From Erysipelotrichaceae bacterium NK3D112 (GTDB taxonomy: Bacteria; Bacillota_I; Bacilli_A; Erysipelotrichales; Erysipelotrichaceae), in the NCBI GenBank assembly GCA_000701725.1, contig JNJQ01000002.1, forward strand, positions 124,001 through 188,000: DNA of 64,000 nt. Reading direction: 5' to 3'. The notes beneath the pieces were generated by a model. It ran no database searches and had not been told where the DNA came from. It worked only from the letters and a program-made list of their open reading frames with translations. The translations under genes and the position numbers were made by a program. Shown piece by piece: positions 1 to 64,000 of the stretch (positions within the stretch are counted from its first letter, which is position 1; every line of letters starts with the position of its first letter).

Positions 1-2
1 AC

Positions 3-209
3 AGAAGTTTCCTGCTCACAGATATCGTCACCGTCGTCTCCCAGTGCAAGGCGCCTCTGGAAAGCGTCAATGCCGCGGTCAATCATGATACCCTGACCTC
101 CACAATCAAGATGGTGATCCGTGTCCATGACATTTCCCATCTGGAAAATGTGATCGCCAACCTGCGGAAAGTGGAATCCGTGATCGATGTTGAAAGAACA
201 GCGCATTAA
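3..209 (+). CDS. relA: RelA/SpoT (p)ppGpp synthetase/hydrolase, C-terminal fragment
   Basis: Only the last 68 codons are in the window; the gene begins upstream. The translated piece reads as the C-terminal ACT domain of bifunctional RelA/SpoT proteins: a beta-alpha-beta pattern with a stretch like IKMVIRVHDISHLENVI, then ANLRKVESVIDVERTAH and stop. In this family the ACT domain senses signals such as ribosome or amino-acid status and tunes (p)ppGpp synthesis in the cytoplasm. The placement just before hisS-aspS is the Bacillota arrangement, although dtd, often found between them, is absent. The stop codon lies inside the terminator hairpin. The identity is inferred from a short fragment plus gene order. 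Confidence 0.8.
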   Translation, partial: RSFLLTDIVTVVSQCKAPLESVNAAVNHDTLTSTIKMVIRVHDISHLENVIANLRKVESVIDVERTAH

Positions 210-224
210 GTGCTGTTCTTTTTT
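193..224 (+). terminator. Intrinsic terminator overlapping the relA stop codon
   Basis: A perfect 10-bp inverted repeat (AAAGAACAGC at 193-202, GCTGTTCTTT at 212-221) is followed by a T run. The stop codon 207-209 sits in the loop, so the hairpin uses the end of the coding sequence as its 5' arm. Confidence 0.85.
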
Positions 225-245
225 CAAACCTGCCGTTTTATCCGC

Positions 246-274
246 TTGTGAAAGATGCCGAAAACGGCTATAAT
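246..274 (+). promoter_or_regulatory. Sigma-A type promoter of the hisS T-box transcript
   Basis: TTGTGA (246-251), a 17-nt spacer and a perfect TATAAT (269-274) lie just upstream of the T-box leader. Transcription would begin near 281. Confidence 0.75.
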
Positions 275-284
275 CCATACGTAA

Positions 285-514
285 TCAAAAATTCTGAGAA
301 CGGGAAAACCTGTAAAATGCGATAAGAAGCGACAATGGCACGGTGAAAGCATTGATCGACATGATGCAGGTCAGACACCCGGGAGAAGATGTTCTGAAAC
401 AGCAGTAGGAACATCCGTGTTCCGCGTTAAGGAATCAAGCGTACAGCGTCAGCTGTAAACTAAGGTGGCACCGCGCATATAAGCGTCCTTGGATTCAGGG
501 ACGTTTTTTATTGA
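285..514 (+). promoter_or_regulatory. T-box riboswitch, probably tRNA-His responsive
   Basis: The T-box sequence AAGGTGGCACCGCG is at 462-475, followed by a terminator-like hairpin (CGTCC at 484-488 pairing with GGACG at 499-503) and a T run. Upstream, CGGG (301-304) can pair with CCCG (378-381), and CCTG (309-312) with CAGG (367-370). This leaves an internal loop containing CAC at 376-378, a His codon in the position expected of a specifier. In this class, uncharged tRNA pairs with the specifier and T-box bulge, stabilises the antiterminator and lets hisS-aspS be transcribed. The element is certain; the specifier assignment is inferred by hand folding and its fit to hisS. Confidence 0.9.
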
Positions 515-526
515 AATGGAGGCAAT

Positions 527-1798
527 ATGAGCTATCAGACACCCAGAGGAACTTATGACATTCTTCCTTCCGACATCCACAAATGGCACGATGTCGAGGC
601 AGTGATCCGCAGAATCACATCCCTTTACCGCTACCGTGAAATCCGTACGCCGTATTTCGAGGACACCAAGGTTTTCAAGCGTGAAAACGATTCCTCCGAT
701 ATGGTCAACAAGGAAATGTATACATTCAATATGGGAAGCGAATCCTACACCCTGCGTCCGGAAGGAACCGCCGGCGTGATCCGCTCCTTTGACCAGCACA
801 AGCTCTATGGCTCCATGGAGATGCCGGCAAGACTTTATTACATCGGCGCGATGTTCCGTCACGAAAGACCGCAGAAGGGCAGACAGAGACAGTTCACCCA
901 GTTCGGCGTGGAGAACATCGGCGCAAAGACACCGGAGATCGATGCCGAGACAATCGCGCTTGGCTATGACATCGTCAAGGCAATGGGCATTTCCTCCATC
1001 AAGGTTCTGATCAACACACTCGGCGATGACGAATCAAGAGCCGCTTACAGACAGGCTCTGAAAGAGCACTTCGCACCGCATCTGGATGAGCTTTGCGGCG
1101 ACTGCCAGAGAAGATATGAACAGAATCCTCTGAGAATTCTTGACTGCAAGGTGGATCATGACAAAGAGTGCATGAAGAACGCGCCGAAGCTGTCCGATTA
1201 TCTCAATGAGGAATCCTCCGAATATTTCAGAAGGGTTCTGGCATGCCTGGATGCGCTTGGCATTCCGTATGAGATTGATGAACACCTGGTCAGAGGCCTG
1301 GACTACTATACACACACCGTGTTTGAAGTCGTTTCCACAAGACCGGACTCCGGTGCCCAGGCGACCATCTTCGCGGGCGGCCGCTATGATCACTTCGTCG
1401 AATATTACGGCGGACCCGAGATGAGCGGCATCGGCTTTGCGATCGGTCTGGAAAGACTGATTGCCCTGGCGGAGGATGAAGGCTATCCGTTCACTGAGGA
1501 AGGCCAGTGCGATGTTTATGTGATCGGCCTTGGCAATGTGGGCGACAGTGTTCTCAAAACACTGTCCATGCTCAGAAACGCGGGCTATCAGTGCGAAGGA
1601 AATCTCGTCAAACGCTCTCTTAAGGCACAGTTCAAGAGCGCTGACAGAATGAATGCGAAATATATTGTGATTCTTGGCGAGGATGAGGTTGCCCAGGGCA
1701 CACTCAATGTCAAGAATTCAGCCGACAAGACACAGCTGACCCTGAAAAACGAAGAGCTTCTGGACCAGCTGAAAACATGGGAGGAGAATGCAAAATGA
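527..1798 (+). CDS. hisS: Histidyl-tRNA synthetase
   Basis: This class II synthetase charges tRNA-His with histidine in the cytoplasm. The 423-residue length is normal for the family. The N-terminal QTPRGTYDILP, motif 2 around YYIGAMFRHERPQKGRQRQF, the His-specific LVRGLDYYTHTVFE and the motif 3 region GIGFAIGLERL are all visible, followed by the C-terminal anticodon-binding domain (DVYVIGLG onward). The start at 527 follows an AUGGAGG-type ribosome binding site. Expression is controlled by the T-box leader immediately upstream. The stop overlaps the aspS start by four bases (ATGA), so the two synthetases are translationally coupled, as in many Bacillota. Confidence 0.97.
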   Translation: MSYQTPRGTYDILPSDIHKWHDVEAVIRRITSLYRYREIRTPYFEDTKVFKRENDSSDMVNKEMYTFNMGSESYTLRPEGTAGVIRSFDQHKLYGSMEMPARLYYIGAMFRHERPQKGRQRQFTQFGVENIGAKTPEIDAETIALGYDIVKAMGISSIKVLINTLGDDESRAAYRQALKEHFAPHLDELCGDCQRRYEQNPLRILDCKVDHDKECMKNAPKLSDYLNEESSEYFRRVLACLDALGIPYEIDEHLVRGLDYYTHTVFEVVSTRPDSGAQATIFAGGRYDHFVEYYGGPEMSGIGFAIGLERLIALAEDEGYPFTEEGQCDVYVIGLGNVGDSVLKTLSMLRNAGYQCEGNLVKRSLKAQFKSADRMNAKYIVILGEDEVAQGTLNVKNSADKTQLTLKNEELLDQLKTWEENAK

Positions 1799-3552
1799 AA
1801 AGAACATGTGAAAACGGCACGCTCAGTGCGGCGGATGCCGGAAAGAAAGTCAGCCTGATCGGCTGGGTTTCCAAACGAAGAAACCTCGGTTCTCTTGTCT
1901 TCATTGACCTCAGAGACCGCAGCGGCATTGTCCAGGTCACATTCGATGAGACCATGGCGGAGAAGGTGAAGGAAGTCAGAAGCGAATACATCCTTTCCGT
2001 CACCGGAACCGTTGTGCTGCGCAAAGATCCCAATCCGAAGCTGGCCACCGGTGAAATCGAAGTTCTCGCCGAAGAAGTGACCATCGTCAACCGCGCCGAG
2101 ACCGCGCCGATCACCATCGCCGATGACACCGACACCAATGAGGACACCCGTCTCAAATACAGATATCTGGATCTGAGAAGACCGGTTCTGCAGAAAAATA
2201 TGATCCTGCGCCACAAGGTATGCATGATCGCCAGAAGAGTGCTGGATGAAAAGGGCTTTGTCGAGATCGAAACACCGATTCTGGCCAGAAGCACACCGGA
2301 AGGCGCCAGAGACTATCTGGTTCCCTCAAGAATCTACAACGGCCGTTTCTGGGCGCTTCCCCAGTCCCCGCAGATCTATAAGCAGCTGCTGATGATCGCC
2401 GGCTTTGAGAAGTATTTCCAGATTGCAAGATGCTTCAGAGATGAGGACCTGCGTGCGGACCGTCAGCCTGAATTCACCCAGATCGACATCGAGATGAGCT
2501 TCGGCGATGAGAACACCATCTTCGCAACGGTTGAGGATCTCATGAAGGCGATCTTCAAAGAGACCATCGGCTACACACTGGAAGACAGCTTTGTCCGGAT
2601 TCCCTATGCGGAGTGCATCAGAAGATTCGGAACCGACAAGCCGGATCTGCGCTTCGGCAATGAGATCATCGATCTCAGCCCGCTGTTCAAAGACACTGAA
2701 TTTGCGGTCTTCAAGGGCGTTCTGGAAAACGGCGGCGTGATCAGCGCGCTGAAATTTGAAAACGCGGCTGACAAATACAGCCGCAAGGGACTCGACAAGC
2801 TCCAGGATTTTGTCAAGCATGGTTTCCGTGCCAAGGCGCTGGCATATCTCAAGATGGAAAAGGGCACTCTGACTGGTTCGGTTGCCAAGCCCTTAAGCGA
2901 AGCCGAAAAGGCGGAGATCACAAAGCAGCTTGACCTCAAGGATAATGATCTCGTACTGATCATCGCGGACAAGCTCAAGATCGCCAACACAGCCCTTGGT
3001 GCATTGCGTGTCAGACTCGGCCATGAGCTGAATCTGATCAACAATGATACGTATAAATTCCTCTGGGTCACTGAATTCCCGATGTTTGAATACAGCGAGG
3101 AAGAGGGCAGATGGGTAGCCGCACACCACCCGTTCACCGCACCGGTGGAAGCGGATGTCGACAAGCTGTTCAGCGATCCCGAACATGTTTCCTCAAGAGC
3201 CTATGACCTGGTTCTCAACGGCTATGAGCTGCTTTCCGGCTCCATCCGTATCCACGATCAGGATCTGCAGGAAAAGGTCTTCGAGGCGATCGGACTCACC
3301 ATGGAAAAGGCGAAGGAGCGCTTCGGCTTCTTCCTTGACGCATTCCGTTACGGCACACCTCCCCATGGCGGAGTCGGCATCGGTCTGGAAAGACTTGTCA
3401 TGGTGCTGGCCGGCACGGACAATATCCGCGACGTCGTTGCCTTCCCGACCACAAACAGCTCGCTCGATCTGATGAGCGAATCGCCCAATGTGGTTGATCA
3501 GGCGCAGCTTGATATTCTCGGTATCGAAATAGCTAATAAGGATAAAGAATAA
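1795..3552 (+). CDS. aspS: Aspartyl-tRNA synthetase
   Basis: This class IIb synthetase charges tRNA-Asp. The 585-residue bacterial-type protein has the N-terminal OB-fold anticodon domain (GWVSKRRNLGSLVFIDLRDR), motif 2 (CFRDEDLRADRQPEFTQID), the bacterial GAD insertion (around residues 290-420) and motif 3 (GVGIGLERLVM). The start at 1795 was chosen because GGAGGA lies ten bases upstream and it gives the family N-terminus; an in-frame ATG at 1777 would add six residues inside the binding-site region. It overlaps hisS by four bases. Whether it is discriminating or also charges tRNA-Asn cannot be decided here. It shares the T-box control of hisS. Confidence 0.97.
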   Translation: MKRTCENGTLSAADAGKKVSLIGWVSKRRNLGSLVFIDLRDRSGIVQVTFDETMAEKVKEVRSEYILSVTGTVVLRKDPNPKLATGEIEVLAEEVTIVNRAETAPITIADDTDTNEDTRLKYRYLDLRRPVLQKNMILRHKVCMIARRVLDEKGFVEIETPILARSTPEGARDYLVPSRIYNGRFWALPQSPQIYKQLLMIAGFEKYFQIARCFRDEDLRADRQPEFTQIDIEMSFGDENTIFATVEDLMKAIFKETIGYTLEDSFVRIPYAECIRRFGTDKPDLRFGNEIIDLSPLFKDTEFAVFKGVLENGGVISALKFENAADKYSRKGLDKLQDFVKHGFRAKALAYLKMEKGTLTGSVAKPLSEAEKAEITKQLDLKDNDLVLIIADKLKIANTALGALRVRLGHELNLINNDTYKFLWVTEFPMFEYSEEEGRWVAAHHPFTAPVEADVDKLFSDPEHVSSRAYDLVLNGYELLSGSIRIHDQDLQEKVFEAIGLTMEKAKERFGFFLDAFRYGTPPHGGVGIGLERLVMVLAGTDNIRDVVAFPTTNSSLDLMSESPNVVDQAQLDILGIEIANKDKE

Positions 3553-3569
3553 TATCCGCACTGTCAAGA

Positions 3570-3599
3570 CTGTTATTGCGCTTGCCGTGACTCTATAAT
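3570..3599 (+). promoter_or_regulatory. Promoter of the probable 6S RNA
   Basis: A perfect TATAAT lies at 3594-3599. The best -35 match is CTGTTA at 3570-3575 with an 18-nt spacer, which is weak. A start near 3606 would give a roughly 190-nt RNA ending at the hairpin at 3769-3791. Confidence 0.55.
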
Positions 3600-3605
3600 G
3601 AACTT

Positions 3606-3795
3606 GCCGGAGGACCACATATTTTTCCTACATTTTGATATAAGGGAGCTCTGACTGGCGATTCCTGTTGTGAATGCCCGGTACGGCCGGGAATCCTGAG
3701 GGAAGACCAAGGGCACCCACCTCTACATAAGAGGGAACATATCACCCCTTCGGCTTCAATGAAATCTGACTGCCTGCTTACAGCGGGCAGTTTTC
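3606..3795 (+). ncRNA. ssrS: Probable 6S RNA
   Basis: This 300-bp gap has its own -10 box and an intrinsic terminator but no credible reading frame. 6S RNA of Bacillus (bsrA) is, as far as I recall, located just downstream of aspS, which matches. Structure seen: a distal hairpin CCCGG/CCGGG near 3680-3694, enclosed by GATTCC pairing with GGAATC. A small hairpin CCTCT-ACATA-AGAGG near 3720-3734 fits the short hairpin on the 3' strand of the 6S central bubble. In the family the RNA mimics an open promoter and binds sigma-A RNA polymerase. The closing stem was not resolved by eye. SRP RNA and RNase P were considered, but their signature sequences are absent. Confidence 0.55.
3769..3795 (+). terminator. 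Intrinsic terminator of the 6S-like RNA
   Basis: ACTGCCTGC (3769-3777) pairs with GCGGGCAGT (3783-3791) with one G-T pair around a five-base loop, followed by TTTT. Confidence 0.75.
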
Positions 3796-3798
3796 ATA

Positions 3799-3827
3799 TT
3801 GCAAGCCATCCGCAAAAAGGGTAAAAT
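3799..3827 (+). promoter_or_regulatory. Promoter of the UPF0154 gene
   Basis: TTGCAA (3799-3804), a 17-nt spacer and TAAAAT (3822-3827) lie 31 bases before the start codon at 3859. Confidence 0.7.
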
Positions 3828-3858
3828 GACCTCTGTAAAGCAAGGCAGGTGAACAAAC

Positions 3859-4071
3859 ATGAGTGAATTCTGGTTATCATTGGGCTGGTTCGTGGCCGGT
3901 GCAATCGTAGCGGCAATCGCCACATTCTTTATCACAAAGAAGTATTTTGAGAAGCAGCTGCGCGAAAATCCTCCCATCAATGAGAAGATGGTCAGAGCAA
4001 TGTTCATGCAGATGGGCCGCAAGCCTTCCGAGGCGCAGATCCGTCAGGTCATGAAACAGCTTCAGAAATAA
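3859..4071 (+). CDS. UPF0154 family small membrane protein (YneF-like)
   Basis: This 70-residue protein has one N-terminal transmembrane helix (about residues 6-27). It is followed by the conserved UPF0154 signature seen as NPPINEKMVRAMFMQMGRKP and a short helical tail ending in QVMKQLQK. The family is widespread in Bacillota and Mollicutes; its biochemical role is not established, so none is given. An AGGTGA-type binding site precedes the start. The gene is single, with its own promoter (3799-3827) and terminator (4083-4108), between the 6S-like RNA and the oxidoreductase gene. Confidence 0.9.
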   Translation: MSEFWLSLGWFVAGAIVAAIATFFITKKYFEKQLRENPPINEKMVRAMFMQMGRKPSEAQIRQVMKQLQK

Positions 4072-4082
4072 ATCAGAAAGCG

Positions 4083-4108
4083 GATCCGCACAGGCTGCGG
4101 GTCTTTTT
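4083..4108 (+). terminator. Intrinsic terminator after the UPF0154 gene
   Basis: GATCCGCA (4083-4090) pairs with TGCGGGTC (4096-4103) with one G-T pair, followed by a T run. Confidence 0.8.
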
Positions 4109-4157
4109 CTTTGTGAATTTGAGATGTCCATGAAACATATGATTCTCCCCATGATTT

Positions 4158-4186
4158 TTGAAACAGGAACACTGTATTTTCATAAT
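4158..4186 (+). promoter_or_regulatory. Promoter of the pyruvate:ferredoxin oxidoreductase gene
   Basis: TTGAAA (4158-4163), 17-nt spacer, CATAAT (4181-4186). A second perfect TATAAT at 4196-4201 lacks a good -35 box but could be an alternative start. Confidence 0.6.
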
Positions 4187-4224
4187 TTCACGGAGTATAA
4201 TATTTGTGGTTAATAGGAGGACTT

Positions 4225-7200
4225 ATGACTACAGAAAACAAAAAAGTTTTCGATGCTATGGATGGTAATACCGCTACTGCCCATTCCGCGTATGCGTTCA
4301 CGGAAGTAGCCGGTATCTATCCGATTACACCATCTTCCCCGATGGCAGAGCACACTGATGACTGGGCAACTGCAGGCCGTGTCAACGTATTCGGCGACAA
4401 GGTCAAGGTAGTTGAAATGCAGGCTGAAGGCGGCGCTGCCGGCACAATTCACGGTGCGTTACAGGCTGGCTCCCTGGCTGCTACATTCACAGCTTCCCAG
4501 GGCCTGCTGCTCATGATCCCTAATCTCTACAAGCTCAAGGGCGAAATGCTCCCCGGCGTTATCCATGTCGCAGCACGTTCCCTGGCAACGCACACATTAA
4601 GTATCTTCGGTGATCATCAGGACGTTTATGCATGCCGTCAGACCGGCATCGTCATGATGTGCTCACACTCCGTTCAGGACTGTATGGACCTGGCCGGTGC
4701 CGCTCATCTGATCGCGATTGACGGTTCCGTACCTGTCATGCACTTCTTCGACGGTTTCCGTACATCCCACGAAGTCGACAAGATCGAAGTCATGGACTAT
4801 GACTTCCTCAAGAGCCTGCTCCCGATGGACAAGCTCGAAGCATTCCGTGCTCATGCACTGAACCCGCACGGAAACGCTGTCACACGCGGCGGCTCCCAGA
4901 ACGACGACATCTACTTCCAGGCTGCTGAAGCACAGAACAAGCATTACGATGCTGTTCCTGACATCGCTGCCAAGTACTTCAAGGCAATCAGCGAACACAC
5001 AGGACGCGACTATGCACCGTTCGTATATGTCGGCGCACCGGATGCTGAAAGAGTCATCGTTGCCATGGGTTCTGTCACAGACACAATCACAGAGACAATC
5101 AACACTCTGGTCAAGCGCGGCGAAAAGGTCGGTCTGATCAAGGTCTATCTGTATCGTCCGTTCTCCCAGAAGTATCTCGAAGCTGTTCTGCCTGCAACCG
5201 TCAAGAAGATTGCTGTTCTTGACAGAGCAAAGGAACAGGGCTCAAGAGAGCCTCTCTTCCTCGATGTCTGCTATGCACTCAGAAAGCACACAGACCTCAC
5301 CATCGTCGGCGGACGTTACGGTCTGTCCTCCAAGGACACCAACCCGTCCCACATCAATGGTGTTTACGAAGAACTCAAGAAGGATGAACCGAAGGAAGAA
5401 TTCACAATCGGTATCGACGATGATGTGACAAATCTCTCCATCGCTCCGGTTGACATCCATGTTGATGCGGATTATACAAGCTGCCTGTTCTATGGTCTCG
5501 GTTCCGACGGAACAGTCGGTGCAAACAAGAGCACCGTCAAGATCATCGGCAACAACACTGATCTGTATTCCCAGGCTTACTTCGCATACGACTCCAGAAA
5601 GGCCGGCGGTGTCACCCGTTCCCATCTGAGATTCGGCAAGAGCCCGATCCACAGCCCGTATTACATCGACAAGGCTGACTTCATTTCCTGCTCACTGGAT
5701 TCCTACTGCTTCAAGTTCGATATGGTCCGCGACCTCAAGGAAGGCGGAACATTCCTGCTGAACACAACAATCCCGGCTGAGGAAATCGCTGACAGACTGC
5801 CGAACAGAATGCTCGCTGCCCTGGCTGACAAGAAGGCCAACTTCTACATCATCAACGCGACAAAGCTGGCTCAGGAAACACACATGGGCCGTCATACAAA
5901 CACAATTCTGCAGTCCGCGTTCTTCGCGCTCAACGAGCAGATCATGCCGTATGAAACATCCGTTGAACTGATGAAGGATTCCGCACGCCACACATACGCG
6001 CGCAAGGGTGAAGATGTTGTCAACAACAACTGCAACGCCATCGACAAGGGTAAAGAAGGACTCGTCAAGATCGACGTCGATCCTGCATGGAGCAACCTCT
6101 CCTATGACAAGAGCCTGATCGTCAAGACAGGTGATGAATACTTCGATGAGAACCTCCAGAGAATCAACGCTCTCGAAGGTTATCAGATGCCTGTATCCTC
6201 ATTCATGAAGCCTGAAGTTATCGACGGTTCCATTCCGGAGAACGTATCCTTCCGTGAAAAGAGAAACATCGCTGCCCAGGTTCCGGCATGGGATGCATCC
6301 AAGTGCATCGAGTGCGGTCAGTGCGCATTCGCGTGCCCGCACGCAACAATCCGTCCGTTCCTGCTGAACGCCGAGGAAGTTGCCAAGGCTGAAGCAATCG
6401 CGGCTGAAAACAATGTCAAGTTCGAGACAAAGGAACCGACAGCTGTTTACAAGGGAGCCAAGGAAGCAGGTCTGGTTTACAGAATCCAGCTCTCACCGGC
6501 TAACTGCGTAGGCTGCGGCGTATGTCTGACAGCTTGCCCTGTCAAGGCTCTGAGTGCTGCTGATGTTGATACACAGCAGGGTGAAGAACCTCTGGCTGAC
6601 TACCTCTACAAGGAAACAGAATACAAGACACAGTATGTCATGAATCCGAACTCCGTTCAGGGTATCTCTCTGATGATGCCTTACTTCGAAGTCAGCGGAT
6701 GCTGCCCGGGCTGCGGTGAGGCTCCTTACTACAGACTGGCTACACAGCTCTTCGGTAAAGACATGATGGTTGCCAACGCAACAGGCTGCTCCATGATCTA
6801 CTGCTCCTCCACACCTTCCACACCGTTCGTTACTGACAAGGACGGCAATGGTGTTGCTTGGGCAAACTCCCTGTTCGAAGACAATGCTGAATTCGGCTTC
6901 GGTATGGCTGTATCCCAGGCTACAAAGGCTGCACGTATCCTGAGAATCATGGAAGAAAACCTCGACAAGGTTGAACCGGAACTCAAGGAAGTATTCGCAG
7001 CTTACATCGCAAGCGGCGAAGACAGAGACCAGCACAGAGCTCTCAAGGACAAGATCGTTGCAGGCGTCAAGGCAAGCTCCAATGAAGCTGTCAAGGAACT
7101 GCTCGATATGGAAAGAGATCTCGTCGGCAAGTCCGTATGGATCGTCGGCGGCGACGGATGGGCATATGATATCGGTTATGGCGGACTTGATCATGTCATG

Positions 7201-7779
7201 GCCAACAACCTGAATGTCAACGTTCTCGTTCTCGATACAGAAGTTTACTCCAACACTGGCGGTCAGTCCTCCAAGTCCTCCCAGGCTGCTTCCATCGCGA
7301 AGTTCGCTGCCGGCGGTAAGGCTCTTGCTAAGAAAGACCTCGGACAGATCGTTATGGAATACGGCACAGCTTATGTCGCATCCATCTCCATGGGCGCTAA
7401 CCAGCTGCAGACCATCAAGGCATTCCAGGAAGCTGAAAGCTACAACGGACCTTCCATCATCATCGCTTACTGCCCGTGCGCTGAGCAGGGTATCAAGGGC
7501 GGTCTCGTAAAGGCTCCGATCATCCAGAAGAACGCGGTTGAATGCGGTTATGTCACACTGTACCGTTATGACCCGAGAAACGAAAAGCCTCTCACAATCG
7601 ATTCCAAGGAACCGAAGTGGGATAAGTTCCATGACTTCCTGATGAATGAAGCACGTTACTTCAACCTGCCGAAGCTCAGAGGTCAGGAAGCCGCTGAAGC
7701 AGCATTTGCAAAGACTCTCTCCGATGCGCAGAGACGTTACACAAAGCTGGTCCAGAAGGCAAGCCTCCAGGACAAATAA
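4225..7779 (+). CDS. nifJ: Pyruvate:ferredoxin (flavodoxin) oxidoreductase, single-chain
   Basis: This enzyme converts pyruvate and CoA to acetyl-CoA and CO2 and reduces ferredoxin or flavodoxin, central to anaerobic energy metabolism. The 1184-residue chain has the full single-subunit order. First comes the pyrimidine-binding domain (YPITPSSPMAE). Next are the gamma-like domain and two ferredoxin 4Fe-4S motifs (CIECGQCAFACP and CVGCGVCLTACP). Last is the TPP-binding domain with CCPGCGE for the proximal cluster and GDGWAYDIGYGGLDHV. The start at 4225 follows AGGAGG; an in-frame ATG at 4204 would lie upstream of that site. Codon use (GCT, GTT, CGT and AAG rich) differs from the neighbours, as expected for a highly expressed gene. 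It is transcribed alone, with its own promoter and terminator. Confidence 0.97.
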   Translation: MTTENKKVFDAMDGNTATAHSAYAFTEVAGIYPITPSSPMAEHTDDWATAGRVNVFGDKVKVVEMQAEGGAAGTIHGALQAGSLAATFTASQGLLLMIPNLYKLKGEMLPGVIHVAARSLATHTLSIFGDHQDVYACRQTGIVMMCSHSVQDCMDLAGAAHLIAIDGSVPVMHFFDGFRTSHEVDKIEVMDYDFLKSLLPMDKLEAFRAHALNPHGNAVTRGGSQNDDIYFQAAEAQNKHYDAVPDIAAKYFKAISEHTGRDYAPFVYVGAPDAERVIVAMGSVTDTITETINTLVKRGEKVGLIKVYLYRPFSQKYLEAVLPATVKKIAVLDRAKEQGSREPLFLDVCYALRKHTDLTIVGGRYGLSSKDTNPSHINGVYEELKKDEPKEEFTIGIDDDVTNLSIAPVDIHVDADYTSCLFYGLGSDGTVGANKSTVKIIGNNTDLYSQAYFAYDSRKAGGVTRSHLRFGKSPIHSPYYIDKADFISCSLDSYCFKFDMVRDLKEGGTFLLNTTIPAEEIADRLPNRMLAALADKKANFYIINATKLAQETHMGRHTNTILQSAFFALNEQIMPYETSVELMKDSARHTYARKGEDVVNNNCNAIDKGKEGLVKIDVDPAWSNLSYDKSLIVKTGDEYFDENLQRINALEGYQMPVSSFMKPEVIDGSIPENVSFREKRNIAAQVPAWDASKCIECGQCAFACPHATIRPFLLNAEEVAKAEAIAAENNVKFETKEPTAVYKGAKEAGLVYRIQLSPANCVGCGVCLTACPVKALSAADVDTQQGEEPLADYLYKETEYKTQYVMNPNSVQGISLMMPYFEVSGCCPGCGEAPYYRLATQLFGKDMMVANATGCSMIYCSSTPSTPFVTDKDGNGVAWANSLFEDNAEFGFGMAVSQATKAARILRIMEENLDKVEPELKEVFAAYIASGEDRDQHRALKDKIVAGVKASSNEAVKELLDMERDLVGKSVWIVGGDGWAYDIGYGGLDHVMANNLNVNVLVLDTEVYSNTGGQSSKSSQAASIAKFAAGGKALAKKDLGQIVMEYGTAYVASISMGANQLQTIKAFQEAESYNGPSIIIAYCPCAEQGIKGGLVKAPIIQKNAVECGYVTLYRYDPRNEKPLTIDSKEPKWDKFHDFLMNEARYFNLPKLRGQEAAEAAFAKTLSDAQRRYTKLVQKASLQDK

Positions 7780-7802
7780 TCCTGAAACCAAACTGATTTG
7801 AA

Positions 7803-7846
7803 AAAGACCGGACATGGTCCCATTCGACCGGACTCCGGTCTTTTTT
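7803..7846 (+). terminator. Intrinsic terminator after nifJ
   Basis: A 10-bp perfect stem (AAAGACCGGA at 7803-7812, TCCGGTCTTT at 7834-7843) encloses a smaller inner repeat and is followed by six T. Confidence 0.85.
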
Positions 7847-7923
7847 CTGTCTTTGCGCTGCAAAACATCCATGATGATTCAGAACATAATAAAAAACACC
7901 GGCTTTGATCACCGGTGAACCAT

Positions 7924-8949
7924 TCATTTCTGTTTTTCGGGTTTCATTGCGAGCACTTCTTCATAAACCGCCCGCAGCTGCGGACCGATCAGTTTCAGAT
8001 CGCGCTCTTTTGCGACCTGGTAAGCTTCATCCGCAAGAGAGGGGAGTTTTCCGTCGAAGAAGTCGCGGATCTTCGCTTCAAACTCATCGACATCCTTAGC
8101 CTTGTAGACATTCTTTCCGTCTTCGAGCCATTCCTCAAAAGCGGGAATATCGCGGATGATCGCGTTCTGACGGCAGGCGCATGCCTCGATGATGGGAATG
8201 CCTTCGGTTTCCTCAAGGGTGGGGAACAGGAACAGATCGGCGCCGCTCATGGCCGCCTTGATCGTCTGTCTGTCCACGAAGCCTGCCCAGGTCAGATTGG
8301 CCGGACTGTTTTTCACCGCCTCGCGCACATCGTGTGTGGCTGCCTTGAGGGAACTGTATCCGAACCAGATGAATCTGTATTCGGGGAATCTTCTGGCCAG
8401 TTCGACAAAGTCGGTGATGCCCTTGCGGCGGATATACAGGCCGATGCCCATGATCACCTTATCGTCTTTGCTGAAGCCGTAGATCTTGCGGAAGGCTTCG
8501 CCTTTCTCCGCGTCATATCTGAAGAAATCCAGATCAACACCGTTGGAGATCACCCTGAACGGTTTGTTTTCGAGTCCCTTATAGCTTTGCAGAAGCTTCT
8601 TTGAATAAGGGGAGGGGGTGATGATGATATCACCGAGCGAATAGCATCTGACCAGCCACCAGTGGATCAGGCGGGAGGTCTGATGGCCAAGGACAAAGCC
8701 ATCCCGGTAATCCTCCTCGGTGGAGTGGGCATGGTAGACAATCTTCTTGCCGGCCAGTTTTGCCCTCAGTGCCACCAGATAGGATTTCGGCAGCCATGTA
8801 TTGATATGCAGGATATCATAATCATCATCCGGATCGGTTGTATATGCGACATTGGCCTGGGTGGCAGCACGTCTTTGGTGTTCGATCGCCTTGCCCAGTC
8901 CGCTGATCATCATTTTCTCTTCCAGTTCGGTATAAAAAAACACTTTCAT
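7924..8949 (-). CDS. Glycosyltransferase family 4, probable glycolipid glucosyltransferase (BgsA/CpoA-like)
   Basis: This 341-residue GT-B fold protein has the N-terminus MKVFFYTELEEKMMISGLGK, a TDPDDDYDILHINTW segment and YHAHSTEEDY. Its C-terminal donor-sugar half includes FLFPTLEETEGIPIIEA, with the EX7E-type motif of retaining GT4 enzymes. The N-terminus resembles, from memory, the second diacylglycerol glycosyltransferase of enterococci and streptococci (BgsA, CpoA), which extends monoglucosyl-diacylglycerol to a diglycosyl lipid used as membrane glycolipid and lipoteichoic acid anchor. The divergent neighbour at 10273 resembles the first enzyme, BgsB, which supports this. The start at 8949 follows AAGGTG; an upstream in-frame ATG adds 18 residues without a site. 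Substrate is inferred. Confidence 0.8.
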   Translation of the reverse strand: MKVFFYTELEEKMMISGLGKAIEHQRRAATQANVAYTTDPDDDYDILHINTWLPKSYLVALRAKLAGKKIVYHAHSTEEDYRDGFVLGHQTSRLIHWWLVRCYSLGDIIITPSPYSKKLLQSYKGLENKPFRVISNGVDLDFFRYDAEKGEAFRKIYGFSKDDKVIMGIGLYIRRKGITDFVELARRFPEYRFIWFGYSSLKAATHDVREAVKNSPANLTWAGFVDRQTIKAAMSGADLFLFPTLEETEGIPIIEACACRQNAIIRDIPAFEEWLEDGKNVYKAKDVDEFEAKIRDFFDGKLPSLADEAYQVAKERDLKLIGPQLRAVYEEVLAMKPEKQK

Positions 8950-9169
8950 GTCATTCACCTTGCTGTATGATTCTATCATAATTTCCATACAAATAACGCT
9001 CACTTTGGAAGATTTAAACTATCTTAAGGCTGCACTGCGCACATCCGTGCGGAAATGTCTGTCTTTTCCTAAAACAATGCGGTGCGCTTAAGGAATTATT
9101 AAAGATGAGTGTATGTCCAAAGCACATCAGACAATTGGAAAGCCCGGCTTTCAAGGGTATAATAAAAGC
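8950..9169. promoter_or_regulatory. Divergent intergenic region with a promoter abutting the next start codon
   Basis: The only strong promoter is on the plus strand: TTGGAA (9135-9140), 17-nt spacer, perfect TATAAT (9158-9163). The ATG at 9170 begins seven bases after the -10 box, where transcription would start. An imperfect inverted repeat built on CTTAAG (9023-9028 and 9087-9092), with GC-rich arms, lies between the divergent genes and could be an operator; nothing else was found here. Confidence 0.55.
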
Positions 9170-10276
9170 ATGTGGAACAAACTGAAAAAGATATTCAGCA
9201 GTACGGCATTCAATATTTTCCTGATCGTTGCCCTGGCGGCTGCCGTGATTTATTTCACCATGCGCAAGGACGGAGACGCGATCATGAGCGTGCTTTCCAA
9301 TGTCAGTATTCCCATGGTCATCGGCATGGTATGCCTGATGGTTCTGGAAAGACTGATTCTCGGCTGGAGTCTGAAGCTGGAATGCAACCAGACATATCCG
9401 AAATACACATTGCTGCAGGGCTTTGTCAATGCCTACACAGCAGGTCTTTTCTGCAATATCACACCGGGCGCCAGCGGCGGCCAGGTGGCGCAGGGATACA
9501 TCTTCCGCAAGCAGGGAATTCCGGTTACCAGTTCCATCGGTATTCTCTGGCTGGATTTCATTGTTTACCAGGCGACCATGACCGTATTTGTGCTGGTGCT
9601 GATTTTATTGCGGTTCTCTTATTTCTATAATAATTTCTCGAAATTCTTCCTGCTCGTGCTTGCCGGTTTTGCGGTCAGCTCCGGCATCATCGTGTTCCTG
9701 TTCTTTGTGGCAAACTCCCCGCGCTTTTACACATGGCTGACAACCAGCGGTCTCAGGCTTGCCCACAAGCTTCATATCGTCAAGGATATCGACAAGGCGA
9801 TGGAAAGCCTCGACAAGGCGCTCTACGAGTTCAACAAGGAAATCGTCGTATTGAGAAACCATAAGAAAATGATCGTGATGCTCAGTCTGTCCGTCGTTGT
9901 CAGGCTGCTCATCTATTACAGCATTCCGTTTTTCTGCGCCAAAGCGCTGCGCATTCCCGTCGGAATTGACAGACTGATTGATATCATTGCGCTTTCCAGC
10001 TATGTGGCAATGATCAACGCATTTCTGCCGATGCCCGGCAGTGCGGGAGGAACCGAGGCAACATTTATCTTGATGTTCTCAACAATTTTCTCGCATACTG
10101 ACGCCGCATCGATTATGATTTTATGGCGTTCGATCACATTTTATCAGACCCTGATCATCGGCGGACTGGTCTTCATGTACGGTAAGATGCAGAAGGATGT
10201 GCCGATCGACGAAAGCAAGGAACTGCCGCGTACCTATGCGGCAGAGAGCCTGAAAGAGGAAATGGCCGGATTATGA
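9170..10276 (+). CDS. Flippase-like integral membrane protein (LPG synthase TM / UPF0104 family)
   Basis: This 368-residue polytopic membrane protein has about eight hydrophobic segments. The family hallmarks are NAYTAGLFCNITPGASGGQ near residue 90 and FLPMPGSAGGTEATF near residue 290, the two Gly/Ser/Pro-rich signatures of the MprF-type flippase domain. It lacks the aminoacyl-transferase domain of MprF, so lysyl-lipid synthesis is not implied. Next to two glycolipid-type glycosyltransferases, lipid or glycolipid translocation is a reasonable inference. The start at 9170 (MWNKLKK) was chosen because a -10 box ends six bases upstream; an ATG at 9113 adds 19 hydrophilic residues and has no good binding site. 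It is the first gene of an operon and overlaps the next by four bases. Confidence 0.8.
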   Translation: MWNKLKKIFSSTAFNIFLIVALAAAVIYFTMRKDGDAIMSVLSNVSIPMVIGMVCLMVLERLILGWSLKLECNQTYPKYTLLQGFVNAYTAGLFCNITPGASGGQVAQGYIFRKQGIPVTSSIGILWLDFIVYQATMTVFVLVLILLRFSYFYNNFSKFFLLVLAGFAVSSGIIVFLFFVANSPRFYTWLTTSGLRLAHKLHIVKDIDKAMESLDKALYEFNKEIVVLRNHKKMIVMLSLSVVVRLLIYYSIPFFCAKALRIPVGIDRLIDIIALSSYVAMINAFLPMPGSAGGTEATFILMFSTIFSHTDAASIMILWRSITFYQTLIIGGLVFMYGKMQKDVPIDESKELPRTYAAESLKEEMAGL

Positions 10277-12264
10277 GAATAGGATTGTTTACGGATACTT
10301 ACCCGCCTGAAATCAACGGCGTGGCAAACAGTACGAATATTGTCTTCAGGGAGATGCTGAAACACGGGCATGACGTATACGTCATCTGCACCAGAACCGG
10401 CATCTTCAAAGCTGTATGGGATGATGACGGACGCGTTCTGCGTCTGGCAGGCATTGAGCTCAAATCCCTGTACGGCTATCAGCTGTCATCTTTTTATCAT
10501 CCCTTTGCGCTGGAGGAGATCCGGAAGCTTCATCTGGATCTGATCCATGTGCAGACGGAATTCGGTATCGGCATTTTTGCGCGCAAATGCGCAAGGGAAT
10601 TCCATATCCCGCTGATCATGACTTACCATACCACCTATGAGGATTACACCCATTATGTGAATCTGAATTCGCAGAAGCTTGACCGCCTGATGAAGAAGCG
10701 TGTGGCGGATGTGACAAAGCTTTATGCGGATGCGTCCATGGAAGTCATCGTACCGAGCAAAAAAACACAGGAATCGCTCTTAAGCTACCGCATTTTCAAA
10801 AAGATCAACGTGATTCCGACCGGACTGGAGCTTGACCGCTTCAATCCCGCGCTCAAATCCGCTGAAAAGACGGATGAAATCCGCAGCCGCTTCGGTTTTG
10901 CGAAGGATGACAGACTGGTCATCTATGTCGGCAGAATCGCCGAGGAAAAAGCGCTTGATCTTGTCATTGACGGCTTTGAAAAAGCGATCGCGGCAGGCTC
11001 GCATGTGAAATTCCTGGTCGTGGGCGGGGGACCCGATCTTGACAGACTGAAAGGGATTGCCGAAAAACACGGCATCAGCGATCATGTCAGATTTGCCGGA
11101 CCCATTGAGCAGGAACAGGTGCCCGACTATTACCGCAGCGCGGATGCCTTTATCTCGGCTTCGCTTTCCGAGACGCAGGGCATGACCTTCATTGAGGCGC
11201 TGGCAAGCGGACTGCCGGTGATGGCGCGGCGCGATGAAGTATTGAAGGATCTTTTGATTGAAGGAGAAACAGGCTGGTATTTCGAGGATGCCTCCGATCT
11301 CAGCCGGATACTTATGAAGTTTGAGGAAATGAGTGCAGAAGAGCTTGAAAAGCTCTCACACAACAGTGCGAAGCAGGCGGAGCCTTACAGCTCGGAACAC
11401 TTCTACAATCAGCTGATGGAAGTCTATAACCGGGTTGTCGAGGATTATGAGGATATCTATACCCTCACAGCTGCCAAGGCAAAGGCGAACTCGATTGAAA
11501 TCACCCTCAGACGCGGTCTGGAAAAGGAGATGAAACTGGAAGTCTCCCTGGATGATTTCTATGAATACGGACTGAAAAAAGGCAGGGGTGTTTCCAAGAG
11601 CACGGTTGAAATCCTGCAGAAGAATGAAATCGAAAACCATGCCTATCAGAGATGTCTCAACAAACTCGCGGTGCGCGACCGTTCGGTCAAAGAGATGCGT
11701 GAATGGCTCAAATTCAATACCGAATGCGAACCGGTGCAGATCGATGCGATCATTGACAGACTGTCTGACAGCGGATATCTCGATGATGAGGCATATTGCG
11801 AAAACGAGGTGCTGAGACTCAGAACCGCCCTGAACGGCAGCGAGAAGATCATCCGCGAGCTGAAACAGAAGGGCATCGATGAGGCCTTGATCGAACAGAC
11901 GCTTGCGAAATACAGCGATGAGGAAGACAATGCGAAGCTGCTGGCCCAGAAACTGATGAAGTCACATAAAAACGCCTCCAGCCGCAAGAGCGCGGATATC
12001 ATACGCACCAAGCTGGTCCAGCACGGCTTCTCGGTGGATATGGCCAACGCGGTGATCCATAAACTGGATTTCACATATGTTGCCGCAAATGAGAGAACCA
12101 ATCTGCAGAAACAGATTGAAAAGGCCAGACGGCGCTACAGCCGCAAATACAGCGGTGCCGAATTGCGGGCAAGAGTTTACAAGTCCTGCGTGCAGCAGGG
12201 ATTTGCCAGCGCGGAAACCCTGGAAATGCTGGATGGAATGGAGTGGAATGATGAAGAAGATTAA
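10273..12264 (+). CDS. Fusion protein: GT4 diacylglycerol glucosyltransferase (BgsB-like) + RecX
   Basis: One 663-residue frame holds two proteins. Residues 1 to about 395 are a GT-B glycosyltransferase starting MRIGLFTDTYPPEINGVANS, with HVQTEFGIG, a donor-site YVGRIAEEKALD and SLSETQGMTFIEALASGLPV. This resembles enzymes making monoglucosyl-diacylglycerol. Residues about 403-663 read as a complete RecX: a short beta-rich start (ANSIEITLRRGLEKEMKLEV), then three-helix repeats with AYQRCLNKLAVRDRSVKEMR and SDSGYLDDEAYCENEVLR. RecX normally binds RecA and modulates its filaments. There is no stop, frameshift or internal binding site with an obvious ATG at the junction near 11480. The four-base overlap with the upstream gene and the 14-base overlap with yhaM indicate one operon. 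The fusion is seen directly; joint function is unknown. Confidence 0.85.
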   Translation: MRIGLFTDTYPPEINGVANSTNIVFREMLKHGHDVYVICTRTGIFKAVWDDDGRVLRLAGIELKSLYGYQLSSFYHPFALEEIRKLHLDLIHVQTEFGIGIFARKCAREFHIPLIMTYHTTYEDYTHYVNLNSQKLDRLMKKRVADVTKLYADASMEVIVPSKKTQESLLSYRIFKKINVIPTGLELDRFNPALKSAEKTDEIRSRFGFAKDDRLVIYVGRIAEEKALDLVIDGFEKAIAAGSHVKFLVVGGGPDLDRLKGIAEKHGISDHVRFAGPIEQEQVPDYYRSADAFISASLSETQGMTFIEALASGLPVMARRDEVLKDLLIEGETGWYFEDASDLSRILMKFEEMSAEELEKLSHNSAKQAEPYSSEHFYNQLMEVYNRVVEDYEDIYTLTAAKAKANSIEITLRRGLEKEMKLEVSLDDFYEYGLKKGRGVSKSTVEILQKNEIENHAYQRCLNKLAVRDRSVKEMREWLKFNTECEPVQIDAIIDRLSDSGYLDDEAYCENEVLRLRTALNGSEKIIRELKQKGIDEALIEQTLAKYSDEEDNAKLLAQKLMKSHKNASSRKSADIIRTKLVQHGFSVDMANAVIHKLDFTYVAANERTNLQKQIEKARRRYSRKYSGAELRARVYKSCVQQGFASAETLEMLDGMEWNDEED

Positions 12265-13192
12265 GGATTTTGCTGAAAAAGACAGACTGGAACAGCCGCT
12301 GCTTGTCAAGGAGTGCCGCAACGGCACCACCAACAAAGGCGCGCCTTATCTGTCTCTTGTGCTGCAGGACAGCTCCGGTGTGATCGATGCGAAATTCTGG
12401 GATGTCAAACCGGAAGATACGGAGCGGATCACCGTCGGTCAGCTTGCCGTATTCTCCTTTGAGGTGCTTCTGTACAATCAGAATCTGCAGCTGCGCATCA
12501 ACCGCGTCAGACCCTTTGAGGAGGGCTCTGTTCCGCTTGAGGAATTCGTGATCTCCTCATCCCATCCGGAAGCGGAAAGACAGAAGGAGCTCGATGCGCT
12601 GATCGCTTCGATTAAAAATCCGATTTATCATAAGATCGTGACAGCGATGTTAAAGAAGATCGGTGAGAAATACATGACTTATCCGGCGGCCTCAAGAATC
12701 CATCACAGCTATCTCGGCGGCCTGTCGGAACATTCTCTTTCCATGGCGAAACTGGCTGATATGATCTGTGAGCATTATCCCCAGCTTGACCGTGATCTTC
12801 TGATTGCCGGGGCATTGCTGCATGATACCGGCAAGACCGCCGAAATGAGCGGCCCGGTCACCACCGAATACACCCTGGAAGGAAAACTGGAAGGACATAT
12901 TTCCATCGCCAACGGATGGTTAAGCGAGACGGTTGCCGCGCTGCATCTGGAAAACAGCGAGGAGGCGGTCCTTCTGCATCATATGATCCTTTCCCACCAC
13001 GGCCATTATGAATTCGGCTCACCGGTGCTGCCGATGCTGCAGGAAGCGGAAGTATTGTGCCTGATCGACAACATGGACGCCCGTATGAACACGCTGAAAA
13101 GCGCTCTGGATCAGGTGAAGCCGGGCATGTGGACATCCAAGCTGTTTGCGCTTGAGAACAGACAGTTCTATAAACCGAAGGGCAGTGAGTGA
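12251..13192 (+). CDS. yhaM: 3'-5' exoribonuclease YhaM family
   Basis: This 313-residue protein, nearly the same length as Bacillus YhaM, has an N-terminal OB-fold (PYLSLVLQDSSGVIDAKFWD). An HD-superfamily domain follows, carrying HHSYLGGLSEHS, LLIAGALLHDTGK and LLHHMILSHHG, which supply the metal-binding His and Asp residues. The family degrades RNA and single-stranded DNA from the 3' end with Mn2+ and takes part in mRNA turnover. The ATG at 12251 lies seven bases after GGAG; the adjacent ATG at 12248 would add one Met. It overlaps the end of the glycosyltransferase-RecX gene by 14 bases, and its own stop is followed two bases later by murT. Confidence 0.92.
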   Translation: MKKIKDFAEKDRLEQPLLVKECRNGTTNKGAPYLSLVLQDSSGVIDAKFWDVKPEDTERITVGQLAVFSFEVLLYNQNLQLRINRVRPFEEGSVPLEEFVISSSHPEAERQKELDALIASIKNPIYHKIVTAMLKKIGEKYMTYPAASRIHHSYLGGLSEHSLSMAKLADMICEHYPQLDRDLLIAGALLHDTGKTAEMSGPVTTEYTLEGKLEGHISIANGWLSETVAALHLENSEEAVLLHHMILSHHGHYEFGSPVLPMLQEAEVLCLIDNMDARMNTLKSALDQVKPGMWTSKLFALENRQFYKPKGSE

Positions 13193-13194
13193 TT

Positions 13195-14514
13195 ATGGAT
13201 ATCAGACTGAAATTTGTTCAGACCGTTCAGTCGGTTCTGGCAAAGGCAGGCAGGGGAGGCTCGCTTCCCGGTTCGATTGCCCTGAAGATGGATCCTCATT
13301 TCATTGAGAAATTCATCATGCCGAAAACCGTCGTTCTGGTCACCGGAACCAACGGCAAAACCACAACCCAGAATCTGATTGCCGACTCTCTGAGAGAGGC
13401 GGGTCTTAAAACCATCAACAATCACCGCGGCGATAACCTGAATATCGGCATTGCCTCGCTGCTTGCGGCCAATTCCGATTCCGCCTTCCGCGTGCAGGCG
13501 GACGCGGCGGTTGTGGAAGTGGATGAGCTGACTGTCTACCGTCAGTTTAAAAACCTCCATCCCACCGTCATGGTCGTCAACAACTTCTTCCGCGATCAGC
13601 TTGACCGGGCAGGAGAAATGGAGACGATTATCCGCAAGATCCAGGAGGTCACGGAAGACTTCGAGGGAGATCTCGTGCTCAATGGGGATGATCCCAATGT
13701 GTGCAGAATTGCCGACAGCGCGAAAAAGGCACGCATTCATTTCTATTCCGTGGGCCGTCAGTCTTCCAGCAAAACCGTCACCGACGAGGCAAGTGAAGGC
13801 AAATTCTGCCCGCGCTGCGGAAGAAGACTGGCATATGATTACTACCAGTATTCCCATATCGGCCGCTTCCATTGCGACGGATGCGGTTTCGGAAAGATCG
13901 AGCCGGAAGTTCTGATTGAAGACATCGATTATGACAATCAGACATTCATGTATGAGGGAAAGGAATATCACAATTTCCTCAATACGATCTATTCCGCATA
14001 CAACTGCGCGGCGACGCTGTGCGTGATGAAGGTGCTCGGTCTCAATCCCGCCAATGCCGATGAGACATTCCGCACCATGGTGCTCAATGAAGGCAGAAAT
14101 GAAATCTTTGAGCTCTCAAAGCCATGCGTGATCAATCTGATCAAAAACCCGACCGGCTCCAACGAGACGATGAAATTCATTCTCGGCCAGCCCGGCCGCA
14201 AGAACATCTGCATCCTGCTCAATGACAATGACCAGGACGGCCATGATGTCAGCTGGATCTGGGATGCGCATTTTGAACGGCTGAATGTGCCGGAAGTCAA
14301 TAAAATCGTCTGTTCCGGCTTGAGAGCATACGATATCGCACTGCGGCTGAAATACGAAGGACTTGAGGACCGCGTGGTGGTGATTGAGGATGCGAAAGAG
14401 GCGGTGAAATGGCTGGATGAGGCAAATCTCGAAAGTCATATCATGGCCACTTACACAGCCCTGCATTCCACCCGTGCGATCCTGAGAAAGGAGGCGGCCG
14501 GCCATGGATCTTAA
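13195..14514 (+). CDS. murT: Lipid II isoglutaminyl synthase, Mur-ligase-like subunit MurT
   Basis: MurT with GatD amidates the alpha-carboxyl of D-Glu in lipid II to D-isoglutamine at the cytoplasmic face of the membrane. The 439-residue protein shows the Mur ligase ATP motif VTGTNGKTTTQNL, an inserted four-cysteine zinc ribbon (CPRCGRRL and CDGCGFG, about residues 205-225) typical of MurT, and the C-terminal DUF1727 domain. The ATG at 13195 was preferred over a GTG at 13189 inside the end of yhaM. gatD overlaps its 3' end by 11 bases, as expected for the two-subunit enzyme. Such amidation is usual in Gram-positive bacteria with cross-linked D-isoGln stems. Confidence 0.94.
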   Translation: MDIRLKFVQTVQSVLAKAGRGGSLPGSIALKMDPHFIEKFIMPKTVVLVTGTNGKTTTQNLIADSLREAGLKTINNHRGDNLNIGIASLLAANSDSAFRVQADAAVVEVDELTVYRQFKNLHPTVMVVNNFFRDQLDRAGEMETIIRKIQEVTEDFEGDLVLNGDDPNVCRIADSAKKARIHFYSVGRQSSSKTVTDEASEGKFCPRCGRRLAYDYYQYSHIGRFHCDGCGFGKIEPEVLIEDIDYDNQTFMYEGKEYHNFLNTIYSAYNCAATLCVMKVLGLNPANADETFRTMVLNEGRNEIFELSKPCVINLIKNPTGSNETMKFILGQPGRKNICILLNDNDQDGHDVSWIWDAHFERLNVPEVNKIVCSGLRAYDIALRLKYEGLEDRVVVIEDAKEAVKWLDEANLESHIMATYTALHSTRAILRKEAAGHGS

Positions 14515-15235
14515 GATTCTCTGGATGTACCATGATCTCATGGATCTCTATGGTGACAAAGGCAATACGCAGGTATTGAAGATCCGCTGCGAAAAGCGCG
14601 GCATCGATGCGACTGTCGACACATGCACCATCGGGGAAAAGCGCGATATCCGCGATTATGATCTGTTCTTCATGGGCGGCGGCGCAGACAATGAGCAGGG
14701 ACTGATTTATCAGGATCTGCTGGCAAGACGCGACAATATCGCCGAAGCGATGAAAGAAAAGACGGCGTTCCTGCTGATCTGCGGAGGCTATCAGCTGTTT
14801 GGAAAGTATTACCGCGATCAGGACGGAAACACGATCGACGGCCTTGGCTTCTTTGATTACTACACCGAAAGCACCGACCGCGATCACCGCTGCATCGGCA
14901 ATATCGCCCTTGAGACAACCATGGACGGGGAGACATTCAAGGCAGTCGGATTTGAAAACCATGGCGGCCAGACAAAGAATGTCGCCACACCGTTCGGCAA
15001 AGTTCTCGCCGGACACGGCAATCAGTTCAGAAGCGGCTTTGAAGGCTTCATGAACGATCAGGTGGTGGCCACTTACATGCATGGACCGCTGCTGCCGAAA
15101 AACCCGAAAATCGCCGATAAGATCATCATGCGCGCACTGAAGCGCAGACATGGCGATGTGAGCCTTGCGCCCCTGGATGACACTCTGGAAAACAATGCGA
15201 GAGAGGTCATGCTGAAACGGCTTGGCGTGCTCTGA
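14504..15235 (+). CDS. gatD: Lipid II isoglutaminyl synthase, glutamine amidotransferase subunit GatD
   Basis: This class I glutaminase of the CobB/CobQ type supplies ammonia to MurT. The 243-residue protein has the nucleophile motif LLICGGYQLFG (Cys about residue 94), a substrate-binding region DGLGFFDYYT and the late catalytic His in YMHGPLLPKNP. The length and the overlap with murT match the known murT-gatD pairs of staphylococci and streptococci. It is the last gene of the operon that starts at 9170 and is followed by a strong terminator. Confidence 0.94.
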   Translation: MDLKILWMYHDLMDLYGDKGNTQVLKIRCEKRGIDATVDTCTIGEKRDIRDYDLFFMGGGADNEQGLIYQDLLARRDNIAEAMKEKTAFLLICGGYQLFGKYYRDQDGNTIDGLGFFDYYTESTDRDHRCIGNIALETTMDGETFKAVGFENHGGQTKNVATPFGKVLAGHGNQFRSGFEGFMNDQVVATYMHGPLLPKNPKIADKIIMRALKRRHGDVSLAPLDDTLENNAREVMLKRLGVL

Positions 15236-15254
15236 AACAGAATACATGATTCAG

Positions 15255-15304
15255 AAAAGAACTCCTTCAAAGGCATAGAGAGCCTTCAGAGGAGTTCTTT
15301 TTAT
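15255..15304 (+). terminator. Intrinsic terminator of the flippase-to-gatD operon
   Basis: AAAGAACTCCT (15256-15266) pairs with AGGAGTTCTTT (15290-15300), followed by T residues. Confidence 0.85.
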
Positions 15305-15342
15305 GATTGCCGGATCACACAGAATAAAAGGGGAATGGCGCT

Positions 15343-15374
15343 AAAAAGAAAAGCACACACTTTTCAGTGTGTGC
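15343..15374 (-). terminator. Intrinsic terminator of the minus-strand PrsA-like genes
   Basis: On the minus strand GCACACACT pairs with AGTGTGTGC (15353-15361 and 15366-15374) around a four-base loop, followed by a T-rich tract (A-rich 15343-15352 on the plus strand). Confidence 0.75.
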
Positions 15375-15389
15375 CCTGATCAGACTGAT

Positions 15390-16277
15390 TTACTCTGTGA
15401 CTTCTGCCGGCAGGTTCTGAACAAGATTGTCAGGATAGTCCGCCGCAACCGCATCATAGATCGCTTTATCGTAAATATGGAAGCCGTATTTCTTGAACCA
15501 GTATGTTGTTGAGTCATTCTGGATATTGGTGACGGAGGAGAGCTTTTCGATTGCCTCATCACGGAAGTTGTTCGGATCATTGTCATCGACCTTCAGAACA
15601 ACATATGTGGAGGAATCGGAAGCGGGAACCATCGTCCAGCCATCATCCGGCTTCGCGGAATTCAGAACGGTTCTGACCGTGCTGTCGATCTCGGTGGATT
15701 CGATTGTGTAGATTTCAGATGTGCCTGTGCTTGTGGAGTTGTGATCCTTGGCAGCGGTTGCCGCATCCTTGGATCCGTCCTTGAGCTCGCTCAGAGCAGC
15801 GTTGGCATCATCCTCGCTTGTGAAGCTGAGCAGGGTTGCCTTGCGCGGTGTGTACATCGCGGCGATCTTGTCGAAGTTCTCTTCGATGTATTTGGAAGAG
15901 AGTTCTGCAGCCTGCAGGGAAGGGATCAGATAGTCTTCCATATACTCTGTATCGGTGATGCCCATCTGTTCCAGATATGTGGTGAATGTGTCGCCGTAGT
16001 AGGACTTGTAGCTTTCCAGTGTGCTTTCCGCGTCCTTCTTCATTTCATCTGTGACTTCGATTTCCGCTCTGGCGATGACCTTGTTGGCATTGTTGATGGC
16101 AGTGGTTGCGCCGATGCTGGAATTCAGATTCGCGTAGATGTCTCCCTTTGTGACGGTTTTGGAACCGACGGAGAAGATTGCGGTGGAGCTGTCAGGCAGC
16201 TTTGCGCTGGCGTCTGTGCATCCTGCCAGCATGACGAGGGCAAGAACGGATGCGACCCCTTTGATTGTTCTGTTCAT
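15390..16277 (-). CDS. PrsA/SurA-like lipoprotein with a degenerate parvulin domain
   Basis: The 295-residue precursor has a lipoprotein signal peptide ending in the lipobox LAGC at residue 20. A SurA/PrsA N-terminal region follows (AIFSVGSKTVTKGDIYANL), then a helical linker and a region aligned with parvulin domains (ATLLSFTSEDDANAALSEL, then GWTMVPASDSSTYVVLKVDD). The usual parvulin G-D-L and A-F motifs are not visible, so peptidyl-prolyl isomerase activity is doubtful; a chaperone role on the outer membrane face is inferred. The start follows GGAGGACAT. It lies nine bases after the next upstream foldase gene, on one transcript. Confidence 0.75.
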   Translation of the reverse strand: MNRTIKGVASVLALVMLAGCTDASAKLPDSSTAIFSVGSKTVTKGDIYANLNSSIGATTAINNANKVIARAEIEVTDEMKKDAESTLESYKSYYGDTFTTYLEQMGITDTEYMEDYLIPSLQAAELSSKYIEENFDKIAAMYTPRKATLLSFTSEDDANAALSELKDGSKDAATAAKDHNSTSTGTSEIYTIESTEIDSTVRTVLNSAKPDDGWTMVPASDSSTYVVLKVDDNDPNNFRDEAIEKLSSVTNIQNDSTTYWFKKYGFHIYDKAIYDAVAADYPDNLVQNLPAEVTE

Positions 16278-16286
16278 ATGTCCTCC

Positions 16287-17393
16287 TTAGTTACCTTCAC
16301 CTGACGCATTCTCGTCAGTGCTTTCTTCAGTGCTTTCTTCTGTTTCAGCAGTTGCTTCAGGGCTTGCGGTGCTTTCAGGTGCCGCAGTTTCTTCCGGAGC
16401 TGCTGTTTCTTCCGGCTGTGCATCACTTTCATCGATGATGCCCAGGGAGTTCTTGATTTCCGCTTCAAGCGCGTCGTCACCCTTGAAGTCTACGCCGAGT
16501 TCCTGTGCCTTTTCCCAGATTGCAGTGGACTGCAGGGTTGTGTCATAAGTCTGGACCAGCTGCAGATACGGATCCTGCTCAGCATTGTTTGCCTCGAGGG
16601 TTTCCGGTGTTGCGGCTGTGCACATGATGCGGAAGTATCCGAAGTTCTCACTTCTGATCCAGTCGCTTGTTTCGCCTTCCTTAAGAGCTAAGGAAGCTTC
16701 CAGGAATGCGGCATCCAGAGAAGACGCATTCTTGTCGATGATACCGAGGTTGCCTCCGTCCGGTGCGGAAGAGTCATCTTCGGAATGAGCGATTGCCGCA
16801 TCGGCGAATGTGCCGGAAGCCAGAGCGTCATCGACTGCCTTCATGCGTGCTTTCTCATCATCGGTGGGTTCCGCTGTCACATTTGCGGAATCCTCGAATT
16901 TGACGAGAATGTATGAGATCTGTCTGATTCTCAGATCATCGAAGTTTGCTTTCGCATAATCGGCACTGACCTGGTTGAGCTTCTGGGTTGTGATCAGATA
17001 TTCCTCAAGATCGGTATATCCGGTTTCCGCCAGGGCGGAGTCGAGGTAGGACTGATAATCGCTTCCGTAAGAGTTCTGGAAGTTGGCGATGATCTGCTTT
17101 GCCTGAGCGGCTGCGGTATCCTTGATTTCGTTGGTTGTTTCAATACCCGCATCAGCGACCGCTCTTTCGAAGAGGGTCAGCACTGCGCCGGAACCGTTTG
17201 ATTTGTAAAGATCATCGTAGAACATGGATGCGGTGACGTCCTCACCGTTGATTTCATAAACGACGTCCTCGCCGTTTACCTGTTTGCCTTTCAGTTTTCC
17301 TTTGTTGGTATCGTAGATGAAGAATACGCTGAACCCCGCGAATACCAGGGCGATCAGCACTACGAACCAGTTCTTTTTCAAGAAATTGCCCAT
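16287..17393 (-). CDS. prsA: Membrane-anchored PrsA-like peptidyl-prolyl cis-trans isomerase
   Basis: The 368-residue protein has an N-terminal transmembrane anchor (about residues 9-28) without a lipobox. A SurA-like segment (VVYEINGEDVTASMFYDDLY) follows, then a recognisable parvulin domain at about 170-300 (IRQISYILVKFED, DGGNLGIID, AAFLEASLALKEGE). An acidic Pro/Glu/Thr/Ser-rich tail of about 50 residues closes it, built of repeats such as PEETAAPEE. PrsA foldases help exported proteins fold at the membrane-wall interface. The start at 17393 follows AGGAGGCAAT; an upstream in-frame ATG adds 24 residues and lies before the promoter -10. Expressed from the promoter at 17421-17449 together with the lipoprotein gene. 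Confidence 0.85.
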   Translation of the reverse strand: MGNFLKKNWFVVLIALVFAGFSVFFIYDTNKGKLKGKQVNGEDVVYEINGEDVTASMFYDDLYKSNGSGAVLTLFERAVADAGIETTNEIKDTAAAQAKQIIANFQNSYGSDYQSYLDSALAETGYTDLEEYLITTQKLNQVSADYAKANFDDLRIRQISYILVKFEDSANVTAEPTDDEKARMKAVDDALASGTFADAAIAHSEDDSSAPDGGNLGIIDKNASSLDAAFLEASLALKEGETSDWIRSENFGYFRIMCTAATPETLEANNAEQDPYLQLVQTYDTTLQSTAIWEKAQELGVDFKGDDALEAEIKNSLGIIDESDAQPEETAAPEETAAPESTASPEATAETEESTEESTDENASGEGN

Positions 17394-17403
17394 ATTGCCT
17401 CCT

Positions 17404-17449
17404 AAAAAAACGCATCCTCTATTATAGGATACGCCCTCTGATTTTGCAA
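17404..17449 (-). promoter_or_regulatory. prsA promoter whose -10 box sits in a terminator-like hairpin
   Basis: On the minus strand TTGCAA (17444-17449), a 17-nt spacer and perfect TATAAT (17421-17426) form a near-consensus promoter. The same bases make a hairpin: GCGTATCCT and AGGATGCG can pair across the -10 box and are followed by seven T. This could also end the transcript of the upstream 79-residue gene. Confidence 0.75.
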
Positions 17450-17500
17450 TTTGTTTAATAGCCATGCGCGCATAGGCAAAACAGGTTAAAAACCGTTTTC

Positions 17501-17740
17501 CTATCTTTGCAGATAGATCGCATCCTCATCCCTGATCACTCTGAAGCGGGCAGGGCGGATGCCGCATGTGCCGGTGATATAATCCTCGATTTCCTTTGCG
17601 GTGCATGATGAGGTTCCCTGATAAATCAGAGAGCTGCGCCGCGACCAGGTGCCGATGGCGGAAAGCTGTTTCACCGGAATCAAAGCAAGATCAAGATCAT
17701 CCGCAAACTGGATGTAGTACTTCTTCAGATGATTAGCCAT
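17501..17740 (-). CDS. Uncharacterised 79-residue protein
   Basis: I do not recognise this protein. It starts MANHLKKYYIQFADDLDLAL and contains KQLSAIGTWSRRSSLIYQG, a CTAKEIEDYITGTCGI segment with two cysteines, and a C-terminal FRVIRDEDAIYLQR. It is soluble, has no signal or membrane segment and looks like a small compact domain. An AGGAGA site lies correctly before the start, and the reading frame has ordinary codon use, so it is probably real. It lies between the prsA promoter (same strand) and the divergent suf promoter. A weak hairpin follows at about 17465-17500. Function unknown. Confidence 0.6.
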   Translation of the reverse strand: MANHLKKYYIQFADDLDLALIPVKQLSAIGTWSRRSSLIYQGTSSCTAKEIEDYITGTCGIRPARFRVIRDEDAIYLQR

Positions 17741-17886
17741 ATCGTTTCTCCTGATTTCAGTTTAGCATGGCATTGTATCCTTATATATAAGAATTGCGTT
17801 TTTATGCGTCAAAAAGGCTCTGAAAAGACGAAAAAGGAAAATGAGAGCGGCTTAGGATAGTAATTTAACAATGAAACTGACATTGG

Positions 17887-17895
17887 TGTTATAAT
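17887..17895 (+). promoter_or_regulatory. suf operon promoter (extended -10)
   Basis: TGTTATAAT is an extended -10 box. The best -35 candidate, TTAACA at 17865-17870, has a long 19-nt spacer. The start would be near 17902, giving a leader of about 20 nt before the GTG at 17921. No IscR-like operator was recognised. Confidence 0.65.
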
Positions 17896-17920
17896 CCTCG
17901 GGAACGGAAGGTGATAAAAA

Positions 17921-18759
<839 letters not shown>

Positions 18760-18763
<4 letters not shown>

Positions 18764-19572
18764 CGATGATACCGCTGCGTCTGAACACGGACATCAATCT
18801 GCCGGAAGGCTATTCGGAATTTGAGATCGATTCCGACCGGAATCTCGAACTCACATTCACAGCCTCCGCGAAAAGCGATGTCTTTATCCGGGTGAAACAG
18901 GCCGATCATATCCGGATCCGCACATTTGTAAAAGAATCGGCCGAGGTCAGTTTCCTGTTCTGGAATGTTTCCGACAGAGAGACTCAGATCGATGAGAGTT
19001 ATGAGGTCATGAAAGATGCGAAGCTCACCATCGCGATGGGGGAGTGCAACGCATCCGACAGCGGCCGCACCACATATGTCGCCCTGCGTGAAAACGGGGC
19101 GCAGGCACTTGTCTCAAGCGCTTCCCTGGTGCAGGCAAAGAAGAACTATTCCATGAATGTGGTCAACTTCGCGCCTCACACAAACGGCGAAATGCGCAAT
19201 TACGCGGTTGTGCTGAAAAGCGGCGTGCTGATGATTGATGCCATCGGCACCATTGTCAAAGGCGCAAAGCGTTCCGAAAACCACCAGACCAGCCGTGCGC
19301 TGAGTTTTGAGGACGGTCAGAAGTCCACCATCCTTCCGGAGCTTCTGATTGATGAGAATGACGTCCAGGCAAGCCATGCCATGAGCATCGGCCGCATGGA
19401 TGATGATCAGCTCTACTACATGATGTCAAGGGGACTGACACCCCAGCAGTGCACAACCCTGATTTCCACCGGCTATCTGATGCCGATCACCGAGGTCATT
19501 GACAATGATGAGCTCAGAGAAAAGCTTGCCGGGGAGATGGAAAGGAAAATCGGTGAACTATGTTCGATGTGA
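18760..19572 (+). CDS. sufD: Fe-S cluster assembly scaffold SufD (short form)
   Basis: SufD pairs with SufB around SufC. This one has 270 residues against more than 400 in Bacillus SufD. The conserved beta-helix core and C-terminal region remain: HTNGEMRNYAVVLKSGVLM, KGAKRSENHQTSRALSFEDG, PELLIDENDVQASHAMSIG and DDQLYYMMSRGLTPQQ. The N-terminal helical part of long SufD proteins is largely missing. Position between sufC and sufS settles the assignment. It starts inside the last codons of sufC and overlaps sufS by 13 bases. Confidence 0.9.
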
Positions 19573-20777
19573 AAAAAATCAGAGAGGATTTTCCGATTTT
19601 TGCCAGTCAGCCGGATCTGATTTATTTTGACAACGGCGCAACCACCCTGAAACCCAAATGCGTCATTGACGCGGTCAGTGATTTCTACTGCACCCACACA
19701 TCCAACGTGCACCGTGGGGATTATGCCATTGCCGCACAGAATGACCGTCTGTATGACGGCACAAGAAAGATCTTTGCCCGCCTAATCAATTGCGAACCGG
19801 ATGAGATCGCATTTGTGCATAACGTCACCGCAGCCCTCAACCAGATCGCCTATGGTTTAAGCGATCAGGTGAATGAAGGGGATGTGATTCTGGTTTCCAA
19901 AGCGGAACATGCCAGCAATCTGCTGCCCTGGTTCCGTCTGGCAAAGCAGAAGAATGCGAAGATCGAATATGTCGAAACTGACGCACAGGCCAATATCAGC
20001 GTGGAGTCCTTCCGTAAGGCAATGCATGAAAAGGTGAAGGTGGTCTCACTGGCCCAGGTCACCAATGTGCTCGGCAGTATCCAGCCGATCGCTGAAATCG
20101 CTGAGATCGCCCATTCCTATGGCGCTTATGTCGTGGTGGACGGGGCTCAGTCGGTTCCGCATATGAAGGTTGATGTCAAAGAGCTCGGCTGCGATTTCCT
20201 CGGCTTTTCCGCCCACAAGATGTGCGGACCGGACGGCGTCGGCATCCTCTATGGAAAACGGGAACTGCTGAAAGATATGTCGCCTGTGTTCATGGGCGGC
20301 GATATGAATGCGCGTTTCTCCTCGGACACAACCGTACTGCTTAAGGACGCGCCGGTGCGCTTTGAATCCGGTACTCCCAATATCGAGGGTGTGATCGGGG
20401 CCGGAGCGGCGGCGGAATATCTGATGAGCATCGGTCTTGATGAGATTCATGCTTATGAAAAAGAGCTTCGCGCATACTTCCTTGAGAAGATGAAACAGCT
20501 GGACAATCTGGAAATCTACAATCCGGATAACGAATACGGACCGCTTGCCTTCAATGCGAAGGGTGTATTTGCCCAGGATGCGGCCGGCTATCTCGCTTCT
20601 AAGGATATCGCTGTGCGCAGCGGCAACCATTGCGCGAAGATTCTGCATGAGATTATCGGCACCGACCAGACAATCCGTGCATCACTTTATTTCTACAATA
20701 CAAAAGAGGAAATCGACCGCTTTGTGCAGGCTGCTTCACAGATCAGTCTGGAAAGCGCGATCGGCATCTTCTTTTAA
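19560..20777 (+). CDS. sufS: Cysteine desulfurase SufS
   Basis: This PLP enzyme removes sulfur from L-cysteine as persulfide and passes it to SufU. The 405-residue class V aminotransferase-fold protein shows VDGAQSVPHMKVD, the PLP-lysine region FSAHKMCGPDGVGIL and the active-site cysteine loop RSGNHCAK near residue 358. It overlaps the end of sufD and is followed after 12 bases by sufU. It acts in the cytosol as donor for the SufBCD scaffold. Confidence 0.96.
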   Translation: MFDVKKIREDFPIFASQPDLIYFDNGATTLKPKCVIDAVSDFYCTHTSNVHRGDYAIAAQNDRLYDGTRKIFARLINCEPDEIAFVHNVTAALNQIAYGLSDQVNEGDVILVSKAEHASNLLPWFRLAKQKNAKIEYVETDAQANISVESFRKAMHEKVKVVSLAQVTNVLGSIQPIAEIAEIAHSYGAYVVVDGAQSVPHMKVDVKELGCDFLGFSAHKMCGPDGVGILYGKRELLKDMSPVFMGGDMNARFSSDTTVLLKDAPVRFESGTPNIEGVIGAGAAAEYLMSIGLDEIHAYEKELRAYFLEKMKQLDNLEIYNPDNEYGPLAFNAKGVFAQDAAGYLASKDIAVRSGNHCAKILHEIIGTDQTIRASLYFYNTKEEIDRFVQAASQISLESAIGIFF

Positions 20778-20789
20778 GGAGGAACATAT

Positions 20790-21239
20790 ATGGCAAACAG
20801 TTTATTGAACGATCCGGAGATCCTGCGTGAGCTGATCATGGATCATTATCAGTATCCGCACAATCACAAGCTTGTCGATGATGATTCCTACGCTTCCGTG
20901 CATATGGCAAGCGACAGCTGCATTGACGACATCACCGTTCAGTCCAAAATCAGAAACGGTGTGATCGAGGATATCCGTTTTGACGGCGTCGCGTGCACCA
21001 TCTCAACCGCCTCCACTTCCATGATGACCGATCTGCTTAAGGGCAAGAAGGTGGAAGAGGCCAATGAGATCATCGGCAACTATTTCAACATGATTGATGC
21101 GAAGGAATATGATCCGGATGTGCTGGAAGAGGCAGTCGCGATGAAGAATGTCTACAAACAGGCAAACCGCATCAAGTGCGCGACGATCGGCTGGAAGGCA
21201 ATCCGTGAGATGATCGATGAAAGTGAGAAAGACGCATGA
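20790..21239 (+). CDS. sufU: Zinc-dependent sulfurtransferase SufU
   Basis: SufU accepts persulfide sulfur from SufS in Gram-positive SUF systems. The 149-residue protein keeps the expected zinc ligands: Cys and Asp in SDSCIDDI (usual form is C-G-D), Cys in [10 protein letters not shown] and Cys in [12 protein letters not shown]. The segment between the second and third cysteines has the insertion that separates SufU from IscU. A GGAGG site lies before the ATG. The four-base overlap with sufB gives translational coupling. Confidence 0.94.
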
Positions 21240-22651
21240 GCGAAGCCAATAAGAACAATGAGGCCATCTATTCCCAGGATGACTACAAATACGGCTTCCA
21301 TGATGATGTCGTTTCCATTATCGATACCGGCAAAGGCCTGAATGAGGAAATCGTCAGACAGATTTCGGCTTATAAAAATGAGCCGGAATGGATGACTGAA
21401 TTCCGCGTCAAGGCGTTCCATGCCTTTGAGTCGATGGATATGCCCAAATGGGGACCGGATCTTTCCGAGATCGATTTCCAGGATTTCACCTATTATAAGA
21501 AGGTTTCCCAGGATGCCGAAAAGAGCTGGGATGATGTGCCCGAAGAGGTCAAGAACACCTTTGAAAAGCTCGGTATCCCCGAAGCCGAACGCAAATATCT
21601 GGCCGGCGTCACAACCCAGTATGAATCCGAAGCGGTTTATCACAACATGCTCGATGAGGTGCAGTCAAAGGGAGTCATCTTCCTGGATATTGACAGCGCC
21701 CTCAAGGAATACCCGGATATTTTCCGCAAATATTTCGCGACGATCGTGCCGGTCACGGACAACAAGCTTGCCGCTCTTAACAGCGCGGTATGGTCCGGAG
21801 GCAGCTTCATCTATGTGCCCAAGGGCGTGAAGCTTGAAAAGCCGCTGCAGTCCTATTTCCGCATCAATTCGGAATCCATGGGACAGTTTGAGCGTTCGAT
21901 CATCATTGTGGATGACGGCGCTGAGTGCTCCTATGTCGAAGGCTGCACCGCACCCCAGTATTCACGTGACTCCATGCATGCGGCGGTGGTTGAGGTGTTT
22001 GTCGGCAAAGGCGCCAAATGCCGCTATTCCTCCGTGCAGAACTGGTCAAACAACATCCTCAACCTGGTCACCAAGCGGGCGAAGGTGGAGGAGCACGGCA
22101 CCATGGAATGGATCGACGGCAATATCGGCTCTCGCATTTCGATGAAATATCCTGCCTGCATTCTGGCCGGTGAATATGCGCACGGTCTGTGCATTTCCAT
22201 CGCGGTCGGCTCCCGCGGACAGTTCCAGGATACCGGTGCGAAGATGATCCATCTGGCACCGCACACATCCTCATCGATCATTTCCAAGTCCGTTTCCAGA
22301 AACGGCGGTGTGACCAATTTCCGCGACTGGATCCGCTTTGGCCGCAAGGCTGATTTCTCCAAGACAAAGATCGAATGCGACACACTGATTCTTGATGATA
22401 TCTCCGCCAGCGACACCATTCCGCTCAACATTTCCGAAAATGCGACCAGCACGATGGAACATGAGGCGAAGGTTTCGAAGATCTCCGAAGATGAGCTCTT
22501 CTATCTGATGAGCAGGGGACTTTCCGAAGCGCAGGCGACTGAAATGATCATCATGGGCTTCCTTGAGCCGTTTACCAGAGAGCTGCCGATGGAATATGCG
22601 GTTGAGCTCAACCAGCTGCTCAAGATTGATATGAGCGATGCCATCGGATAA
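21236..22651 (+). CDS. sufB: Fe-S cluster assembly scaffold SufB
   Basis: SufB is the main scaffold of the SufBC2D complex. The 471-residue length is standard. Visible family segments are [40 protein letters not shown], the [14 protein letters not shown] region and the C-terminal [20 protein letters not shown] shared with SufD. The cysteines of the nascent cluster region are present (CTAP and later conserved positions). It overlaps the next gene, a folate enzyme, by 14 bases, so that gene is transcribed with the suf operon. Confidence 0.96.
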
Positions 22652-23165
22652 GAAAACAGCCCGTAAAAACGGACTGCGTGCGAGGTCTTTGCTCAGTGAT
22701 GAGCAAAGGCGCATCAAAGACAGAAAAATCACAGCGCGTGTGATTGAAAAGATCGCACCGTATCAGATCATCGGCTGCTATGTCTCCATGAGAGATGAGG
22801 TCAGCACGATTGAAATCCTGCAATGGTGCTTTGATCATGACAAGCAGATTGCGGTGCCCAAAGTCACAGGCAATACGCTTGTGTTCCACCGCATCCGTGA
22901 ACCTGCGGATCTTGCGCCGGGAACATTCGGTGTGCTGGAACCGGTCAGGGATGATCCGGTAGCGGTGGAGGACATCGGGTTCATGATCGTGCCGCTGTCC
23001 GCCTTTGATGAGCAAAACAACCGCACCGGTTACGGCAGGGGCTATTATGATTCAATCCTCAGGCAGTGCCCGCACAGCGCGGGTCTTGCTTATGATGTGC
23101 AGAAAACAGATCTCATCCTCACGGATCCGTGGGATGTGAGACTGGATGAAGTGATTTGCGAATAG
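22638..23165 (+). CDS. 5-formyltetrahydrofolate cyclo-ligase
   Basis: This enzyme uses ATP to convert 5-formyl-THF to 5,10-methenyl-THF, recycling an inhibitory folate. The 175-residue protein has the N-terminal basic helix ([16 protein letters not shown]), the mid-region [25 protein letters not shown] and the family signature [11 protein letters not shown]. It overlaps the end of sufB by 14 bases, so it is co-transcribed with the SUF genes; whether that has functional meaning is not clear. A terminator starts at its stop codon. Confidence 0.94.
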
Positions 23166-23188
23166 GGTGCTTCAAAGCATCCTTTTTC
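23165..23188 (+). terminator. Intrinsic terminator of the suf operon
   Basis: GGGTGCT (23165-23171) pairs with AGCATCC (23176-23182) around a four-base loop, followed by five T. Confidence 0.75.
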
Positions 23189-23212
23189 TAAAATAACCAT
23201 GGAGGCGATTTT

Positions 23213-24133
23213 ATGAAGTTTTATCTGATTGAGGAGAAGCTGACAGAATGCACGGTGGATGATTTCGCCGCTGCATCGGTCCCGTTTGTGGCGGTGGTCA
23301 ATTCGAAGGAATTTGCTGAAAACAGGGAACTGTTCAATATGGACGCGGATATTCCGGTTGATGTGCACAAGGTCCGTGACACCAAGGTCATCGTCAACTA
23401 TGACTCCCTGACCGGCACCCTGAACATCCCCGACAATTTCACGTTCTCGGATGAGAAATTCAAGCTCGGCTTCATCATGGATGAGAGGGGAATTGTCCTG
23501 ATTGACGACGATGAATTCACCGGCACTCTTGTCGAAAACATCCAGAACACCCGCAAATGGCATCTGCCTTCACTGGAACGCTTTATCTATGATTTTCTGG
23601 AAGAAACAATCCGTTTTGATCCCCAGGTGCTGGAAAACATCCAGAACAGCCTGGACCAGATTGAACTGGATATCATGAAGGGAACGATTGAGGAATATCC
23701 TTCCCAGCTCAATGACATCCGTTCTTCTCTGCTGGATCTGCACATGCATTATGAGCATCTGATCGATCTTTCCAAGGAGCTCGAGGAGAATGAAAACGGC
23801 TTCTTCAAAGACGAGAACCTGCGTTATTTCCGCCTGTTCGCGGACCGTGTGATGAGACTGCAGGACACCGTCACATCATTGCGTGAATATATTGTCCAGT
23901 TAAGAAACCTGATCGGTGAACAGCTGGCCATCCGCCAGAATCACATCATGACGCTGCTGACCGTGGTCACAACCATCTTCATGCCTCTGACCGTGATCGC
24001 CGGCTGGTTCGGCATGAACTTCACCAACATGCCTTCAATCAATTCACCATGGGGATATCCGCTGACCATCCTTTGCAGTATTTCCATCGTGCTGATTTCC
24101 CTGTGGTGGTTCCGTAAAAAGAAATGGCTGTAA
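23213..24133 (+). CDS. corA: CorA family divalent cation (Mg2+) transporter
   Basis: CorA forms a pentameric Mg2+ channel in the cytoplasmic membrane. The 306-residue protein has a large acidic cytosolic domain and a long helix (residues about 130-240). Two C-terminal transmembrane helices follow, the first ending in the signature FGMNF, the CorA gating and selectivity motif G-M-N. A GGAGG site precedes the start. It faces mgtC tail to tail with a shared terminator. The pairing suggests a magnesium-related locus, though no Mg2+ riboswitch leader was found. Confidence 0.93.
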   Translation: MKFYLIEEKLTECTVDDFAAASVPFVAVVNSKEFAENRELFNMDADIPVDVHKVRDTKVIVNYDSLTGTLNIPDNFTFSDEKFKLGFIMDERGIVLIDDDEFTGTLVENIQNTRKWHLPSLERFIYDFLEETIRFDPQVLENIQNSLDQIELDIMKGTIEEYPSQLNDIRSSLLDLHMHYEHLIDLSKELEENENGFFKDENLRYFRLFADRVMRLQDTVTSLREYIVQLRNLIGEQLAIRQNHIMTLLTVVTTIFMPLTVIAGWFGMNFTNMPSINSPWGYPLTILCSISIVLISLWWFRKKKWL

Positions 24134-24137
24134 ATGA

Positions 24138-24167
24138 AAGAGAAGTCCGGCGGACTTCTCTTTTTTT
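24138..24167. terminator. Bidirectional terminator between corA and mgtC
   Basis: AGAGAAGTCCG (24139-24149) pairs with CGGACTTCTCT (24151-24161) with a very tight loop. T residues follow on the plus strand and an A-rich stretch precedes it for the minus strand. It touches the mgtC stop codon. Confidence 0.8.
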
Positions 24168-24810
24168 AACCGATCATTTCCACGGATGTGACACCGGGAT
24201 GATTCTTGATTTTTTCGACCAGTGCGAAGGGATCATCGTTTTTCACGGTATAGGATTCCGCTCTCAGAATATAGCCTTCGGGATATGCGCTGACTGTGCA
24301 GGAAGTGTTATGGAATCCTTTGGCATGGATCAGATGATAGATTTCCTCCGGATTGACGCCCGGCTTCAGACGGATCTCAAGGCTGACATTGACACGTATT
24401 GTCTCCTTGATGGAACGCAGGATCAGCAGCATTACCACCAGGATCGCCATGGCCGAGAAACCGGTCAGATACAGGCCGCTGCCAAAACACAGACCCACAG
24501 CCGCAGTCATGAAGATGCCCGCCGCGGTGGTCAGACCGCGCACATTGTCATTTCTGACAAAGATCACACCCGCGCCAAGAAAACCGACACCGCTGACAAC
24601 CTGGGCGGCAACTCTGGCCGCGTCATATTTTTCAGCTCCGTCAAAACCGTGTTTGGAAACGATCATGAGAAGACATGAGGCAAGCGCGACAATCGCATGT
24701 GTGCGGATGCCCGCCGCTTTGGCACGGTTGTGTCTTTCATAACCGATCAGAATACCCGCCAATACGGCACAGACCAGCCTCAATACCCATTCCGCCTGAA
24801 AATTACCCAT
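24166..24810 (-). CDS. mgtC: MgtC/SapB family membrane protein
   Basis: The 214-residue protein has four to five N-terminal transmembrane segments with conserved AGILIGYERHNRAKAAGIRT and GVGFLGAGVIFV motifs, then a soluble ACT-like C-terminal domain. MgtC proteins are linked to growth under low Mg2+ and, in some species, inhibit F-type ATP synthase; the shorter MgtC/SapB relatives are widespread and less well studied. The start at 24810 has GGAGG seven bases upstream; an ATG at 24834 lies before that site. Confidence 0.88.
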   Translation of the reverse strand: MGNFQAEWVLRLVCAVLAGILIGYERHNRAKAAGIRTHAIVALASCLLMIVSKHGFDGAEKYDAARVAAQVVSGVGFLGAGVIFVRNDNVRGLTTAAGIFMTAAVGLCFGSGLYLTGFSAMAILVVMLLILRSIKETIRVNVSLEIRLKPGVNPEEIYHLIHAKGFHNTSCTVSAYPEGYILRAESYTVKNDDPFALVEKIKNHPGVTSVEMIG

Positions 24811-24928
24811 TTGAAAACCTCCGGATGACAACATATGTATTATAATCTATATCTCTTTGTTTTTCCCAAACACCGGCGTAATTGACGCAAAGGGAAATTC
24901 CGTAAAAGGGGAGGAAACGTTTTTTCAC

Positions 24929-24957
24929 TTTCATTTTTGTACGGGAAGTTCTATAAT
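24929..24957 (+). promoter_or_regulatory. Promoter of tRNA-Val
   Basis: A perfect TATAAT (24952-24957) lies 13 bases before the tRNA. The -35 candidate TTTCAT (24929-24934) has a 17-nt spacer but is weak. Confidence 0.6.
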
Positions 24958-24970
24958 CATAGATGCACAC

Positions 24971-25043
24971 GGAGGCTTAGCTCAGTTGGGAGAGCGCACC
25001 CTTCACAGGGGTGATGTCGCAGGTTCGAGTCCTGTAGCCTCCA
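24971..25043 (+). tRNA. tRNA-Val(CAC)
   Basis: A complete cloverleaf is visible. The acceptor stem GGAGGCT pairs with AGCCTCC, the D-arm contains AGCTCAGTTGGGAGAGC, and the anticodon arm CACCC-TTCACAG-GGGTG places CAC at positions 34-36. The T-arm GCAGG-TTCGAGT-CCTGT closes the molecule. The discriminator is A; the 3' CCA is not encoded. The anticodon reads GUG valine codons. Confidence 0.95.
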
Positions 25044-25096
25044 CTTTTTTAATGGAAAATGCCGGGATCGTCCCAACGTCATTAAGTTAAGAAGAA

Positions 25097-25138
25097 GTCT
25101 GCAGATGAATAAAGAAAGCTATCTGCAGGCTTTTCTTT
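25097..25138 (+). terminator. Intrinsic terminator after tRNA-Val
   Basis: A 10-bp stem (GTCTGCAGAT at 25097-25106, ATCTGCAGGC at 25121-25130, one G-T pair) is followed by TTTTC and further T. Confidence 0.7.
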
Positions 25139-25584
25139 CACAACAAATCAACAGGCATGATGAAAAAGCATCATAAGATGTAAGTTCAGATTTGAATTAT
25201 CAGATATAATGAAGATGCTTTATGAAAAGCGACAGTTGAAGCCAATTACAGACTGGGTGCGGACTTTGCGAGGGTCGCTGCGTCCAGGCCGTAATGGCAA
25301 GGTCTCTTTTGAGATCAGAGCTTCAAGATGAGGCGGTGCTGAGCCGCCTTTTCTGATTATAAGTAGATCACGGATCAGATGAATGGCACGGGTTTTATTG
25401 ATGACATACTCAGAATTATCTTTGCCATTTCTGTTTTTCCTTTCGTGATGAATCTGCAGCTGATTGAATTGTCTGTCTGCATTTTGTATCAATGCGGATA
25501 ACCGTTCTGACTTCCATTATACTTCAAATCCCTGCTTTCAAAGACAACGCCCGGGTGCTGAATGACAAAGGACATCGGGGAAAT
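25139..25584. other. Gene-poor gap with a possible small transcript
   Basis: No recognised gene was found in these 450 bases. On the plus strand a perfect TATAAT at 25205-25210 precedes a 38-codon frame (25215-25331) with many basic residues. Straight after its stop comes a hairpin AGGCGG/CCGCCT with TTTT (about 25333-25356), which together resemble a small RNA or peptide gene; no good -35 box or ribosome binding site was found. A 90-codon minus-strand frame (25220-25492) over the same bases shows no family features. Both are unproven. Confidence 0.3.
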
Positions 25585-25622
25585 GAAAAAAGACAGATCC
25601 TCTTATAAAAGGGAATCTGTCT
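25585..25622 (-). terminator. Intrinsic terminator of proA-proC
   Basis: On the minus strand AGACAGAT pairs with ATCTGTCT (25591-25598 and 25615-25622), followed by a run of six T (A at 25586-25591 on the plus strand). Confidence 0.8.
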
Positions 25623-25661
25623 GATGATTTTCAATGATGGAAAACAAATGAAATACGGTGC

Positions 25662-26471
25662 TTATCTGCCGATTTCGCGGGCACGCTTGATGCAGACCTC
25701 ATTGGCGTCATGGATGATTTCATCGATCTTCTGCTTTTTCATTTCACTGATCGCTTCAATCGTTGTTCCGCCCTTGGAGCAGACCTCATCAATGAAATCG
25801 CTGATCGGTGTTTTGCGGTTCTGTTTCAGCAGCATTGAGGAACCGATGAATGTCTGTACGACCAGATCGCGCACATCCTGTTCGTCCATGCCGCGCTCTT
25901 TCGCATCGTTGACGAGGCATTCGATGAAATAATAGACATAGGCGGGAACGCTGCCGGAAACCGCAACAACCTCATTCATGTTCTCTTCCTTGACAGTGCG
26001 GGTGACACCCATGGAATTGAACATCTGGAAAACGAAATCATATTCATCTGCCTTGCAGTTGGCGCTCATGCATAAAGCGGTTGCGCCTTCGTTGATCTGA
26101 AGCGGAGTGTTGGGCATTGCGCGGATGACGGGGCAGCCGCCCAGTTTTGACTGCAGATACTCAATGGACACACCGGTGACGATGGAAAGGATGTTGGTGA
26201 TTTCGGCATCCCTGAGCTGATCAAGAACCTCATCGAGCTGCTGAGGTCTGACTGCCAGCATGGTAATGTGGCTGGCTTCGGCGATCTCTTTGGCGCTGTC
26301 CATGACAATGAAGTTTTCCGCTTTGCATGCACTGAGCACGGTTTCGCTCGGATCATACACGCAGATCTGACGGCGCTCGAGATATTCCTTTGCGACCGCG
26401 CCTTTCGCAATTGCCATTCCCATGTGTCCGCAGCCGATAAAGCCGAGCAGATATTTTTTATTAGTCCTCAT
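25662..26471 (-). CDS. proC: Pyrroline-5-carboxylate reductase
   Basis: ProC reduces 1-pyrroline-5-carboxylate to proline with NAD(P)H. The 269-residue protein has the N-terminal Rossmann motif GFIGCGHMGMAIAKG, TMLAVRPQQLDEVL, VIRAMPNTPLQINEGATALC and the C-terminal signature region with SDFIDEVCSKGGTTIEAI. It overlaps the upstream proA by four bases, so the two are co-translated. No proB (glutamate 5-kinase) lies next to them, so the first proline step must be encoded elsewhere or the pathway starts from another source. Confidence 0.95.
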   Translation of the reverse strand: MRTNKKYLLGFIGCGHMGMAIAKGAVAKEYLERRQICVYDPSETVLSACKAENFIVMDSAKEIAEASHITMLAVRPQQLDEVLDQLRDAEITNILSIVTGVSIEYLQSKLGGCPVIRAMPNTPLQINEGATALCMSANCKADEYDFVFQMFNSMGVTRTVKEENMNEVVAVSGSVPAYVYYFIECLVNDAKERGMDEQDVRDLVVQTFIGSSMLLKQNRKTPISDFIDEVCSKGGTTIEAISEMKKQKIDEIIHDANEVCIKRAREIGR

Positions 26472-27709
26472 CTGATTTCTCCTTTTCCTTCAAGATGATA
26501 TGCATATGTGGTCAGTTCCCTGAGTCCCATAGGGCCTCTGGCATGAAGTTTCTGGGTGGAGATGCCGATCTCTGCGCCAAGACCGAACTCGAAGCCGTCG
26601 GTGAAGCGGGTGGAGGCGTTGTGATAGAGGCAGGCGCTGTCAATGCCCCTGAAGAAGATATTCTTCGATTCATCCGATTCGGTAACGATGCATTCACTGT
26701 GATGGGTGCCGTATGTTTCGATATGATCCACCGCCGCATTGACATCCTTGACGATCACAAGATTCATGATCAGATCATCATATTCGGTTGCCCAGTTTGT
26801 TTCATCTCCCTTGCGGATTTCCTGATCATACGAGCAGGCCTTTTCATCGCCATAGATGGTGACGCCGTGCTCCTTCATCACTTTGACAATACGCGGCACA
26901 AACGCATCGGCTGCCTTCTCATGAACGAGCAGGGTTTCCATGGCGTTGCACACACTGGGTCTGGAACATTTGGCGTTGATGATGATGCGCTCTGCCATAT
27001 CAAAGTCAGCGCTCTCATCGACAAATGTGTGACAGATGCCCGCACCCGTTTCAATGACCGGAACCTTCGCGTTTTTCACAACCGCCTGAATCAGTCCGGA
27101 ACCGCCTCTTGGAATCAGAAGGTCGACGTATTCACGGCAGGCCATGAATTCAGCGGTCTCCTCGCGGCTCGGCTTTTCCGCCAGCATCAGCGCATCCTCA
27201 CTTACGCCATGGGCTTTCATTGCCTGTTTCATGACATCGGTGATCGTCTTGCAGGAGCGGTAGGATTCCTTGCCGCCCTTAAGCACGCAGGCGTTGCCTG
27301 ATTTGAAGCAGAGGGCAGCGCAGTCCGCGCTGACATTGGGACGGGATTCAAAGATGATGCCGATCACGCCGATTGCCGTGCTGATTTTTTTCAGATGAAT
27401 GCCGGAGGCGATGGTGCGCTCCTCAAGAACACGGCCGAGCGGATCTTCCAGATGTTCCACCTGCAGAACACCCTCGGCAATCTGATCAATTCTGCTCTTG
27501 TTGAGCATCAGTCTGTCGAGCATTGCTTTGCTCATGCCGTTTTCTTCGGCTTCGGCAAGATCAAGCGCGTTGGCGGCGATGATGGTTTCCGCATTTTCCA
27601 CAAGCCCGTAGGCGAAATCCCTTAATACCGCCGAGCGGATTTCATTGCTCAGAGTCCGGACGGTGCGGCTGGCTGCTTTGGCTGCTTTGGCCTGGCTGAT
27701 CAGATCCAT
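26468..27709 (-). CDS. proA: Glutamate-5-semialdehyde dehydrogenase (gamma-glutamyl phosphate reductase)
   Basis: ProA reduces gamma-glutamyl phosphate to glutamate 5-semialdehyde. The 413-residue aldehyde dehydrogenase superfamily protein shows IGVIGIIFESRPNVSADCAA, KGGKESYRS, LIPRGGSGLIQAV and the catalytic Cys region NAKCSRPSVCNAMETLLVH. The start at 27709 was chosen because GGAGG lies nine bases upstream; an ATG two codons earlier is too close to that site. It is the first gene of a two-gene proline operon transcribed away from priA. Confidence 0.95.
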   Translation of the reverse strand: MDLISQAKAAKAASRTVRTLSNEIRSAVLRDFAYGLVENAETIIAANALDLAEAEENGMSKAMLDRLMLNKSRIDQIAEGVLQVEHLEDPLGRVLEERTIASGIHLKKISTAIGVIGIIFESRPNVSADCAALCFKSGNACVLKGGKESYRSCKTITDVMKQAMKAHGVSEDALMLAEKPSREETAEFMACREYVDLLIPRGGSGLIQAVVKNAKVPVIETGAGICHTFVDESADFDMAERIIINAKCSRPSVCNAMETLLVHEKAADAFVPRIVKVMKEHGVTIYGDEKACSYDQEIRKGDETNWATEYDDLIMNLVIVKDVNAAVDHIETYGTHHSECIVTESDESKNIFFRGIDSACLYHNASTRFTDGFEFGLGAEIGISTQKLHARGPMGLRELTTYAYHLEGKGEIR

Positions 27710-27769
27710 AAACATATACCTCCGTTTTCATTCATTATAACGTAATATACGGCAAAAACACACGGCCCT

Positions 27770-27797
27770 TTGAACATGCGCGCCTAACCTGTATACT
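27770..27797 (+). promoter_or_regulatory. Promoter of the priA-thiN operon
   Basis: TTGAAC (27770-27775), 16-nt spacer, TATACT (27792-27797), 22 bases before the priA ATG. All genes to 36896 follow without an internal terminator. Confidence 0.7.
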
Positions 27798-27819
27798 GTA
27801 AAATAGAAACGGAGAAACC

Positions 27820-29982
27820 ATGTATATACTGTCATGCTGGATCGAGCATCCTGTCCGCAGTCTCGACCGCACATTTACATATTTAAGTGAAACAGAAGTG
27901 CCCCGCGGCTGCCGCGTGCAGGTTGTTTTCGGCATGAAAACACTGGTCGGCTTTGTCGATTCATGCGTTTATACGGATGAAGGCAAGGAAGCGATCGAAG
28001 CGCGGATGAACATGAAGCTGCGGTTCATTGACAAGGCGGTTGATCCGGAACCTTTGATCAGCGATGAGCTCTATGAACTGGCCATGAACATGCGTGAGGC
28101 GACCCTGTCCACGGCGATTTCCTGTTTCTCGGCGATGCTGCCGGCAAAGGTGAAACCGGGCAGCTCAAACCATAAAATCGTCATGGAGCGCTGGGTCAGC
28201 GTCAGTGAGAATGAAGTCAGCCTGAGTCCGAAGCAGCTTGAGGCATATCTGTATGTCAGAGAGCGGGGAAGTGTGCTTTACAGTGAGCTGAGGAAGCAAT
28301 ACCCCAATCAGGCCCGCAGTCTGATCAGCCTTCATGCACTCAATGTTTTTGAAAAGGAAAAGAAGGGCTCACTCATCATCAATGCCGCAAGCGCGCCAAG
28401 ACCAAAGCTCAGCCCGCTTCAGGAAAAGGTCATTGATGAAATCCTGCAGAGCGATGACACCGTTTATCTGTTACGCGGTGTGACCGGTTCGGGCAAGACG
28501 GAAATCTATCTGAGACTGGCCGAAAAAGCGCTTGAAGAGGGCAGGCAGGTATTGATTCTCGTGCCGGAAATCGCTCTGACACCGCAGATGATCGAACGGG
28601 TATCATCGCGTTTTGGCGCATCGCTTGCCATTTATCACAGCGGCCTCAATGCCCAGGAGAAATATGAACAGTACCGGATGGTCATGAATCAGGAGGCCAA
28701 GGTTGTGGTCGGCACCCGCAGCGCCGTTTTCCTGCCGTTTGACAATCTCGGCCTGATCGTCATGGATGAGGAACATGACTCCTCCTATAAACAGGATTCA
28801 CAGCCATGCTACCATTGCCGCGATGCAGCGCTGTTCAGAGCCGAATATCACCATTGCCGTCTGGTGTTAGCGTCTGCGACACCGACTCTGGAATCCTATG
28901 CCAGAGGTCTGAAAAAGGTTTACCATCTGATCGTCATGGACGAAAGGATCAACAAAGCCATGCCCTCGGTGCACATTGTGCCGATGAAGGAAACAATCCG
29001 CAAAGGGGAATCCTATATTATTTCCAATCTGCTCAGGGACCGGATCAGGGAGCGGCTTGATAAGAAGGAACAGATCATTCTTCTGCTCAACCGCAGAGGC
29101 TATCATGCGCGTCTGAAATGCCGCAGCTGCCAGGAGCCCATCCGCTGTCCCCATTGCGATCTTGCGATGAGCTGGCACCGTGACACGGGGCTGCTCAAAT
29201 GCCATACATGCGGCCATGAGATGAAAGTCATGAAAGTCTGCCCGTCCTGCGGCAGCACCGCCGGCTTTTCGGCATATGGCTTCGGCACGGAAAAACTCGA
29301 GCACGAAATCGAGACGCTGTTTCCCGATGCCCGTATTCTGCGCATGGACGCCGACACCACCGGCCGCAAGAATTCCCATGAGACCATTCTGAAATCCTTC
29401 GCCGCCCATGAAGCGGATATTCTGCTTGGCACGCAGATGATCGCCAAGGGGCTGGATTTTGAAAATGTCACGCTCGTCGGCATCATCAACGGCGATGACG
29501 GCCTTGCCCGCACCGATTTCCGCAGCGCGGAGACGACCTTTGATCTGCTCATGCAGGCATGCGGCAGAAGCGGACGCGGCGCAAAGACGGGAGAGGTCGT
29601 GTGCCAGGTGTTTGATCCGGACCACTACGCGGTCAAAGCGGCCCTGAACCAGGATTATGAAACCTTCTTTGCCAATGAGATGCGCTTCCGCCATGCCGGC
29701 CAGTATCCTCCATATACATATATGATCGCGGTCACATTCAGCGATCCCAAAGAGGAGAATGCGATGAAGCGTGCGCAGCAGTTCATGCAGTGTATGAAAG
29801 GCAGCTTCAAGACAATCGGCGTGATTTCATTGCTGAAGATCCATGATTTATGCCGCTGCCGGGTGATTCTTAAGGGTAAAGACCTTGACGAAATGCGCAA
29901 AGCCGTCAGAGAATACATGGGTTCGGGTGAATTCTCACTGAAAGGCTTGCGGATTGATGTCAATCCGATGTATCTTGATTAA
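27820..29982 (+). CDS. priA: Primosomal replication restart helicase PriA
   Basis: PriA recognises stalled or collapsed replication forks and reloads the replisome. The 720-residue protein has an N-terminal DNA-binding region starting ILSCWIEHPVRSLDRTFTY. Walker A is GVTGSGKTEIYLRL and the DEAH-like box is VMDEEHDSSYKQD. A zinc-binding insertion has paired cysteines (CRSCQEPIRCPHC and CHTCG, CPSCGS), and the helicase C-terminal motifs include GTQMIAKGLDFENVTLVGI. It is the first gene of a nine-gene operon. In Bacillus the same locus has def and fmt between priA and rsmB; here rsmB follows after three bases. Confidence 0.97.
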   Translation: MYILSCWIEHPVRSLDRTFTYLSETEVPRGCRVQVVFGMKTLVGFVDSCVYTDEGKEAIEARMNMKLRFIDKAVDPEPLISDELYELAMNMREATLSTAISCFSAMLPAKVKPGSSNHKIVMERWVSVSENEVSLSPKQLEAYLYVRERGSVLYSELRKQYPNQARSLISLHALNVFEKEKKGSLIINAASAPRPKLSPLQEKVIDEILQSDDTVYLLRGVTGSGKTEIYLRLAEKALEEGRQVLILVPEIALTPQMIERVSSRFGASLAIYHSGLNAQEKYEQYRMVMNQEAKVVVGTRSAVFLPFDNLGLIVMDEEHDSSYKQDSQPCYHCRDAALFRAEYHHCRLVLASATPTLESYARGLKKVYHLIVMDERINKAMPSVHIVPMKETIRKGESYIISNLLRDRIRERLDKKEQIILLLNRRGYHARLKCRSCQEPIRCPHCDLAMSWHRDTGLLKCHTCGHEMKVMKVCPSCGSTAGFSAYGFGTEKLEHEIETLFPDARILRMDADTTGRKNSHETILKSFAAHEADILLGTQMIAKGLDFENVTLVGIINGDDGLARTDFRSAETTFDLLMQACGRSGRGAKTGEVVCQVFDPDHYAVKAALNQDYETFFANEMRFRHAGQYPPYTYMIAVTFSDPKEENAMKRAQQFMQCMKGSFKTIGVISLLKIHDLCRCRVILKGKDLDEMRKAVREYMGSGEFSLKGLRIDVNPMYLD

Positions 29983-29985
29983 ACC

Positions 29986-31203
29986 ATGAGTGCTAGAAAG
30001 ATGATCCTGGATATTCTGGTCAGAGTATTCAGTGAAAACGGATATGCCTCGCTGATGATGAGGCGCATGAAGGCGGATGAAAAAGATGCCGCTTTTATTG
30101 CGGAATGCGTCTACGGAACCCTGCGCAATTATTTATTGCTGGAATACCAGTGGCGCCATCTGGCGAAAAAGACGAAGATGAGAACGGCATTGCTGCTGGA
30201 TATGAGTGTCTATCAGCTGCTGTTTATGGATGTGCCTGCCTATGCCGCGATCAATGAGGCGGTGGAGCTGGCGGACAGACATGAAAAGAAATTCGTCAAT
30301 GCATTGCTGCGGCAGGTATCCAAAAACGGCATGATCACACCGGAAGAGGATGAAATCAGATATTCCCATCCGAAATGGATCGCCGCTCTTTTCAAAGCGC
30401 ACTATGGTGAGGAGAATGCCGTGAAGATCATGGCATACAACCAGACAAGACCGGTTCAGTACGGCCGCATCAACACGCTGAAAATCACCCGCGAGGAAGC
30501 GGAAAAAACAGAAGGGCTCCATTTCATCGATGACATCTGCTTCAGCTATGAGGGAGCATTGCAGAAAACAGAGCTGTTTCAAAGCGGAAAGGTTCTCATA
30601 CAAAACTACAGTTCCCAGCAGATCGTCCGTTATCTGGATGTGAAGCCTGGCATGCGGGTATTGGATGCGTGCGCGGCGCCGGGCACCAAGACACAGCAGA
30701 TCGCGATGCTCATGAACAATCAGGGTGAGATCATTGCCAATGAGCTTCATGCCCACCGCACAAAGCTGATCGATGAACTGATGGAACGGACCGGCGTGAG
30801 CATTGTCCAAAGCAGATCAGGCGACGCATCTGTTTATGATGAAACGCAGAAGGAAAGCTATGACCGTGTGCTGCTGGATGTGCCGTGCTCGGGACTTGGC
30901 GATCTGTCTCATAAACCTGAAATCCGCTGGCATCTGAAACCGGAGGATATCGATGAGATCACAAAGATCCAGGCAGAGATCCTTGAAGCCAATGCCCCGT
31001 ATGTGAAGCAGGGCGGCATCCTTGTGTACAGCACATGCACGCTCAACCGCAAGGAAAACGAGAACCGCATCCGCGCATTCCTGAAAGAACATAACGAATT
31101 TGAACTTTTCGAGGAACATACCTTTTTCCCCTTTGTCACAAAGAGCGACGGGTTCTATTGCGCAAAGATGCTGAAAAAAGGGGAGACGGCGCAAGAGAAG
31201 TGA
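29986..31203 (+). CDS. rsmB: 16S rRNA m5C967 methyltransferase RsmB
   Basis: RsmB methylates C967 of 16S rRNA with S-adenosylmethionine. The 405-residue protein has the N-terminal NusB-like domain (about 1-140), the SAM motif LDACAAPGTKTQQI, the catalytic region LLDVPCSGLGDLSHKPEIRW and a second conserved Cys in YSTCTLNRKENE. The start at 29986 has no clear ribosome binding site and lies three bases after priA, so translation probably depends on coupling; an ATG five codons later is the alternative. Confidence 0.94.
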   Translation: MSARKMILDILVRVFSENGYASLMMRRMKADEKDAAFIAECVYGTLRNYLLLEYQWRHLAKKTKMRTALLLDMSVYQLLFMDVPAYAAINEAVELADRHEKKFVNALLRQVSKNGMITPEEDEIRYSHPKWIAALFKAHYGEENAVKIMAYNQTRPVQYGRINTLKITREEAEKTEGLHFIDDICFSYEGALQKTELFQSGKVLIQNYSSQQIVRYLDVKPGMRVLDACAAPGTKTQQIAMLMNNQGEIIANELHAHRTKLIDELMERTGVSIVQSRSGDASVYDETQKESYDRVLLDVPCSGLGDLSHKPEIRWHLKPEDIDEITKIQAEILEANAPYVKQGGILVYSTCTLNRKENENRIRAFLKEHNEFELFEEHTFFPFVTKSDGFYCAKMLKKGETAQEK

Positions 31204-31246
31204 AATGCGCCTTTTGTACGAAAATAGAGCAAGCAGAGGTGACGAT

Positions 31247-32311
31247 ATGGTAAAATGCCCTTGTATGCAGACGATATATGACCTGAATCTGAAACAGATG
31301 GAAGAAATGCTGGCTGAGCACGGCCAGAAGTCATACCGCGCAAAACAGCTTTTCACATGGCTGTATAGAAAGCGCGCAGAATCATTCGAAGAGATGAGCG
31401 ATCTTCCCAAAGCATTGACGGAAAAGCTTTCGGAAGAGTATTTGCTGATGCCTCTGAAGGAGATCGAGCGCCAGGTTGCACGCGATGGAACAACCAAATA
31501 TCTGTTTGAAATGGCGGACGGATCCAGCGTCGAGGCGGTGCTGATGCACTTCCACTTCGGCGACTCCCTGTGCATTTCCAGCCAGGTCGGCTGCAACATG
31601 GGCTGTAAATTCTGCGCCAGCGGACTTCTGAAAAAACAGCGTGACCTGAGTGCCGGTGAAATGGCTGCTCAGGTGCTCTATGTGCAGAAGGAACTGGATG
31701 TGAACGGAGGCCGGGTGGACAACATCGTCATCATGGGAACGGGCGAACCGTTCGACAATTATGACAATGTGATGCGCTTTTGCGAAATCGTCAATTCGGA
31801 CCACGGTCTTGCCATCGGCGCAAGACACATCACGATTTCCACATGCGGAATCGTGCCGCGCATCAATGATTTCGCTGCCGGCCATTACCAGTACAATCTG
31901 GCAATCAGCCTGCACGCGCCTGAGGATGAGCTCAGAAGCAGGCTCATGCCGATCAACCATGCGTATCCGCTGGATGAGCTGATGGCGGCGCTGAAAGCGT
32001 ACAGTGAGGACAATCACCGCCGGCTGACATTCGAGTATATCCTGCTCCATGAGGTCAACGATACCGATGCCCATGCGAAGAAACTCGCGGACCTGATCCG
32101 CGGTATGAACGCCTATGTCAACCTGATCCCGTACAATCCCGTGGATGAGCACGGTTTCCAGGGAGTCAGCGAAAAGAAGGCGCTTCATTTCTATGACGTG
32201 CTGATGAAGAACGGCGTCAAGGCAACACTGCGCCAGAAGCATGGAGACGACATTGACGCGGCCTGCGGACAGCTGCGCGCCAGACACGAGAGGAACAGGC
32301 AGAACGGATGA
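31247..32311 (+). CDS. rlmN: Dual-specificity rRNA/tRNA A2503/A37 C2-methyltransferase RlmN
   Basis: This radical-SAM enzyme methylates adenine at C2 in 23S rRNA A2503 and some tRNAs. The 354-residue protein has the 4Fe-4S motif CNMGCKFCASG. It also has GMGTGE-type and SAM-binding segments (IVIMGTGEPFDNYDNVMRF, ISTCGIVPRI) and the methylated Cys near the C-terminus in KHGDDIDAACGQLR. The ATG at 31247 follows GAGGTGAC; an ATG at 31205 adds 14 residues without a site. It overlaps prpC by four bases. Its cluster would depend on the SUF system encoded upstream. Confidence 0.95.
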   Translation: MVKCPCMQTIYDLNLKQMEEMLAEHGQKSYRAKQLFTWLYRKRAESFEEMSDLPKALTEKLSEEYLLMPLKEIERQVARDGTTKYLFEMADGSSVEAVLMHFHFGDSLCISSQVGCNMGCKFCASGLLKKQRDLSAGEMAAQVLYVQKELDVNGGRVDNIVIMGTGEPFDNYDNVMRFCEIVNSDHGLAIGARHITISTCGIVPRINDFAAGHYQYNLAISLHAPEDELRSRLMPINHAYPLDELMAALKAYSEDNHRRLTFEYILLHEVNDTDAHAKKLADLIRGMNAYVNLIPYNPVDEHGFQGVSEKKALHFYDVLMKNGVKATLRQKHGDDIDAACGQLRARHERNRQNG

Positions 32312-33051
32312 AATATTACGGAATCACGGACAGAGGTCTTGTCCGTAAAAATAACCAGGACAGCTATGTCATCGCCACCAACCGCAGCGGTGATATTTTC
32401 GCGATTGTGGCGGACGGAATCGGCGGCAATCTCGGCGGCGATATCGCCAGCCGTATGGCGGTTTCCTATTTTTCCAAGGTCTTTTCGGAAACTGACGCCT
32501 TCACTTCCGAAACCAAAACAAAGGAATGGATCTCACGGCATGTCGATGAGGCAAACCGGCAGATCTTTGAATACGGCGCCAAGCGGCCCGGACTTAAGGG
32601 AATGGGAACGACCCTGTGCGGTGCGATGATCACCAAAAAGGGTATTTTCGTCGTCAATATCGGTGACAGCCGCGCCTACACATGGCATAAGGGCAGTCTG
32701 AAACAGATCACCATGGACCATACCCTGGTCAATGACATGATCATGCACGGCCAATTGACCCAGGAGGAAGCGGCCAATTTCCCGCGCCGCAATGTGCTGA
32801 CAAATGCGCTTGGCGTCTGGGAGAATGTGCGCAGCGACATCGATGTGCACCATGAAAAGATGAACGGCATTCTTTTATGCAGCGACGGTCTGCACGGATA
32901 TGTGAGCGAATCAAGGATCTCCTCACTGGTTCTGAATACGGAAATGGATCCGACCCAGCGGGCAAGAAAGCTTCTCAAAGCGGCGCTGGATGCGGGCGGA
33001 TATGACAATGTGACAATCGTGCTCATTGAATTCTCAGGAGAAAGCGAATGA
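32308..33051 (+). CDS. prpC: PPM-type serine/threonine phosphatase (PrpC/Stp)
   Basis: This Mg2+/Mn2+-dependent phosphatase reverses phosphorylation by the partner kinase PrkC. The 247-residue protein has the PP2C metal motifs RKNNQDSYVI, FAIVADGIGGNLGGD, a GDSRAY motif (VVNIGDSRAYTWH) and the late GGYDNVTIVLIE. It overlaps rlmN and prkC by four bases each, giving the classical phosphatase-kinase pair. Cytosolic. Confidence 0.96.
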   Translation: MKYYGITDRGLVRKNNQDSYVIATNRSGDIFAIVADGIGGNLGGDIASRMAVSYFSKVFSETDAFTSETKTKEWISRHVDEANRQIFEYGAKRPGLKGMGTTLCGAMITKKGIFVVNIGDSRAYTWHKGSLKQITMDHTLVNDMIMHGQLTQEEAANFPRRNVLTNALGVWENVRSDIDVHHEKMNGILLCSDGLHGYVSESRISSLVLNTEMDPTQRARKLLKAALDAGGYDNVTIVLIEFSGESE

Positions 33052-34778
33052 GCAGAAAGAATGTGATTGCCAACAGATATGAAGTTGTACAGCACATCGG
33101 ACAGGGAGGAATGGCCGATGTCTTTCGCGGTGTCGACACCATCCTGAACCGTGAGGTCGCGATCAAGATTCTGCGTGCCGATCTTTCCACGGATGCCGTC
33201 AGCATTCTCCGCTTTGAAAGAGAAGCGCAGGCTGCCACTGCTCTGGCTCATCCCAACATCGTTGAAATCTACGATGTCGGCGATTACAAGGGCCATCATT
33301 ATATTGTTATGGAATTCGTGCCCGGCCGCACCCTGAAACAGGTGATCCGCGCAAGAGGACCGCTGCTCAAGGAAGAGGCGGTCGATATCATGAAGCAGCT
33401 GACTTCGGCCGTATCCGAAGCCCATTCCAAAGGCATCATCCACCGCGATATCAAACCGCAGAACGTGATTGTCAAAGCGGACGGTTCGGTCAAGATTCTC
33501 GACTTCGGCATCGCCACCGCCAAAGGCTCCATGCAGTTGACGCAGGCCAACAACGTCATGGGCAGCGTGCATTATCTGGCTCCCGAGCTTGCCAAGGGTG
33601 AGCAGGCCTCCGCGCAAAGCGATATCTATGCGCTTGGCATTGTGCTTTATGAGATGCTGGCAGGGGATGTGCCGTTCAAGGCGGATCAGGCCGTTCAGGT
33701 CGCGCTTCGCCATATGCGCGATCCGATGCCCTCACTCCGTGAAGCAAATCCCACCGTTCCCCAGTCGATTGAAAACATCGTCATCCGGGCAACCGCCAAG
33801 GATCCCAATAAACGTTACAGAAGCTGCCGTGAAATGTGGCAGGACCTTTCCACATGCCTCAAGGCAGAGCGCGCCAACGAGCCCAAACTCGTGATTGAAA
33901 CACCGCCTCAGCCCAAGAAGGAAACGCCTGCGCAGAACAAGGCAAAACCTGCGGCAAACGCCGCAAGGGAAGTCAAAAAGGAAGTCCGCAAGGAAACGCG
34001 CAGAAGCGAACCCGAGCCAGCACCGAAAAACAAACTGCTGCCATGGCTGATCGGCATCATCACCGCGGTGGCCCTGGCCGGTATCATTGCGGCGCTGATC
34101 TTCATGGATGTGATCCATTTCGGTCCCCGCACCGTTGCGGTTCCCGATATCGAGGGCATGACCATCCAGGCCGCACGCGATGCCTGCGATGAGTCGCAGC
34201 TTGTGCTCGATACGATCAATGTCGAATACACCCTGACCGATGATGTGGAGCGCGGCCTGATTATTTCATGCACGCCTTCCGTCGGCGATGAGGTGGAAAA
34301 GAATACGGAAATCAAGGTCGTTGTCTCCAACGGCATCGGTGTGCGCATCGAGGATTTCACTGCCAACGGCATGACCATCTCCAAAGCGGAGGAATATATT
34401 GCGGACAATTACAAGCTGATGAAAGTCACCGCGGTCGAGGAAGACAGCGGCGAGCCTCCCGGAACCATCATCCGCCAGGAGGGCCTTGAACCCGGCACGC
34501 TTTTCTCACCGGATCTGGCTTCCAATATCACCTTGGTATACTCACGTTTCCCGACGGTCACGATTCCCGAGGATATCATCGGCAGACCGATCAATGACGC
34601 GATCGCCGAGCTTGAGGCAATGGGCATTGTCGTCCGTTCAAGCAACCGCGATATTTCCGGGATGACCCAGGAGGAGATTGATCAGCTGCAATTCGGCGTG
34701 GTGATCGATTCGGATCCGTATATCGGATATTCTTATGTGCAGAAAGATGATAACTATGTCATTCTCTATTACTATTGA
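33048..34778 (+). CDS. prkC: Membrane PASTA serine/threonine kinase PrkC/Stk
   Basis: This transmembrane kinase senses cell-wall fragments through external PASTA domains and controls wall synthesis, division and metabolism. The 576-residue protein has a Hanks kinase domain at about 10-265 (glycine loop GQGGMADVFRG, AIKIL lysine, catalytic HRDIKPQNVIV, DFGIA). A basic Pro/Lys linker and one transmembrane helix at about 327-350 (LLPWLIGIITAVALAGIIA) follow, then three extracellular PASTA repeats from about 364 to the end. Genes for its phosphatase and for RsgA, a known phosphorylation target in Bacillus (CpgA), flank it. Confidence 0.96.
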   Translation: MSRKNVIANRYEVVQHIGQGGMADVFRGVDTILNREVAIKILRADLSTDAVSILRFEREAQAATALAHPNIVEIYDVGDYKGHHYIVMEFVPGRTLKQVIRARGPLLKEEAVDIMKQLTSAVSEAHSKGIIHRDIKPQNVIVKADGSVKILDFGIATAKGSMQLTQANNVMGSVHYLAPELAKGEQASAQSDIYALGIVLYEMLAGDVPFKADQAVQVALRHMRDPMPSLREANPTVPQSIENIVIRATAKDPNKRYRSCREMWQDLSTCLKAERANEPKLVIETPPQPKKETPAQNKAKPAANAAREVKKEVRKETRRSEPEPAPKNKLLPWLIGIITAVALAGIIAALIFMDVIHFGPRTVAVPDIEGMTIQAARDACDESQLVLDTINVEYTLTDDVERGLIISCTPSVGDEVEKNTEIKVVVSNGIGVRIEDFTANGMTISKAEEYIADNYKLMKVTAVEEDSGEPPGTIIRQEGLEPGTLFSPDLASNITLVYSRFPTVTIPEDIIGRPINDAIAELEAMGIVVRSSNRDISGMTQEEIDQLQFGVVIDSDPYIGYSYVQKDDNYVILYYY

Positions 34779-34790
34779 TGAGGAAAACGG

Positions 34791-35654
34791 ATGATCGCGC
34801 GGATTGTCAAAATCGTCTCCAAGGAATATACGCTGCTGACCGATCAGAACGAACGGGTCAAAGCGGTGCTGATGGGCAAGGTGCGCCGTCAGGACGCTCC
34901 CGCCGCCGGCGATCTTGTGGAAGCGGAAATTGTCCATGGACAGTATGTGATCCAGAAGATCCTGCCCCGGCGCAACCGTCTTTACAGACCGTATGTGGCC
35001 AATGTCGACCAGGCGATCATCGTCATGAGCGTTGTCGATCCGGATTTTTCAACGGCTCTGATTGACCGGCTGTGCATGCTGATCAGGCATGCCGGCATCC
35101 AGCCGCTCTTATGCGTGACAAAGTGCGATCTCGGCATCAGTGAAGAGACCGAAGCCCGCATACGCGAATATGAAAACGGCCCGATGAATGTGATCCGCAC
35201 TGCCAAGGGCACGCTGGATCCTTCGCTTGCCAAAGTGCTGGAAGGCAAAATCTCCGTGCTGACCGGACAGAGCGGCGCCGGCAAGAGCACATTGCTCAAT
35301 GAGCTGGATCCGACCTTCCATCTTGCCACCCAGGAAATCTCCAAAGCGCTTGGCAGAGGCAAACACACAACCAGACATAACGAACTGCATCCGGTGGCCG
35401 GCGGTCTTGTCGCGGACACACCCGGATTCAGCTCCCTGGACTTCAGCCGCATCAGTGCCCGTGAACTGGGCGAGGATGTGATGGAGTTTGAACCTTATAT
35501 CGGCAAATGCCGGTTCAATGACTGCGTGCATCAGAATGAGCCGGGATGCGCTGTGAAGGAAGCGGTTGAAAGCAAAAAGATACCGCTGATCAGATATCAG
35601 AATTATCTTTCAATATTGGAAATGATTCAGCAGAGAAGGGAGAAATATATATGA
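34791..35654 (+). CDS. rsgA: Ribosome small subunit GTPase RsgA
   Basis: RsgA is a circularly permuted GTPase that helps late 30S maturation. The 287-residue protein has an OB-fold start, then G4 (VTKCDLG) before G1 (LTGQSGAGKSTLLNELDP) and G3 (DTPGFSSLDF), the permuted order typical of the family. A C-terminal zinc site follows (CRFNDCVHQNEPGC). It starts 12 bases after prkC and overlaps rpe by four bases. Confidence 0.96.
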   Translation: MIARIVKIVSKEYTLLTDQNERVKAVLMGKVRRQDAPAAGDLVEAEIVHGQYVIQKILPRRNRLYRPYVANVDQAIIVMSVVDPDFSTALIDRLCMLIRHAGIQPLLCVTKCDLGISEETEARIREYENGPMNVIRTAKGTLDPSLAKVLEGKISVLTGQSGAGKSTLLNELDPTFHLATQEISKALGRGKHTTRHNELHPVAGGLVADTPGFSSLDFSRISARELGEDVMEFEPYIGKCRFNDCVHQNEPGCAVKEAVESKKIPLIRYQNYLSILEMIQQRREKYI

Positions 35655-36334
35655 TCATATCACCATCCGTACTGGCAATGGATTATTCAAGAATGAAGGA
35701 ACAGATGGAGGAGGTCAACGCCTCACAGGCAGAGTGGCTTCACTTCGACGTCATGGACGGACATTATGTGCCCAATCTTTCCTTCGGACCCGATCTTCTG
35801 AGAGGTTTTGACAAACTGAGCGATCTGGTCATGGACGTGCATCTGATGGTTGAACAGCCGCACATGTTCATCAAGCCCTTCGTTGATGCGGGAGCGGACA
35901 TCATCACCGTTCATGAGGAAGTGCTTCATGATTATGAAAGAGTCATGGAGATGCTCGAATACATTCACTCCTTCGGCGTCAAGGCAGGTCTGGCCATCAA
36001 CCCGATGACCGACGTGCGCAGACTGCAGGCATACCTGAAACATTGCGACCTGTTTCTGATCATGTGCGTGGAGCCCGGTTACGGCGGCCAGCCGTTCCGT
36101 CCCGCTTCACTCTCCAAGATCAAAAAGCTGCGCGGCTGGATTGACAACACCGGTTCCAAAGCGCTCATCTCCGTGGATGGGGGCATCAAGTTTGAAACCG
36201 GCAGAGATTGTGTGCTGGCAGGCACCGATGTGCTGGTGGCCGGCTCCTACGTGTTTAAAGATGATATCGGAAAGGCGGTTGATACCCTTGTCCATTGCGC
36301 TGATCGCACTCAAGCTGACAAAGCGGATTCCTGA
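35651..36334 (+). CDS. rpe: Ribulose-phosphate 3-epimerase
   Basis: Rpe interconverts ribulose 5-phosphate and xylulose 5-phosphate in the pentose phosphate pathway. The 227-residue TIM-barrel protein shows the metal and substrate motifs SPSVLAMDY, HFDVMDGHYVPNLSFGPD, VEPGYGGQPF and ISVDGGIK. It overlaps rsgA by four bases and appears to overlap the following thiN by 47 bases. Conserved place in the Bacillota rsgA-rpe-thiN locus. Confidence 0.96.
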   Translation: MIISPSVLAMDYSRMKEQMEEVNASQAEWLHFDVMDGHYVPNLSFGPDLLRGFDKLSDLVMDVHLMVEQPHMFIKPFVDAGADIITVHEEVLHDYERVMEMLEYIHSFGVKAGLAINPMTDVRRLQAYLKHCDLFLIMCVEPGYGGQPFRPASLSKIKKLRGWIDNTGSKALISVDGGIKFETGRDCVLAGTDVLVAGSYVFKDDIGKAVDTLVHCADRTQADKADS

Positions 36335-36896
36335 GATTGAAGCGGATTATATCGGCGCCGATCTCGGTGCATTGATTCTTGCGAAGCAGGGTAAGCATAT
36401 GCGCCTTGCCCTGGGGGATTTTGATTCCGTTGCTCCGGAGGATCTGGATCTGATCCGGCAGATGAGCGATGAGATGATTGTGCTCAATCCCATCAAGGAT
36501 GATTCCGATTCCGAATCTGCCCTGAATCACGTGCTGGCGATGGGCTATGACCATGTGGTCATGTGCGGGGCGCTGGGCGGCAGGATTGATCATGAGATCG
36601 TCAATCTGAGACTCGTGTATAAGAGTCCCGGCAGAATCTCGATCATGGATGATCAGAACCGAATCACCGCATATGGCGTGGGCAGACACGTCATTAAGGC
36701 GGAAGGCTACAGCTATATTTCCTTCTTTACGGAAAGCGAAGCAATCATATCCCTGGAAAACATGAAATATCCGCTCAGGGACAGACGGATCACTTACCGG
36801 GATCTCTATACGGTTTCCAATGAGATTCTGAGCGAGGAGGGAATCCTTGAGGTTTCTTCCGGATCGGTTCTTGTGATCCAGAGTAAAGATCAATGA
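36288..36896 (+). CDS. thiN: Thiamine pyrophosphokinase
   Basis: This enzyme converts thiamine and ATP to thiamine pyrophosphate and AMP. The frame shows YIGADLGALIL, the catalytic GDFDSV, KDDSDSESALNH and GALGGRIDHEIVNLRL, diagnostic of the family, and a C-terminal beta domain. No ATG gives a family-like N-terminus. A TTG at 36288, eight bases after AAGGCGGT, yields 202 residues beginning (M)SIALIALKL, close to the usual length, and overlaps rpe by 47 bases. The start is therefore inferred. TPP would serve the oxidoreductase at 4225 among others. It is the last gene of the priA operon. Confidence 0.85.
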   Translation: MSIALIALKLTKRIPEIEADYIGADLGALILAKQGKHMRLALGDFDSVAPEDLDLIRQMSDEMIVLNPIKDDSDSESALNHVLAMGYDHVVMCGALGGRIDHEIVNLRLVYKSPGRISIMDDQNRITAYGVGRHVIKAEGYSYISFFTESEAIISLENMKYPLRDRRITYRDLYTVSNEILSEEGILEVSSGSVLVIQSKDQ

Positions 36897-36904
36897 AACA
36901 TAAA

Positions 36905-36930
36905 AAAGATCACCGTCGGTGATCTTTCTT
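36905..36930. terminator. Bidirectional terminator between thiN and rpmB
   Basis: AAGATCACC (36906-36914) and GGTGATCTT (36918-36926) form a perfect 9-bp stem with a three-base loop. A-rich sequence lies on one side and T-rich on the other, so it can work for both converging genes. Confidence 0.8.
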
Positions 36931-36948
36931 ATTAACAGCAAGTTTAGA

Positions 36949-37164
36949 TTACTCGGCAGAAGCGGTCTTGGCAGCTTTCTTTGCCTGACCCTTGAGAGTC
37001 TTCAGCGCACGCGCAGAGATCTTAACGGTCTGGGGCTTGCCATCGACGAGCATATGAACCTTCTGCAGATTGACGTTCCACTTGCGGCGGGTCGCACGAA
37101 GTGAGTGGGAACGTCTGTTTCCTGACATTGCTTTCTTACCGGATACGGCACAAACTCTGGACAT
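36949..37164 (-). CDS. rpmB: Ribosomal protein bL28
   Basis: This large-subunit protein has 71 residues, starting [20 protein letters not shown] and containing [13 protein letters not shown]. An Ala/Lys-rich C-terminal extension makes it slightly longer than the usual 62. Only one of the four zinc cysteines of C+ forms is present. The start at 37164 follows GGAGGTT at good distance. In Bacillus rpmB also lies next to the thiN locus on the opposite strand. Confidence 0.95.
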
Positions 37165-37195
37165 ACCATAACCTCCTTCACACAATTGCTAAAAA

Positions 37196-37224
37196 ACTCT
37201 AACATATAAATAATTCAAATGCAA
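37196..37224 (-). promoter_or_regulatory. rpmB promoter
   Basis: On the minus strand TTGCAT (37219-37224), 17-nt spacer, TAGAGT (37196-37201), 32 bases before the rpmB start. Confidence 0.5.
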
Positions 37225-37297
37225 CCGGATTTTCACCAAATCACGCAGATGATCATGCAGGCAAAGTGCCATTCATCTGTTTTTCATTATTGAATTG

Positions 37298-37306
37298 TGT
37301 TATCAT
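37298..37306 (+). promoter_or_regulatory. Extended -10 promoter of ftsA-ftsZ
   Basis: TGTTATCAT is an extended -10 box 27 bases before the ftsA ATG; no convincing -35 element precedes it. Confidence 0.5.
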
Positions 37307-37333
37307 AAAATCTGTTAATCGAAAGGAGATGTC

Positions 37334-38605
37334 ATGGCTAACGACAAGCAGATTTTTGCGGCGGTTGAAGTGGCCGATCATGAAGTCAGACTGATTATCG
37401 GCGAATTTTTCAACACCCGCTTCAATATTATCAAAGTGGAACGCGTTCCCGTAAACGGCATGTCATATGACAAGGTGACAGATCCTGATGAAGTTACGAA
37501 GGCAGTCCGCACGGCCGCTGAAAATGCGAAAAAGATGATCAGCGCCGAAGTGCAGAGAGTAATACTGGCAATTCCTTCATTCCGGGCGAAGCGCTATTCC
37601 TTCAAATCGACCGTGGATGTCGAGGGAATCGACGGGGTTGTCACGATTCAGGATGTCAGAAATGCGATCAAGAAAGCCGAGTCCATGGATATCGGCAGGG
37701 CATATGCCCTGGTGCAGACCGTATGCGTCAAATACACAGTCAACGGAATTTCAACCAGAAGGATTCCGCTTGGCGAAAGATGTTCCCAGCTGACAGTCGA
37801 CATCGATCTGTTATGCGCGGACAGACAGCTGGCATATGATCTGGTGTCATGCGTAGAAAATGCGGGACTCTCGGTAATGGATATCTTCCTGGATGTCTAC
37901 GGAGTCGGCAAGGAAAGCGCCCTGTTCGAACAGGCCATCGATCACCAGGTTGTGATTCTGAAAATGGAAAGGGAAGCGACCACCCTCGGTCTTCTCAGAA
38001 AAGGAAGACTGACCTCAGCCGCGATGATGCCGGTGGGACTTGGCACCATTGCCTCGGCGGTGACCGATCAGTACGGCATCCGCACCGATATGGCGGTGGA
38101 GCTGCTCAAATACAGCGCAAGACTCAACGAAGAGAAGTGCTCGCAGAACCCGGTGCACATCTGGGCCGTGGACGGGGAGACACGCACAATCAACGAACAG
38201 CAGCTGGTTGACTGCGTGCGTCCGGGCATACAGACATGGCTCGAAGCCATCCAGAAAACGTGTGTTCCAATCTTGCAAGCAGGCAAAACAACTGTTATGA
38301 TTACTGGAGAAGGCGGAGAAACTCAGGGATTGGACTCTCTACTTGAGTCAGTACTGGGAGTTCCGGTCAGATGTTATATACCGGAAACGCTGGGAGGCCG
38401 CAATGCCGGTCTGACAGCCTGCCTTGGATTATTTTACGCATATCTGGACAAACTGCCGATCACAGGACAATCTGAAGACAGTCTGGACATGGAAGCGTTT
38501 ATTAAGGCAGTATCCTATCGTGATAAAAAATCATCCGATGGGAACCGTGAAGACACTCTGACCAACAAGCTCAGAGGTTTGTTCACAGAAGGCAAAAGAA
38601 ACTAA
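37334..38605 (+). CDS. ftsA: FtsA-like cell division protein with degenerate ATP-binding motifs
   Basis: FtsA tethers FtsZ filaments to the membrane. The 423-residue protein follows the FtsA layout and lies directly upstream of ftsZ. Similar segments include RFNIIKVERVPVNGM, VQRVILAIPS, VSCVENAGLSVMDIFLDVYG and a C-terminal amphipathic helix (NKLRGLFTEGKRN). The actin-fold phosphate loops are eroded. Phosphate-1, usually DIGTS, is here EVADH (about residues 12-16). Phosphate-2, usually DIGGGST, is KMEREAT (210-216). The adenosine motif region ITGEGGETQGLDSL is partly kept. ATP binding is therefore doubtful, while membrane tethering may remain. The gene is outside the usual mra/mur division cluster. 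Confidence 0.85.
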   Translation: MANDKQIFAAVEVADHEVRLIIGEFFNTRFNIIKVERVPVNGMSYDKVTDPDEVTKAVRTAAENAKKMISAEVQRVILAIPSFRAKRYSFKSTVDVEGIDGVVTIQDVRNAIKKAESMDIGRAYALVQTVCVKYTVNGISTRRIPLGERCSQLTVDIDLLCADRQLAYDLVSCVENAGLSVMDIFLDVYGVGKESALFEQAIDHQVVILKMEREATTLGLLRKGRLTSAAMMPVGLGTIASAVTDQYGIRTDMAVELLKYSARLNEEKCSQNPVHIWAVDGETRTINEQQLVDCVRPGIQTWLEAIQKTCVPILQAGKTTVMITGEGGETQGLDSLLESVLGVPVRCYIPETLGGRNAGLTACLGLFYAYLDKLPITGQSEDSLDMEAFIKAVSYRDKKSSDGNREDTLTNKLRGLFTEGKRN

Positions 38606-38629
38606 ATCAAGTGGGAGAGGATGAAGTTT

Positions 38630-39721
38630 ATGGCAGATTTAACTTACAACCAGGTCGCTAAGATCAAGGTATTCGGTGTCGGCGGCGCCGGAAGCAATGC
38701 GGTCAATCGTATGGTACAGGAAGGTGTGCAGGGTGTCGAATTCTATGTTGCTAACACAGATCTTCAGGCCCTTGATATTTCCCCTGTGGCAAACAAGATT
38801 CAGCTCGGACGTGAAGGTCTGGGTGCCGGCGGAAATCCTGACAACGGACGCAAGGCTGCAGTAGAGAGCGAAGATGAAATCCGCAAGTCCATGGAAGGCG
38901 CGGACATGATCTTCCTGACAGCAGGTCTTGGCGGCGGAACAGGTACAGGCGCATCGCCTCTGTTCGCAAAGATCGCGAAGGAACTCGGCTGCCTCACAGT
39001 CGGTATCGTTACAAAGCCGTTCTCTTTTGAAGGCAAGAGAAGAATGGTTCAGGCTGAACAGGGTCTTGAGCAGCTCAAAGAATATGTTGACTCCCTGATC
39101 ATTATTTCCAACAATAAGGTTCTCGAAGTCATCGGACATATTCCTTTCGAAGATGCATTCAAGGAAGCTGACAACATTCTGCGTCAGGGCGTTCAGACAA
39201 TCACTGACCTGATCGCTGTTCCGGCAATGATCAACCTCGACTTCGCGGACATCAAGTCTGTTATGGAAGGCCAGGGTTCCGCTCTGTTCGGAATCGGTAT
39301 GGCTGATGGCGAAGACAAGGCCAGAGAAGCTGCTGAGCGTGCAATCCAGTCACCGCTGCTCGAAGCTCAGATCAAGGGTGCAAAGAGCGCTATCATCAAC
39401 GTCACCGGCGGCGCAAGCATGTCTGCTTATGACGCAAGTGAAGCTGTTGATTATATCCGTGACGCTGCAGGCAATGATATCGATATCATCTTCGGTGTCG
39501 CAATCAACGACAAGATCGGCGATTCCATCATCGTTTCCGTTATCGCAACCGGATTCGATCTGCCCAAGCCTACCATGATCGAGACAGACGGACCTGCTGA
39601 AACAAAGAGTCCCGTCAGCTCCAGACCGGTAGCAGGCGTTGTTCAGGATGCGGATGATGATCTGTCCTTCGCAGCTGATGATGACGACAATGTCATTCCG
39701 GGCTTCTTCAGAAGAGGCTGA
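38630..39721 (+). CDS. ftsZ: Cell division GTPase FtsZ
   Basis: FtsZ is the tubulin homologue that forms the division ring. The 363-residue protein has FGVGGAGSNAVNRM, the tubulin signature GGGTGTGASP, the T7-loop region NLDFADIKSVM and a C-terminal tail ending DDNVIPGFFRRG, which matches the IPxFxR peptide bound by FtsA and other partners. The ATG at 38630 was preferred because GGGAGAGG ends nine bases upstream; the ATG at 38621 directly abuts that site. Codon choice suggests high expression. It starts 24 bases after ftsA and ends at a strong terminator. Confidence 0.97.
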   Translation: MADLTYNQVAKIKVFGVGGAGSNAVNRMVQEGVQGVEFYVANTDLQALDISPVANKIQLGREGLGAGGNPDNGRKAAVESEDEIRKSMEGADMIFLTAGLGGGTGTGASPLFAKIAKELGCLTVGIVTKPFSFEGKRRMVQAEQGLEQLKEYVDSLIIISNNKVLEVIGHIPFEDAFKEADNILRQGVQTITDLIAVPAMINLDFADIKSVMEGQGSALFGIGMADGEDKAREAAERAIQSPLLEAQIKGAKSAIINVTGGASMSAYDASEAVDYIRDAAGNDIDIIFGVAINDKIGDSIIVSVIATGFDLPKPTMIETDGPAETKSPVSSRPVAGVVQDADDDLSFAADDDDNVIPGFFRRG

Positions 39722-39747
39722 TTCAGCAATCTGACATTATAAAAACC

Positions 39748-39775
39748 AAAGACTCCTGTCACGGGAGTCTTTTTT
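39748..39775 (+). terminator. Intrinsic terminator after ftsZ
   Basis: AAAGACTCC (39748-39756) pairs with GGAGTCTTT (39764-39772), followed by T. Confidence 0.85.
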
Positions 39776-39803
39776 GTGCATTTAAAAAAGGCGTTTCCGC
39801 CTT

Positions 39804-40265
39804 TCAGTCAAGCTTCCAGCCTTTTGCAATGAATGCGGCTGCGATATCCGCGGCTGCCTCTTCCATCTCTTTCTGCTCATCCGCTGTGAAACGGTTTTTA
39901 AACGGGGAGTCAAGGTCAATCTCCGCAATGCATTCACCGTTGACAATCACCGGCACGCACAGTTCCGATCTGCTCGCGCTGTCGCAGGCGATATGGCCCG
40001 GAAACGCTTCAACGTCATCAATGCGCTGGCTTGCCTTGTCTCTGTAGCATTTTCCGCAGACGCCTTTGTCAAACGGAATGTGCGTGCAGGCTGTCTTTCC
40101 CTGGAAAGGTCCCAGGACAAGTTCGCCGTTTTTGACAAGATAGAATCCCGCCCAGTTGAGACGGTCGTAGTTTTCATTGATGCAGGCACTGATATTTGCA
40201 AGTGCCGCAATCATATCCTCTTCTTCAAGAAAGGATCTGATCTGTGCGTTTATGTATTTATTCAT
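39804..40265 (-). CDS. Free methionine-(R)-sulfoxide reductase (GAF domain)
   Basis: This GAF-fold enzyme reduces free methionine-R-sulfoxide with thioredoxin. The 153-residue protein carries LVLGPFQGKTACTHIPFDKG, GVCGKC and the strongly conserved FPGHIACDSASRSELCVPV, which supply the three catalytic-site cysteines of the family. The start at 40265 (MNKYINAQ) gives the family length. There is no obvious ribosome binding site, and an extended -10 box ends six bases upstream, so the message may be leaderless. It is divergent from the methionine transporter operon, which suits a shared role in methionine supply. Confidence 0.9.
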   Translation of the reverse strand: MNKYINAQIRSFLEEEDMIAALANISACINENYDRLNWAGFYLVKNGELVLGPFQGKTACTHIPFDKGVCGKCYRDKASQRIDDVEAFPGHIACDSASRSELCVPVIVNGECIAEIDLDSPFKNRFTADEQKEMEEAAADIAAAFIAKGWKLD

Positions 40266-40271
40266 GGCTTC

Positions 40272-40280
40272 AGTATAACA
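40272..40280 (-). promoter_or_regulatory. Extended -10 promoter abutting the reductase start codon
   Basis: On the minus strand TGTTATACT is an extended -10 box. Six bases separate it from the ATG at 40265, so transcription would start at or next to the A of the start codon. Confidence 0.5.
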
Positions 40281-40381
40281 TAACGGCTTTGGTACACCCC
40301 TGCAAGATGCATATAGGTAAAAACTATAACCGAGAATATCAATCCTGTATGTATGCATGCACACAAAATGGCTGAGAATGA

Positions 40382-40409
40382 TTGATTTTATCAGAAATGA
40401 AAGTATGAT
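40382..40409 (+). promoter_or_regulatory. Promoter of the methionine transporter operon
   Basis: TTGATT (40382-40387), 16-nt spacer, TATGAT (40404-40409). No S-box, SAM or T-box leader was found. Confidence 0.55.
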
Positions 40410-40419
40410 TGATGAGCCG

Positions 40420-40454
40420 GCATTTTTATACAGATCAAAGTGTCATAAAAATGC
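40420..40454 (+). promoter_or_regulatory. Inverted repeat in the metQ leader
   Basis: A perfect 10-bp inverted repeat, GCATTTTTAT (40420-40429) and ATAAAAATGC (40445-40454), lies just after the inferred transcription start and before the ribosome binding site. It could be an operator or a leader hairpin; no T run follows. Confidence 0.5.
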
Positions 40455-40475
40455 TGCATGAATACGGAGGGAATT

Positions 40476-41372
40476 ATGAAAAATATTACTAAAGTACTCG
40501 CATGCGGAATCCTTGCACTGGGCCTGGCAGCCTGCGGTGCAAAACAGGAGTCAGAGTCTGAAACTCCTGCTGAGACAGCCGGATGCAATCCGAACGGATA
40601 CCAGATCATACCGCTTGAAGCGGCTCAGCTGCCGCTGTCACTGCCGGATCTGGAAGCGGCCGTGATCAACGGCAACTATGCGCTCGAATCCGGACTCAAC
40701 GAAAAATATCCGGCGATCGCGATTGAAGAGTTTGATGCGGAAACAAGTGTGCGCAGAACCAATTATATTGCTGTAAAAGAGGGTACTGAGAATTCAGACA
40801 AGATCAGAGCTCTGATTGCGGCAGTGACTTCTGACGAAGTGAAGAACTACATTGACAGCACATACAAAGGAGCAGTCATTCCTTCCTTCATCGATGAAGA
40901 GGGCAATGCCCTGGCAGCTGCTGAAATCAAAGATGCAAGCGGTGAAGACACAATGATCACGGTCGGCGCAACCGCTGTGCCGCATGCGCAGATTCTCAAC
41001 GAAGTGGTAAAAGGACTTCTTGAGAAACACGGCTGGCAGCTCGATGTGGTCGAATATACCGATTATGTTCAGCCGAACACTGCTCTTGAAGCAGGGGATC
41101 TTGACGCCAACTATTTCCAGACACTCGGCTATCTGCACAATGAAAACGAGCAGAGGGGTCTGCATCTGAAGGCTGCCGTCGGCGTTCATATCGAACCGAT
41201 GGGAATCTATTCCGAAAAGGTCACTTCACTGTCAGATCTGAAACCCGGCGCAAGCATCGGTGTGCCCAACGATACCGACAACTACGGACGCGCGGTTGAA
41301 CTGCTCAACACGCTCGGTCTGCTTGAGAACGCTCCGCTTGATCCTGAAGCGAACCGTGAGATCAACGGTTAA
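40476..41372 (+). CDS. metQ: MetQ/NlpA methionine-binding lipoprotein, circularly permuted
   Basis: This is the substrate-binding lipoprotein of a methionine ABC importer. The 298-residue precursor has a signal peptide with lipobox LAAC (Cys20). Normal MetQ runs from VGATxxPHAEIL through DYVQPN, DANYFQ and HIEPMGLYS to EAAQLP, AVINGNYA and GAVIPAF. Here the order is reversed. Residues 38-138 carry the usual C-terminal half (PLEAAQLPLSL, AVINGNYALESG, YKGAVIPSF). After a 21-residue linker, residues 160-298 carry the usual N-terminal half (VGATAVPHAQIL, DYVQPNTAL, DANYFQTLGYL, HIEPMGIYSEK, PNDTDNYGRA). All family motifs occur once, so this is a circular permutation, not a duplication. GGAGGG precedes the start. 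metN and metI follow. Confidence 0.9.
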   Translation: MKNITKVLACGILALGLAACGAKQESESETPAETAGCNPNGYQIIPLEAAQLPLSLPDLEAAVINGNYALESGLNEKYPAIAIEEFDAETSVRRTNYIAVKEGTENSDKIRALIAAVTSDEVKNYIDSTYKGAVIPSFIDEEGNALAAAEIKDASGEDTMITVGATAVPHAQILNEVVKGLLEKHGWQLDVVEYTDYVQPNTALEAGDLDANYFQTLGYLHNENEQRGLHLKAAVGVHIEPMGIYSEKVTSLSDLKPGASIGVPNDTDNYGRAVELLNTLGLLENAPLDPEANREING

Positions 41373-41462
41373 TCATTCTGCAGTGATCTGCACGGCGTCA
41401 TAAAACATGCAGTATACGGCTGTTCAGGGTGAATGAACTCTGAATTACGAAAGGTTTAAGCA

Positions 41463-42428
41463 ATGATAGTTTTAAATGATGTAAAGAAGAATTTCGGTGA
41501 GCTCGAAGTTCTCAAAGGCATATCGATCGAAATCCGTGATCATGAGATCTACGGAATCATCGGTCAAAGCGGCGCCGGCAAATCAACGCTGCTCAGATGC
41601 ATCAACGGACTGGAATCCTATCAGTCCGGCTCCATTACCGTGGACGGGGAGAAGATTGATATCTCCAACCCGAAAAAACTGCGTCTTCAGCAGAAGAACA
41701 TGGGCATGATCTTCCAGAATTTCAATCTGCTCACACGTCTGGATGTCTATGACAATGTGGCGCTGCCGCTGAAATTCTGGGGCATGAAGACAAAGACAGC
41801 GCAAGCCCGTGAGAAAATCAACGGATTACTGAAACTGGTCGGGCTTGAGGATAAAGTCCATGCAAGACCGGCAGAGCTTTCCGGCGGCCAGAAACAGAGA
41901 GTGGCGATCGCCCGGGCTCTGGTGCTTGATCCCAAGATTCTTTTATGCGATGAGGCAACCAGTGCGCTTGATCCGGGCATCACCCGTGAAATCCTGGCAT
42001 TGCTGCAGAAGATCAACCGTGAAATGGGCATCACGATCATCGTCGTCACCCATCAGATGGAAGTGGTCAAGCAGATCTGTGAGAGGGTTGCTTTCATCAA
42101 GGACGGCACCGTGATCGCCGAAGGAAAACCTGAAGACCTGTTTGTCAGACCTTCGAAAGAGGTCAAGGCCTTCCTGCAGGAGGAAAGCGATCATCTGCCT
42201 TCAGAGGGCGTGAATATCCAGCTCTTCTTCACCGAGGAAAGTTCGGATGAGCCGGTGATCACCATGATGGCAAGAGAGCTCGGCATTGATTTTTCGATCT
42301 GCTGGGGCAAGCTCGAAGACTTCCGCTCCAATGTGTTCGGCAGTCTTGTCATCAATATCAGAAATGAGGATCAGGAAAGGGTGCTTTCCTATCTGAAAGA
42401 CAAAAAAGTCATCGCGGAGGTGCTCTGA
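41463..42428 (+). CDS. metN: Methionine ABC transporter ATP-binding protein MetN
   Basis: The 321-residue ATPase energises methionine uptake. It has Walker A (GQSGAGKSTLLRC), Q-loop (MIFQNFNLL), signature LSGGQKQRVAIARAL, Walker B (ILLCDEATSALDP), the switch His (VVTHQME) and a C-terminal NIL domain (about 240-321) that senses methionine for trans-inhibition. It lies 90 bases after metQ and two bases before metI, in the normal metQNI set. Confidence 0.95.
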   Translation: MIVLNDVKKNFGELEVLKGISIEIRDHEIYGIIGQSGAGKSTLLRCINGLESYQSGSITVDGEKIDISNPKKLRLQQKNMGMIFQNFNLLTRLDVYDNVALPLKFWGMKTKTAQAREKINGLLKLVGLEDKVHARPAELSGGQKQRVAIARALVLDPKILLCDEATSALDPGITREILALLQKINREMGITIIVVTHQMEVVKQICERVAFIKDGTVIAEGKPEDLFVRPSKEVKAFLQEESDHLPSEGVNIQLFFTEESSDEPVITMMARELGIDFSICWGKLEDFRSNVFGSLVINIRNEDQERVLSYLKDKKVIAEVL

Positions 42429-42430
42429 TC

Positions 42431-43066
42431 ATGTATGAAACAATTCTGACCGCATTTATGCAGACGCTGATCATGGTGTTCACTTCAACCCTGATCGCGG
42501 TGATTCTCGGCTTTATTCCGGCAATCATCCTGACTCTGACTGCACCGGATGGCTTAAGACCTAACAAAATTGTCTATGAGACACTGAGTTTTATCGTCAA
42601 TGTGTTCCGCTCGTTTCCGTTTATCATCCTGCTGATCATTCTGATTCCCTTTACCAGACTGATCGTGGGCAAGGCGATCGGCACCGCCGCGGCGATTGTG
42701 CCTCTGACTGTGTCAGCAATTCCCTATATCGCAAGGGTGTTTGAGACAAGTCTCAGGGAAACAGATCCCGGCGTGATTGAAGCAGCCAGAAGCTTTGGCG
42801 CTAACGACTGGCAGATCCTCTTCTATGTTTATGTGAAGGAGTCCATTCCGAGAATGGTCAACGGAATCATCCTGCTGATCATCTCACTGGTCGGTTTCTC
42901 AGCCATGGCGGGAACCCTTGGCGGCGGGGGAATCGGCGATGTGGCGGTGCGCTACGGCTATCAGGGATACAAGCTTTCCTATCTGATTGTCTGCTCGGTT
43001 ATCCTGATCATCTTCGTTCAGCTGGTGCAGTCCGTCGGCAACTGGCTGTTCCGCAAACTCTCATGA
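42431..43066 (+). CDS. metI: Methionine ABC transporter permease MetI
   Basis: The 211-residue permease has five predicted transmembrane segments and the EAA-type coupling loop (ETDPGVIEAARSFGANDWQI) that contacts MetN. FVNVFRSFPFIILL-like sequence near residue 55 is typical of MetI. It ends the transporter operon and is followed by a terminator. Normal sequence and length here suggest that the permuted MetQ partner works with a standard translocator. Confidence 0.95.
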   Translation: MYETILTAFMQTLIMVFTSTLIAVILGFIPAIILTLTAPDGLRPNKIVYETLSFIVNVFRSFPFIILLIILIPFTRLIVGKAIGTAAAIVPLTVSAIPYIARVFETSLRETDPGVIEAARSFGANDWQILFYVYVKESIPRMVNGIILLIISLVGFSAMAGTLGGGGIGDVAVRYGYQGYKLSYLIVCSVILIIFVQLVQSVGNWLFRKLS

Positions 43067-43071
43067 AAATG

Positions 43072-43097
43072 AACCATGGCGAAAGTCATGGTTTTTG
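43072..43097 (+). terminator. Intrinsic terminator of metQNI
   Basis: AACCATG (43072-43078) pairs with CATGGTT (43087-43093) around GCGAAAGT, followed by T. Confidence 0.75.
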
Positions 43098-43164
43098 ATT
43101 GTTCATGGCGATACAGTCATGAATGAGCGCATGGACTGGACAAGGGAAAGAATCAGTGTCTGTT

Positions 43165-43192
43165 TTGTATTTATCCGGATTTATGGTAGAAT
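43165..43192 (+). promoter_or_regulatory. Promoter of the CorC-rsmE-mtaB-murE-deoC operon
   Basis: TTGTAT (43165-43170), 16-nt spacer, TAGAAT (43187-43192), 33 bases before the first start codon. Confidence 0.6.
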
Positions 43193-43225
43193 GTTGTCCA
43201 TATGATTGGAGAGTGATAAGTCTTT

Positions 43226-44515
43226 ATGGACGATGGCGGCAGTAATATATCCTGGCTCTTAACTGTTGGAATTCTGATTTTATGCGCAATGCTGTTTGCA
43301 ATGATGGAAACGGCATTTGCCTCTGTTTCACGCACAAGGCTCAAAGCCCTTGCGGACAAAGGCAGAAGCGACGCGAAGACAGCAATCAATATCACAGATC
43401 ATTTTGACCGTGCAATCACGACATTATTGATCTGCACAAATATAGTACATATCGCCGCCGCTTCGGTGGTAACGGTGAACGTAACCCGTATATGGGGAGT
43501 ATCGGCAGTCACTCTGTCGACATTGATCACAACTCTCGCGGTATTCTTTTTCGGTGAAATGATGCCCAAGAGCATCGCCCGCAAATACAGCGAGAGGATC
43601 TCTCTTTCCATGGCGGGCCTTTTGCATTTCCTGATGGTCATCCTCACACCCATCAGCGCCGTTCTCACATGGATCGGCAACGCGGTCAGTTCTCTGACCA
43701 AAGGCGACAGCGATGTATCGGTCACTGAAGATGAAATCTATGACATCATTGAGGATATGACGGAACAGGGAACCCTTGACGAGGATCAGGGCGATCTCAT
43801 TTCAAGTGCGCTCATGTTTCAGGAAGTCAGTGCGGAAAGTATTCTGACCAGCCGTGTGGATCTTGCGGCACTGGATGTTTCAATGAGCCAGCAGGAGATT
43901 CTTGACTTCATCAAATCCACCAATCACAGCCGTCTGCCGGTATATGAGGGAACCATTGATCATATCATCGGTATTCTGCAGATCAGAAAATACATCCGCA
44001 CCTATCTTCTTGAAGGGGAAATCAAAGATGTGAGAGATATTCTGGATGAAGTGCTGTTTGTGCACCAGTCCGCGAAAATCGCTGATCTGTTTGAAGAGAT
44101 GACCGAAAAGAAGCTCAATGTCGCGGTTGTCACGGACAACTATGGCGGCACTCTGGGCATTGTCACAATTGAGGACATTCTTGAGGAGCTGGTCGGTGAA
44201 ATCTGGGATGAGGATGATCAGGTTGAGGAAAACATCGTGCAGATTGCCGATGATCTTTACAGTGTCAAAGCCAGTGAGCATGTCATTTATGTGCTGGATG
44301 ATCTGAATATCCATTACAGCGACGAAGAGGAGCAGAGAATCACAAACAAGCTCATGAGTGAGCTGGCTTTTGAGAACTTCCCGCAGATTCCTTCGGAAGG
44401 CGACAGCTTTGATTATCTCAATACGCAGATCACGGTTCAGATCATGAAACAGAACCGGATTATCCGTCTGAAGGTGAAAGTGAACGATGTGAAGAAAGGA
44501 GAGGATGAGCAATGA
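43226..44515 (+). CDS. HlyC/CorC family transporter-like protein (CNNM + CBS + CorC), copy 1
   Basis: The 429-residue membrane protein has an N-terminal DUF21/CNNM transmembrane domain (about 1-190). It includes AMMETAFASVSRTRLKAL and FFGEMMPKSIARKYSE. A CBS-domain pair follows at about 205-335 (TSRVDLAALDVSMSQQE, DNYGGTLGIVTIEDILEEL), then a C-terminal CorC domain. Relatives are linked to Mg2+ or Co2+ export, but the older hemolysin name is not functional evidence. It overlaps the next gene, a paralog of the same architecture, by four bases. Confidence 0.88.
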   Translation: MDDGGSNISWLLTVGILILCAMLFAMMETAFASVSRTRLKALADKGRSDAKTAINITDHFDRAITTLLICTNIVHIAAASVVTVNVTRIWGVSAVTLSTLITTLAVFFFGEMMPKSIARKYSERISLSMAGLLHFLMVILTPISAVLTWIGNAVSSLTKGDSDVSVTEDEIYDIIEDMTEQGTLDEDQGDLISSALMFQEVSAESILTSRVDLAALDVSMSQQEILDFIKSTNHSRLPVYEGTIDHIIGILQIRKYIRTYLLEGEIKDVRDILDEVLFVHQSAKIADLFEEMTEKKLNVAVVTDNYGGTLGIVTIEDILEELVGEIWDEDDQVEENIVQIADDLYSVKASEHVIYVLDDLNIHYSDEEEQRITNKLMSELAFENFPQIPSEGDSFDYLNTQITVQIMKQNRIIRLKVKVNDVKKGEDEQ

Positions 44516-45774
44516 GCGAGGTCACTGTATATATTGTGCTGACCGTGCTGTGTGTGGCCGGATCCGCTTTCTTCTCCGCTTCTGAAATGTCCTATTCCTC
44601 CTGCAACCGCATCCGCATTGAAAACGCGGCGGAAGAGGGGGATGAAAAAGCCAGGAAAGCCTTAAGGATCACCGAGGAGTATGACAATGCGCTTTCGGCG
44701 ATTCTTGTCGGCAACAACCTTGTCAACATTGCGGCATCATCACTGTCCTCACTCGCAGTGCTGCTGACCCTTGGTGAAAGCTACACATGGGTGGCAACCG
44801 CGGCGGTGACTGCAGCGGTTATCATTTTCGGCGAGACGATTCCCAAGATCGCGGCGAAAAAGAATGCGACCCGCTTTGCGCTGAGCTTTTCATCGCTGAC
44901 CTCGTTTCTGATGGTCATTCTGAGACCGGTCACCTTTATCGTTGTCGGTCTGGTTGATCTGATCACCAAAGGCCTCAAGGGCGAGCAGATCATTGATGAT
45001 GATGCGGCCGTGGAAGAGCTGCATTCCATCATTGAAACCGCCGAGGATGAAAATGTCATTGATGAGGATTCCTCCGAACTGATCAGCGCCGCGATTGATT
45101 TCGCCGACATCTCCGTTTCCGAAGTCATGACCGCAAGAGTGGACATCGAAGCCATTGACATCGATGACTCATGGGATGAGATCATTGAAACCATCGCGAA
45201 CAGTCCGTTCTCAAGAATACCCGTCTATGAGGACAGCATTGACAACGTGATCGGCATCCTTTCGCTCAATCACTTTTACAGAGCTTCCATCAATGACCGC
45301 AATGTGAATATCAGAGAGTTATTGATGCAGCCGTACTTTGTCTACAAGACCATGAAGCTGCCCAATGTGCTGGGCCTTCTGAGAGATTCCCAGCAGCACC
45401 TGGCCATCGTCACCGATGAATACGGCGGCACTCTGGGGGTTGTCACCATGGAGGATGTGCTTGAATCGCTGGTCGGCGATATCTGGGATGAAACCGACAA
45501 GGTCGAAGAGGAAATCCAGGTTGTCGATGACGGCGTGTTCCGCATTGACGGCGATACTCCCGTGCATGAGTTATGCGAACTGATGGAATGGGATGAAGTG
45601 GTCTTTGACTTTGAAAGCGAAACAGTCGGCGGCTGGTGTATTGAAATGCTCGAGCAGTTCCCGGATCCGGGCTCTTCATTCTCCTTCAGAAATGTGGATG
45701 TGAAGGTGCTTGAAACCGAAGAGCGCCGTGTGACACGCGTTGAAATCAGCGTCAGAAATGAACAGGAAGACTAA
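44512..45774 (+). CDS. HlyC/CorC family transporter-like protein, copy 2
   Basis: The 420-residue paralog of the preceding gene has the same order: CNNM domain (FSASEMSYSSCNRIRIE, IIFGETIPKIAAKKNATRF), CBS pair (MTARVDIEAIDIDDSWDE, DEYGGTLGVVTMEDVLESL) and CorC domain. The two copies differ widely in sequence, so the duplication is old or they came together as a heteromeric pair. Overlap with both neighbours points to coupled synthesis. Ion specificity cannot be read from the sequence. Confidence 0.88.
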   Translation: MSEVTVYIVLTVLCVAGSAFFSASEMSYSSCNRIRIENAAEEGDEKARKALRITEEYDNALSAILVGNNLVNIAASSLSSLAVLLTLGESYTWVATAAVTAAVIIFGETIPKIAAKKNATRFALSFSSLTSFLMVILRPVTFIVVGLVDLITKGLKGEQIIDDDAAVEELHSIIETAEDENVIDEDSSELISAAIDFADISVSEVMTARVDIEAIDIDDSWDEIIETIANSPFSRIPVYEDSIDNVIGILSLNHFYRASINDRNVNIRELLMQPYFVYKTMKLPNVLGLLRDSQQHLAIVTDEYGGTLGVVTMEDVLESLVGDIWDETDKVEEEIQVVDDGVFRIDGDTPVHELCELMEWDEVVFDFESETVGGWCIEMLEQFPDPGSSFSFRNVDVKVLETEERRVTRVEISVRNEQED

Positions 45775-46484
45775 TGCAGCAATATTTTATCGAACCCCTG
45801 ATGAAACAGGGTGAAATCTATACATTCACAAAGGAACAGGCACATCATTTACGTGATGTGCTTCGTTTGAATCATGAGACAGTCCGCCTTGTCGATCCAA
45901 AGCATGCCTGGTTTGCGGAATGCTACAGCGAAGGGAAGGATTTTGTTGCGCTGATCAAAGAGGAAGATCCTCGCATCAATGAGCCTTCGATCGACATCAC
46001 GCTTGCCATGGCTCTGATCAGACGTGAGAAGTTTGAGCTCGTGCTGCAGAAGGCAGCGGAGCTTGGCGTGAAGCGGATTGTGCCGTTTGAATCCTCACGC
46101 TGCGTCGTACGGGCAAAAAGCGAAAAAAGCGAAAAGCAGAAAGAGCGCTACCGCAGCATCGTTCTTTCCGCCAGCGAGCAGTGCAAGCGCAATGTTGTGC
46201 CCGAAGTCACGGATGTGGTGAAATTCTCTGAACTGGACCGTTACAGATCGGAAGCGTCTCTGGCTGCCTATGAAAATGCATCGGTTCATTCAGTGAAGAT
46301 TTCCGAAAGACTGAACGCCCGTTCGGTTACGGTTGTGATCGGTCCGGAAGGCGGCTTTTCAGAAGACGAAGTCAATGAACTGATCGAAATGGGATATGAG
46401 CCGGTGACCCTTGGCTCAAGAATCCTGAGAGCTGAAACAGCGGCGCTTTATGCATGCAGCGTGATCGCAGAAGGAGCGTTCTGA
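45774..46484 (+). CDS. rsmE: 16S rRNA m3U1498 methyltransferase RsmE
   Basis: RsmE is a SPOUT methyltransferase that modifies U1498 of 16S rRNA. The 236-residue protein has a PUA-like N-terminal domain with HHLRDVLRL, then KAAELGVKRIVPFESSRC and the knot motif VVIGPEGGFSEDEVNEL with LGSRILRAETAAL at the end. Order rsmE-mtaB is conserved in Bacillota. The start overlaps the previous stop codon by one base and its stop overlaps mtaB. Confidence 0.95.
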   Translation: MQQYFIEPLMKQGEIYTFTKEQAHHLRDVLRLNHETVRLVDPKHAWFAECYSEGKDFVALIKEEDPRINEPSIDITLAMALIRREKFELVLQKAAELGVKRIVPFESSRCVVRAKSEKSEKQKERYRSIVLSASEQCKRNVVPEVTDVVKFSELDRYRSEASLAAYENASVHSVKISERLNARSVTVVIGPEGGFSEDEVNELIEMGYEPVTLGSRILRAETAALYACSVIAEGAF

Positions 46485-47770
46485 TGAAATTTTCAATCTG
46501 TAACCTCGGCTGCAAGGTCAATGCCTATGAATCGGAAAGCGTTGCCTCTTTGCTTGAGCATAAAGGCTGGCAGCGTGTTCCGTTTGAGGAAGAGGCGGAT
46601 GCCGCTTTGATCTTCACCTGCGCTGTGACCAATACGGCCGCTTCCAAAAGCCGCAAGATGATGCACAGAATCCGCCGCAATTATCCCGATGCCATCGTTG
46701 CCATGGTCGGCTGCTATGCGCAGATTGATGACGGCATGCTGGAGGATGCACAGATCGTCGTCGGCAGCTCGCACAAGAAATCGCTGCCTGATTATCTGGA
46801 TGAATACCTGGAAAACAGAAAACCCATCCGGGTGCTGGATGATCTGCGCGACACACCGTTTGAAACCCTGAGCGCGGACGGCTTTGATTCCCGTGCGCGT
46901 GCATATCTGAAAATCCAGGACGGCTGCAATCAGTTCTGCACCTATTGCGTGATTCCCTATGTCAGAGGCAGAGAGCGTTCAATGGCGCCGGATCTTGCCG
47001 TCAAAGAGGCAAAGCGCATCGCGAAGGATTACCGTGAAATCGTGCTGACCGGCATCCATACCGGCCGCTATGGCAGAGAACACGGTGTGAGCCTTTCGGA
47101 ATTGATTGAACGGATTCTGGATGAAACACCTGAGCTTGCAAGAATCCGCATCTCATCGATTGAGATCACCGAAATCGATGACAAGCTGATTGAATTAATG
47201 AAAAGCAGCGGCCGCATCGCGCGCCATCTGCACATTCCTCTGCAGGCGGGAAGCGATGAGATCTTATCCGCCATGGGCAGGCCGTACAGCACGCAGGAAT
47301 ACTATGATAAGATTGAACATATCAGAGATGAGCTTGGCGATGTGTCAATCTCATGCGATCTGATCACCGGTTTTCCGGGAGAGAGCGATGAGCTGTTTGA
47401 CAAGGGAATGGAATTCGTCAGAAAATGCCGTTTTTCCTTCCTGCATGTATTCCCGTATTCACCGCGTGCGAATACACCGGCGGCCGTGATGAAAAACCAG
47501 ATCGATCCGCGGGTTAAAAAAGCGCGCACAAATACCGCGATGCGCATCTCATCAGAACTGGCCGATGAATACCGCAGCCAGTGGACCGGCCGCATTGCAT
47601 ACGTGATCACGGAGGAGACTGAAGACGGTTATACGAAGGGATACACATCGGAATACATTCCGGTGAAAATCTCTGGTGAACTGCCGCATGGCATCCTGGC
47701 GAAGGTGAGACTTGACCGCTGTGCGGATCAGGTGATGTATGGAGAAGTGATAGAAAATGAAACTGACTGA
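46484..47770 (+). CDS. mtaB: tRNA N6-threonylcarbamoyladenosine methylthiotransferase MtaB
   Basis: This radical-SAM enzyme adds a methylthio group to t6A37 in tRNAs reading ANN codons. The 428-residue protein has the UPF0004 N-terminal domain with its three cluster cysteines (CNLGCKVN, FTCAVTN, GCYAQ), the radical-SAM motif CNQFCTYCVIPYVRGRERS and a C-terminal TRAM domain. The start at 46484 overlaps the rsmE stop; an ATG ten codons earlier lies in rsmE. It needs two 4Fe-4S clusters. It overlaps murE by 14 bases. Confidence 0.94.
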   Translation: MKFSICNLGCKVNAYESESVASLLEHKGWQRVPFEEEADAALIFTCAVTNTAASKSRKMMHRIRRNYPDAIVAMVGCYAQIDDGMLEDAQIVVGSSHKKSLPDYLDEYLENRKPIRVLDDLRDTPFETLSADGFDSRARAYLKIQDGCNQFCTYCVIPYVRGRERSMAPDLAVKEAKRIAKDYREIVLTGIHTGRYGREHGVSLSELIERILDETPELARIRISSIEITEIDDKLIELMKSSGRIARHLHIPLQAGSDEILSAMGRPYSTQEYYDKIEHIRDELGDVSISCDLITGFPGESDELFDKGMEFVRKCRFSFLHVFPYSPRANTPAAVMKNQIDPRVKKARTNTAMRISSELADEYRSQWTGRIAYVITEETEDGYTKGYTSEYIPVKISGELPHGILAKVRLDRCADQVMYGEVIENETD

Positions 47771-49223
47771 ATTGTTTGAAAATGTGCCGGATATTGAAAT
47801 CCGCAGTCTGATGTCCGACAGCCGCAAGCGGAAGAAGGATTCCATTTTCTTCTGTCTGAAGGGAATGATGTTTGACGGACACAAGTTCGTCGATCAGGCG
47901 ATTTCCAACGGCGCGCGGGTGATCGTGCATTCGGAGCCGCTGGAGTACATGCATCCGGATGTCACCTATATCCGGGTAAAGGATGTGCTTGGCGTCTTCA
48001 ATAAAGTCGCCGATGCCTTCTATGGCTATCCCAGCCATAAGCTGCTGATGTTCGCGGTGACCGGCACCAACGGCAAATCATCGATTTCGTGCATCATCCG
48101 CGATATCATGAACGAATTCCATCCGACCGGCTACATCGGCACGATCGCGATTGAATACGGCAGTGTCAAACTGCCCCCGCTCTTGACAACCCCGGACATT
48201 GATGATCTGCACGGCATCCTGCATGAGATGGTCGATGCGGGCATGGAATGCTGCGCGCTGGAAGCCAGCTCGATCGGCATTGAACAAAGAAGGGTGGACG
48301 CGGTTGATTTTGATGTGGCTGTGTTTACCAACCTGACCCATGACCATCTGGATTACCATGGCACCATGACCAACTACTTCCTGGCCAAAAAGCAGCTGTT
48401 TGATTCGCTGAAGCCGGAAGCGGTCGCCATTGTCAATGCGGATGATCCCTATGGAAAAAAGATCGTCGAAGACTGCCCGTGCCGGGTAGTCACCTATGGC
48501 ATTGATCATGATGCGGATTACCGCGTCACGAAGTATCAGCTGATGAAGGACAGAACACGCTTCACGCTGAAAATCGCCAACATGGAATATGAGCTTGAAA
48601 CAAATCTTGTGGCAAGATTCAATATCTCCAACCTGCTCGCAGCCATTGCGGCGCTTCATGTCAAGGGGATCTCCATCACCCAGATGATGCCCCATATCCG
48701 CGATCTCAACCAGATCGAGGGACGCATGCAGAGAATCAATGACGGCCAGCCGTTCAATATCATTGTCGACTTTGCCCACACACCCGACGGCATTGAAAAA
48801 GTATGCCAGTATGCAAGCGCCATCACCCCCAAGGGCAAGCGCATCATTGCCATCACCGGCAGCGCCGGCAAAAGAGATACCGAAAAAAGACCGGTATTCG
48901 GGCAGATTCTTGATAAATACTGCGATATGATTATTCTGACAGAGGATGATCCCCGCAACGAGAAACCCCGTGACATCGCCATGGAAATCGCCGCCGGCAT
49001 CAAAAAGACGCCGTACACAATCATCGAGGACCGCTATGACGCGATCCGCCAGGCGGTGGAGCTTGCCGATCCCAATGACACGATCATTATTCTCGGCAAG
49101 GGCGATGAGAAATTCATCTACCGCGAATTCGGACGGGAACCTTATGAAGGGGATGACACCATCGTTCATGAAACCCTGAAAAAGTATTATTTCAATACAG
49201 GAGGAGATTATGAAGAGCAGTAA
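47757..49223 (+). CDS. murE: UDP-MurNAc-tripeptide synthetase MurE
   Basis: MurE adds the third stem residue, lysine or diaminopimelate, to UDP-MurNAc-L-Ala-D-Glu. The 488-residue protein has [15 protein letters not shown], the TTPDI and THDHLDYHG motifs and a C-terminal domain with the amino-acid selectivity loop [11 protein letters not shown] enzymes usually have DNPR and lysine enzymes of staphylococci DNPA; the DDPR form is also known from Thermotoga MurE, which takes lysine, so the substrate stays open. The gene is within an RNA-modification operon rather than a mur cluster and overlaps deoC by 14 bases. Confidence 0.94.
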
Positions 49224-49848
49224 GTACATCGACCATACACAGCTGAAACCCGACGCAACCAAAGAAAAGATCATCGCTTTATGCAATGAGGCCGCACAGT
49301 ATGACTTCGCTTCCGTCTGTGTCAATCCGTGCTGGATTGAACTCTGCCGTGAGCAGCTGAAAGACACGGATGTCAAGGTCTGCACCGTCATCGGCTTCCC
49401 CCTTGGCGCCATGACAACAGCCGCCAAGGTGTTTGAAACAAAGGATGCCATTGAAAAGGGTGCCGAGGAAATCGACATGGTCATCAACGTCGGCAGACTC
49501 AAGGACGGCGATGACGAATATGTCACAAATGAAATTGCAGCCATCAAAGAGGCATGCGGCAATCATGTTCTCAAAGTTATCATCGAGGCATGTCTCTTGA
49601 GTGATGAGGAAAAGGTGCGTGCCTGCAAAGACAGCGAAAAGGCAGGGGCGGACTTCGTCAAGACAAGCACCGGTTTCTCAACCGGCGGCGCAACCCTCGA
49701 GGATGTGAAGCTGATGAGAGCTTCCGTTTCAGAGAAAGTCAAAGTCAAGGCAGCCGGCGGCATCCGTGACAAAGAGACATTCGAAAAGATGATCGAAGCA
49801 GGTGCGGAAAGAATCGGAACCAGCTCCGGCGCAAAGCTGATCGGCTGA
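49210..49848 (+). CDS. deoC: Deoxyribose-phosphate aldolase
   Basis: DeoC cleaves 2-deoxyribose 5-phosphate to glyceraldehyde 3-phosphate and acetaldehyde in deoxynucleoside breakdown. The 212-residue TIM-barrel protein shows [33 protein letters not shown], the Schiff-base lysine in [16 protein letters not shown] and [17 protein letters not shown] precedes the start, which overlaps murE. Cytidine deaminase at 60782 could feed the same salvage route. Confidence 0.96.
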
Positions 49849-49862
49849 TCATTGAAAACTGT

Positions 49863-49891
49863 TTGATTTTTGCACTTCGCTTTGTTAAAAT
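49863..49891 (+). promoter_or_regulatory. rpsU promoter
   Basis: TTGATT (49863-49868), 17-nt spacer, TAAAAT (49886-49891), 36 bases before the rpsU start. No terminator separates deoC from rpsU, so read-through is also possible. Confidence 0.65.
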
Positions 49892-49927
49892 TACATTCGC
49901 TTGTGAGATGAGAGGAGGTGACAACAG

Positions 49928-50110
49928 ATGTCAAGAGTTGTGGTCAGGGAAAACGAAAGCTTTGATGACGCACTGCGCCGTTTCAAGCGTACCGTATCCC
50001 GCAACGGTATCCTCATGGAAGTCCGCAAGAGAGAATTCTATGTCAAGCCGGGTGTTGCAAGAAGACTGAAGTCCGAAGCGGCCCGCAAGGCAAAGAGGAA
50101 GTCCAGATAA
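49928..50110 (+). CDS. rpsU: Ribosomal protein bS21
   Basis: This small-subunit protein has 60 residues, rich in Arg and Lys, with the family start [20 protein letters not shown] and the segment [21 protein letters not shown] strong AGGAGGTGA site precedes the ATG. Linkage to the rsmE-mtaB locus matches other Bacillota. Confidence 0.96.
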
Positions 50111-50137
50111 GGAATTGCGAAAGCAGTTCCTTTTTTT
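50111..50137 (+). terminator. Intrinsic terminator after rpsU
   Basis: GGAATTGC (50111-50118) pairs with GCAGTTCC (50123-50130) around GAAA with one G-T pair, followed by seven T. It starts right after the stop codon. Confidence 0.85.
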
Positions 50138-50140
50138 CAC

Positions 50141-50172
50141 CAAAAAAGGAACTTTGCAATGGAAGTTCCTTT
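50141..50172 (-). terminator. Intrinsic terminator after the RpiR gene
   Basis: On the minus strand AAAGGAACTT pairs with AAGTTCCTTT (50145-50154 and 50163-50172), followed by a T run (A at 50142-50147 on the plus strand). Confidence 0.8.
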
Positions 50173-50175
50173 CAA

Positions 50176-50946
50176 TTACTTCTGAAACTGGCATGCATAC
50201 TGCTGGGTGATCAGCGAGGCTGCCATCTCCAGCAGAAACGGATGCGCCTCACGGCGTCCGTCGGAATCAAAGCTCAGCACTTCATCGACAAACCATGGCG
50301 CCTTATGATCCTTTGAACAGACCATCCAGATCTTCGGAAGCATCAGGCGCTTTTCATTCTGCCGGAATGAATGGGAAGAGAAGTAGGAGCCGGTATAGGA
50401 GAAGATGATGATCAGATCCTCTTTGCCCGCATGCGCGATGGTGTCGATCTGCTCACTGTATGCGGCAAAGGTCAGTACCGGTTTGGACATCATCAAGAGA
50501 TCCGTCTGCAGGCTTACGGCGGCGCTTTCCGCTTTCAGCATGCCAAACACATAAACATTCTGATAGGAATGGATATCCTCACACAGCTTTTCCAGCTGCG
50601 ACTGATCGACGGACTGTTCCATGCGGATCAGACTCTGGGCAACGTACGAAGTGAGTTTTGCTCTGCGTTTAGGCGCAGGCTCATTCATCCATGCGTGATC
50701 CAGCGAAAAATCCGACTGCGCGATCAGTGTGCGCAGCTCATTGAAACCGGACAGTCCGATATCGCGCACAAAGCGTGAGACGGAACCGGTTCCCACATGA
50801 CACGCTTCAGCGAGCTGCTGGATTCCCATATCAGCCATCTCTTGCCGGTGGGCGAGAATATAGGAAGCGATCACATGATTGGTTGATGAGTTTTTTTCCG
50901 CGGCCATTGTGCTTAAGAGCACGACCGGCAGTTTGTCATAAATCAT
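50176..50946 (-). CDS. RpiR/MurR family transcriptional regulator (HTH + SIS)
   Basis: The 256-residue regulator has an N-terminal RpiR helix-turn-helix (about residues 15-85, MGIQQLAEACHVGTGSVSRF) and a C-terminal SIS domain that usually binds a sugar phosphate (VYVFGMLKAESAAVSLQTDL, DLIIIFSYTGSYFSS). No sugar operon lies beside it; the nearest genes are two DJ-1 paralogs on the same strand, upstream. The ligand and targets are unknown. GGAGAT lies before the start. Confidence 0.88.
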   Translation of the reverse strand: MIYDKLPVVLLSTMAAEKNSSTNHVIASYILAHRQEMADMGIQQLAEACHVGTGSVSRFVRDIGLSGFNELRTLIAQSDFSLDHAWMNEPAPKRRAKLTSYVAQSLIRMEQSVDQSQLEKLCEDIHSYQNVYVFGMLKAESAAVSLQTDLLMMSKPVLTFAAYSEQIDTIAHAGKEDLIIIFSYTGSYFSSHSFRQNEKRLMLPKIWMVCSKDHKAPWFVDEVLSFDSDGRREAHPFLLEMAASLITQQYACQFQK

Positions 50947-50992
50947 CGGTATCTCCGCTTAGATTATGAATTCACTCCGTTTGAAATGTCAA

Positions 50993-51556
50993 TTATCTTC
51001 CGCCCGCTTCCTCATAGAGCAGTCTGCCTTTGATATAGGAGGGATCAATGCCGAGCACTTCCATGATTTTGAATGCGAAGGGGAATGGTGTGGCAGGTCC
51101 CTGGGAAGTGATCACATTCTGATCAAAAACCGCGACATCGTGAACAAACTCGGCGCTGAGCAGTTTTGTTTCATATCCGGTATAGCCGGTGGCCTTTTTG
51201 CCTTTGAGGACACCCGCAGCCTCAAGCACAACCGTGCCCGAGCACATGCCGGCAATCAGCTTTCCGTTCTCATTGAACCATCTCAGCGTATCCATGAATT
51301 CCTCATCGGCGATGAACTTGGCAGCGCAGGTGCGTCCGCCCGGGACGATGATGATGTCATAGTTTTTCACTTCCTCGCCAAAGCGCTTGTCGCTTCTGAC
51401 CGTGATATTCTGCATGCCTTTTACATAAGGATCATCCTGGAAGCGGAAGGTATGGGTTTCAACGCCGGCACGTTTCAGCAGGTCGGCAATCTGGACGGTT
51501 TCGCTTTCCTCAAATCCGTCAATCATCATCAGTGCGGCTTTATACTGTTTCATCAT
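50993..51556 (-). CDS. DJ-1/PfpI family protein, copy 1
   Basis: The 187-residue protein has a flavodoxin-like fold of the DJ-1/ThiJ type. The nucleophile elbow LIAGMCSGTVVLEAAGV carries the reactive Cys, and the acidic residue expected near the start is in IDGFEESETVQIADLL. The family includes glyoxalase-like and redox-sensing members; the exact activity is not known here. Two adjacent ATG codons at 51556 and 51553 overlap the stop of the upstream paralog; the second is better spaced from AAGGAGG. Confidence 0.85.
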   Translation of the reverse strand: MMKQYKAALMMIDGFEESETVQIADLLKRAGVETHTFRFQDDPYVKGMQNITVRSDKRFGEEVKNYDIIIVPGGRTCAAKFIADEEFMDTLRWFNENGKLIAGMCSGTVVLEAAGVLKGKKATGYTGYETKLLSAEFVHDVAVFDQNVITSQGPATPFPFAFKIMEVLGIDPSYIKGRLLYEEAGGR

Positions 51557-52113
51557 TCATCCTCCTTCACATCAAATGCATTGAAGTAAACCATTCTATT
51601 TTTGACGCTGAGGCTGTCGGCGCCAAGCAGATCCGCGATCTTATAGGCAAATGCCCATGCCATGGCAGGTCCTTTCGCTGTCAGCAGGCTGCCGTCAATG
51701 ACAAACTTTTCCGCCGTGTAAGTGCCAGCGGAAATCTGATCCGCGACACCCGGATAGCATGTCCATGTTCTGCCTTCGAGAATTCCCGCTTCATTCAGAA
51801 CTGCGGGAGCCGCGCAGATCGCTGCGATCAGCTGATTGTTTTCGTTTCTTTTTTTCAGGATATCTTTGAGAAGGGAGCTTTCCTTCATATTGTCAACGCC
51901 TTCATAACCGCCCGGAAGAATGATCACATCCGTATCCAGGGATTCCTCCAGCACCTCATCACATATCATTTCAATGCCATGCGCGCCTGTGACATGAATG
52001 TCATCAAGAGCGACCATACGGCAGTCAATCTCACATCTGCGCAGAATGTCAACGATGGTGAGCGCTTCGCCTTCCTCGCAGCCGTTTGCGAATATCACTG
52101 CAGCGTTTTTCAT
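51553..52113 (-). CDS. DJ-1/PfpI family protein, copy 2
   Basis: The 186-residue paralog of the downstream gene has VIFANGCEEGEALTIVDIL with the conserved acidic residue and LIAAICAAPAVLNEAGIL with the reactive Cys, the canonical DJ-1 elbow. AAGGAGG lies before the start. The overlap with copy 1 indicates coupled translation. Products may be chaperone, deglycase or glyoxalase-like; none can be singled out from sequence. Confidence 0.87.
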   Translation of the reverse strand: MKNAAVIFANGCEEGEALTIVDILRRCEIDCRMVALDDIHVTGAHGIEMICDEVLEESLDTDVIILPGGYEGVDNMKESSLLKDILKKRNENNQLIAAICAAPAVLNEAGILEGRTWTCYPGVADQISAGTYTAEKFVIDGSLLTAKGPAMAWAFAYKIADLLGADSLSVKNRMVYFNAFDVKEDE

Positions 52114-52174
52114 ATTGTTCAGTCCTCCTTGCCCTGCAACTGCAATTTAGCATGCGCGTCATATGAAAAAAAGG

Positions 52175-52195
52175 TTTTTCCGGATTCTGGAAAAA
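52175..52195. promoter_or_regulatory. Inverted repeat between divergent DJ-1 and DUF1275 genes
   Basis: TTTTTCC (52175-52181) and GGAAAAA (52189-52195) form a perfect inverted repeat with a seven-base centre, located between the two divergent starts. It may be an operator; the TATATATGAT stretch at about 52206-52215 could hold the -10 of the plus-strand gene. Confidence 0.35.
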
Positions 52196-52249
52196 GTGGA
52201 AAATTATATATGATCAGGGATATGATGCATGGGTAAACCGGAGGTGTTT

Positions 52250-52933
52250 ATGAAGGTGATACAGGGATCGAAGAAACTGGAAACAGCGATGGCGCTGACC
52301 ATATGCGGCGGATATCTTGACGCATACACCTATTTTGTCAGGGGAGGGGTTTTCGCCAACGCGCAGACCGGCAACATCATCAAACTCGGCATCCAGCTGG
52401 TCAACGGCAGCTTTGAAACCAGTGTCCGCTATCTGGTTCCCGTGATTTCCTTTGTATGCGGGGTGGTATTGTCGATGGCAATCGACCGCTGGATGGGAAA
52501 GCGGAAAATCAACATGATCCGCAGAACCGTTCTTCTGGTGGAGGCGCTTGTGCTGATTGCGGTCGGCCTGATTCCGGCAAAGGAGGAATACAACCTGATC
52601 GCCAACACGATGGTCTCGTTTGTGTGCGCCATGCAGATGGAGACATTCACGAAGTTTGAAAACCAGGTCATCGCCACCACGGTTTCCACCGGCAATCTGA
52701 GAAAGGCGGCCGAGTTTGTGTTCAAAGCACTCACGGAAAAGAACCGGGAAGATATGAAGATCGCGTTCATGTACATCCTGATCATTGCGCTGTTTGTCTT
52801 CGGTGTTGTTTTCGGAACATGGGCATCGGATCTCTTCGGCATCCGCTCGGTATGGATTGCGGCGGCGCTGCTGTTCATCGGCATCGTGATCATCACACGC
52901 AAAACCGAATATATCCCCGAATCAGCCGCATAA
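52250..52933 (+). CDS. DUF1275 family membrane protein (YoaK-like)
   Basis: The 227-residue polytopic membrane protein has about six hydrophobic segments. The family signature GGYLDAYTYFVRGGVFANAQ and TGNIIKLG appear near the N-terminus, and TTVSTGNLRKAAEFVF near residue 145. The family occurs in many bacteria and its transport or other role is not established. The ATG at 52250 follows GGAGGTG; an ATG at 52229 lies upstream of that site. Confidence 0.88.
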   Translation: MKVIQGSKKLETAMALTICGGYLDAYTYFVRGGVFANAQTGNIIKLGIQLVNGSFETSVRYLVPVISFVCGVVLSMAIDRWMGKRKINMIRRTVLLVEALVLIAVGLIPAKEEYNLIANTMVSFVCAMQMETFTKFENQVIATTVSTGNLRKAAEFVFKALTEKNREDMKIAFMYILIIALFVFGVVFGTWASDLFGIRSVWIAAALLFIGIVIITRKTEYIPESAA

Positions 52934-52946
52934 AGCTGTGATTGGT

Positions 52947-52974
52947 TTGCACAATATTTGATTTTGCCTATAAT
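52947..52974 (+). promoter_or_regulatory. Promoter of the envelope cassette
   Basis: TTGCAC (52947-52952), 16-nt spacer, perfect TATAAT (52969-52974), 21 bases before the TTG start at 52996. Confidence 0.65.
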
Positions 52975-52995
52975 ATAACGATAGGAGGGTGTCTC

Positions 52996-53985
52996 TTGAA
53001 GAAACAGCAAGGCAGAAACAAAGCACTGGTTTTCACAATACTGGTGATCGCAGCTGTTTTGCTGGGATTCATCTTCCATCTGGTGATTTCCGGCGGGAAA
53101 TCAGCGGATCAGGATACTCCGGATGCGGGGATTCATGAAAGCACAGACCCGGCAGATACAGGGAAGAAAAGTGTTCGCGCTGCACTGAAAACCTTTGATG
53201 TCTACCGTCTGGAAGATCTCGACTTTGCTTTTGTGATCGCCATTCTCGATATCGAGTCCCCGGAGCATCAGACCGTCACCCTGGATCATTTCCGTACGGA
53301 CGAGGGCATTTTTCTTAATGCCGTCGAGTCCTGGGAAAAGAAACTGGAGGAGCATTCGTATTATCTCGGCAGACGCAATGTGATGTTTTCACTTGTGTCA
53401 GACAAAGACCGCTATGACGCGGCACTCTTCATTCCGATCAAGGATGCGGATAAGAAAAGCATCACGCTTTCCAGCGACCTTGCAGGCATTGAAGACATGG
53501 TCATCGATCTTGAAAAGAACGTGATCACTGACGGATCATCCCTTTATGCTGAAAAGAAGGAAGGGGAAGTGATCAGTGATGAAGAGACCTATTCCATGGT
53601 TGTCATGGATGCCCTGGATATCACGGATGAAATGCTCTATATGGAAGCCGCGGACGGCAGCAGAATGCAGTACCGCATCCCGGCCACCAACAGGGTTTAC
53701 GCGATGGAGCTCAAAGTCGTTTCACTGGCTGAACAGGCGGTTGTCATCACGGATGCCGAATTCATTCCGGAAGGCTATGAAAGCGGCTATCACGCGCTTG
53801 ACGGCTCAATCCGCTCCATGAAAGAAACAAACTTGATCGGACGCTCAATTGTTACGGAAGACAGTGGTTTTCTGTTTTTCGAAGTGTACGGACCTGAATA
53901 CAGTCCTGTCACTTACCGCGGCGTCCTTTTCCTTTATCTGGAAGGAAAGGATGAACCGCTCCACATCAATGTAAATCTCAATTGA
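52996..53985 (+). CDS. Uncharacterised membrane-anchored extracellular protein
   Basis: I do not recognise a family. The chain has a basic N-terminus, one transmembrane helix (about residues 12-34, VFTILVIAAVLLGFIFHLV) and an Asp/Ser/Thr-rich linker. A beta-rich external domain of about 270 residues follows, ending LYLEGKDEPLHINVNLN. A TTG start at 52996 was chosen because GGAGGG lies six bases upstream and gives a 329-residue protein with a normal anchor; the upstream ATG at 52942 lies in the promoter. The next gene, a secreted glucosaminidase, starts ten bases after its stop, so a role in the cell envelope is likely but unproven. Confidence 0.75.
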   Translation: MKKQQGRNKALVFTILVIAAVLLGFIFHLVISGGKSADQDTPDAGIHESTDPADTGKKSVRAALKTFDVYRLEDLDFAFVIAILDIESPEHQTVTLDHFRTDEGIFLNAVESWEKKLEEHSYYLGRRNVMFSLVSDKDRYDAALFIPIKDADKKSITLSSDLAGIEDMVIDLEKNVITDGSSLYAEKKEGEVISDEETYSMVVMDALDITDEMLYMEAADGSRMQYRIPATNRVYAMELKVVSLAEQAVVITDAEFIPEGYESGYHALDGSIRSMKETNLIGRSIVTEDSGFLFFEVYGPEYSPVTYRGVLFLYLEGKDEPLHINVNLN

Positions 53986-53995
53986 GGGCAGAGTT

Positions 53996-56900
53996 ATGAA
54001 CATGATCCAAAAGCTTCTGACGGCGGCGGCAGTTGTGTGCACGGTACTTCCCGTTTCACAGCACAGCCTCATACAGGCGCACGCCAAGGAAGATACAGGA
54101 AAATATCCGATGGCATGCAGTGCCTATGAAGTCGACAATGTCAACGGCTCGGGAGGCTTTGACAAGGTCAGCTGTCATTCTGATTTCTCCGGCGCAGTGA
54201 ATGCGATGAAGAAACTCGGCGATGACGGCGTGGTGCGCCATGCAGGCAGTTATTCGCAGACAAAGATCATTGCCATGAACAACGGCATTGCGCAGGCTTA
54301 TCCGTTCCGCGACGGATCGAGCATGATGTATTACTGGCAGGATGCCGGCTTTTCGTCGTCTTATGCCTCAACGTATTCCGGACAGCATTATCTGATGAAA
54401 TACTTTGAGACATATTCATATAACACGGACGGAACCGGAAGCGCGAAAATCAATCTGAACGGATTTGAGGGCTATGTGCAGCTCAAGGACGTCGATCTGA
54501 TTCCGCTGCGGTTTTTCACGGACCGCTTATCCATCACGCTTGGCGGCAATGAGTCCTTTTACAACACACCCGAAAAGCCTTACGCCATCATTCCCGAAAT
54601 GAACCGCTACCGCTGCGTGAATAACGGCAATTACAAGGACATGCTGTTTGATTCGTTCCTGGGCTGGAGCGACAACGGCAAAGACGCGTTTGTTTTCAAT
54701 ACATCGCTTGCACTGCCGGCAGCCGAATGGATGAAGGATGGCACAACCTATTACAGCTACAACGGATATGACTTCTATACCGATATGGGTTTTCATAACT
54801 TTGCCGGTCAATATTACAACTATTACCAGTTCCTCCCGATGCGCTCGAAAACCAATATTCCGTCCTCTGTCTTTGATCAGTTCCTGGATACCCAGAACGT
54901 GGCATCCTCAAGCAAGCTCAGAGGCCAGGCGGACTGCTTTATCCGGGCTCAGAATGACTATGGCGTCAACGCCCTCATGGTATATGCCATGGCATGTCTG
55001 GAATCCGCATACGGCACAAGCTACTACGCGAAAAACAGAAACAACTTCTTCGGCTGGGGAGCGGTCGATTCCAATCCCGATGAGGCGGCAAGCTATGCAA
55101 CTGTCGAAGAGGGAATCAGAAAGCAGATGTCGGAAAACCTTGCCGGCTTCCTGGATATGAATGACTGGCGTTATTACGGCTCCATGGTCGGCAACAAAGG
55201 CGCCGGCTTCAACCTCAAATATGCCTCGGCGGTTTATTGGGGAATGGAGATCGCCGCCATTGCCTATAAGATTGACAAACAATCCTGCGGCTATAACGGA
55301 AATCTGACCGATCACAACGCGGTCAACATCGGCATTGTCACAAATTCCAAAGCGACTGCCTCTTTGACAAAAGGAGGTCCGGTTGCCTATGACATGCTGT
55401 CGTGCAACCGACAATACTTCCCGGTATATCCGGTCGCGGTTCTTTCTTCAGAAGGATCCTATTACAAAACCCAGTGCACAAACTATGTGGTGGACGGCGA
55501 GCTCTGGTTCATCAACAGTTCCGAGGATGTGCGTGATTATGACTGGAACAACAGTGTCGGCTGGATTTCCAAAGATGATGTCACACTGTTAAGCGAAATG
55601 AAAGAAGCCGAACCGGAACCTGAACCTGAGCCCGAACCCGAAGAGAAGATCGGCGATGCGGTCAGAACTCTGGATGGTGCTGAAAGGGAAGGCACAGTTC
55701 TGAATCTGAGCGGCAGAAGCTATCAGAGCGGTCTGTCAGTCAGGGACGGAAACACACTCAGTGCGGTTCTCAGCGTCTGCGATGCCGATTACCATGCAGT
55801 AAAGGAAATTCCTGCCGCAATCACGATGAACGGTGACGATGAGGCTGTCTGGAGCGCATCCGTTGATCTTTCACAGCTGAGTGAGGGCGATTACTTCCTC
55901 AAACTCAAATATAACTATGCAAAACGCAGTGAATACAACGGCGAATATTGGCTGGGTACGGAAAGTGTTCCGGAAAGCTTCACGGCTGCTCAGACAAGAT
56001 ATATCTTCGGTACTGACTCCAACGGATATATCACCGTTTCCGTTTCGAAAATCATCTGCGCTTCCAACGAGGTGTTTGATGAAACAAGCGGCGGATGCGT
56101 GATCGCGCTGGTATCGGAAAACAGTGTTCCGGTGGATGACGCATCAATGATGCGCGGCGTGGACGCGGCTGTTTATGAGCCTGAAAGTGCAAGCGTGAAT
56201 CTGCGCGGCCTTGCCTTCTTCAGAGCGCTGGACGCAAAAGAGGGAACGGTCACGCATCAGCTCATTCTGGTCAACACAGAAACACAGACCGAACTGGTCC
56301 TTGATGCGGAGACTGACAACTATGACAATGCGCTTGCCGGCGGAGCAGTGGATCTTACCGATGTCGGCTTCAGCGCACAGCTGAATCTCAAGGAAATTCC
56401 TTCCGGCAACTATTATCTGCGCATTCGTACCGTCAATCCGGAACGTACCGGAGAAGGCGCGCTCTTCTGCAATCTTGAGAATATCGACTGCGAAATTGAA
56501 AATGAGCGGGGTGAAACCGTGCGCTTCTTCGCCAATCCGCTTTCCAATTACAGACTTGAGGTATCCGTTGAGAAACAGTCGCTGGATCTGAGTGAGGTGA
56601 CAAAGCCTTCCAGAATGACATCGCTCTTTGGCGCCCAGGATATGAGAATCGAAGGCAGCACACTTGTGATTGACGGTCTCGGCGTGATGTATCAGGCTTC
56701 AATGACAGCCGATGACAATGTCAGCTATACGATGTATTTCGAGGATGCGGACGGTCAGCTCTATGCCTTTGAGGCAAGTGAAAAACAGAGTCCGGTTGAT
56801 TTTGCAAAGATCATGGGCACCACACAGCCTCTGACCTATGCGTCGTTTGATCTGAGTGCTGATCTGAGCGTTCTGCATAACGGAACCTACCGGATGTATC

Positions 56901-57055
56901 TGCAGATTGATACAGACGATTATCATGACGTGTTTGAAATGTATTCGATCACCGCAAGCACACTGAACGGAAATCTGAGCGACAAACGTGCATGTTCTGT
57001 TTCCACCAGCAATGTCAGAAGCAGATATCTTCTGAAGATCGGAGAGGGCGAATGA
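53996..57055 (+). CDS. Secreted beta-N-acetylglucosaminidase (GH73), multidomain
   Basis: The 1019-residue secreted protein has a signal peptide (cleaved near residue 30, after AHA) and a large N-terminal region of about 280 residues. A GH73 glucosaminidase domain follows at about 300-430, with the catalytic Glu336 in MACLESAYGTS and NNFFGWGAVD. An SH3-like segment lies at about 445-535, then a short PEPEPE spacer and about 450 residues of beta-rich repeats shared among Bacillota wall hydrolases. It would cut peptidoglycan glycan strands. It overlaps the PASTA gene by four bases. No LPXTG or GW anchor was seen. Confidence 0.88.
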   Translation: MNMIQKLLTAAAVVCTVLPVSQHSLIQAHAKEDTGKYPMACSAYEVDNVNGSGGFDKVSCHSDFSGAVNAMKKLGDDGVVRHAGSYSQTKIIAMNNGIAQAYPFRDGSSMMYYWQDAGFSSSYASTYSGQHYLMKYFETYSYNTDGTGSAKINLNGFEGYVQLKDVDLIPLRFFTDRLSITLGGNESFYNTPEKPYAIIPEMNRYRCVNNGNYKDMLFDSFLGWSDNGKDAFVFNTSLALPAAEWMKDGTTYYSYNGYDFYTDMGFHNFAGQYYNYYQFLPMRSKTNIPSSVFDQFLDTQNVASSSKLRGQADCFIRAQNDYGVNALMVYAMACLESAYGTSYYAKNRNNFFGWGAVDSNPDEAASYATVEEGIRKQMSENLAGFLDMNDWRYYGSMVGNKGAGFNLKYASAVYWGMEIAAIAYKIDKQSCGYNGNLTDHNAVNIGIVTNSKATASLTKGGPVAYDMLSCNRQYFPVYPVAVLSSEGSYYKTQCTNYVVDGELWFINSSEDVRDYDWNNSVGWISKDDVTLLSEMKEAEPEPEPEPEPEEKIGDAVRTLDGAEREGTVLNLSGRSYQSGLSVRDGNTLSAVLSVCDADYHAVKEIPAAITMNGDDEAVWSASVDLSQLSEGDYFLKLKYNYAKRSEYNGEYWLGTESVPESFTAAQTRYIFGTDSNGYITVSVSKIICASNEVFDETSGGCVIALVSENSVPVDDASMMRGVDAAVYEPESASVNLRGLAFFRALDAKEGTVTHQLILVNTETQTELVLDAETDNYDNALAGGAVDLTDVGFSAQLNLKEIPSGNYYLRIRTVNPERTGEGALFCNLENIDCEIENERGETVRFFANPLSNYRLEVSVEKQSLDLSEVTKPSRMTSLFGAQDMRIEGSTLVIDGLGVMYQASMTADDNVSYTMYFEDADGQLYAFEASEKQSPVDFAKIMGTTQPLTYASFDLSADLSVLHNGTYRMYLQIDTDDYHDVFEMYSITASTLNGNLSDKRACSVSTSNVRSRYLLKIGEGE

Positions 57056-58263
57056 AAGTGAACAAAGTCGGAAAAACGGTTTTATACTGCTGTGCATGCG
57101 CCGCGGCAATCGCGGCGGGTGCGCTTGGCGGAACATATTATTACAGCGCAAGCCACAAGGCTGAAATCATGGATTTCACCGGTAAAAACATCACCATCGC
57201 AAAGGACTGGGCAAAGAAAAACCGGGTCAGTGACCAGATGGCATATATCTATGTGTTCGATGAGGACAAAGACAGGGATATCATTCTGAAACAGTCCAAG
57301 AAGGAAGGGGACTTCCTTGGCAGTGATGAGATTCTCACACTCAATGTCTCCAAGGGAGCCGATCCGGACAGGGAATTCGCGATGGATGACTTCAGCGGAA
57401 AGAGCGAGCAGGAAATCAAGGCCTGGTTCTCCGCTAACAAATTCAGCAATGTTACATATGAATACCGCTATACGGATGATGATCAGTATACGGAAGGCAT
57501 GTTTCTGTCCATCAAGCCGGAAGGCACGAAGAAGGCAAAGCGTTCCGATCATATTGAAATCATTCTTGCGACAAAGAAGAGCGAGGATATCACCATTCCC
57601 GATCTGACCCTGTACAGCCTTGAGAATACTGAGGCATGGGCATCCGAAAACAGGCTTGGCCTGAATACAATCTGGACGGAAAACGATGCCGCCTACGGAA
57701 CGATTCTCTCATGCGATCCGGCTGCGGGAACCTCAGTGCATACCGGCGATGTGATCAATATCACAGTTTCAAGCGGTCCGAAGATTGAAGATGACGATGA
57801 GGATATGGGAGCGGTGGCCGCAGCGGGCACATCCTCTTCACAAACCCATACCTCCACACCGACACCTGCGCCTTCAACACCAACCCCGGCTCCTTCCACA
57901 CCGACCCCGGCTCCTTCCACACCGACCCCGGCACCGTCGACCCCGACGCCGGCACCCGCGACACCGGAACCTGTGCCTGATACGCCGACGCCTGCGCCTG
58001 AAACACCGAGTCCTGAACCGGAACCGAGTGCAGAGCCGGAACCTGAACCCGTACAGGGCTGTCCGGCATCCATCATCACATCCATTTTCACCAATGCGAC
58101 GGCGAATGATGTGATTGCCTATTACGGAACGGAAGGGTGTGCCTGGACCGTGGTGGAATACAATGACAGCACCACCAATCCGAACAATTACATGGGAGTT
58201 GCGGGGTATACAAAAACATCCGCGAACACCGCCACACTGACCATGTTTGTCAGATGGCAGTAA
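57052..58263 (+). CDS. Membrane-anchored PASTA-repeat protein with Pro/Thr stalk, no kinase
   Basis: The 403-residue protein starts at 57052, overlapping the stop of the glucosaminidase gene. It has one N-terminal transmembrane helix (about 9-30) and three PASTA-like units at about 35-100, 101-175 and 176-245; the last has TIPDLTLYSLENTEAWASEN and GTSVHTGDVINITVSSGP. A stalk of Thr-Pro-Ala-Pro repeats (about 265-335) follows, then a C-terminal domain of about 65 residues with two cysteines (GCPASII and GCAW). PASTA units bind muropeptides or lipid II in kinases and penicillin-binding proteins; here no enzyme domain is attached. A wall-binding partner of the glucosaminidase is inferred. Confidence 0.82.
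   Translation: MKVNKVGKTVLYCCACAAAIAAGALGGTYYYSASHKAEIMDFTGKNITIAKDWAKKNRVSDQMAYIYVFDEDKDRDIILKQSKKEGDFLGSDEILTLNVSKGADPDREFAMDDFSGKSEQEIKAWFSANKFSNVTYEYRYTDDDQYTEGMFLSIKPEGTKKAKRSDHIEIILATKKSEDITIPDLTLYSLENTEAWASENRLGLNTIWTENDAAYGTILSCDPAAGTSVHTGDVINITVSSGPKIEDDDEDMGAVAAAGTSSSQTHTSTPTPAPSTPTPAPSTPTPAPSTPTPAPSTPTPAPATPEPVPDTPTPAPETPSPEPEPSAEPEPEPVQGCPASIITSIFTNATANDVIAYYGTEGCAWTVVEYNDSTTNPNNYMGVAGYTKTSANTATLTMFVRWQ
57856..57963 (+). repeat. In-frame 21-bp tandem repeats coding for STPTPAP units
   Basis: About five copies of a 21-base unit (for example ACACCGACCCCGGCTCCTTC) encode the Thr-Pro-Ala-Pro stalk. The two middle copies are nearly identical, and outer copies have drifted, which suggests growth by slipped-strand duplication and possible length variation among strains. 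Confidence 0.85.
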
Positions 58264-58281
58264 GCCTGAATAACCGAGTTC

Positions 58282-58317
58282 AAAGGATGCCGTGAGGAGT
58301 CACGGTATCCTTTTTTC
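58282..58317 (+). terminator. Intrinsic terminator of the envelope cassette
   Basis: CCGTGA/TCACGG with an outer AGGAT/ATCCT extension (58284-58310, loop GGAG) is followed by six T. Confidence 0.85.
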
Positions 58318-58340
58318 TCTGTTTAAGGTATCATTGCATC

Positions 58341-58880
58341 ATGAAACTGTATGTGACTGATATTGATTACGCGAAAGCCCATGAAGCCGAATTGAGATCG
58401 CTGCGCATGAAGGGAAACATGATCGTCATGTATTCCGATCATAACCGGCAGGCTTTGATGCGCTTATACAGAACCCTGGCCAATTTCTATATCGCCGATC
58501 ATGGTGAATTCGCATTCTCAGGATGCTATATCCTGTTCAATGAACGTTCTAAACAAACGGAGAAGGTCATTGAAATCCTCAAGGAAAACAATGTCCGCTT
58601 CCGCTTTGCCTATCCCTATACCAACGCATGCGGCGGCCAGGATGTGAAATATGAAACGGATTCATCGCTGTCCAACGATCTTTACACTTATGTGCTAGCA
58701 TTTGATTCACAAGAAAAGAAGAACACGGTGAAAGAGAAGCTTGCACCGTATTGTGAGATTGAAGAAGATGAACAGGGCTGCCATCTGATATTCCGTGAAA
58801 GCGATCCGCAGAAGGCTCTTGAAGCCATCCTTGCACATGAAAAGATCGATCCTTCGCAGGTCGTTTATCTGAAACAGTGA
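58341..58880 (+). CDS. HAD-fold (Cof-like) protein lacking catalytic motifs
   Basis: The 179-residue protein looks like a shortened Cof-type haloacid dehalogenase protein. The start MKLYVTDIDYAKAHEAEL aligns with the usual DxDxT strand but has DIDYA instead of DLDGT. MIVMYSDHNRQALMR stands where the TGR loop is expected, and the chain stops at KALEAILAHEKIDPSQVVYL, just where GDxxND would follow. Several phosphatase motifs are therefore altered or absent, so it is probably not an active phosphatase. The frame is intact. It has no strong ribosome binding site, and a TATCAT box ends six bases before the ATG. Its place before phoH-ybeY suggests a core-linked role; the family assignment is inferred. 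Confidence 0.55.
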   Translation: MKLYVTDIDYAKAHEAELRSLRMKGNMIVMYSDHNRQALMRLYRTLANFYIADHGEFAFSGCYILFNERSKQTEKVIEILKENNVRFRFAYPYTNACGGQDVKYETDSSLSNDLYTYVLAFDSQEKKNTVKEKLAPYCEIEEDEQGCHLIFRESDPQKALEAILAHEKIDPSQVVYLKQ

Positions 58881-58885
58881 AGATC

Positions 58886-58914
58886 TTTTCAATCACACCG
58901 CATTGTTTTACAAT
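58886..58914 (+). promoter_or_regulatory. phoH promoter
   Basis: TTTTCA (58886-58891), 17-nt spacer, TACAAT (58909-58914), 18 bases before the phoH ATG. Confidence 0.55.
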
Positions 58915-58932
58915 GAATGACGCAGGTAATTT

Positions 58933-59895
58933 ATGAGTTTGAATAACAGAACGTTTATTGTTGAAGGAATGAGCGACAGTGATGCGATGGAGCTCACCGG
59001 CACCAGAGACCGCAATCTCAAGGCGCTTGCCGATGCTTTCGGGGTTGAGATTTCCTTCCGTGACAATGCATTTCTGATTCAGGAATGCGATGATGTGACT
59101 TACGGGCGGATCAGCGCCGTGCTGAATGCGCTCATTGAGCAGATCGAAAGAAAAAAGAAAATCAGCGAGCAGGATGTCGTCTATGCTTCGCGTCTTGCGC
59201 AAAGGGATGAGGAGATCCGTTTTGAGGAGCTTGATTCCGTGATTGTCGGACGCACCATGAGCGGCAAGCCCGTCGTTCCCCGCACCCGCGGACAGAAGGC
59301 ATTCGTTGATGCGATGAATGAGAATTCCATTGTTTTCGCAATCGGTCCGGCCGGCACCGGCAAGACATATCTCGCCGTTGTCAAAGCGGTCAGCGCTCTT
59401 AAAAAAGGGGAAGTCAAGCGGATTGTATTGACAAGACCGGCGGTTGAGGCAGGCGAGAACCTCGGCTTTCTGCCCGGCGATCTCAAGGAGAAGGTTGATC
59501 CCTATCTGACTCCGCTTTATGATGCGCTGCATGATATGCTTGGCAATGAGCAGACCGAAAAGCTGATGGAACGGGGCAATATCGAAGTGGCGCCGCTTGC
59601 CTATATGAGAGGCAGAACGCTCAATGACTCCTATGTCATTCTCGATGAGGCGCAAAACACAACCGGGCCGCAGATGAAGATGTTTCTGACCAGACTCGGC
59701 TTTCACTCAAAGATGATCATCACCGGCGATATCACGCAGATTGATCTGGACAGAAGAACCCCGAGCGGTTTATTGCAGGCTTCGGAGATTCTCAAAGGCA
59801 TTGACGGCATTGAAATCATGCGCTTAAGCGCGGATGATGTGGTCCGCCATCCGCTTGTGCAGAAGATCATCGAAAAATATGCGGAACATGAATAA
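58933..59895 (+). CDS. phoH: PhoH family ATPase
   Basis: The 320-residue protein has an N-terminal KH-like region (about 1-100) and a PhoH ATPase domain with Walker A IGPAGTGKTYLAV, LTRPAVEAGENLGFLPGD and Walker B VILDEAQNTTGPQMKMFLTR. Family members are RNA-related ATPases whose exact role is unsettled; co-occurrence with ybeY suggests rRNA or RNA maturation. In Bacillus pgpH lies between phoH and ybeY; here a terminator and a new promoter take its place. Confidence 0.94.
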   Translation: MSLNNRTFIVEGMSDSDAMELTGTRDRNLKALADAFGVEISFRDNAFLIQECDDVTYGRISAVLNALIEQIERKKKISEQDVVYASRLAQRDEEIRFEELDSVIVGRTMSGKPVVPRTRGQKAFVDAMNENSIVFAIGPAGTGKTYLAVVKAVSALKKGEVKRIVLTRPAVEAGENLGFLPGDLKEKVDPYLTPLYDALHDMLGNEQTEKLMERGNIEVAPLAYMRGRTLNDSYVILDEAQNTTGPQMKMFLTRLGFHSKMIITGDITQIDLDRRTPSGLLQASEILKGIDGIEIMRLSADDVVRHPLVQKIIEKYAEHE

Positions 59896-59916
59896 GGCGC
59901 ATGCACAGCGCCTTTT
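59894..59916 (+). terminator. Intrinsic terminator after phoH
   Basis: AAGGCGC (59894-59900) pairs with GCGCCTT (59908-59914), followed by TT and further T. The 5' arm uses the last bases of the stop codon. Confidence 0.75.
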
Positions 59917-59955
59917 CTGATGCCTGCCCATCTGTAAACAGCCTTCAAAAAGCGC

Positions 59956-59961
59956 TATAAT
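59956..59961 (+). promoter_or_regulatory. -10 box of the ybeY-recO operon
   Basis: A perfect TATAAT lies 21 bases before the ybeY start. No clear -35 box was found at 16-18 bases. Confidence 0.5.
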
Positions 59962-59982
59962 ACGGATGCGTAAGGAGTTTTT

Positions 59983-60435
59983 ATGGAAATCACACTGTTC
60001 AACCGTACCAACGCGGACATCACCTGCTATGAGCCGCTGTTTGAAAAAATCGCAGAGAGAACAAAGAAGGTGCTGAAGCTGAAAAAGGAATATCAGCTTT
60101 CCGTCACCTTTGTCAGAAGCCGTACGATCCATACGATCAACCGTGATTACAGAGGCATCGACAGACCGACCGATGTGATCACATTTGCGGCGATGGATGA
60201 CGGCGAATTCTTCACGGAGGAAGAGGAAGCGGATCTCGGCGACATCTTCATCAACATCGATTATGCGAAAAGGCAGGCAAGGGAATACGGCCATTCCTAT
60301 GAGCGGGAAATCTGTTTCCTGTTCACGCATGGTCTGCTGCACTGCCTTGGCTATGACCATATGAATGAAGAGGACGAGAAGGTCATGTTTGATCTGCAGA
60401 AGAAGATTCTTGATCCGCTCGTGGCGAGAAAATGA
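59983..60435 (+). CDS. ybeY: Endoribonuclease YbeY (rRNA maturation)
   Basis: YbeY is a zinc metalloprotein needed for 16S rRNA 3' maturation and ribosome quality control. The 150-residue protein has NRDYRGIDRPTDVITFA, DLGDIFINI and the zinc motif HGLLHCLGYDH (HxxxHxxGxDH). AAGGAG precedes the start and the end overlaps dgkA by four bases. Order ybeY-dgkA-cdd-era-recO is conserved in Bacillota. Confidence 0.96.
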   Translation: MEITLFNRTNADITCYEPLFEKIAERTKKVLKLKKEYQLSVTFVRSRTIHTINRDYRGIDRPTDVITFAAMDDGEFFTEEEEADLGDIFINIDYAKRQAREYGHSYEREICFLFTHGLLHCLGYDHMNEEDEKVMFDLQKKILDPLVARK

Positions 60436-60764
60436 AAGAGAAGTTCAGACCGGCATTCAACGGAATTCTTCTCGGTTTCAAAGACCCGGCCATCCGCCTG
60501 CAGATGATCCTGGCAATGCTTGCCATGATTGCCGGCTTTGTGCTGAAACTGAATACCGCGGAATGGATCGCGGTCATCTTATGCATGGGTCTTGTGCTCA
60601 GTACCGAGATCCTGAATACATGTGTTGAAAAAGTGTGTGATTTATATTGCCAGGAAGAAGACGAGAGAATCAAAGTCATCAAGGACCTTGCCGCAGGCGC
60701 GGTGCTTGTCAGTGCTATATGTGCCCTGATCACGGCAGCGCTGATTCTGATATCCCGTCTTTAA
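60432..60764 (+). CDS. dgkA: Diacylglycerol/undecaprenol kinase DgkA
   Basis: The 110-residue membrane protein has three transmembrane helices and the family signature VLSTEILNTCVEKVCDLY with the catalytic Glu. Gram-positive DgkA enzymes mainly phosphorylate undecaprenol, replenishing the lipid carrier for wall synthesis. It overlaps ybeY by four bases and precedes cdd by 17 bases. Confidence 0.94.
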   Translation: MKEKFRPAFNGILLGFKDPAIRLQMILAMLAMIAGFVLKLNTAEWIAVILCMGLVLSTEILNTCVEKVCDLYCQEEDERIKVIKDLAAGAVLVSAICALITAALILISRL

Positions 60765-60781
60765 GATACCAGGAGGCTGAT

Positions 60782-61183
60782 ATGGAAAAACAGGAACTGA
60801 TCAATGAAGCATTCAAAGCGATGAAAAACGCTTATGCGCCATATTCGAATTACCATGTCGGAGCTGCCATTGAGACAGCCGACGGAAAAATCATCTATGG
60901 CGCCAATATTGAAAACGCATCGTTTGGCGCGACCAACTGCGCAGAGCGCTCCGCTGTCTTTGCGGCTTATTCCAACGGCTACCGCAAGGACACAATCAAA
61001 GCTCTCGCAATTGTTTCAGACGGCGATCGCATCGCGGCGCCATGCGGCATCTGCCGCCAGGTGCTTTGCGAACTGGTGGAAGGAGATATGCCCATCTATC
61101 TTTCCAACGGAAAGGATGAGTGCACCACATGCATCAATGAACTGCTGCCGATGCAGTTTGTGCAGGAGGATGTGATCCGATGA
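60782..61183 (+). CDS. cdd: Cytidine deaminase
   Basis: Cdd deaminates cytidine and deoxycytidine to uridine and deoxyuridine. The 133-residue protein has YSNYHVGAAIETADG, the zinc and catalytic motif ENASFGATNCAERSAVFAA and the second zinc motif APCGICRQVLCEL. AGGAGG lies before the ATG at 60782. It overlaps era by four bases. Confidence 0.96.
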   Translation: MEKQELINEAFKAMKNAYAPYSNYHVGAAIETADGKIIYGANIENASFGATNCAERSAVFAAYSNGYRKDTIKALAIVSDGDRIAAPCGICRQVLCELVEGDMPIYLSNGKDECTTCINELLPMQFVQEDVIR

Positions 61184-62079
61184 GGAGCGGATTTGTCGCT
61201 CTGGCAGGCCGTCCCAACGCCGGCAAAAGCACCCTGATCAACGGACTGGTCAATGAGAAGATCGCCATCGTTTCAAACCGTCCCCAGACCACCCGCAGTG
61301 AAATCCGCGGCATCCTGACAAATGATGAGGGACAGATCATCTTCACCGACACCCCGGGCATCCACAAGCCCAAATACCGTCTTGAGACAAGAATGAACAA
61401 CCAGGCGGCCGATGTCATGAACGGAGTCGATCTGATTTATCTGGTCGTGGACGGCAGCGTGCCGTATGCCAAAGGCGATGAGTTTGTCCTCAATATGGTG
61501 AAAAACACAGGTCTGCCGGTCTTTCTGATTCTCAACAAGACGGATCAGATGAAAGAGACGCAGATTCTGAAGAACCTGCAGTCATGGCAGCAGCGCTTTG
61601 AGTTTGCGGAATACTTCCCGATCTCGGCGAAATTCCAGAAGTCATTCAAAGACCTGATCGAAACCACCTTCCGCTATCTGCCCGAAGGGGATCTGCTTTA
61701 TCCGGCTGACATCGTATCCGATGGGGCGGAGGATTTCCGCATTGCCGAGCTGATCCGTGAAAAGGTATTGATCTGCACGGAAGAGGAAGTGCCGCACGCC
61801 ACCGCGGTCAAGATTGAAAACAAGGAATTCCGCAAAAACGCATGCTATATCCAGGCAGTGATTCTGGTTGAGAAACAGTCGCAGAAGCCGATCATGATCG
61901 GCAAACAGGGCTCCATGCTCAAAAAGATCGGCAAACTGGCCAGAGAGGATCTGGAAAAACTGCTTGGCAAAAAGGTGTATCTGGAGCTGTTTGTCAGAGT
62001 TGAGGATGAATGGCGCTCCAAGGATGCCCGCATCACCGAATACGGATACGGCATATCCGGGATGAATCTGGATGAATGA
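61180..62079 (+). CDS. era: GTPase Era
   Basis: Era binds the 3' end of 16S rRNA and helps 30S assembly. The 299-residue protein has G1 GRPNAGKSTLING, switch I with PQTTRSEIRGI, G3 DTPGIHKPKYR, G4 NKTDQ, G5 SAK and a C-terminal KH domain with KQSQKPIMIGKQGSMLKKIG. It overlaps cdd and recO. Confidence 0.97.
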   Translation: MRSGFVALAGRPNAGKSTLINGLVNEKIAIVSNRPQTTRSEIRGILTNDEGQIIFTDTPGIHKPKYRLETRMNNQAADVMNGVDLIYLVVDGSVPYAKGDEFVLNMVKNTGLPVFLILNKTDQMKETQILKNLQSWQQRFEFAEYFPISAKFQKSFKDLIETTFRYLPEGDLLYPADIVSDGAEDFRIAELIREKVLICTEEEVPHATAVKIENKEFRKNACYIQAVILVEKQSQKPIMIGKQGSMLKKIGKLAREDLEKLLGKKVYLELFVRVEDEWRSKDARITEYGYGISGMNLDE

Positions 62080-62812
62080 TACTGTGACAGGGCTCATTCT
62101 GAGCCAGGCCGATTACCGGGATCATGATGTCATGTTAAGAGTCATGACGAAGGAATACGGCCTGATCGGTTTCATCGCGGCAGGGGCAAGAAAGATGACC
62201 AGCAAGAATGCCGGCTCCATCCTGCCTTTGACCAAAGCCGAAATCCATTTCGATTACAAAGACGGGAAAAGCCTGTTCCGCTTAAAGACGGCAAGAACAA
62301 GGGAATTCTTCCGCAATATCCATGAGGACCTCGTTCTTTCCGCCGCTGCCAGCGTGCTCGCCGATGCGTGCATGCATATGTGCCAGGACAATCCGGCCGG
62401 CGCACCTGAGGAATATGAACTGCTGGAAACCGCGCTCGCGCAGCTCAATGAAGGACATCCCCACACGCTTGTATTGAGTCTTTATCTTTCGGATATGATG
62501 AAGCTCTTCGGCATCGCGGCGGATGTGGATGAGTGCGTGCGCTGCGGAGCAACCACGATCCGTGCCCTCAGTGCGAAAGAGGGAGGCTTCCTTTGCGCGG
62601 ATTGCGCTTCTTCGCTTGGGATTCCTTTCAGCGAAGTCAGTGAACTGAAAAGATTCCGCCTGATTGTCAAAGGCGGACTGAAACATACTGAGATTATCGA
62701 AAAGGCTTCCGCATCCTTTGAAAGGGATCTGGAAACCCTTGTGGAAATGCTGAGACTGCACGCAGGTATTGAACTGCGTTCTTTTGCGTTCTATAAGCGC
62801 TTTTGCCATTGA
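62072..62812 (+). CDS. recO: DNA repair protein RecO
   Basis: RecO with RecR and RecF loads RecA onto single-stranded gaps. The 246-residue protein has an N-terminal OB-fold (GLILSQADYRDHDVMLRVM and KEYGLIGFIAAGARKM), a helical centre and a four-cysteine zinc site (CVRCG and CADCAS, about residues 152-178). It overlaps era by eight bases. It is the last gene of this operon. Confidence 0.95.
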   Translation: MNDTVTGLILSQADYRDHDVMLRVMTKEYGLIGFIAAGARKMTSKNAGSILPLTKAEIHFDYKDGKSLFRLKTARTREFFRNIHEDLVLSAAASVLADACMHMCQDNPAGAPEEYELLETALAQLNEGHPHTLVLSLYLSDMMKLFGIAADVDECVRCGATTIRALSAKEGGFLCADCASSLGIPFSEVSELKRFRLIVKGGLKHTEIIEKASASFERDLETLVEMLRLHAGIELRSFAFYKRFCH

Positions 62813-62837
62813 ATGAAAGCGCTGAAAATGCTATCAT
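62809..62837 (+). promoter_or_regulatory. glyS promoter
   Basis: TTGAAT (62809-62814), 17-nt spacer, TATCAT (62832-62837). No T-box was found in the short leader. Confidence 0.7.
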
Positions 62838-62873
62838 TTTTAGGATTATGGAAAATTGGGAGGTTATACGCTG

Positions 62874-64000
62874 ATGGAAAAGACATTTGACCTGATCGTG
62901 TCACATGCAAAGAATACCGGCTTTGTATTTCAGGGCTCGGAAATTTACGGCGGCTTAAGCAATACATGGGATTTCGGTCCCTACGGTGTCATGCTCAAGG
63001 ACAACATCAAAAGAGCATGGCAGAAGAAATTTATCCAGGAAGATCCCAACAACGTTGAGATTCAGGCTGCGATTCTGATGAACCCGAAAGTCTGGGAAGC
63101 ATCCGGACATCTCAAGGGATTCTCCGATCCGCTGATGGACTGCAAGGAATGCAAGACCAGACACCGCGCTGACCAGCTGATTGAAAACTGGAGCCAGGGC
63201 AAGGTGACATGTGAGGGCTGGAGCAATGAACAGATGGAGAAGTTCATTGAGGAAAACCAGATTCCGTGCCCCGATTGCGGCAAGCACAACTTCACACCGA
63301 TCAGACAGTTCAATCTGATGTTCAAGACATTCCAGGGAACACTCGAAGACGCCAAGAGCACTATTTATCTGCGTCCGGAAACCGCGCAGGGTATGTTTGT
63401 TGATTTCAAGAATGTGCAGCGCGCATACAGAAAGAAGCTTCCGTTCGGTATCGGCCAGATCGGCAAGTCCTTCCGCAACGAGATCACACCGGGCAACTTC
63501 ATCTTCAGAACCCGTGAATTCGAGCAGATGGAAATGGAATTCTTCTGCAAGCCGGATGATGATGACAACTGGTTCCCTTACTGGCGCAACTTCTGCATGG
63601 ACTGGATTATCAGCCTCGGCGGCAACCCCGAGAATCTGCGTTTCCGCGACCATGAGAAGGAAGAGCTCAGCTTCTATTCCAAAGCGACAACCGATATTGA
63701 ATATAAATTCCCGTGGGGCTGGGGCGAGCTGTGGGGCATCGCCGACCGCACGGACTACGACCTGACCCAGCATCAGATCACATCCGGCAAGGATATGACC
63801 TATCTGGATCCGGTTACCAATGAAAAGTACATCCCGTATGTCGTTGAACCGGCAGTAGGTGTCGAAAGACTGTTATTCATGTTCTTCACAGACGCCTATG
63901 ATGAAGAGGTACTTGAAAACGGCGACAAGCGTATTGTCATGCGCTTCTCACCGGTTCTCGCACCGGTCAAGGCCGCCATTCTTCCGCTGAGAAAGAAGAA
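62874..64000 (+). CDS. glyS: Glycyl-tRNA synthetase, single-chain alpha2 type (3' end outside window)
   Basis: The first 375 codons are present and the gene runs off the window. This is the eukaryote-like dimeric class II enzyme, not the bacterial glyQ/glyS tetramer. It shows [20 protein letters not shown], a zinc-binding insertion (CKECKTRH and CPDCGKH), [17 protein letters not shown], motif 2 around [20 protein letters not shown] and [19 protein letters not shown] lies upstream of the ATG with rather long spacing. It follows recO at the place where glyQ-glyS is found in Bacillus. Confidence 0.96.

Follow-up and report, generated by a model that had tools for sequence, protein, structure and literature searches.

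Replaced nucleotide-binding loops in the cell division protein FtsA of Erysipelotrichaceae

FtsA is an actin-like division protein that binds ATP in other bacteria. Why it needs the nucleotide is unsettled, as ATP is hydrolysed by some FtsA proteins and only bound by others. The 64,000-nucleotide stretch of DNA analysed here (the window) comes from Erysipelotrichaceae bacterium NK3D112, a member of a family of gut bacteria, and contains an ftsA gene whose product departs from the usual signature at each nucleotide-binding loop (Table 1). Does such a protein still run on ATP, and how widely is the change shared? Our literature search, which covered titles and abstract openings, returned no report of an ATP-less FtsA or of the FtsA of Erysipelotrichaceae.

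Table 1. Features of the ftsA-ftsZ locus, in window coordinates.
Feature	Position	Strand	Description
rpmB (ribosomal protein L28)	36949..37185	-	Upstream neighbour of ftsAZ
ftsA	37334..38605	+	423 aa; actin-fold protein anchoring FtsZ to the membrane, nucleotide loops non-canonical
P1 hairpin	37367..37390	+	Residues 12-19, EVADHEVR; canonical D-[IL]-G-S/T
P2 hairpin	37958..37984	+	Residues 209-217, LKMEREATT; canonical [ILV]-D-[IMV]-G
Adenosine loop	38303..38320	+	Residues 324-329, TGEGGE; Glu in place of the second Gly
C-terminal amphipathic helix, putative membrane anchor	38558..38587	+	Residues 409-418, LTNKLRGLFT; low-confidence model
ftsZ, normal	38621..39721	+	TIGR00065 401.7 bits, over cut-off
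FtsZ C-terminal end	39695..39718	+	IPGFFRRG; family form mostly IPxFF

The original prediction that this protein is homologous to FtsA is borne out by its sequence, by the fold predicted for it and by the order of the genes. It matches the TIGR01174 ftsA model over residues 9–355 (5e-33, 114.7 bits). This is below the equivalog cut-off of 175.85, which is strict for the lineage because many FtsA proteins of the class also miss it; the cut-off is exceeded in 25 of 198 genomes. The SHS2_FTSA domain (PF02491) scores 31.2, exceeding its cut-off of 25.4, and the FtsA model PF14450 reaches 25.6, short of 31.8. A sequence search of the PDB ranks FtsA chains first. Using an alignment of 56 rows (the window protein and named relatives), Alphafold2 predicted an FtsA fold with a pLDDT of 87.9 and a pTM of 0.84. 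The best structural matches of the model are Staphylococcus aureus FtsA (3wt0, Z 41.0, and the ATP-bound 3wqu, Z 40.4), followed by other FtsA structures and then by PilM (Z 28). With the FtsA structures of S. aureus (3wqt, 3wqu, 3wt0), Thermotoga maritima (1e4g, 4a2a) and Escherichia coli (7q6d), the fold is shared over residues 4–378, as are the SHS2 (1C) domain, the pattern of the putative C-terminal helix and the ftsA-ftsZ order. The helix is predicted in a region where the pLDDT is mostly below 50 (residues 397–423), and its pattern is conserved across Erysipelotrichaceae. PilM shares the actin-like fold (Z 25–28 to the model). However, PilM has no link to ftsZ, and the window protein matches it only weakly in sequence, below the cut-offs (PF11104, 14.8 versus 27; TIGR01175, 23.8 versus 133). 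The window protein is FtsA by descent and very probably also by function.

What it lacks are the ATP-binding P1, P2 and adenosine motifs. The letters EVADH (E12–H16) at P1 and KMEREAT (K210–T216) at P2 are as originally read, and in the Alphafold2 model the P1 and P2 turns, between strands 5–13/17–26 and 205–211/216–222, fall on the changed residues. No GGG is present anywhere in the protein, and its one D-x-G, at residue 119, lies in the SHS2 domain and not at P1 or P2. We looked at both loops for a shift of the alignment that would restore either motif and found none. In the alignment, E12 and K210 line up with E14 and D210 of E. coli FtsA. Since E. coli FtsA has Glu at the first P1 position, this residue on its own does not indicate a loss. 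Likewise, the missing GGG alone is not decisive, because S. aureus FtsA carries DIGEDVT in P2 and its structures were solved with ATP and AMPPNP. The telling changes are those at residues 14, 15, 210, 212 and 326. Unlike the FtsA proteins of S. aureus, T. maritima and E. coli, the window protein has replaced the P1 Gly and Ser/Thr, the P2 Asp and first Gly, and the second adenosine Gly.

The replacement reaches far beyond this strain. Across the genus (the window FtsA and 33 relatives), D15, E17, R19, K210, E212 and R213 are present in 34 of 34 sequences, and Gly at residue 14 in none of the 33 that have a letter there. Among 80 named loci, including those of Lactimicrobium massiliense, Anaerorhabdus furcosa, Holdemania and Bulleidia extructa, G14 occurs in 0 of the 78 with a letter at this position and G212 in 2 of 80. 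We also compared 143 distinct Erysipelotrichaceae FtsA sequences with 24 of the sister family (f2). The P1 residues D12, G14 and S/T15 are found in 2 of 141, 2 of 141 and 7 of 142 family sequences respectively, whereas all 24 sister-family proteins have each of them. In P2, D210 is kept in 27 of 143 (Lys in 80) against 23 of 24, and G212 in 8 of 143 (Glu in 113) against 24 of 24. Residue 326 of the adenosine loop is Glu in 114 of 142 family members and Gly throughout the sister family; G325 is retained in 139 of 142 and 24 of 24 respectively, and G327 in 132 of 142 family proteins. The new P1 residues are themselves strongly conserved (E17, 139 of 142; R19, 136 of 143), with Lys at the position of R19 in 20 of 24 sister-family sequences. 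P2 varies across the family while P1 stays fixed. In these alignments the loop replacement extends to almost all Erysipelotrichaceae. The altered FtsA, originally proposed for this cell, is nearly family-wide.

An exception within the family indicates when the motifs disappeared. Genus g36, represented by two genomes (L176/L252 and L253), has near-canonical FtsA motifs: P1 contains DIGS, P2 contains N-[LI]-G and the adenosine loop contains GGGG. An IQ-TREE mixture-model tree of 67 rows, calculated with the motif columns removed and with the second g36 sequence included, places g36 as the sister group of the remaining 42 family rows (99/92) within a family supported at 100/99. An earlier FastTree tree did not resolve the deepest branches of the family, where supports were 0.00 and 0.26, and placed the family rows L191 and L185 before L176. 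Since the near-canonical genus is the sister group of the remaining family FtsA, the simplest explanation, and the one to which the tree points, is a single loss of the motifs early in the family, after the split from g36. One apparent loss of the site, together with a sister genus that keeps it, offers a natural test of the purpose of the ATP switch in FtsA.

Similar changes occur elsewhere in the class, to which our sampling was confined apart from the E. coli sequence. Among the other FtsA of the class, 50 of 51 retain the P2 Asp/Asn and 37 of 50 have G212. G14 of P1 is present in 19 of 51 and absent in 32, most of which have an intact P2 Gly. Lys or Arg at residue 210 was seen in 0 of 51 and Glu at 212 in 0 of 50. 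In family f10, whose position beside Erysipelotrichaceae in the tree is moderately supported (92/66), the P1 Gly is lost, as is the P2 Gly in 2 of 3 sequences. Eleven rows with TGA-coded frames (L255–L265), which we infer from this coding to be Mollicute-like, have also lost both the P1 and P2 glycines. However, they retain the P2 Asp/Asn, carry other replacement residues (mostly a P2 loop that includes Trp, for example VDWDYDSIK) and occupy a separate position in the tree; L266 groups with them (95/89) yet keeps both glycines. For these reasons the glycine loss in Mollicute-like FtsA looks like a separate event.

What do the replaced loops mean for function? Judging by the residues involved, the canonical Mg-ATP cycle is probably absent from FtsA of the window type. 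The protein would still link FtsZ to the membrane, through its actin fold with the SHS2 domain, its C-terminal helix and the IPxFF tail of FtsZ, and the rebuilt site would no longer hold Mg-ATP in the canonical manner. Without an ATP cycle, FtsA would therefore act as a constitutive tether, its polymerisation and membrane binding being set by FtsZ and by partners such as SepF instead of by nucleotide state. The proposal of an FtsZ tether that works without an ATP cycle thus survives in so far as the canonical cycle has probably gone, a narrower claim than a complete absence of ATP binding: the adenosine loop is partly kept.

Experiments on other FtsA proteins bear on this reading. According to one study (PMC10213515), neither D210A nor E14R of E. 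coli FtsA complements, E14R binds phospholipid without ATP, and E14R keeps 61% of the ATPase activity in vitro. A single P1 change thus does not abolish ATPase activity. For Deinococcus radiodurans FtsA, another study (PMC4281207) describes polymerisation with ATP and no ATPase activity. A more far-reaching version of the tether reading is that FtsA in almost all Erysipelotrichaceae is a nucleotide-free actin, in which built-in charged side chains stand in for the nucleotide and fix the membrane-binding, polymer-competent state permanently, and that Mollicutes became independent of ATP in a separate event. We put this forward tentatively, as possible though not likely.

One way in which a nucleotide could be dispensed with, compatible with the tether explanation, is an ion-pair lock between P1 and P2 that takes the place of the ligand and holds the domains closed as in the ATP-bound form. 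Opposite charges do sit on the facing hairpins throughout the genus (E12, D15 and E17 versus K210 and R213). Moreover, the model superimposes slightly better on ATP-bound T. maritima FtsA (1e4g; Z 37.3, rmsd 3.0) than on the apo form (1e4f; Z 35.4, rmsd 3.6), although this difference could stem from a bias of the predictor towards closed forms. The family alignment argues in the other direction. Residue 210 is Asp in 27 of 143 proteins while D15 is mostly retained, and the best covariation between the loops has a z of 3.1 and ranks 443 of 67,907. No strong covariation was found among the P1, P2 and adenosine-loop columns, which leaves the idea without support from that quarter, and we consider it rather doubtful.

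Alternatively, ATP or another nucleotide could still be bound in an altered pose, with the retained adenosine loop as the main site of contact and the new side chains handling the phosphates. The conservation of G325 and G327 favours this, as does R19, which takes the position of a Lys in most of the sister family. So do the tolerance of a P2 loop without GGG in S. aureus FtsA and the residual ATPase activity of E. coli E14R (PMC10213515). However, Glu stands in place of the second adenosine Gly in the great majority of the family, most family proteins have exchanged the P2 Asp for Lys and the P2 Gly for Glu, and a variable P2 beside a fixed P1 would be odd for a shared ligand site. We regard such binding as improbable.

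That the gene is simply decaying, as a pseudogene or under relaxed selection, has practically nothing to recommend it beyond the low scores against FtsA models, given a dN/dS of 0.047–0.091 against five relatives (with dS near or above 1 in four of them), no internal stop among the family matches listed, replacement residues conserved family-wide and ftsZ adjoining ftsA in 84 of 86 loci. The loops had been called eroded. They have indeed changed, but the charged residues common to all 34 genus sequences and the low dN/dS (0.05–0.09) show that they have not decayed; a new, strongly conserved signature has replaced them. A canonical FtsA encoded elsewhere and doing the ATP-dependent work is equally hard to credit: although the genome is a draft of 95 contigs, a search of it returned a single FtsA match, and TIGR01174 was over its cut-off in 0 of 60 family genomes, some of them single-contig, as opposed to 10 of 12 sister-family genomes. 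The partial TIGR01174 matches in the family cover model positions ~163–346, in ORFs of mostly about 330 aa, and we read them as MreB-type proteins.

Loss of SepF was considered as a reason for the change in FtsA and rejected, as SepF was found in 52 of 55 family genomes and in 12 of 12 of the sister family. FtsZ was found in 53 of the 55. For two genomes, G079 and G096, the FtsA, SepF and FtsZ searches all came back empty, which we read as missing data and not as absence. The genome of the window has two SepF genes (G000:C16:15532-15744 and G000:C4:49477-49692), and G068 carries a closely spaced SepF gene pair.

The surroundings of the gene have changed as well. ftsZ follows ftsA after 15 bases, and 148 bases separate ftsA from rpmB, its upstream neighbour on the opposite strand. 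As predicted, ftsAZ stands beside rpmB, outside the mur-division cluster. rpmB is located just upstream of ftsAZ in 77 of the 86 family loci and in 0 of 24 sister-family loci. A sister-family genome keeps the canonical cluster, murG-murB-divIB-ftsA-ftsZ-proC-spoIIGA-sigE-sigG, with sepF further on (names read from the ORFs, sepF by search). Of another 69 family loci, whose flanks are short, 20 showed rpmB, and most of the others have less than 300 bases of upstream sequence. The link is not universal, since in 16 of these 69, with ~1.4–1.5 kb of upstream sequence, no rpmB was detected. The tail of FtsZ also differs between the families. Whereas it mostly reads PxF[LI]xNR in the sister family, in Erysipelotrichaceae it mostly stops shortly past IPxFF. 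As the NR-type end is missing there, FtsA and FtsZ may have altered their interface in concert.

Downstream of ftsAZ, the window encodes a MetQ/NlpA lipoprotein (40458-41372, plus strand) that appears circularly permuted. Its residues 167–290 match positions 1–123 of PF03180, and residues ~44–143 correspond to the C-terminal half in relatives of normal order. The permuted order is also seen in L036, L063, L064, L066 and L080, and most other relatives have the normal one.

Follow-up and report, generated by a model that had tools for sequence, protein, structure and literature searches.

The metQ gene of the gut bacterium Erysipelotrichaceae bacterium NK3D112 encodes a MetQ/NlpA-type lipoprotein in which the usual C-terminal half precedes the usual N-terminal half. 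This protein is very likely a natural circular permutant, with a fold predicted by modeling, that acts as substrate-binding subunit for the MetNI importer encoded next to it; its methionine binding and delivery to MetNI are inferred. Within the same family, MetQ has been circularly permuted at least three times, at two different loops. The gene lies in a stretch of 64,000 nucleotides that was analyzed as a whole and is referred to below as the window.

Organization of the permuted metQ gene

The gene is a single open reading frame of 298 codons without interruption (Table 1). The Pfam family Lipoprotein_9 (NlpA, PF03180) matches its product in two separate stretches (E = 3.7e-66, 223 bits against a gathering cut-off of 27), with residues 161–284 corresponding to profile positions 1–123, whereas it does not reach the cut-offs of the NCBIfam models TIGR00363 and NF008285. 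In a phmmer comparison with PDB chain 4ib2, residues 152–283 aligned with chain positions 4–134 and residues 38–136 with positions 152–250. Since the C-terminal half comes first in this alignment, the halves are in swapped order and each is present once. A standard family member has its N-terminal half before its C-terminal half, collinear with the PF03180 profile, which the window protein does not. It does meet the criteria for a natural circular permutant, namely halves derived from one parent, swapped, present once each, and with ends that are contiguous in the parent. The window MetQ is a permuted derivative of the PF03180 family and not a standard member of it.

Proteins sharing this arrangement are referred to here as class I. 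All class I members possess the lipobox motif, and their linker looks like a fusion of the native C-terminal tail (FIDAEGNxV) with the native spacer of the mature N-terminus (DDKVIKVGA).

Table 1 Features of the permuted metQ locus in window coordinates.
Feature	Position	Strand	Basis or remark
GAF-domain protein	39804..40364	-	Pfam GAF/GAF_2; divergent from metQ
RBS GGAGGG	40466..40471	+	Read from sequence; just 5' of the metQ ORF
Circularly permuted metQ (class I), 298 aa	40476..41372	+	ORF and translation; Pfam Lipoprotein_9 in two swapped stretches
Lipoprotein signal peptide, lipobox ending at Cys20	40476..40535	+	Translation
Normal C-terminal half of MetQ, residues 38–138, with pocket Asn65 and Asn96	40587..40889	+	Homology/alignment
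Linker, residues 139–159 (21 residues)	40890..40952	+	Compared with normal relatives
Normal N-terminal half of MetQ, residues 160–284, with pocket Tyr197, Phe214, Tyr219 and Arg272	40953..41327	+	Homology/alignment
New C-terminal tail, from one side of the opened loop	41328..41369	+	Matches the loop in normal-order locus L021
metN, ATPase with C-terminal NIL domain	41463..42428	+	Downstream of metQ
metI, permease	42431..43066	+	Downstream of metN

Predicted fold and methionine pocket

The AlphaFold2 prediction for the monomer, based on 52 aligned rows, reached a pLDDT of 93.7 and a pTM of 0.86, and the five models agreed within 0.7 pLDDT. The alignment combined 22 full-length permuted rows with normal MetQs entered as half-length rows; it superseded an earlier run with 22 rows, which had given a pLDDT of 78.8. 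Order-dependent aligners matched the model to MetQ chains only over the N-terminal half (about residues 118–263; ~138 residues at 3–4 Å), and matched it to OpuAC over residues 1–250 (Z = 10.6, rmsd 5.2 Å, 196 residues). For the predicted model, this end-to-end match with OpuAC is the chain order of the kind expected after such a permutation. The permuted chain is thus predicted to keep a single MetQ-like fold with both lobes closed, although no simultaneous superposition of both halves on MetQ was obtained.

In the MetQ of Neisseria meningitidis (NmMetQ), methionine is contacted by R156, N213 and N238 on one domain and by Y81, F98, H100 and Y103 on the other (PMC6739813). The equivalents of R156/N213/N238/Y81/F98/H100/Y103 in the window protein are R272/N65/N96/Y197/F214/T216/Y219. 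Six of these seven positions (Y, F, Y, R, N and N) are invariant across all 22 class I rows, while H100 is replaced by threonine in class I and also in 40 of 69 normal-order relatives. The break is located in a surface loop of domain 2, between the helix carrying the pocket arginine and the strand before EAAQLP. Because it falls between the equivalents of R156 and N213, which belong to the same domain (PMC6739813), the protein was opened in a domain-2 loop and not at the inter-domain crossover.

An earlier note, made from sequence alone, had proposed a natural circular permutation of MetQ/NlpA, and this held with respect to the reading frame, the Pfam match, the 4ib2 alignment and the recurrence described below. 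The proposed lipoprotein signal with Cys20, C-terminal half at residues 38–138, 21-residue linker, and normal metN and metI downstream were likewise confirmed, as was the statement that each part occurs once with nothing duplicated or lost (4ib2 alignment and the L021 loop, see below). The N-terminal half, given as residues 160–298, was refined to residues 160–284 plus a short tail. The claim that the joined ends rebuild the crossover region failed; they rebuild the domain-2 surface loop instead. A fold that does not close had been named as a possible refutation, which did not materialize, as the predicted model is confident.

Distribution of class I and its genomic neighborhood

Class I was found in 23 of 273 genomes of the family Erysipelotrichaceae, distributed over three genera, and the other members are 61–94% identical to the window protein. 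A scan of public genomes retrieved 22 permuted loci (L031–L052) from different groups or projects and assemblers, and profiles of the two halves confirmed the swapped order within one ORF for each of them. Every class I genome encountered in public records was assembled from metagenomes. No second MetQ homologue was detected in the window genome, a draft of 95 contigs, and in each of the 17 class I genomes that belong to its genus the permuted gene was the sole MetQ match (threshold E ≤ 1e-3). Pairwise dN/dS within class I ranged from 0.05 to 0.15, which indicates purifying selection. In the wider class and phylum, searched with a stringent threshold of 1e-38, no additional permuted genome turned up, a result that does not demonstrate absence, and scans of viral contigs found neither class I nor class IIb (see below).

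The genes metN and metI lie 3' of metQ in nearly all class I loci with enough room, and also 3' of normal-order metQ. A GAF-domain gene is located divergently upstream of permuted loci and of several normal metQ loci; we take the one in the window to be possibly a free methionine-(R)-sulfoxide reductase. As permuted and normal loci share these genes on both sides, the permutation most likely occurred in place. In two loci (L032:4914–6854 and L035:3835–5727) a large ORF resembling, by eye, an OafA-type acyltransferase is situated between the permuted metQ and metN. The window also contains a T-box leader at positions 287–493 (Rfam RF00230, 98 bits).

Origin of the class I permutation

Class I has a single origin. 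In a tree of 113 un-permuted cores it formed one clade (support 100/98) nested among normal-order MetQs of the same family, and in separate trees of each half it was again one clade, with overlapping normal-order sister groups. Normal-order relatives share 50–65% identity per half with class I. In the nearest normal-order MetQ (L021), NNAVVDPDTLEKGINDNAEVNPHGF connects the segments that form the C-terminus (APxDPxxIxxING) and the N-terminus (VNPHGYEI) in class I, and the loop LNAAGYLNNAVVDPDTLEKGINDNAEVNPHGFVITPL links the longer C-terminal motif (GLLNxAPxDPxxIxxING) with the start of the first half (VNPHGYEIVP). As the two ends of the break are united within a single loop in L021, nothing was lost in the permutation.

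The inferred route is a tandem duplication followed by fusion and removal of the outer parts; it fits the linker and loop evidence and is plausible, but has not been shown. No permutation intermediate was found, and a search for repeats of ≥16 nt around the window metQ revealed no trace of residual duplication. A congener (L064:3686–5996) carries two near-identical normal metQ genes in tandem, ~395 bp apart and upstream of metN, which possibly model an intermediate.

Further permutations in the family

Two other groups, classes IIa and IIb, which are unrelated to each other, have their break at a different site, after the SLDDLK helix and before the VPND strand. Class IIa was detected in seven genomes of one genus (g17), in one genome each of two others (g19 and g56), and on two IMG/VR contigs. 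For class IIb, the window's genus contributes 12 genomes and two other genera one each; four of these 12 genomes contain a normal MetQ as well. Class I and class IIa share the operon order metQ-metN-metI, whereas class IIb has metN-metI-metQ with more distant metN and metI. The class IIa loci (L087, L088, L107–L113, L159, L160) show full MetQ pocket motifs and the same break loop as class IIb. In the class IIb loci (L058–L063, L102, L103, L116–L119, L128, L129) the break precedes a VPND-type strand and the pocket region is partly diverged, with further diverged motifs such as TINGTYAI and GMAPLTLYS. Apparent extra N-half sequence ahead of the C-half in L102 and L103 was rejected as a spurious alignment of the signal peptide and spacer.

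A common origin of classes IIa and IIb was strongly rejected, as forcing them into a single clade lowers the log-likelihood by 237 units (p-AU = 1.5e-65). The tree requires four changes between normal and permuted order, but class IIb as a single clade was not rejected (p = 0.24), and the supported minimum is therefore three independent permutations. A normal-order gene inside the class IIb clade (L127:1838–2794), sister to the permuted L128, could reflect either a further event or a reversal. Given that class IIb as one clade was not rejected, a reversion of L127 to normal order is not needed.

Relation to known substrate-binding proteins

Class I resembles normal MetQ/NlpA (PF03180; N. meningitidis MetQ, PDB 3IR1 and 6CVA) in the sequence of both halves, the lipobox, the pocket residues and the metN/metI partners, and differs from it in the swapped halves, the anchor inferred to sit on domain 2, and threonine in place of His100. 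Permuted substrate-binding proteins are already known. TpMglB-2 (Tp0684), a glucose-binding lipoprotein designated ‘Type Ic’, likewise derives by natural circular permutation from a lipid-anchored substrate-binding protein of an ABC transporter (PMC4990184), but has a Type I sugar-binding fold and belongs to a different family. In TpMglB-2 the permuted portion is hard to align with normal relatives, at 13% identity over this portion, whereas the halves of class I, at the identities given above, allow the break to be placed. The window protein shows no sequence relation to the MglB sugar-binding family, as its Pfam hits were confined to Lipoprotein_9 and a sub-threshold OpuAC match, without any sugar-binding family. 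The glycine-betaine binders OpuAC and ProX, type II-like substrate-binding proteins, are natural circular permutants too (PMC2395249), and the class I chain, in its own order, can be aligned with OpuAC from one end to the other. That permutation was detected by structure comparison at <24% identity, concerns a glycine betaine ligand, and lies outside the MetQ family. Our search of the open-licence literature yielded no report of a permuted MetQ or NlpA, in line with the earlier note, which knew of none.

Proposed function and alternative explanations

In the mechanism we propose, the chain would be exported, lipidated at Cys20, and enter the fold in domain 2. It would then run through the usual C-terminal half, the linker formed from the former C-terminal tail and N-terminal spacer, and domain 1, and end on the far side of the opened domain-2 loop, with both lobes and the methionine pocket predicted to re-form. 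Because of the position of the break, the new termini would lie on domain 2 and the lipid anchor would hang from this domain, as opposed to domain 1 in normal MetQ; this is inferred from the published domain assignment. Methionine binding with the usual Venus-flytrap motion and delivery to MetNI are expected because the lobes and pocket are predicted to re-form, but no experimental data on expression, folding or binding exist.

The draft state of the window genome, with its 95 contigs, could raise the suspicion of an assembly chimera, in which pieces of a normal metQ were put together in the wrong order. Such a chimera is all but excluded: the same in-frame order with conserved linker and tails recurs in 22 further genomes of the family as well as in public assemblies that came from different groups and were built with different assemblers, no leftover normal metQ was found in the window genome or in other class I genomes of the genus, and dN/dS is far below 1. 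On the basis of the recurrence, an assembly artefact as the source of the swapped order was ruled out. The permuted chain might instead form a domain-swapped dimer and not a closed monomer. The linker of ~21 residues could allow swapping, and the structure prediction covers the monomer only. Such a dimer is not excluded; it is very unlikely, considering the confident monomer prediction and the monomeric behavior of the permuted TpMglB-2 (PMC4990184). It is also very unlikely that the protein has left methionine uptake for another ligand or role. The loss of the pocket histidine and the further divergence of class IIb could be cited in favor, but the change to threonine is also common among normal-order relatives, the other six pocket residues are invariant, and metNI is adjacent while no other MetQ was found in the genome.

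A further explanation, compatible with the permutant-importer reading preferred here, is that the permutations were adaptive and moved the anchor from domain 1 to domain 2, which would suit the docking of tethered MetQ on MetNI. At least three separate events placed all new termini in the domain-2 region, and the full MetQ–MetNI interaction requires lipidation (PMC8416018); a tether advantage has also been suggested for TpMglB-2 (PMC4990184). On the other hand, many relatives retain the normal order, and the recurrence could reflect frequent tandem duplication combined with break-tolerant loops. The adaptive explanation is thus possible and remains unproven. The same caution applies to a bolder joint reading, in which an advantage of moving the anchor from lobe 1 to lobe 2 might account for at least three independent permutations at two loops, each of which yielded a functional gene beside which no other metQ was found in most species.

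Several further points of the earlier note can be judged against these results. Its proposed tandem duplication with loss of the outer halves remains plausible in view of the tandem metQ genes in L064, but is not shown. Of the findings it had named as refutations, an intact metQ elsewhere was not found in the genome, and an assembly join is contradicted by the arrangement in 22 other species genomes and independent assemblies. The wide spread of the permuted form, the two additional permuted lineages and the location of the break in a domain-2 loop had not been seen.

Implications

Dozens of related species carry swapped versions of MetQ, and profile scores that are blind to order file the permuted genes unnoticed as ordinary MetQ. 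Many natural circular permutations are ancient events that are inferred from the fold. The change in MetQ is recent enough for the break to be placed, and it recurs within one family. Close relatives of normal order, the same genomic neighborhood, a version with the loop unbroken and the repetition of the change in three lineages are all at hand. With the close relatives, the unbroken loop and the three lineages, the steps of the permutation, its folding cost and the idea that the lipid anchor was re-sited become directly testable.
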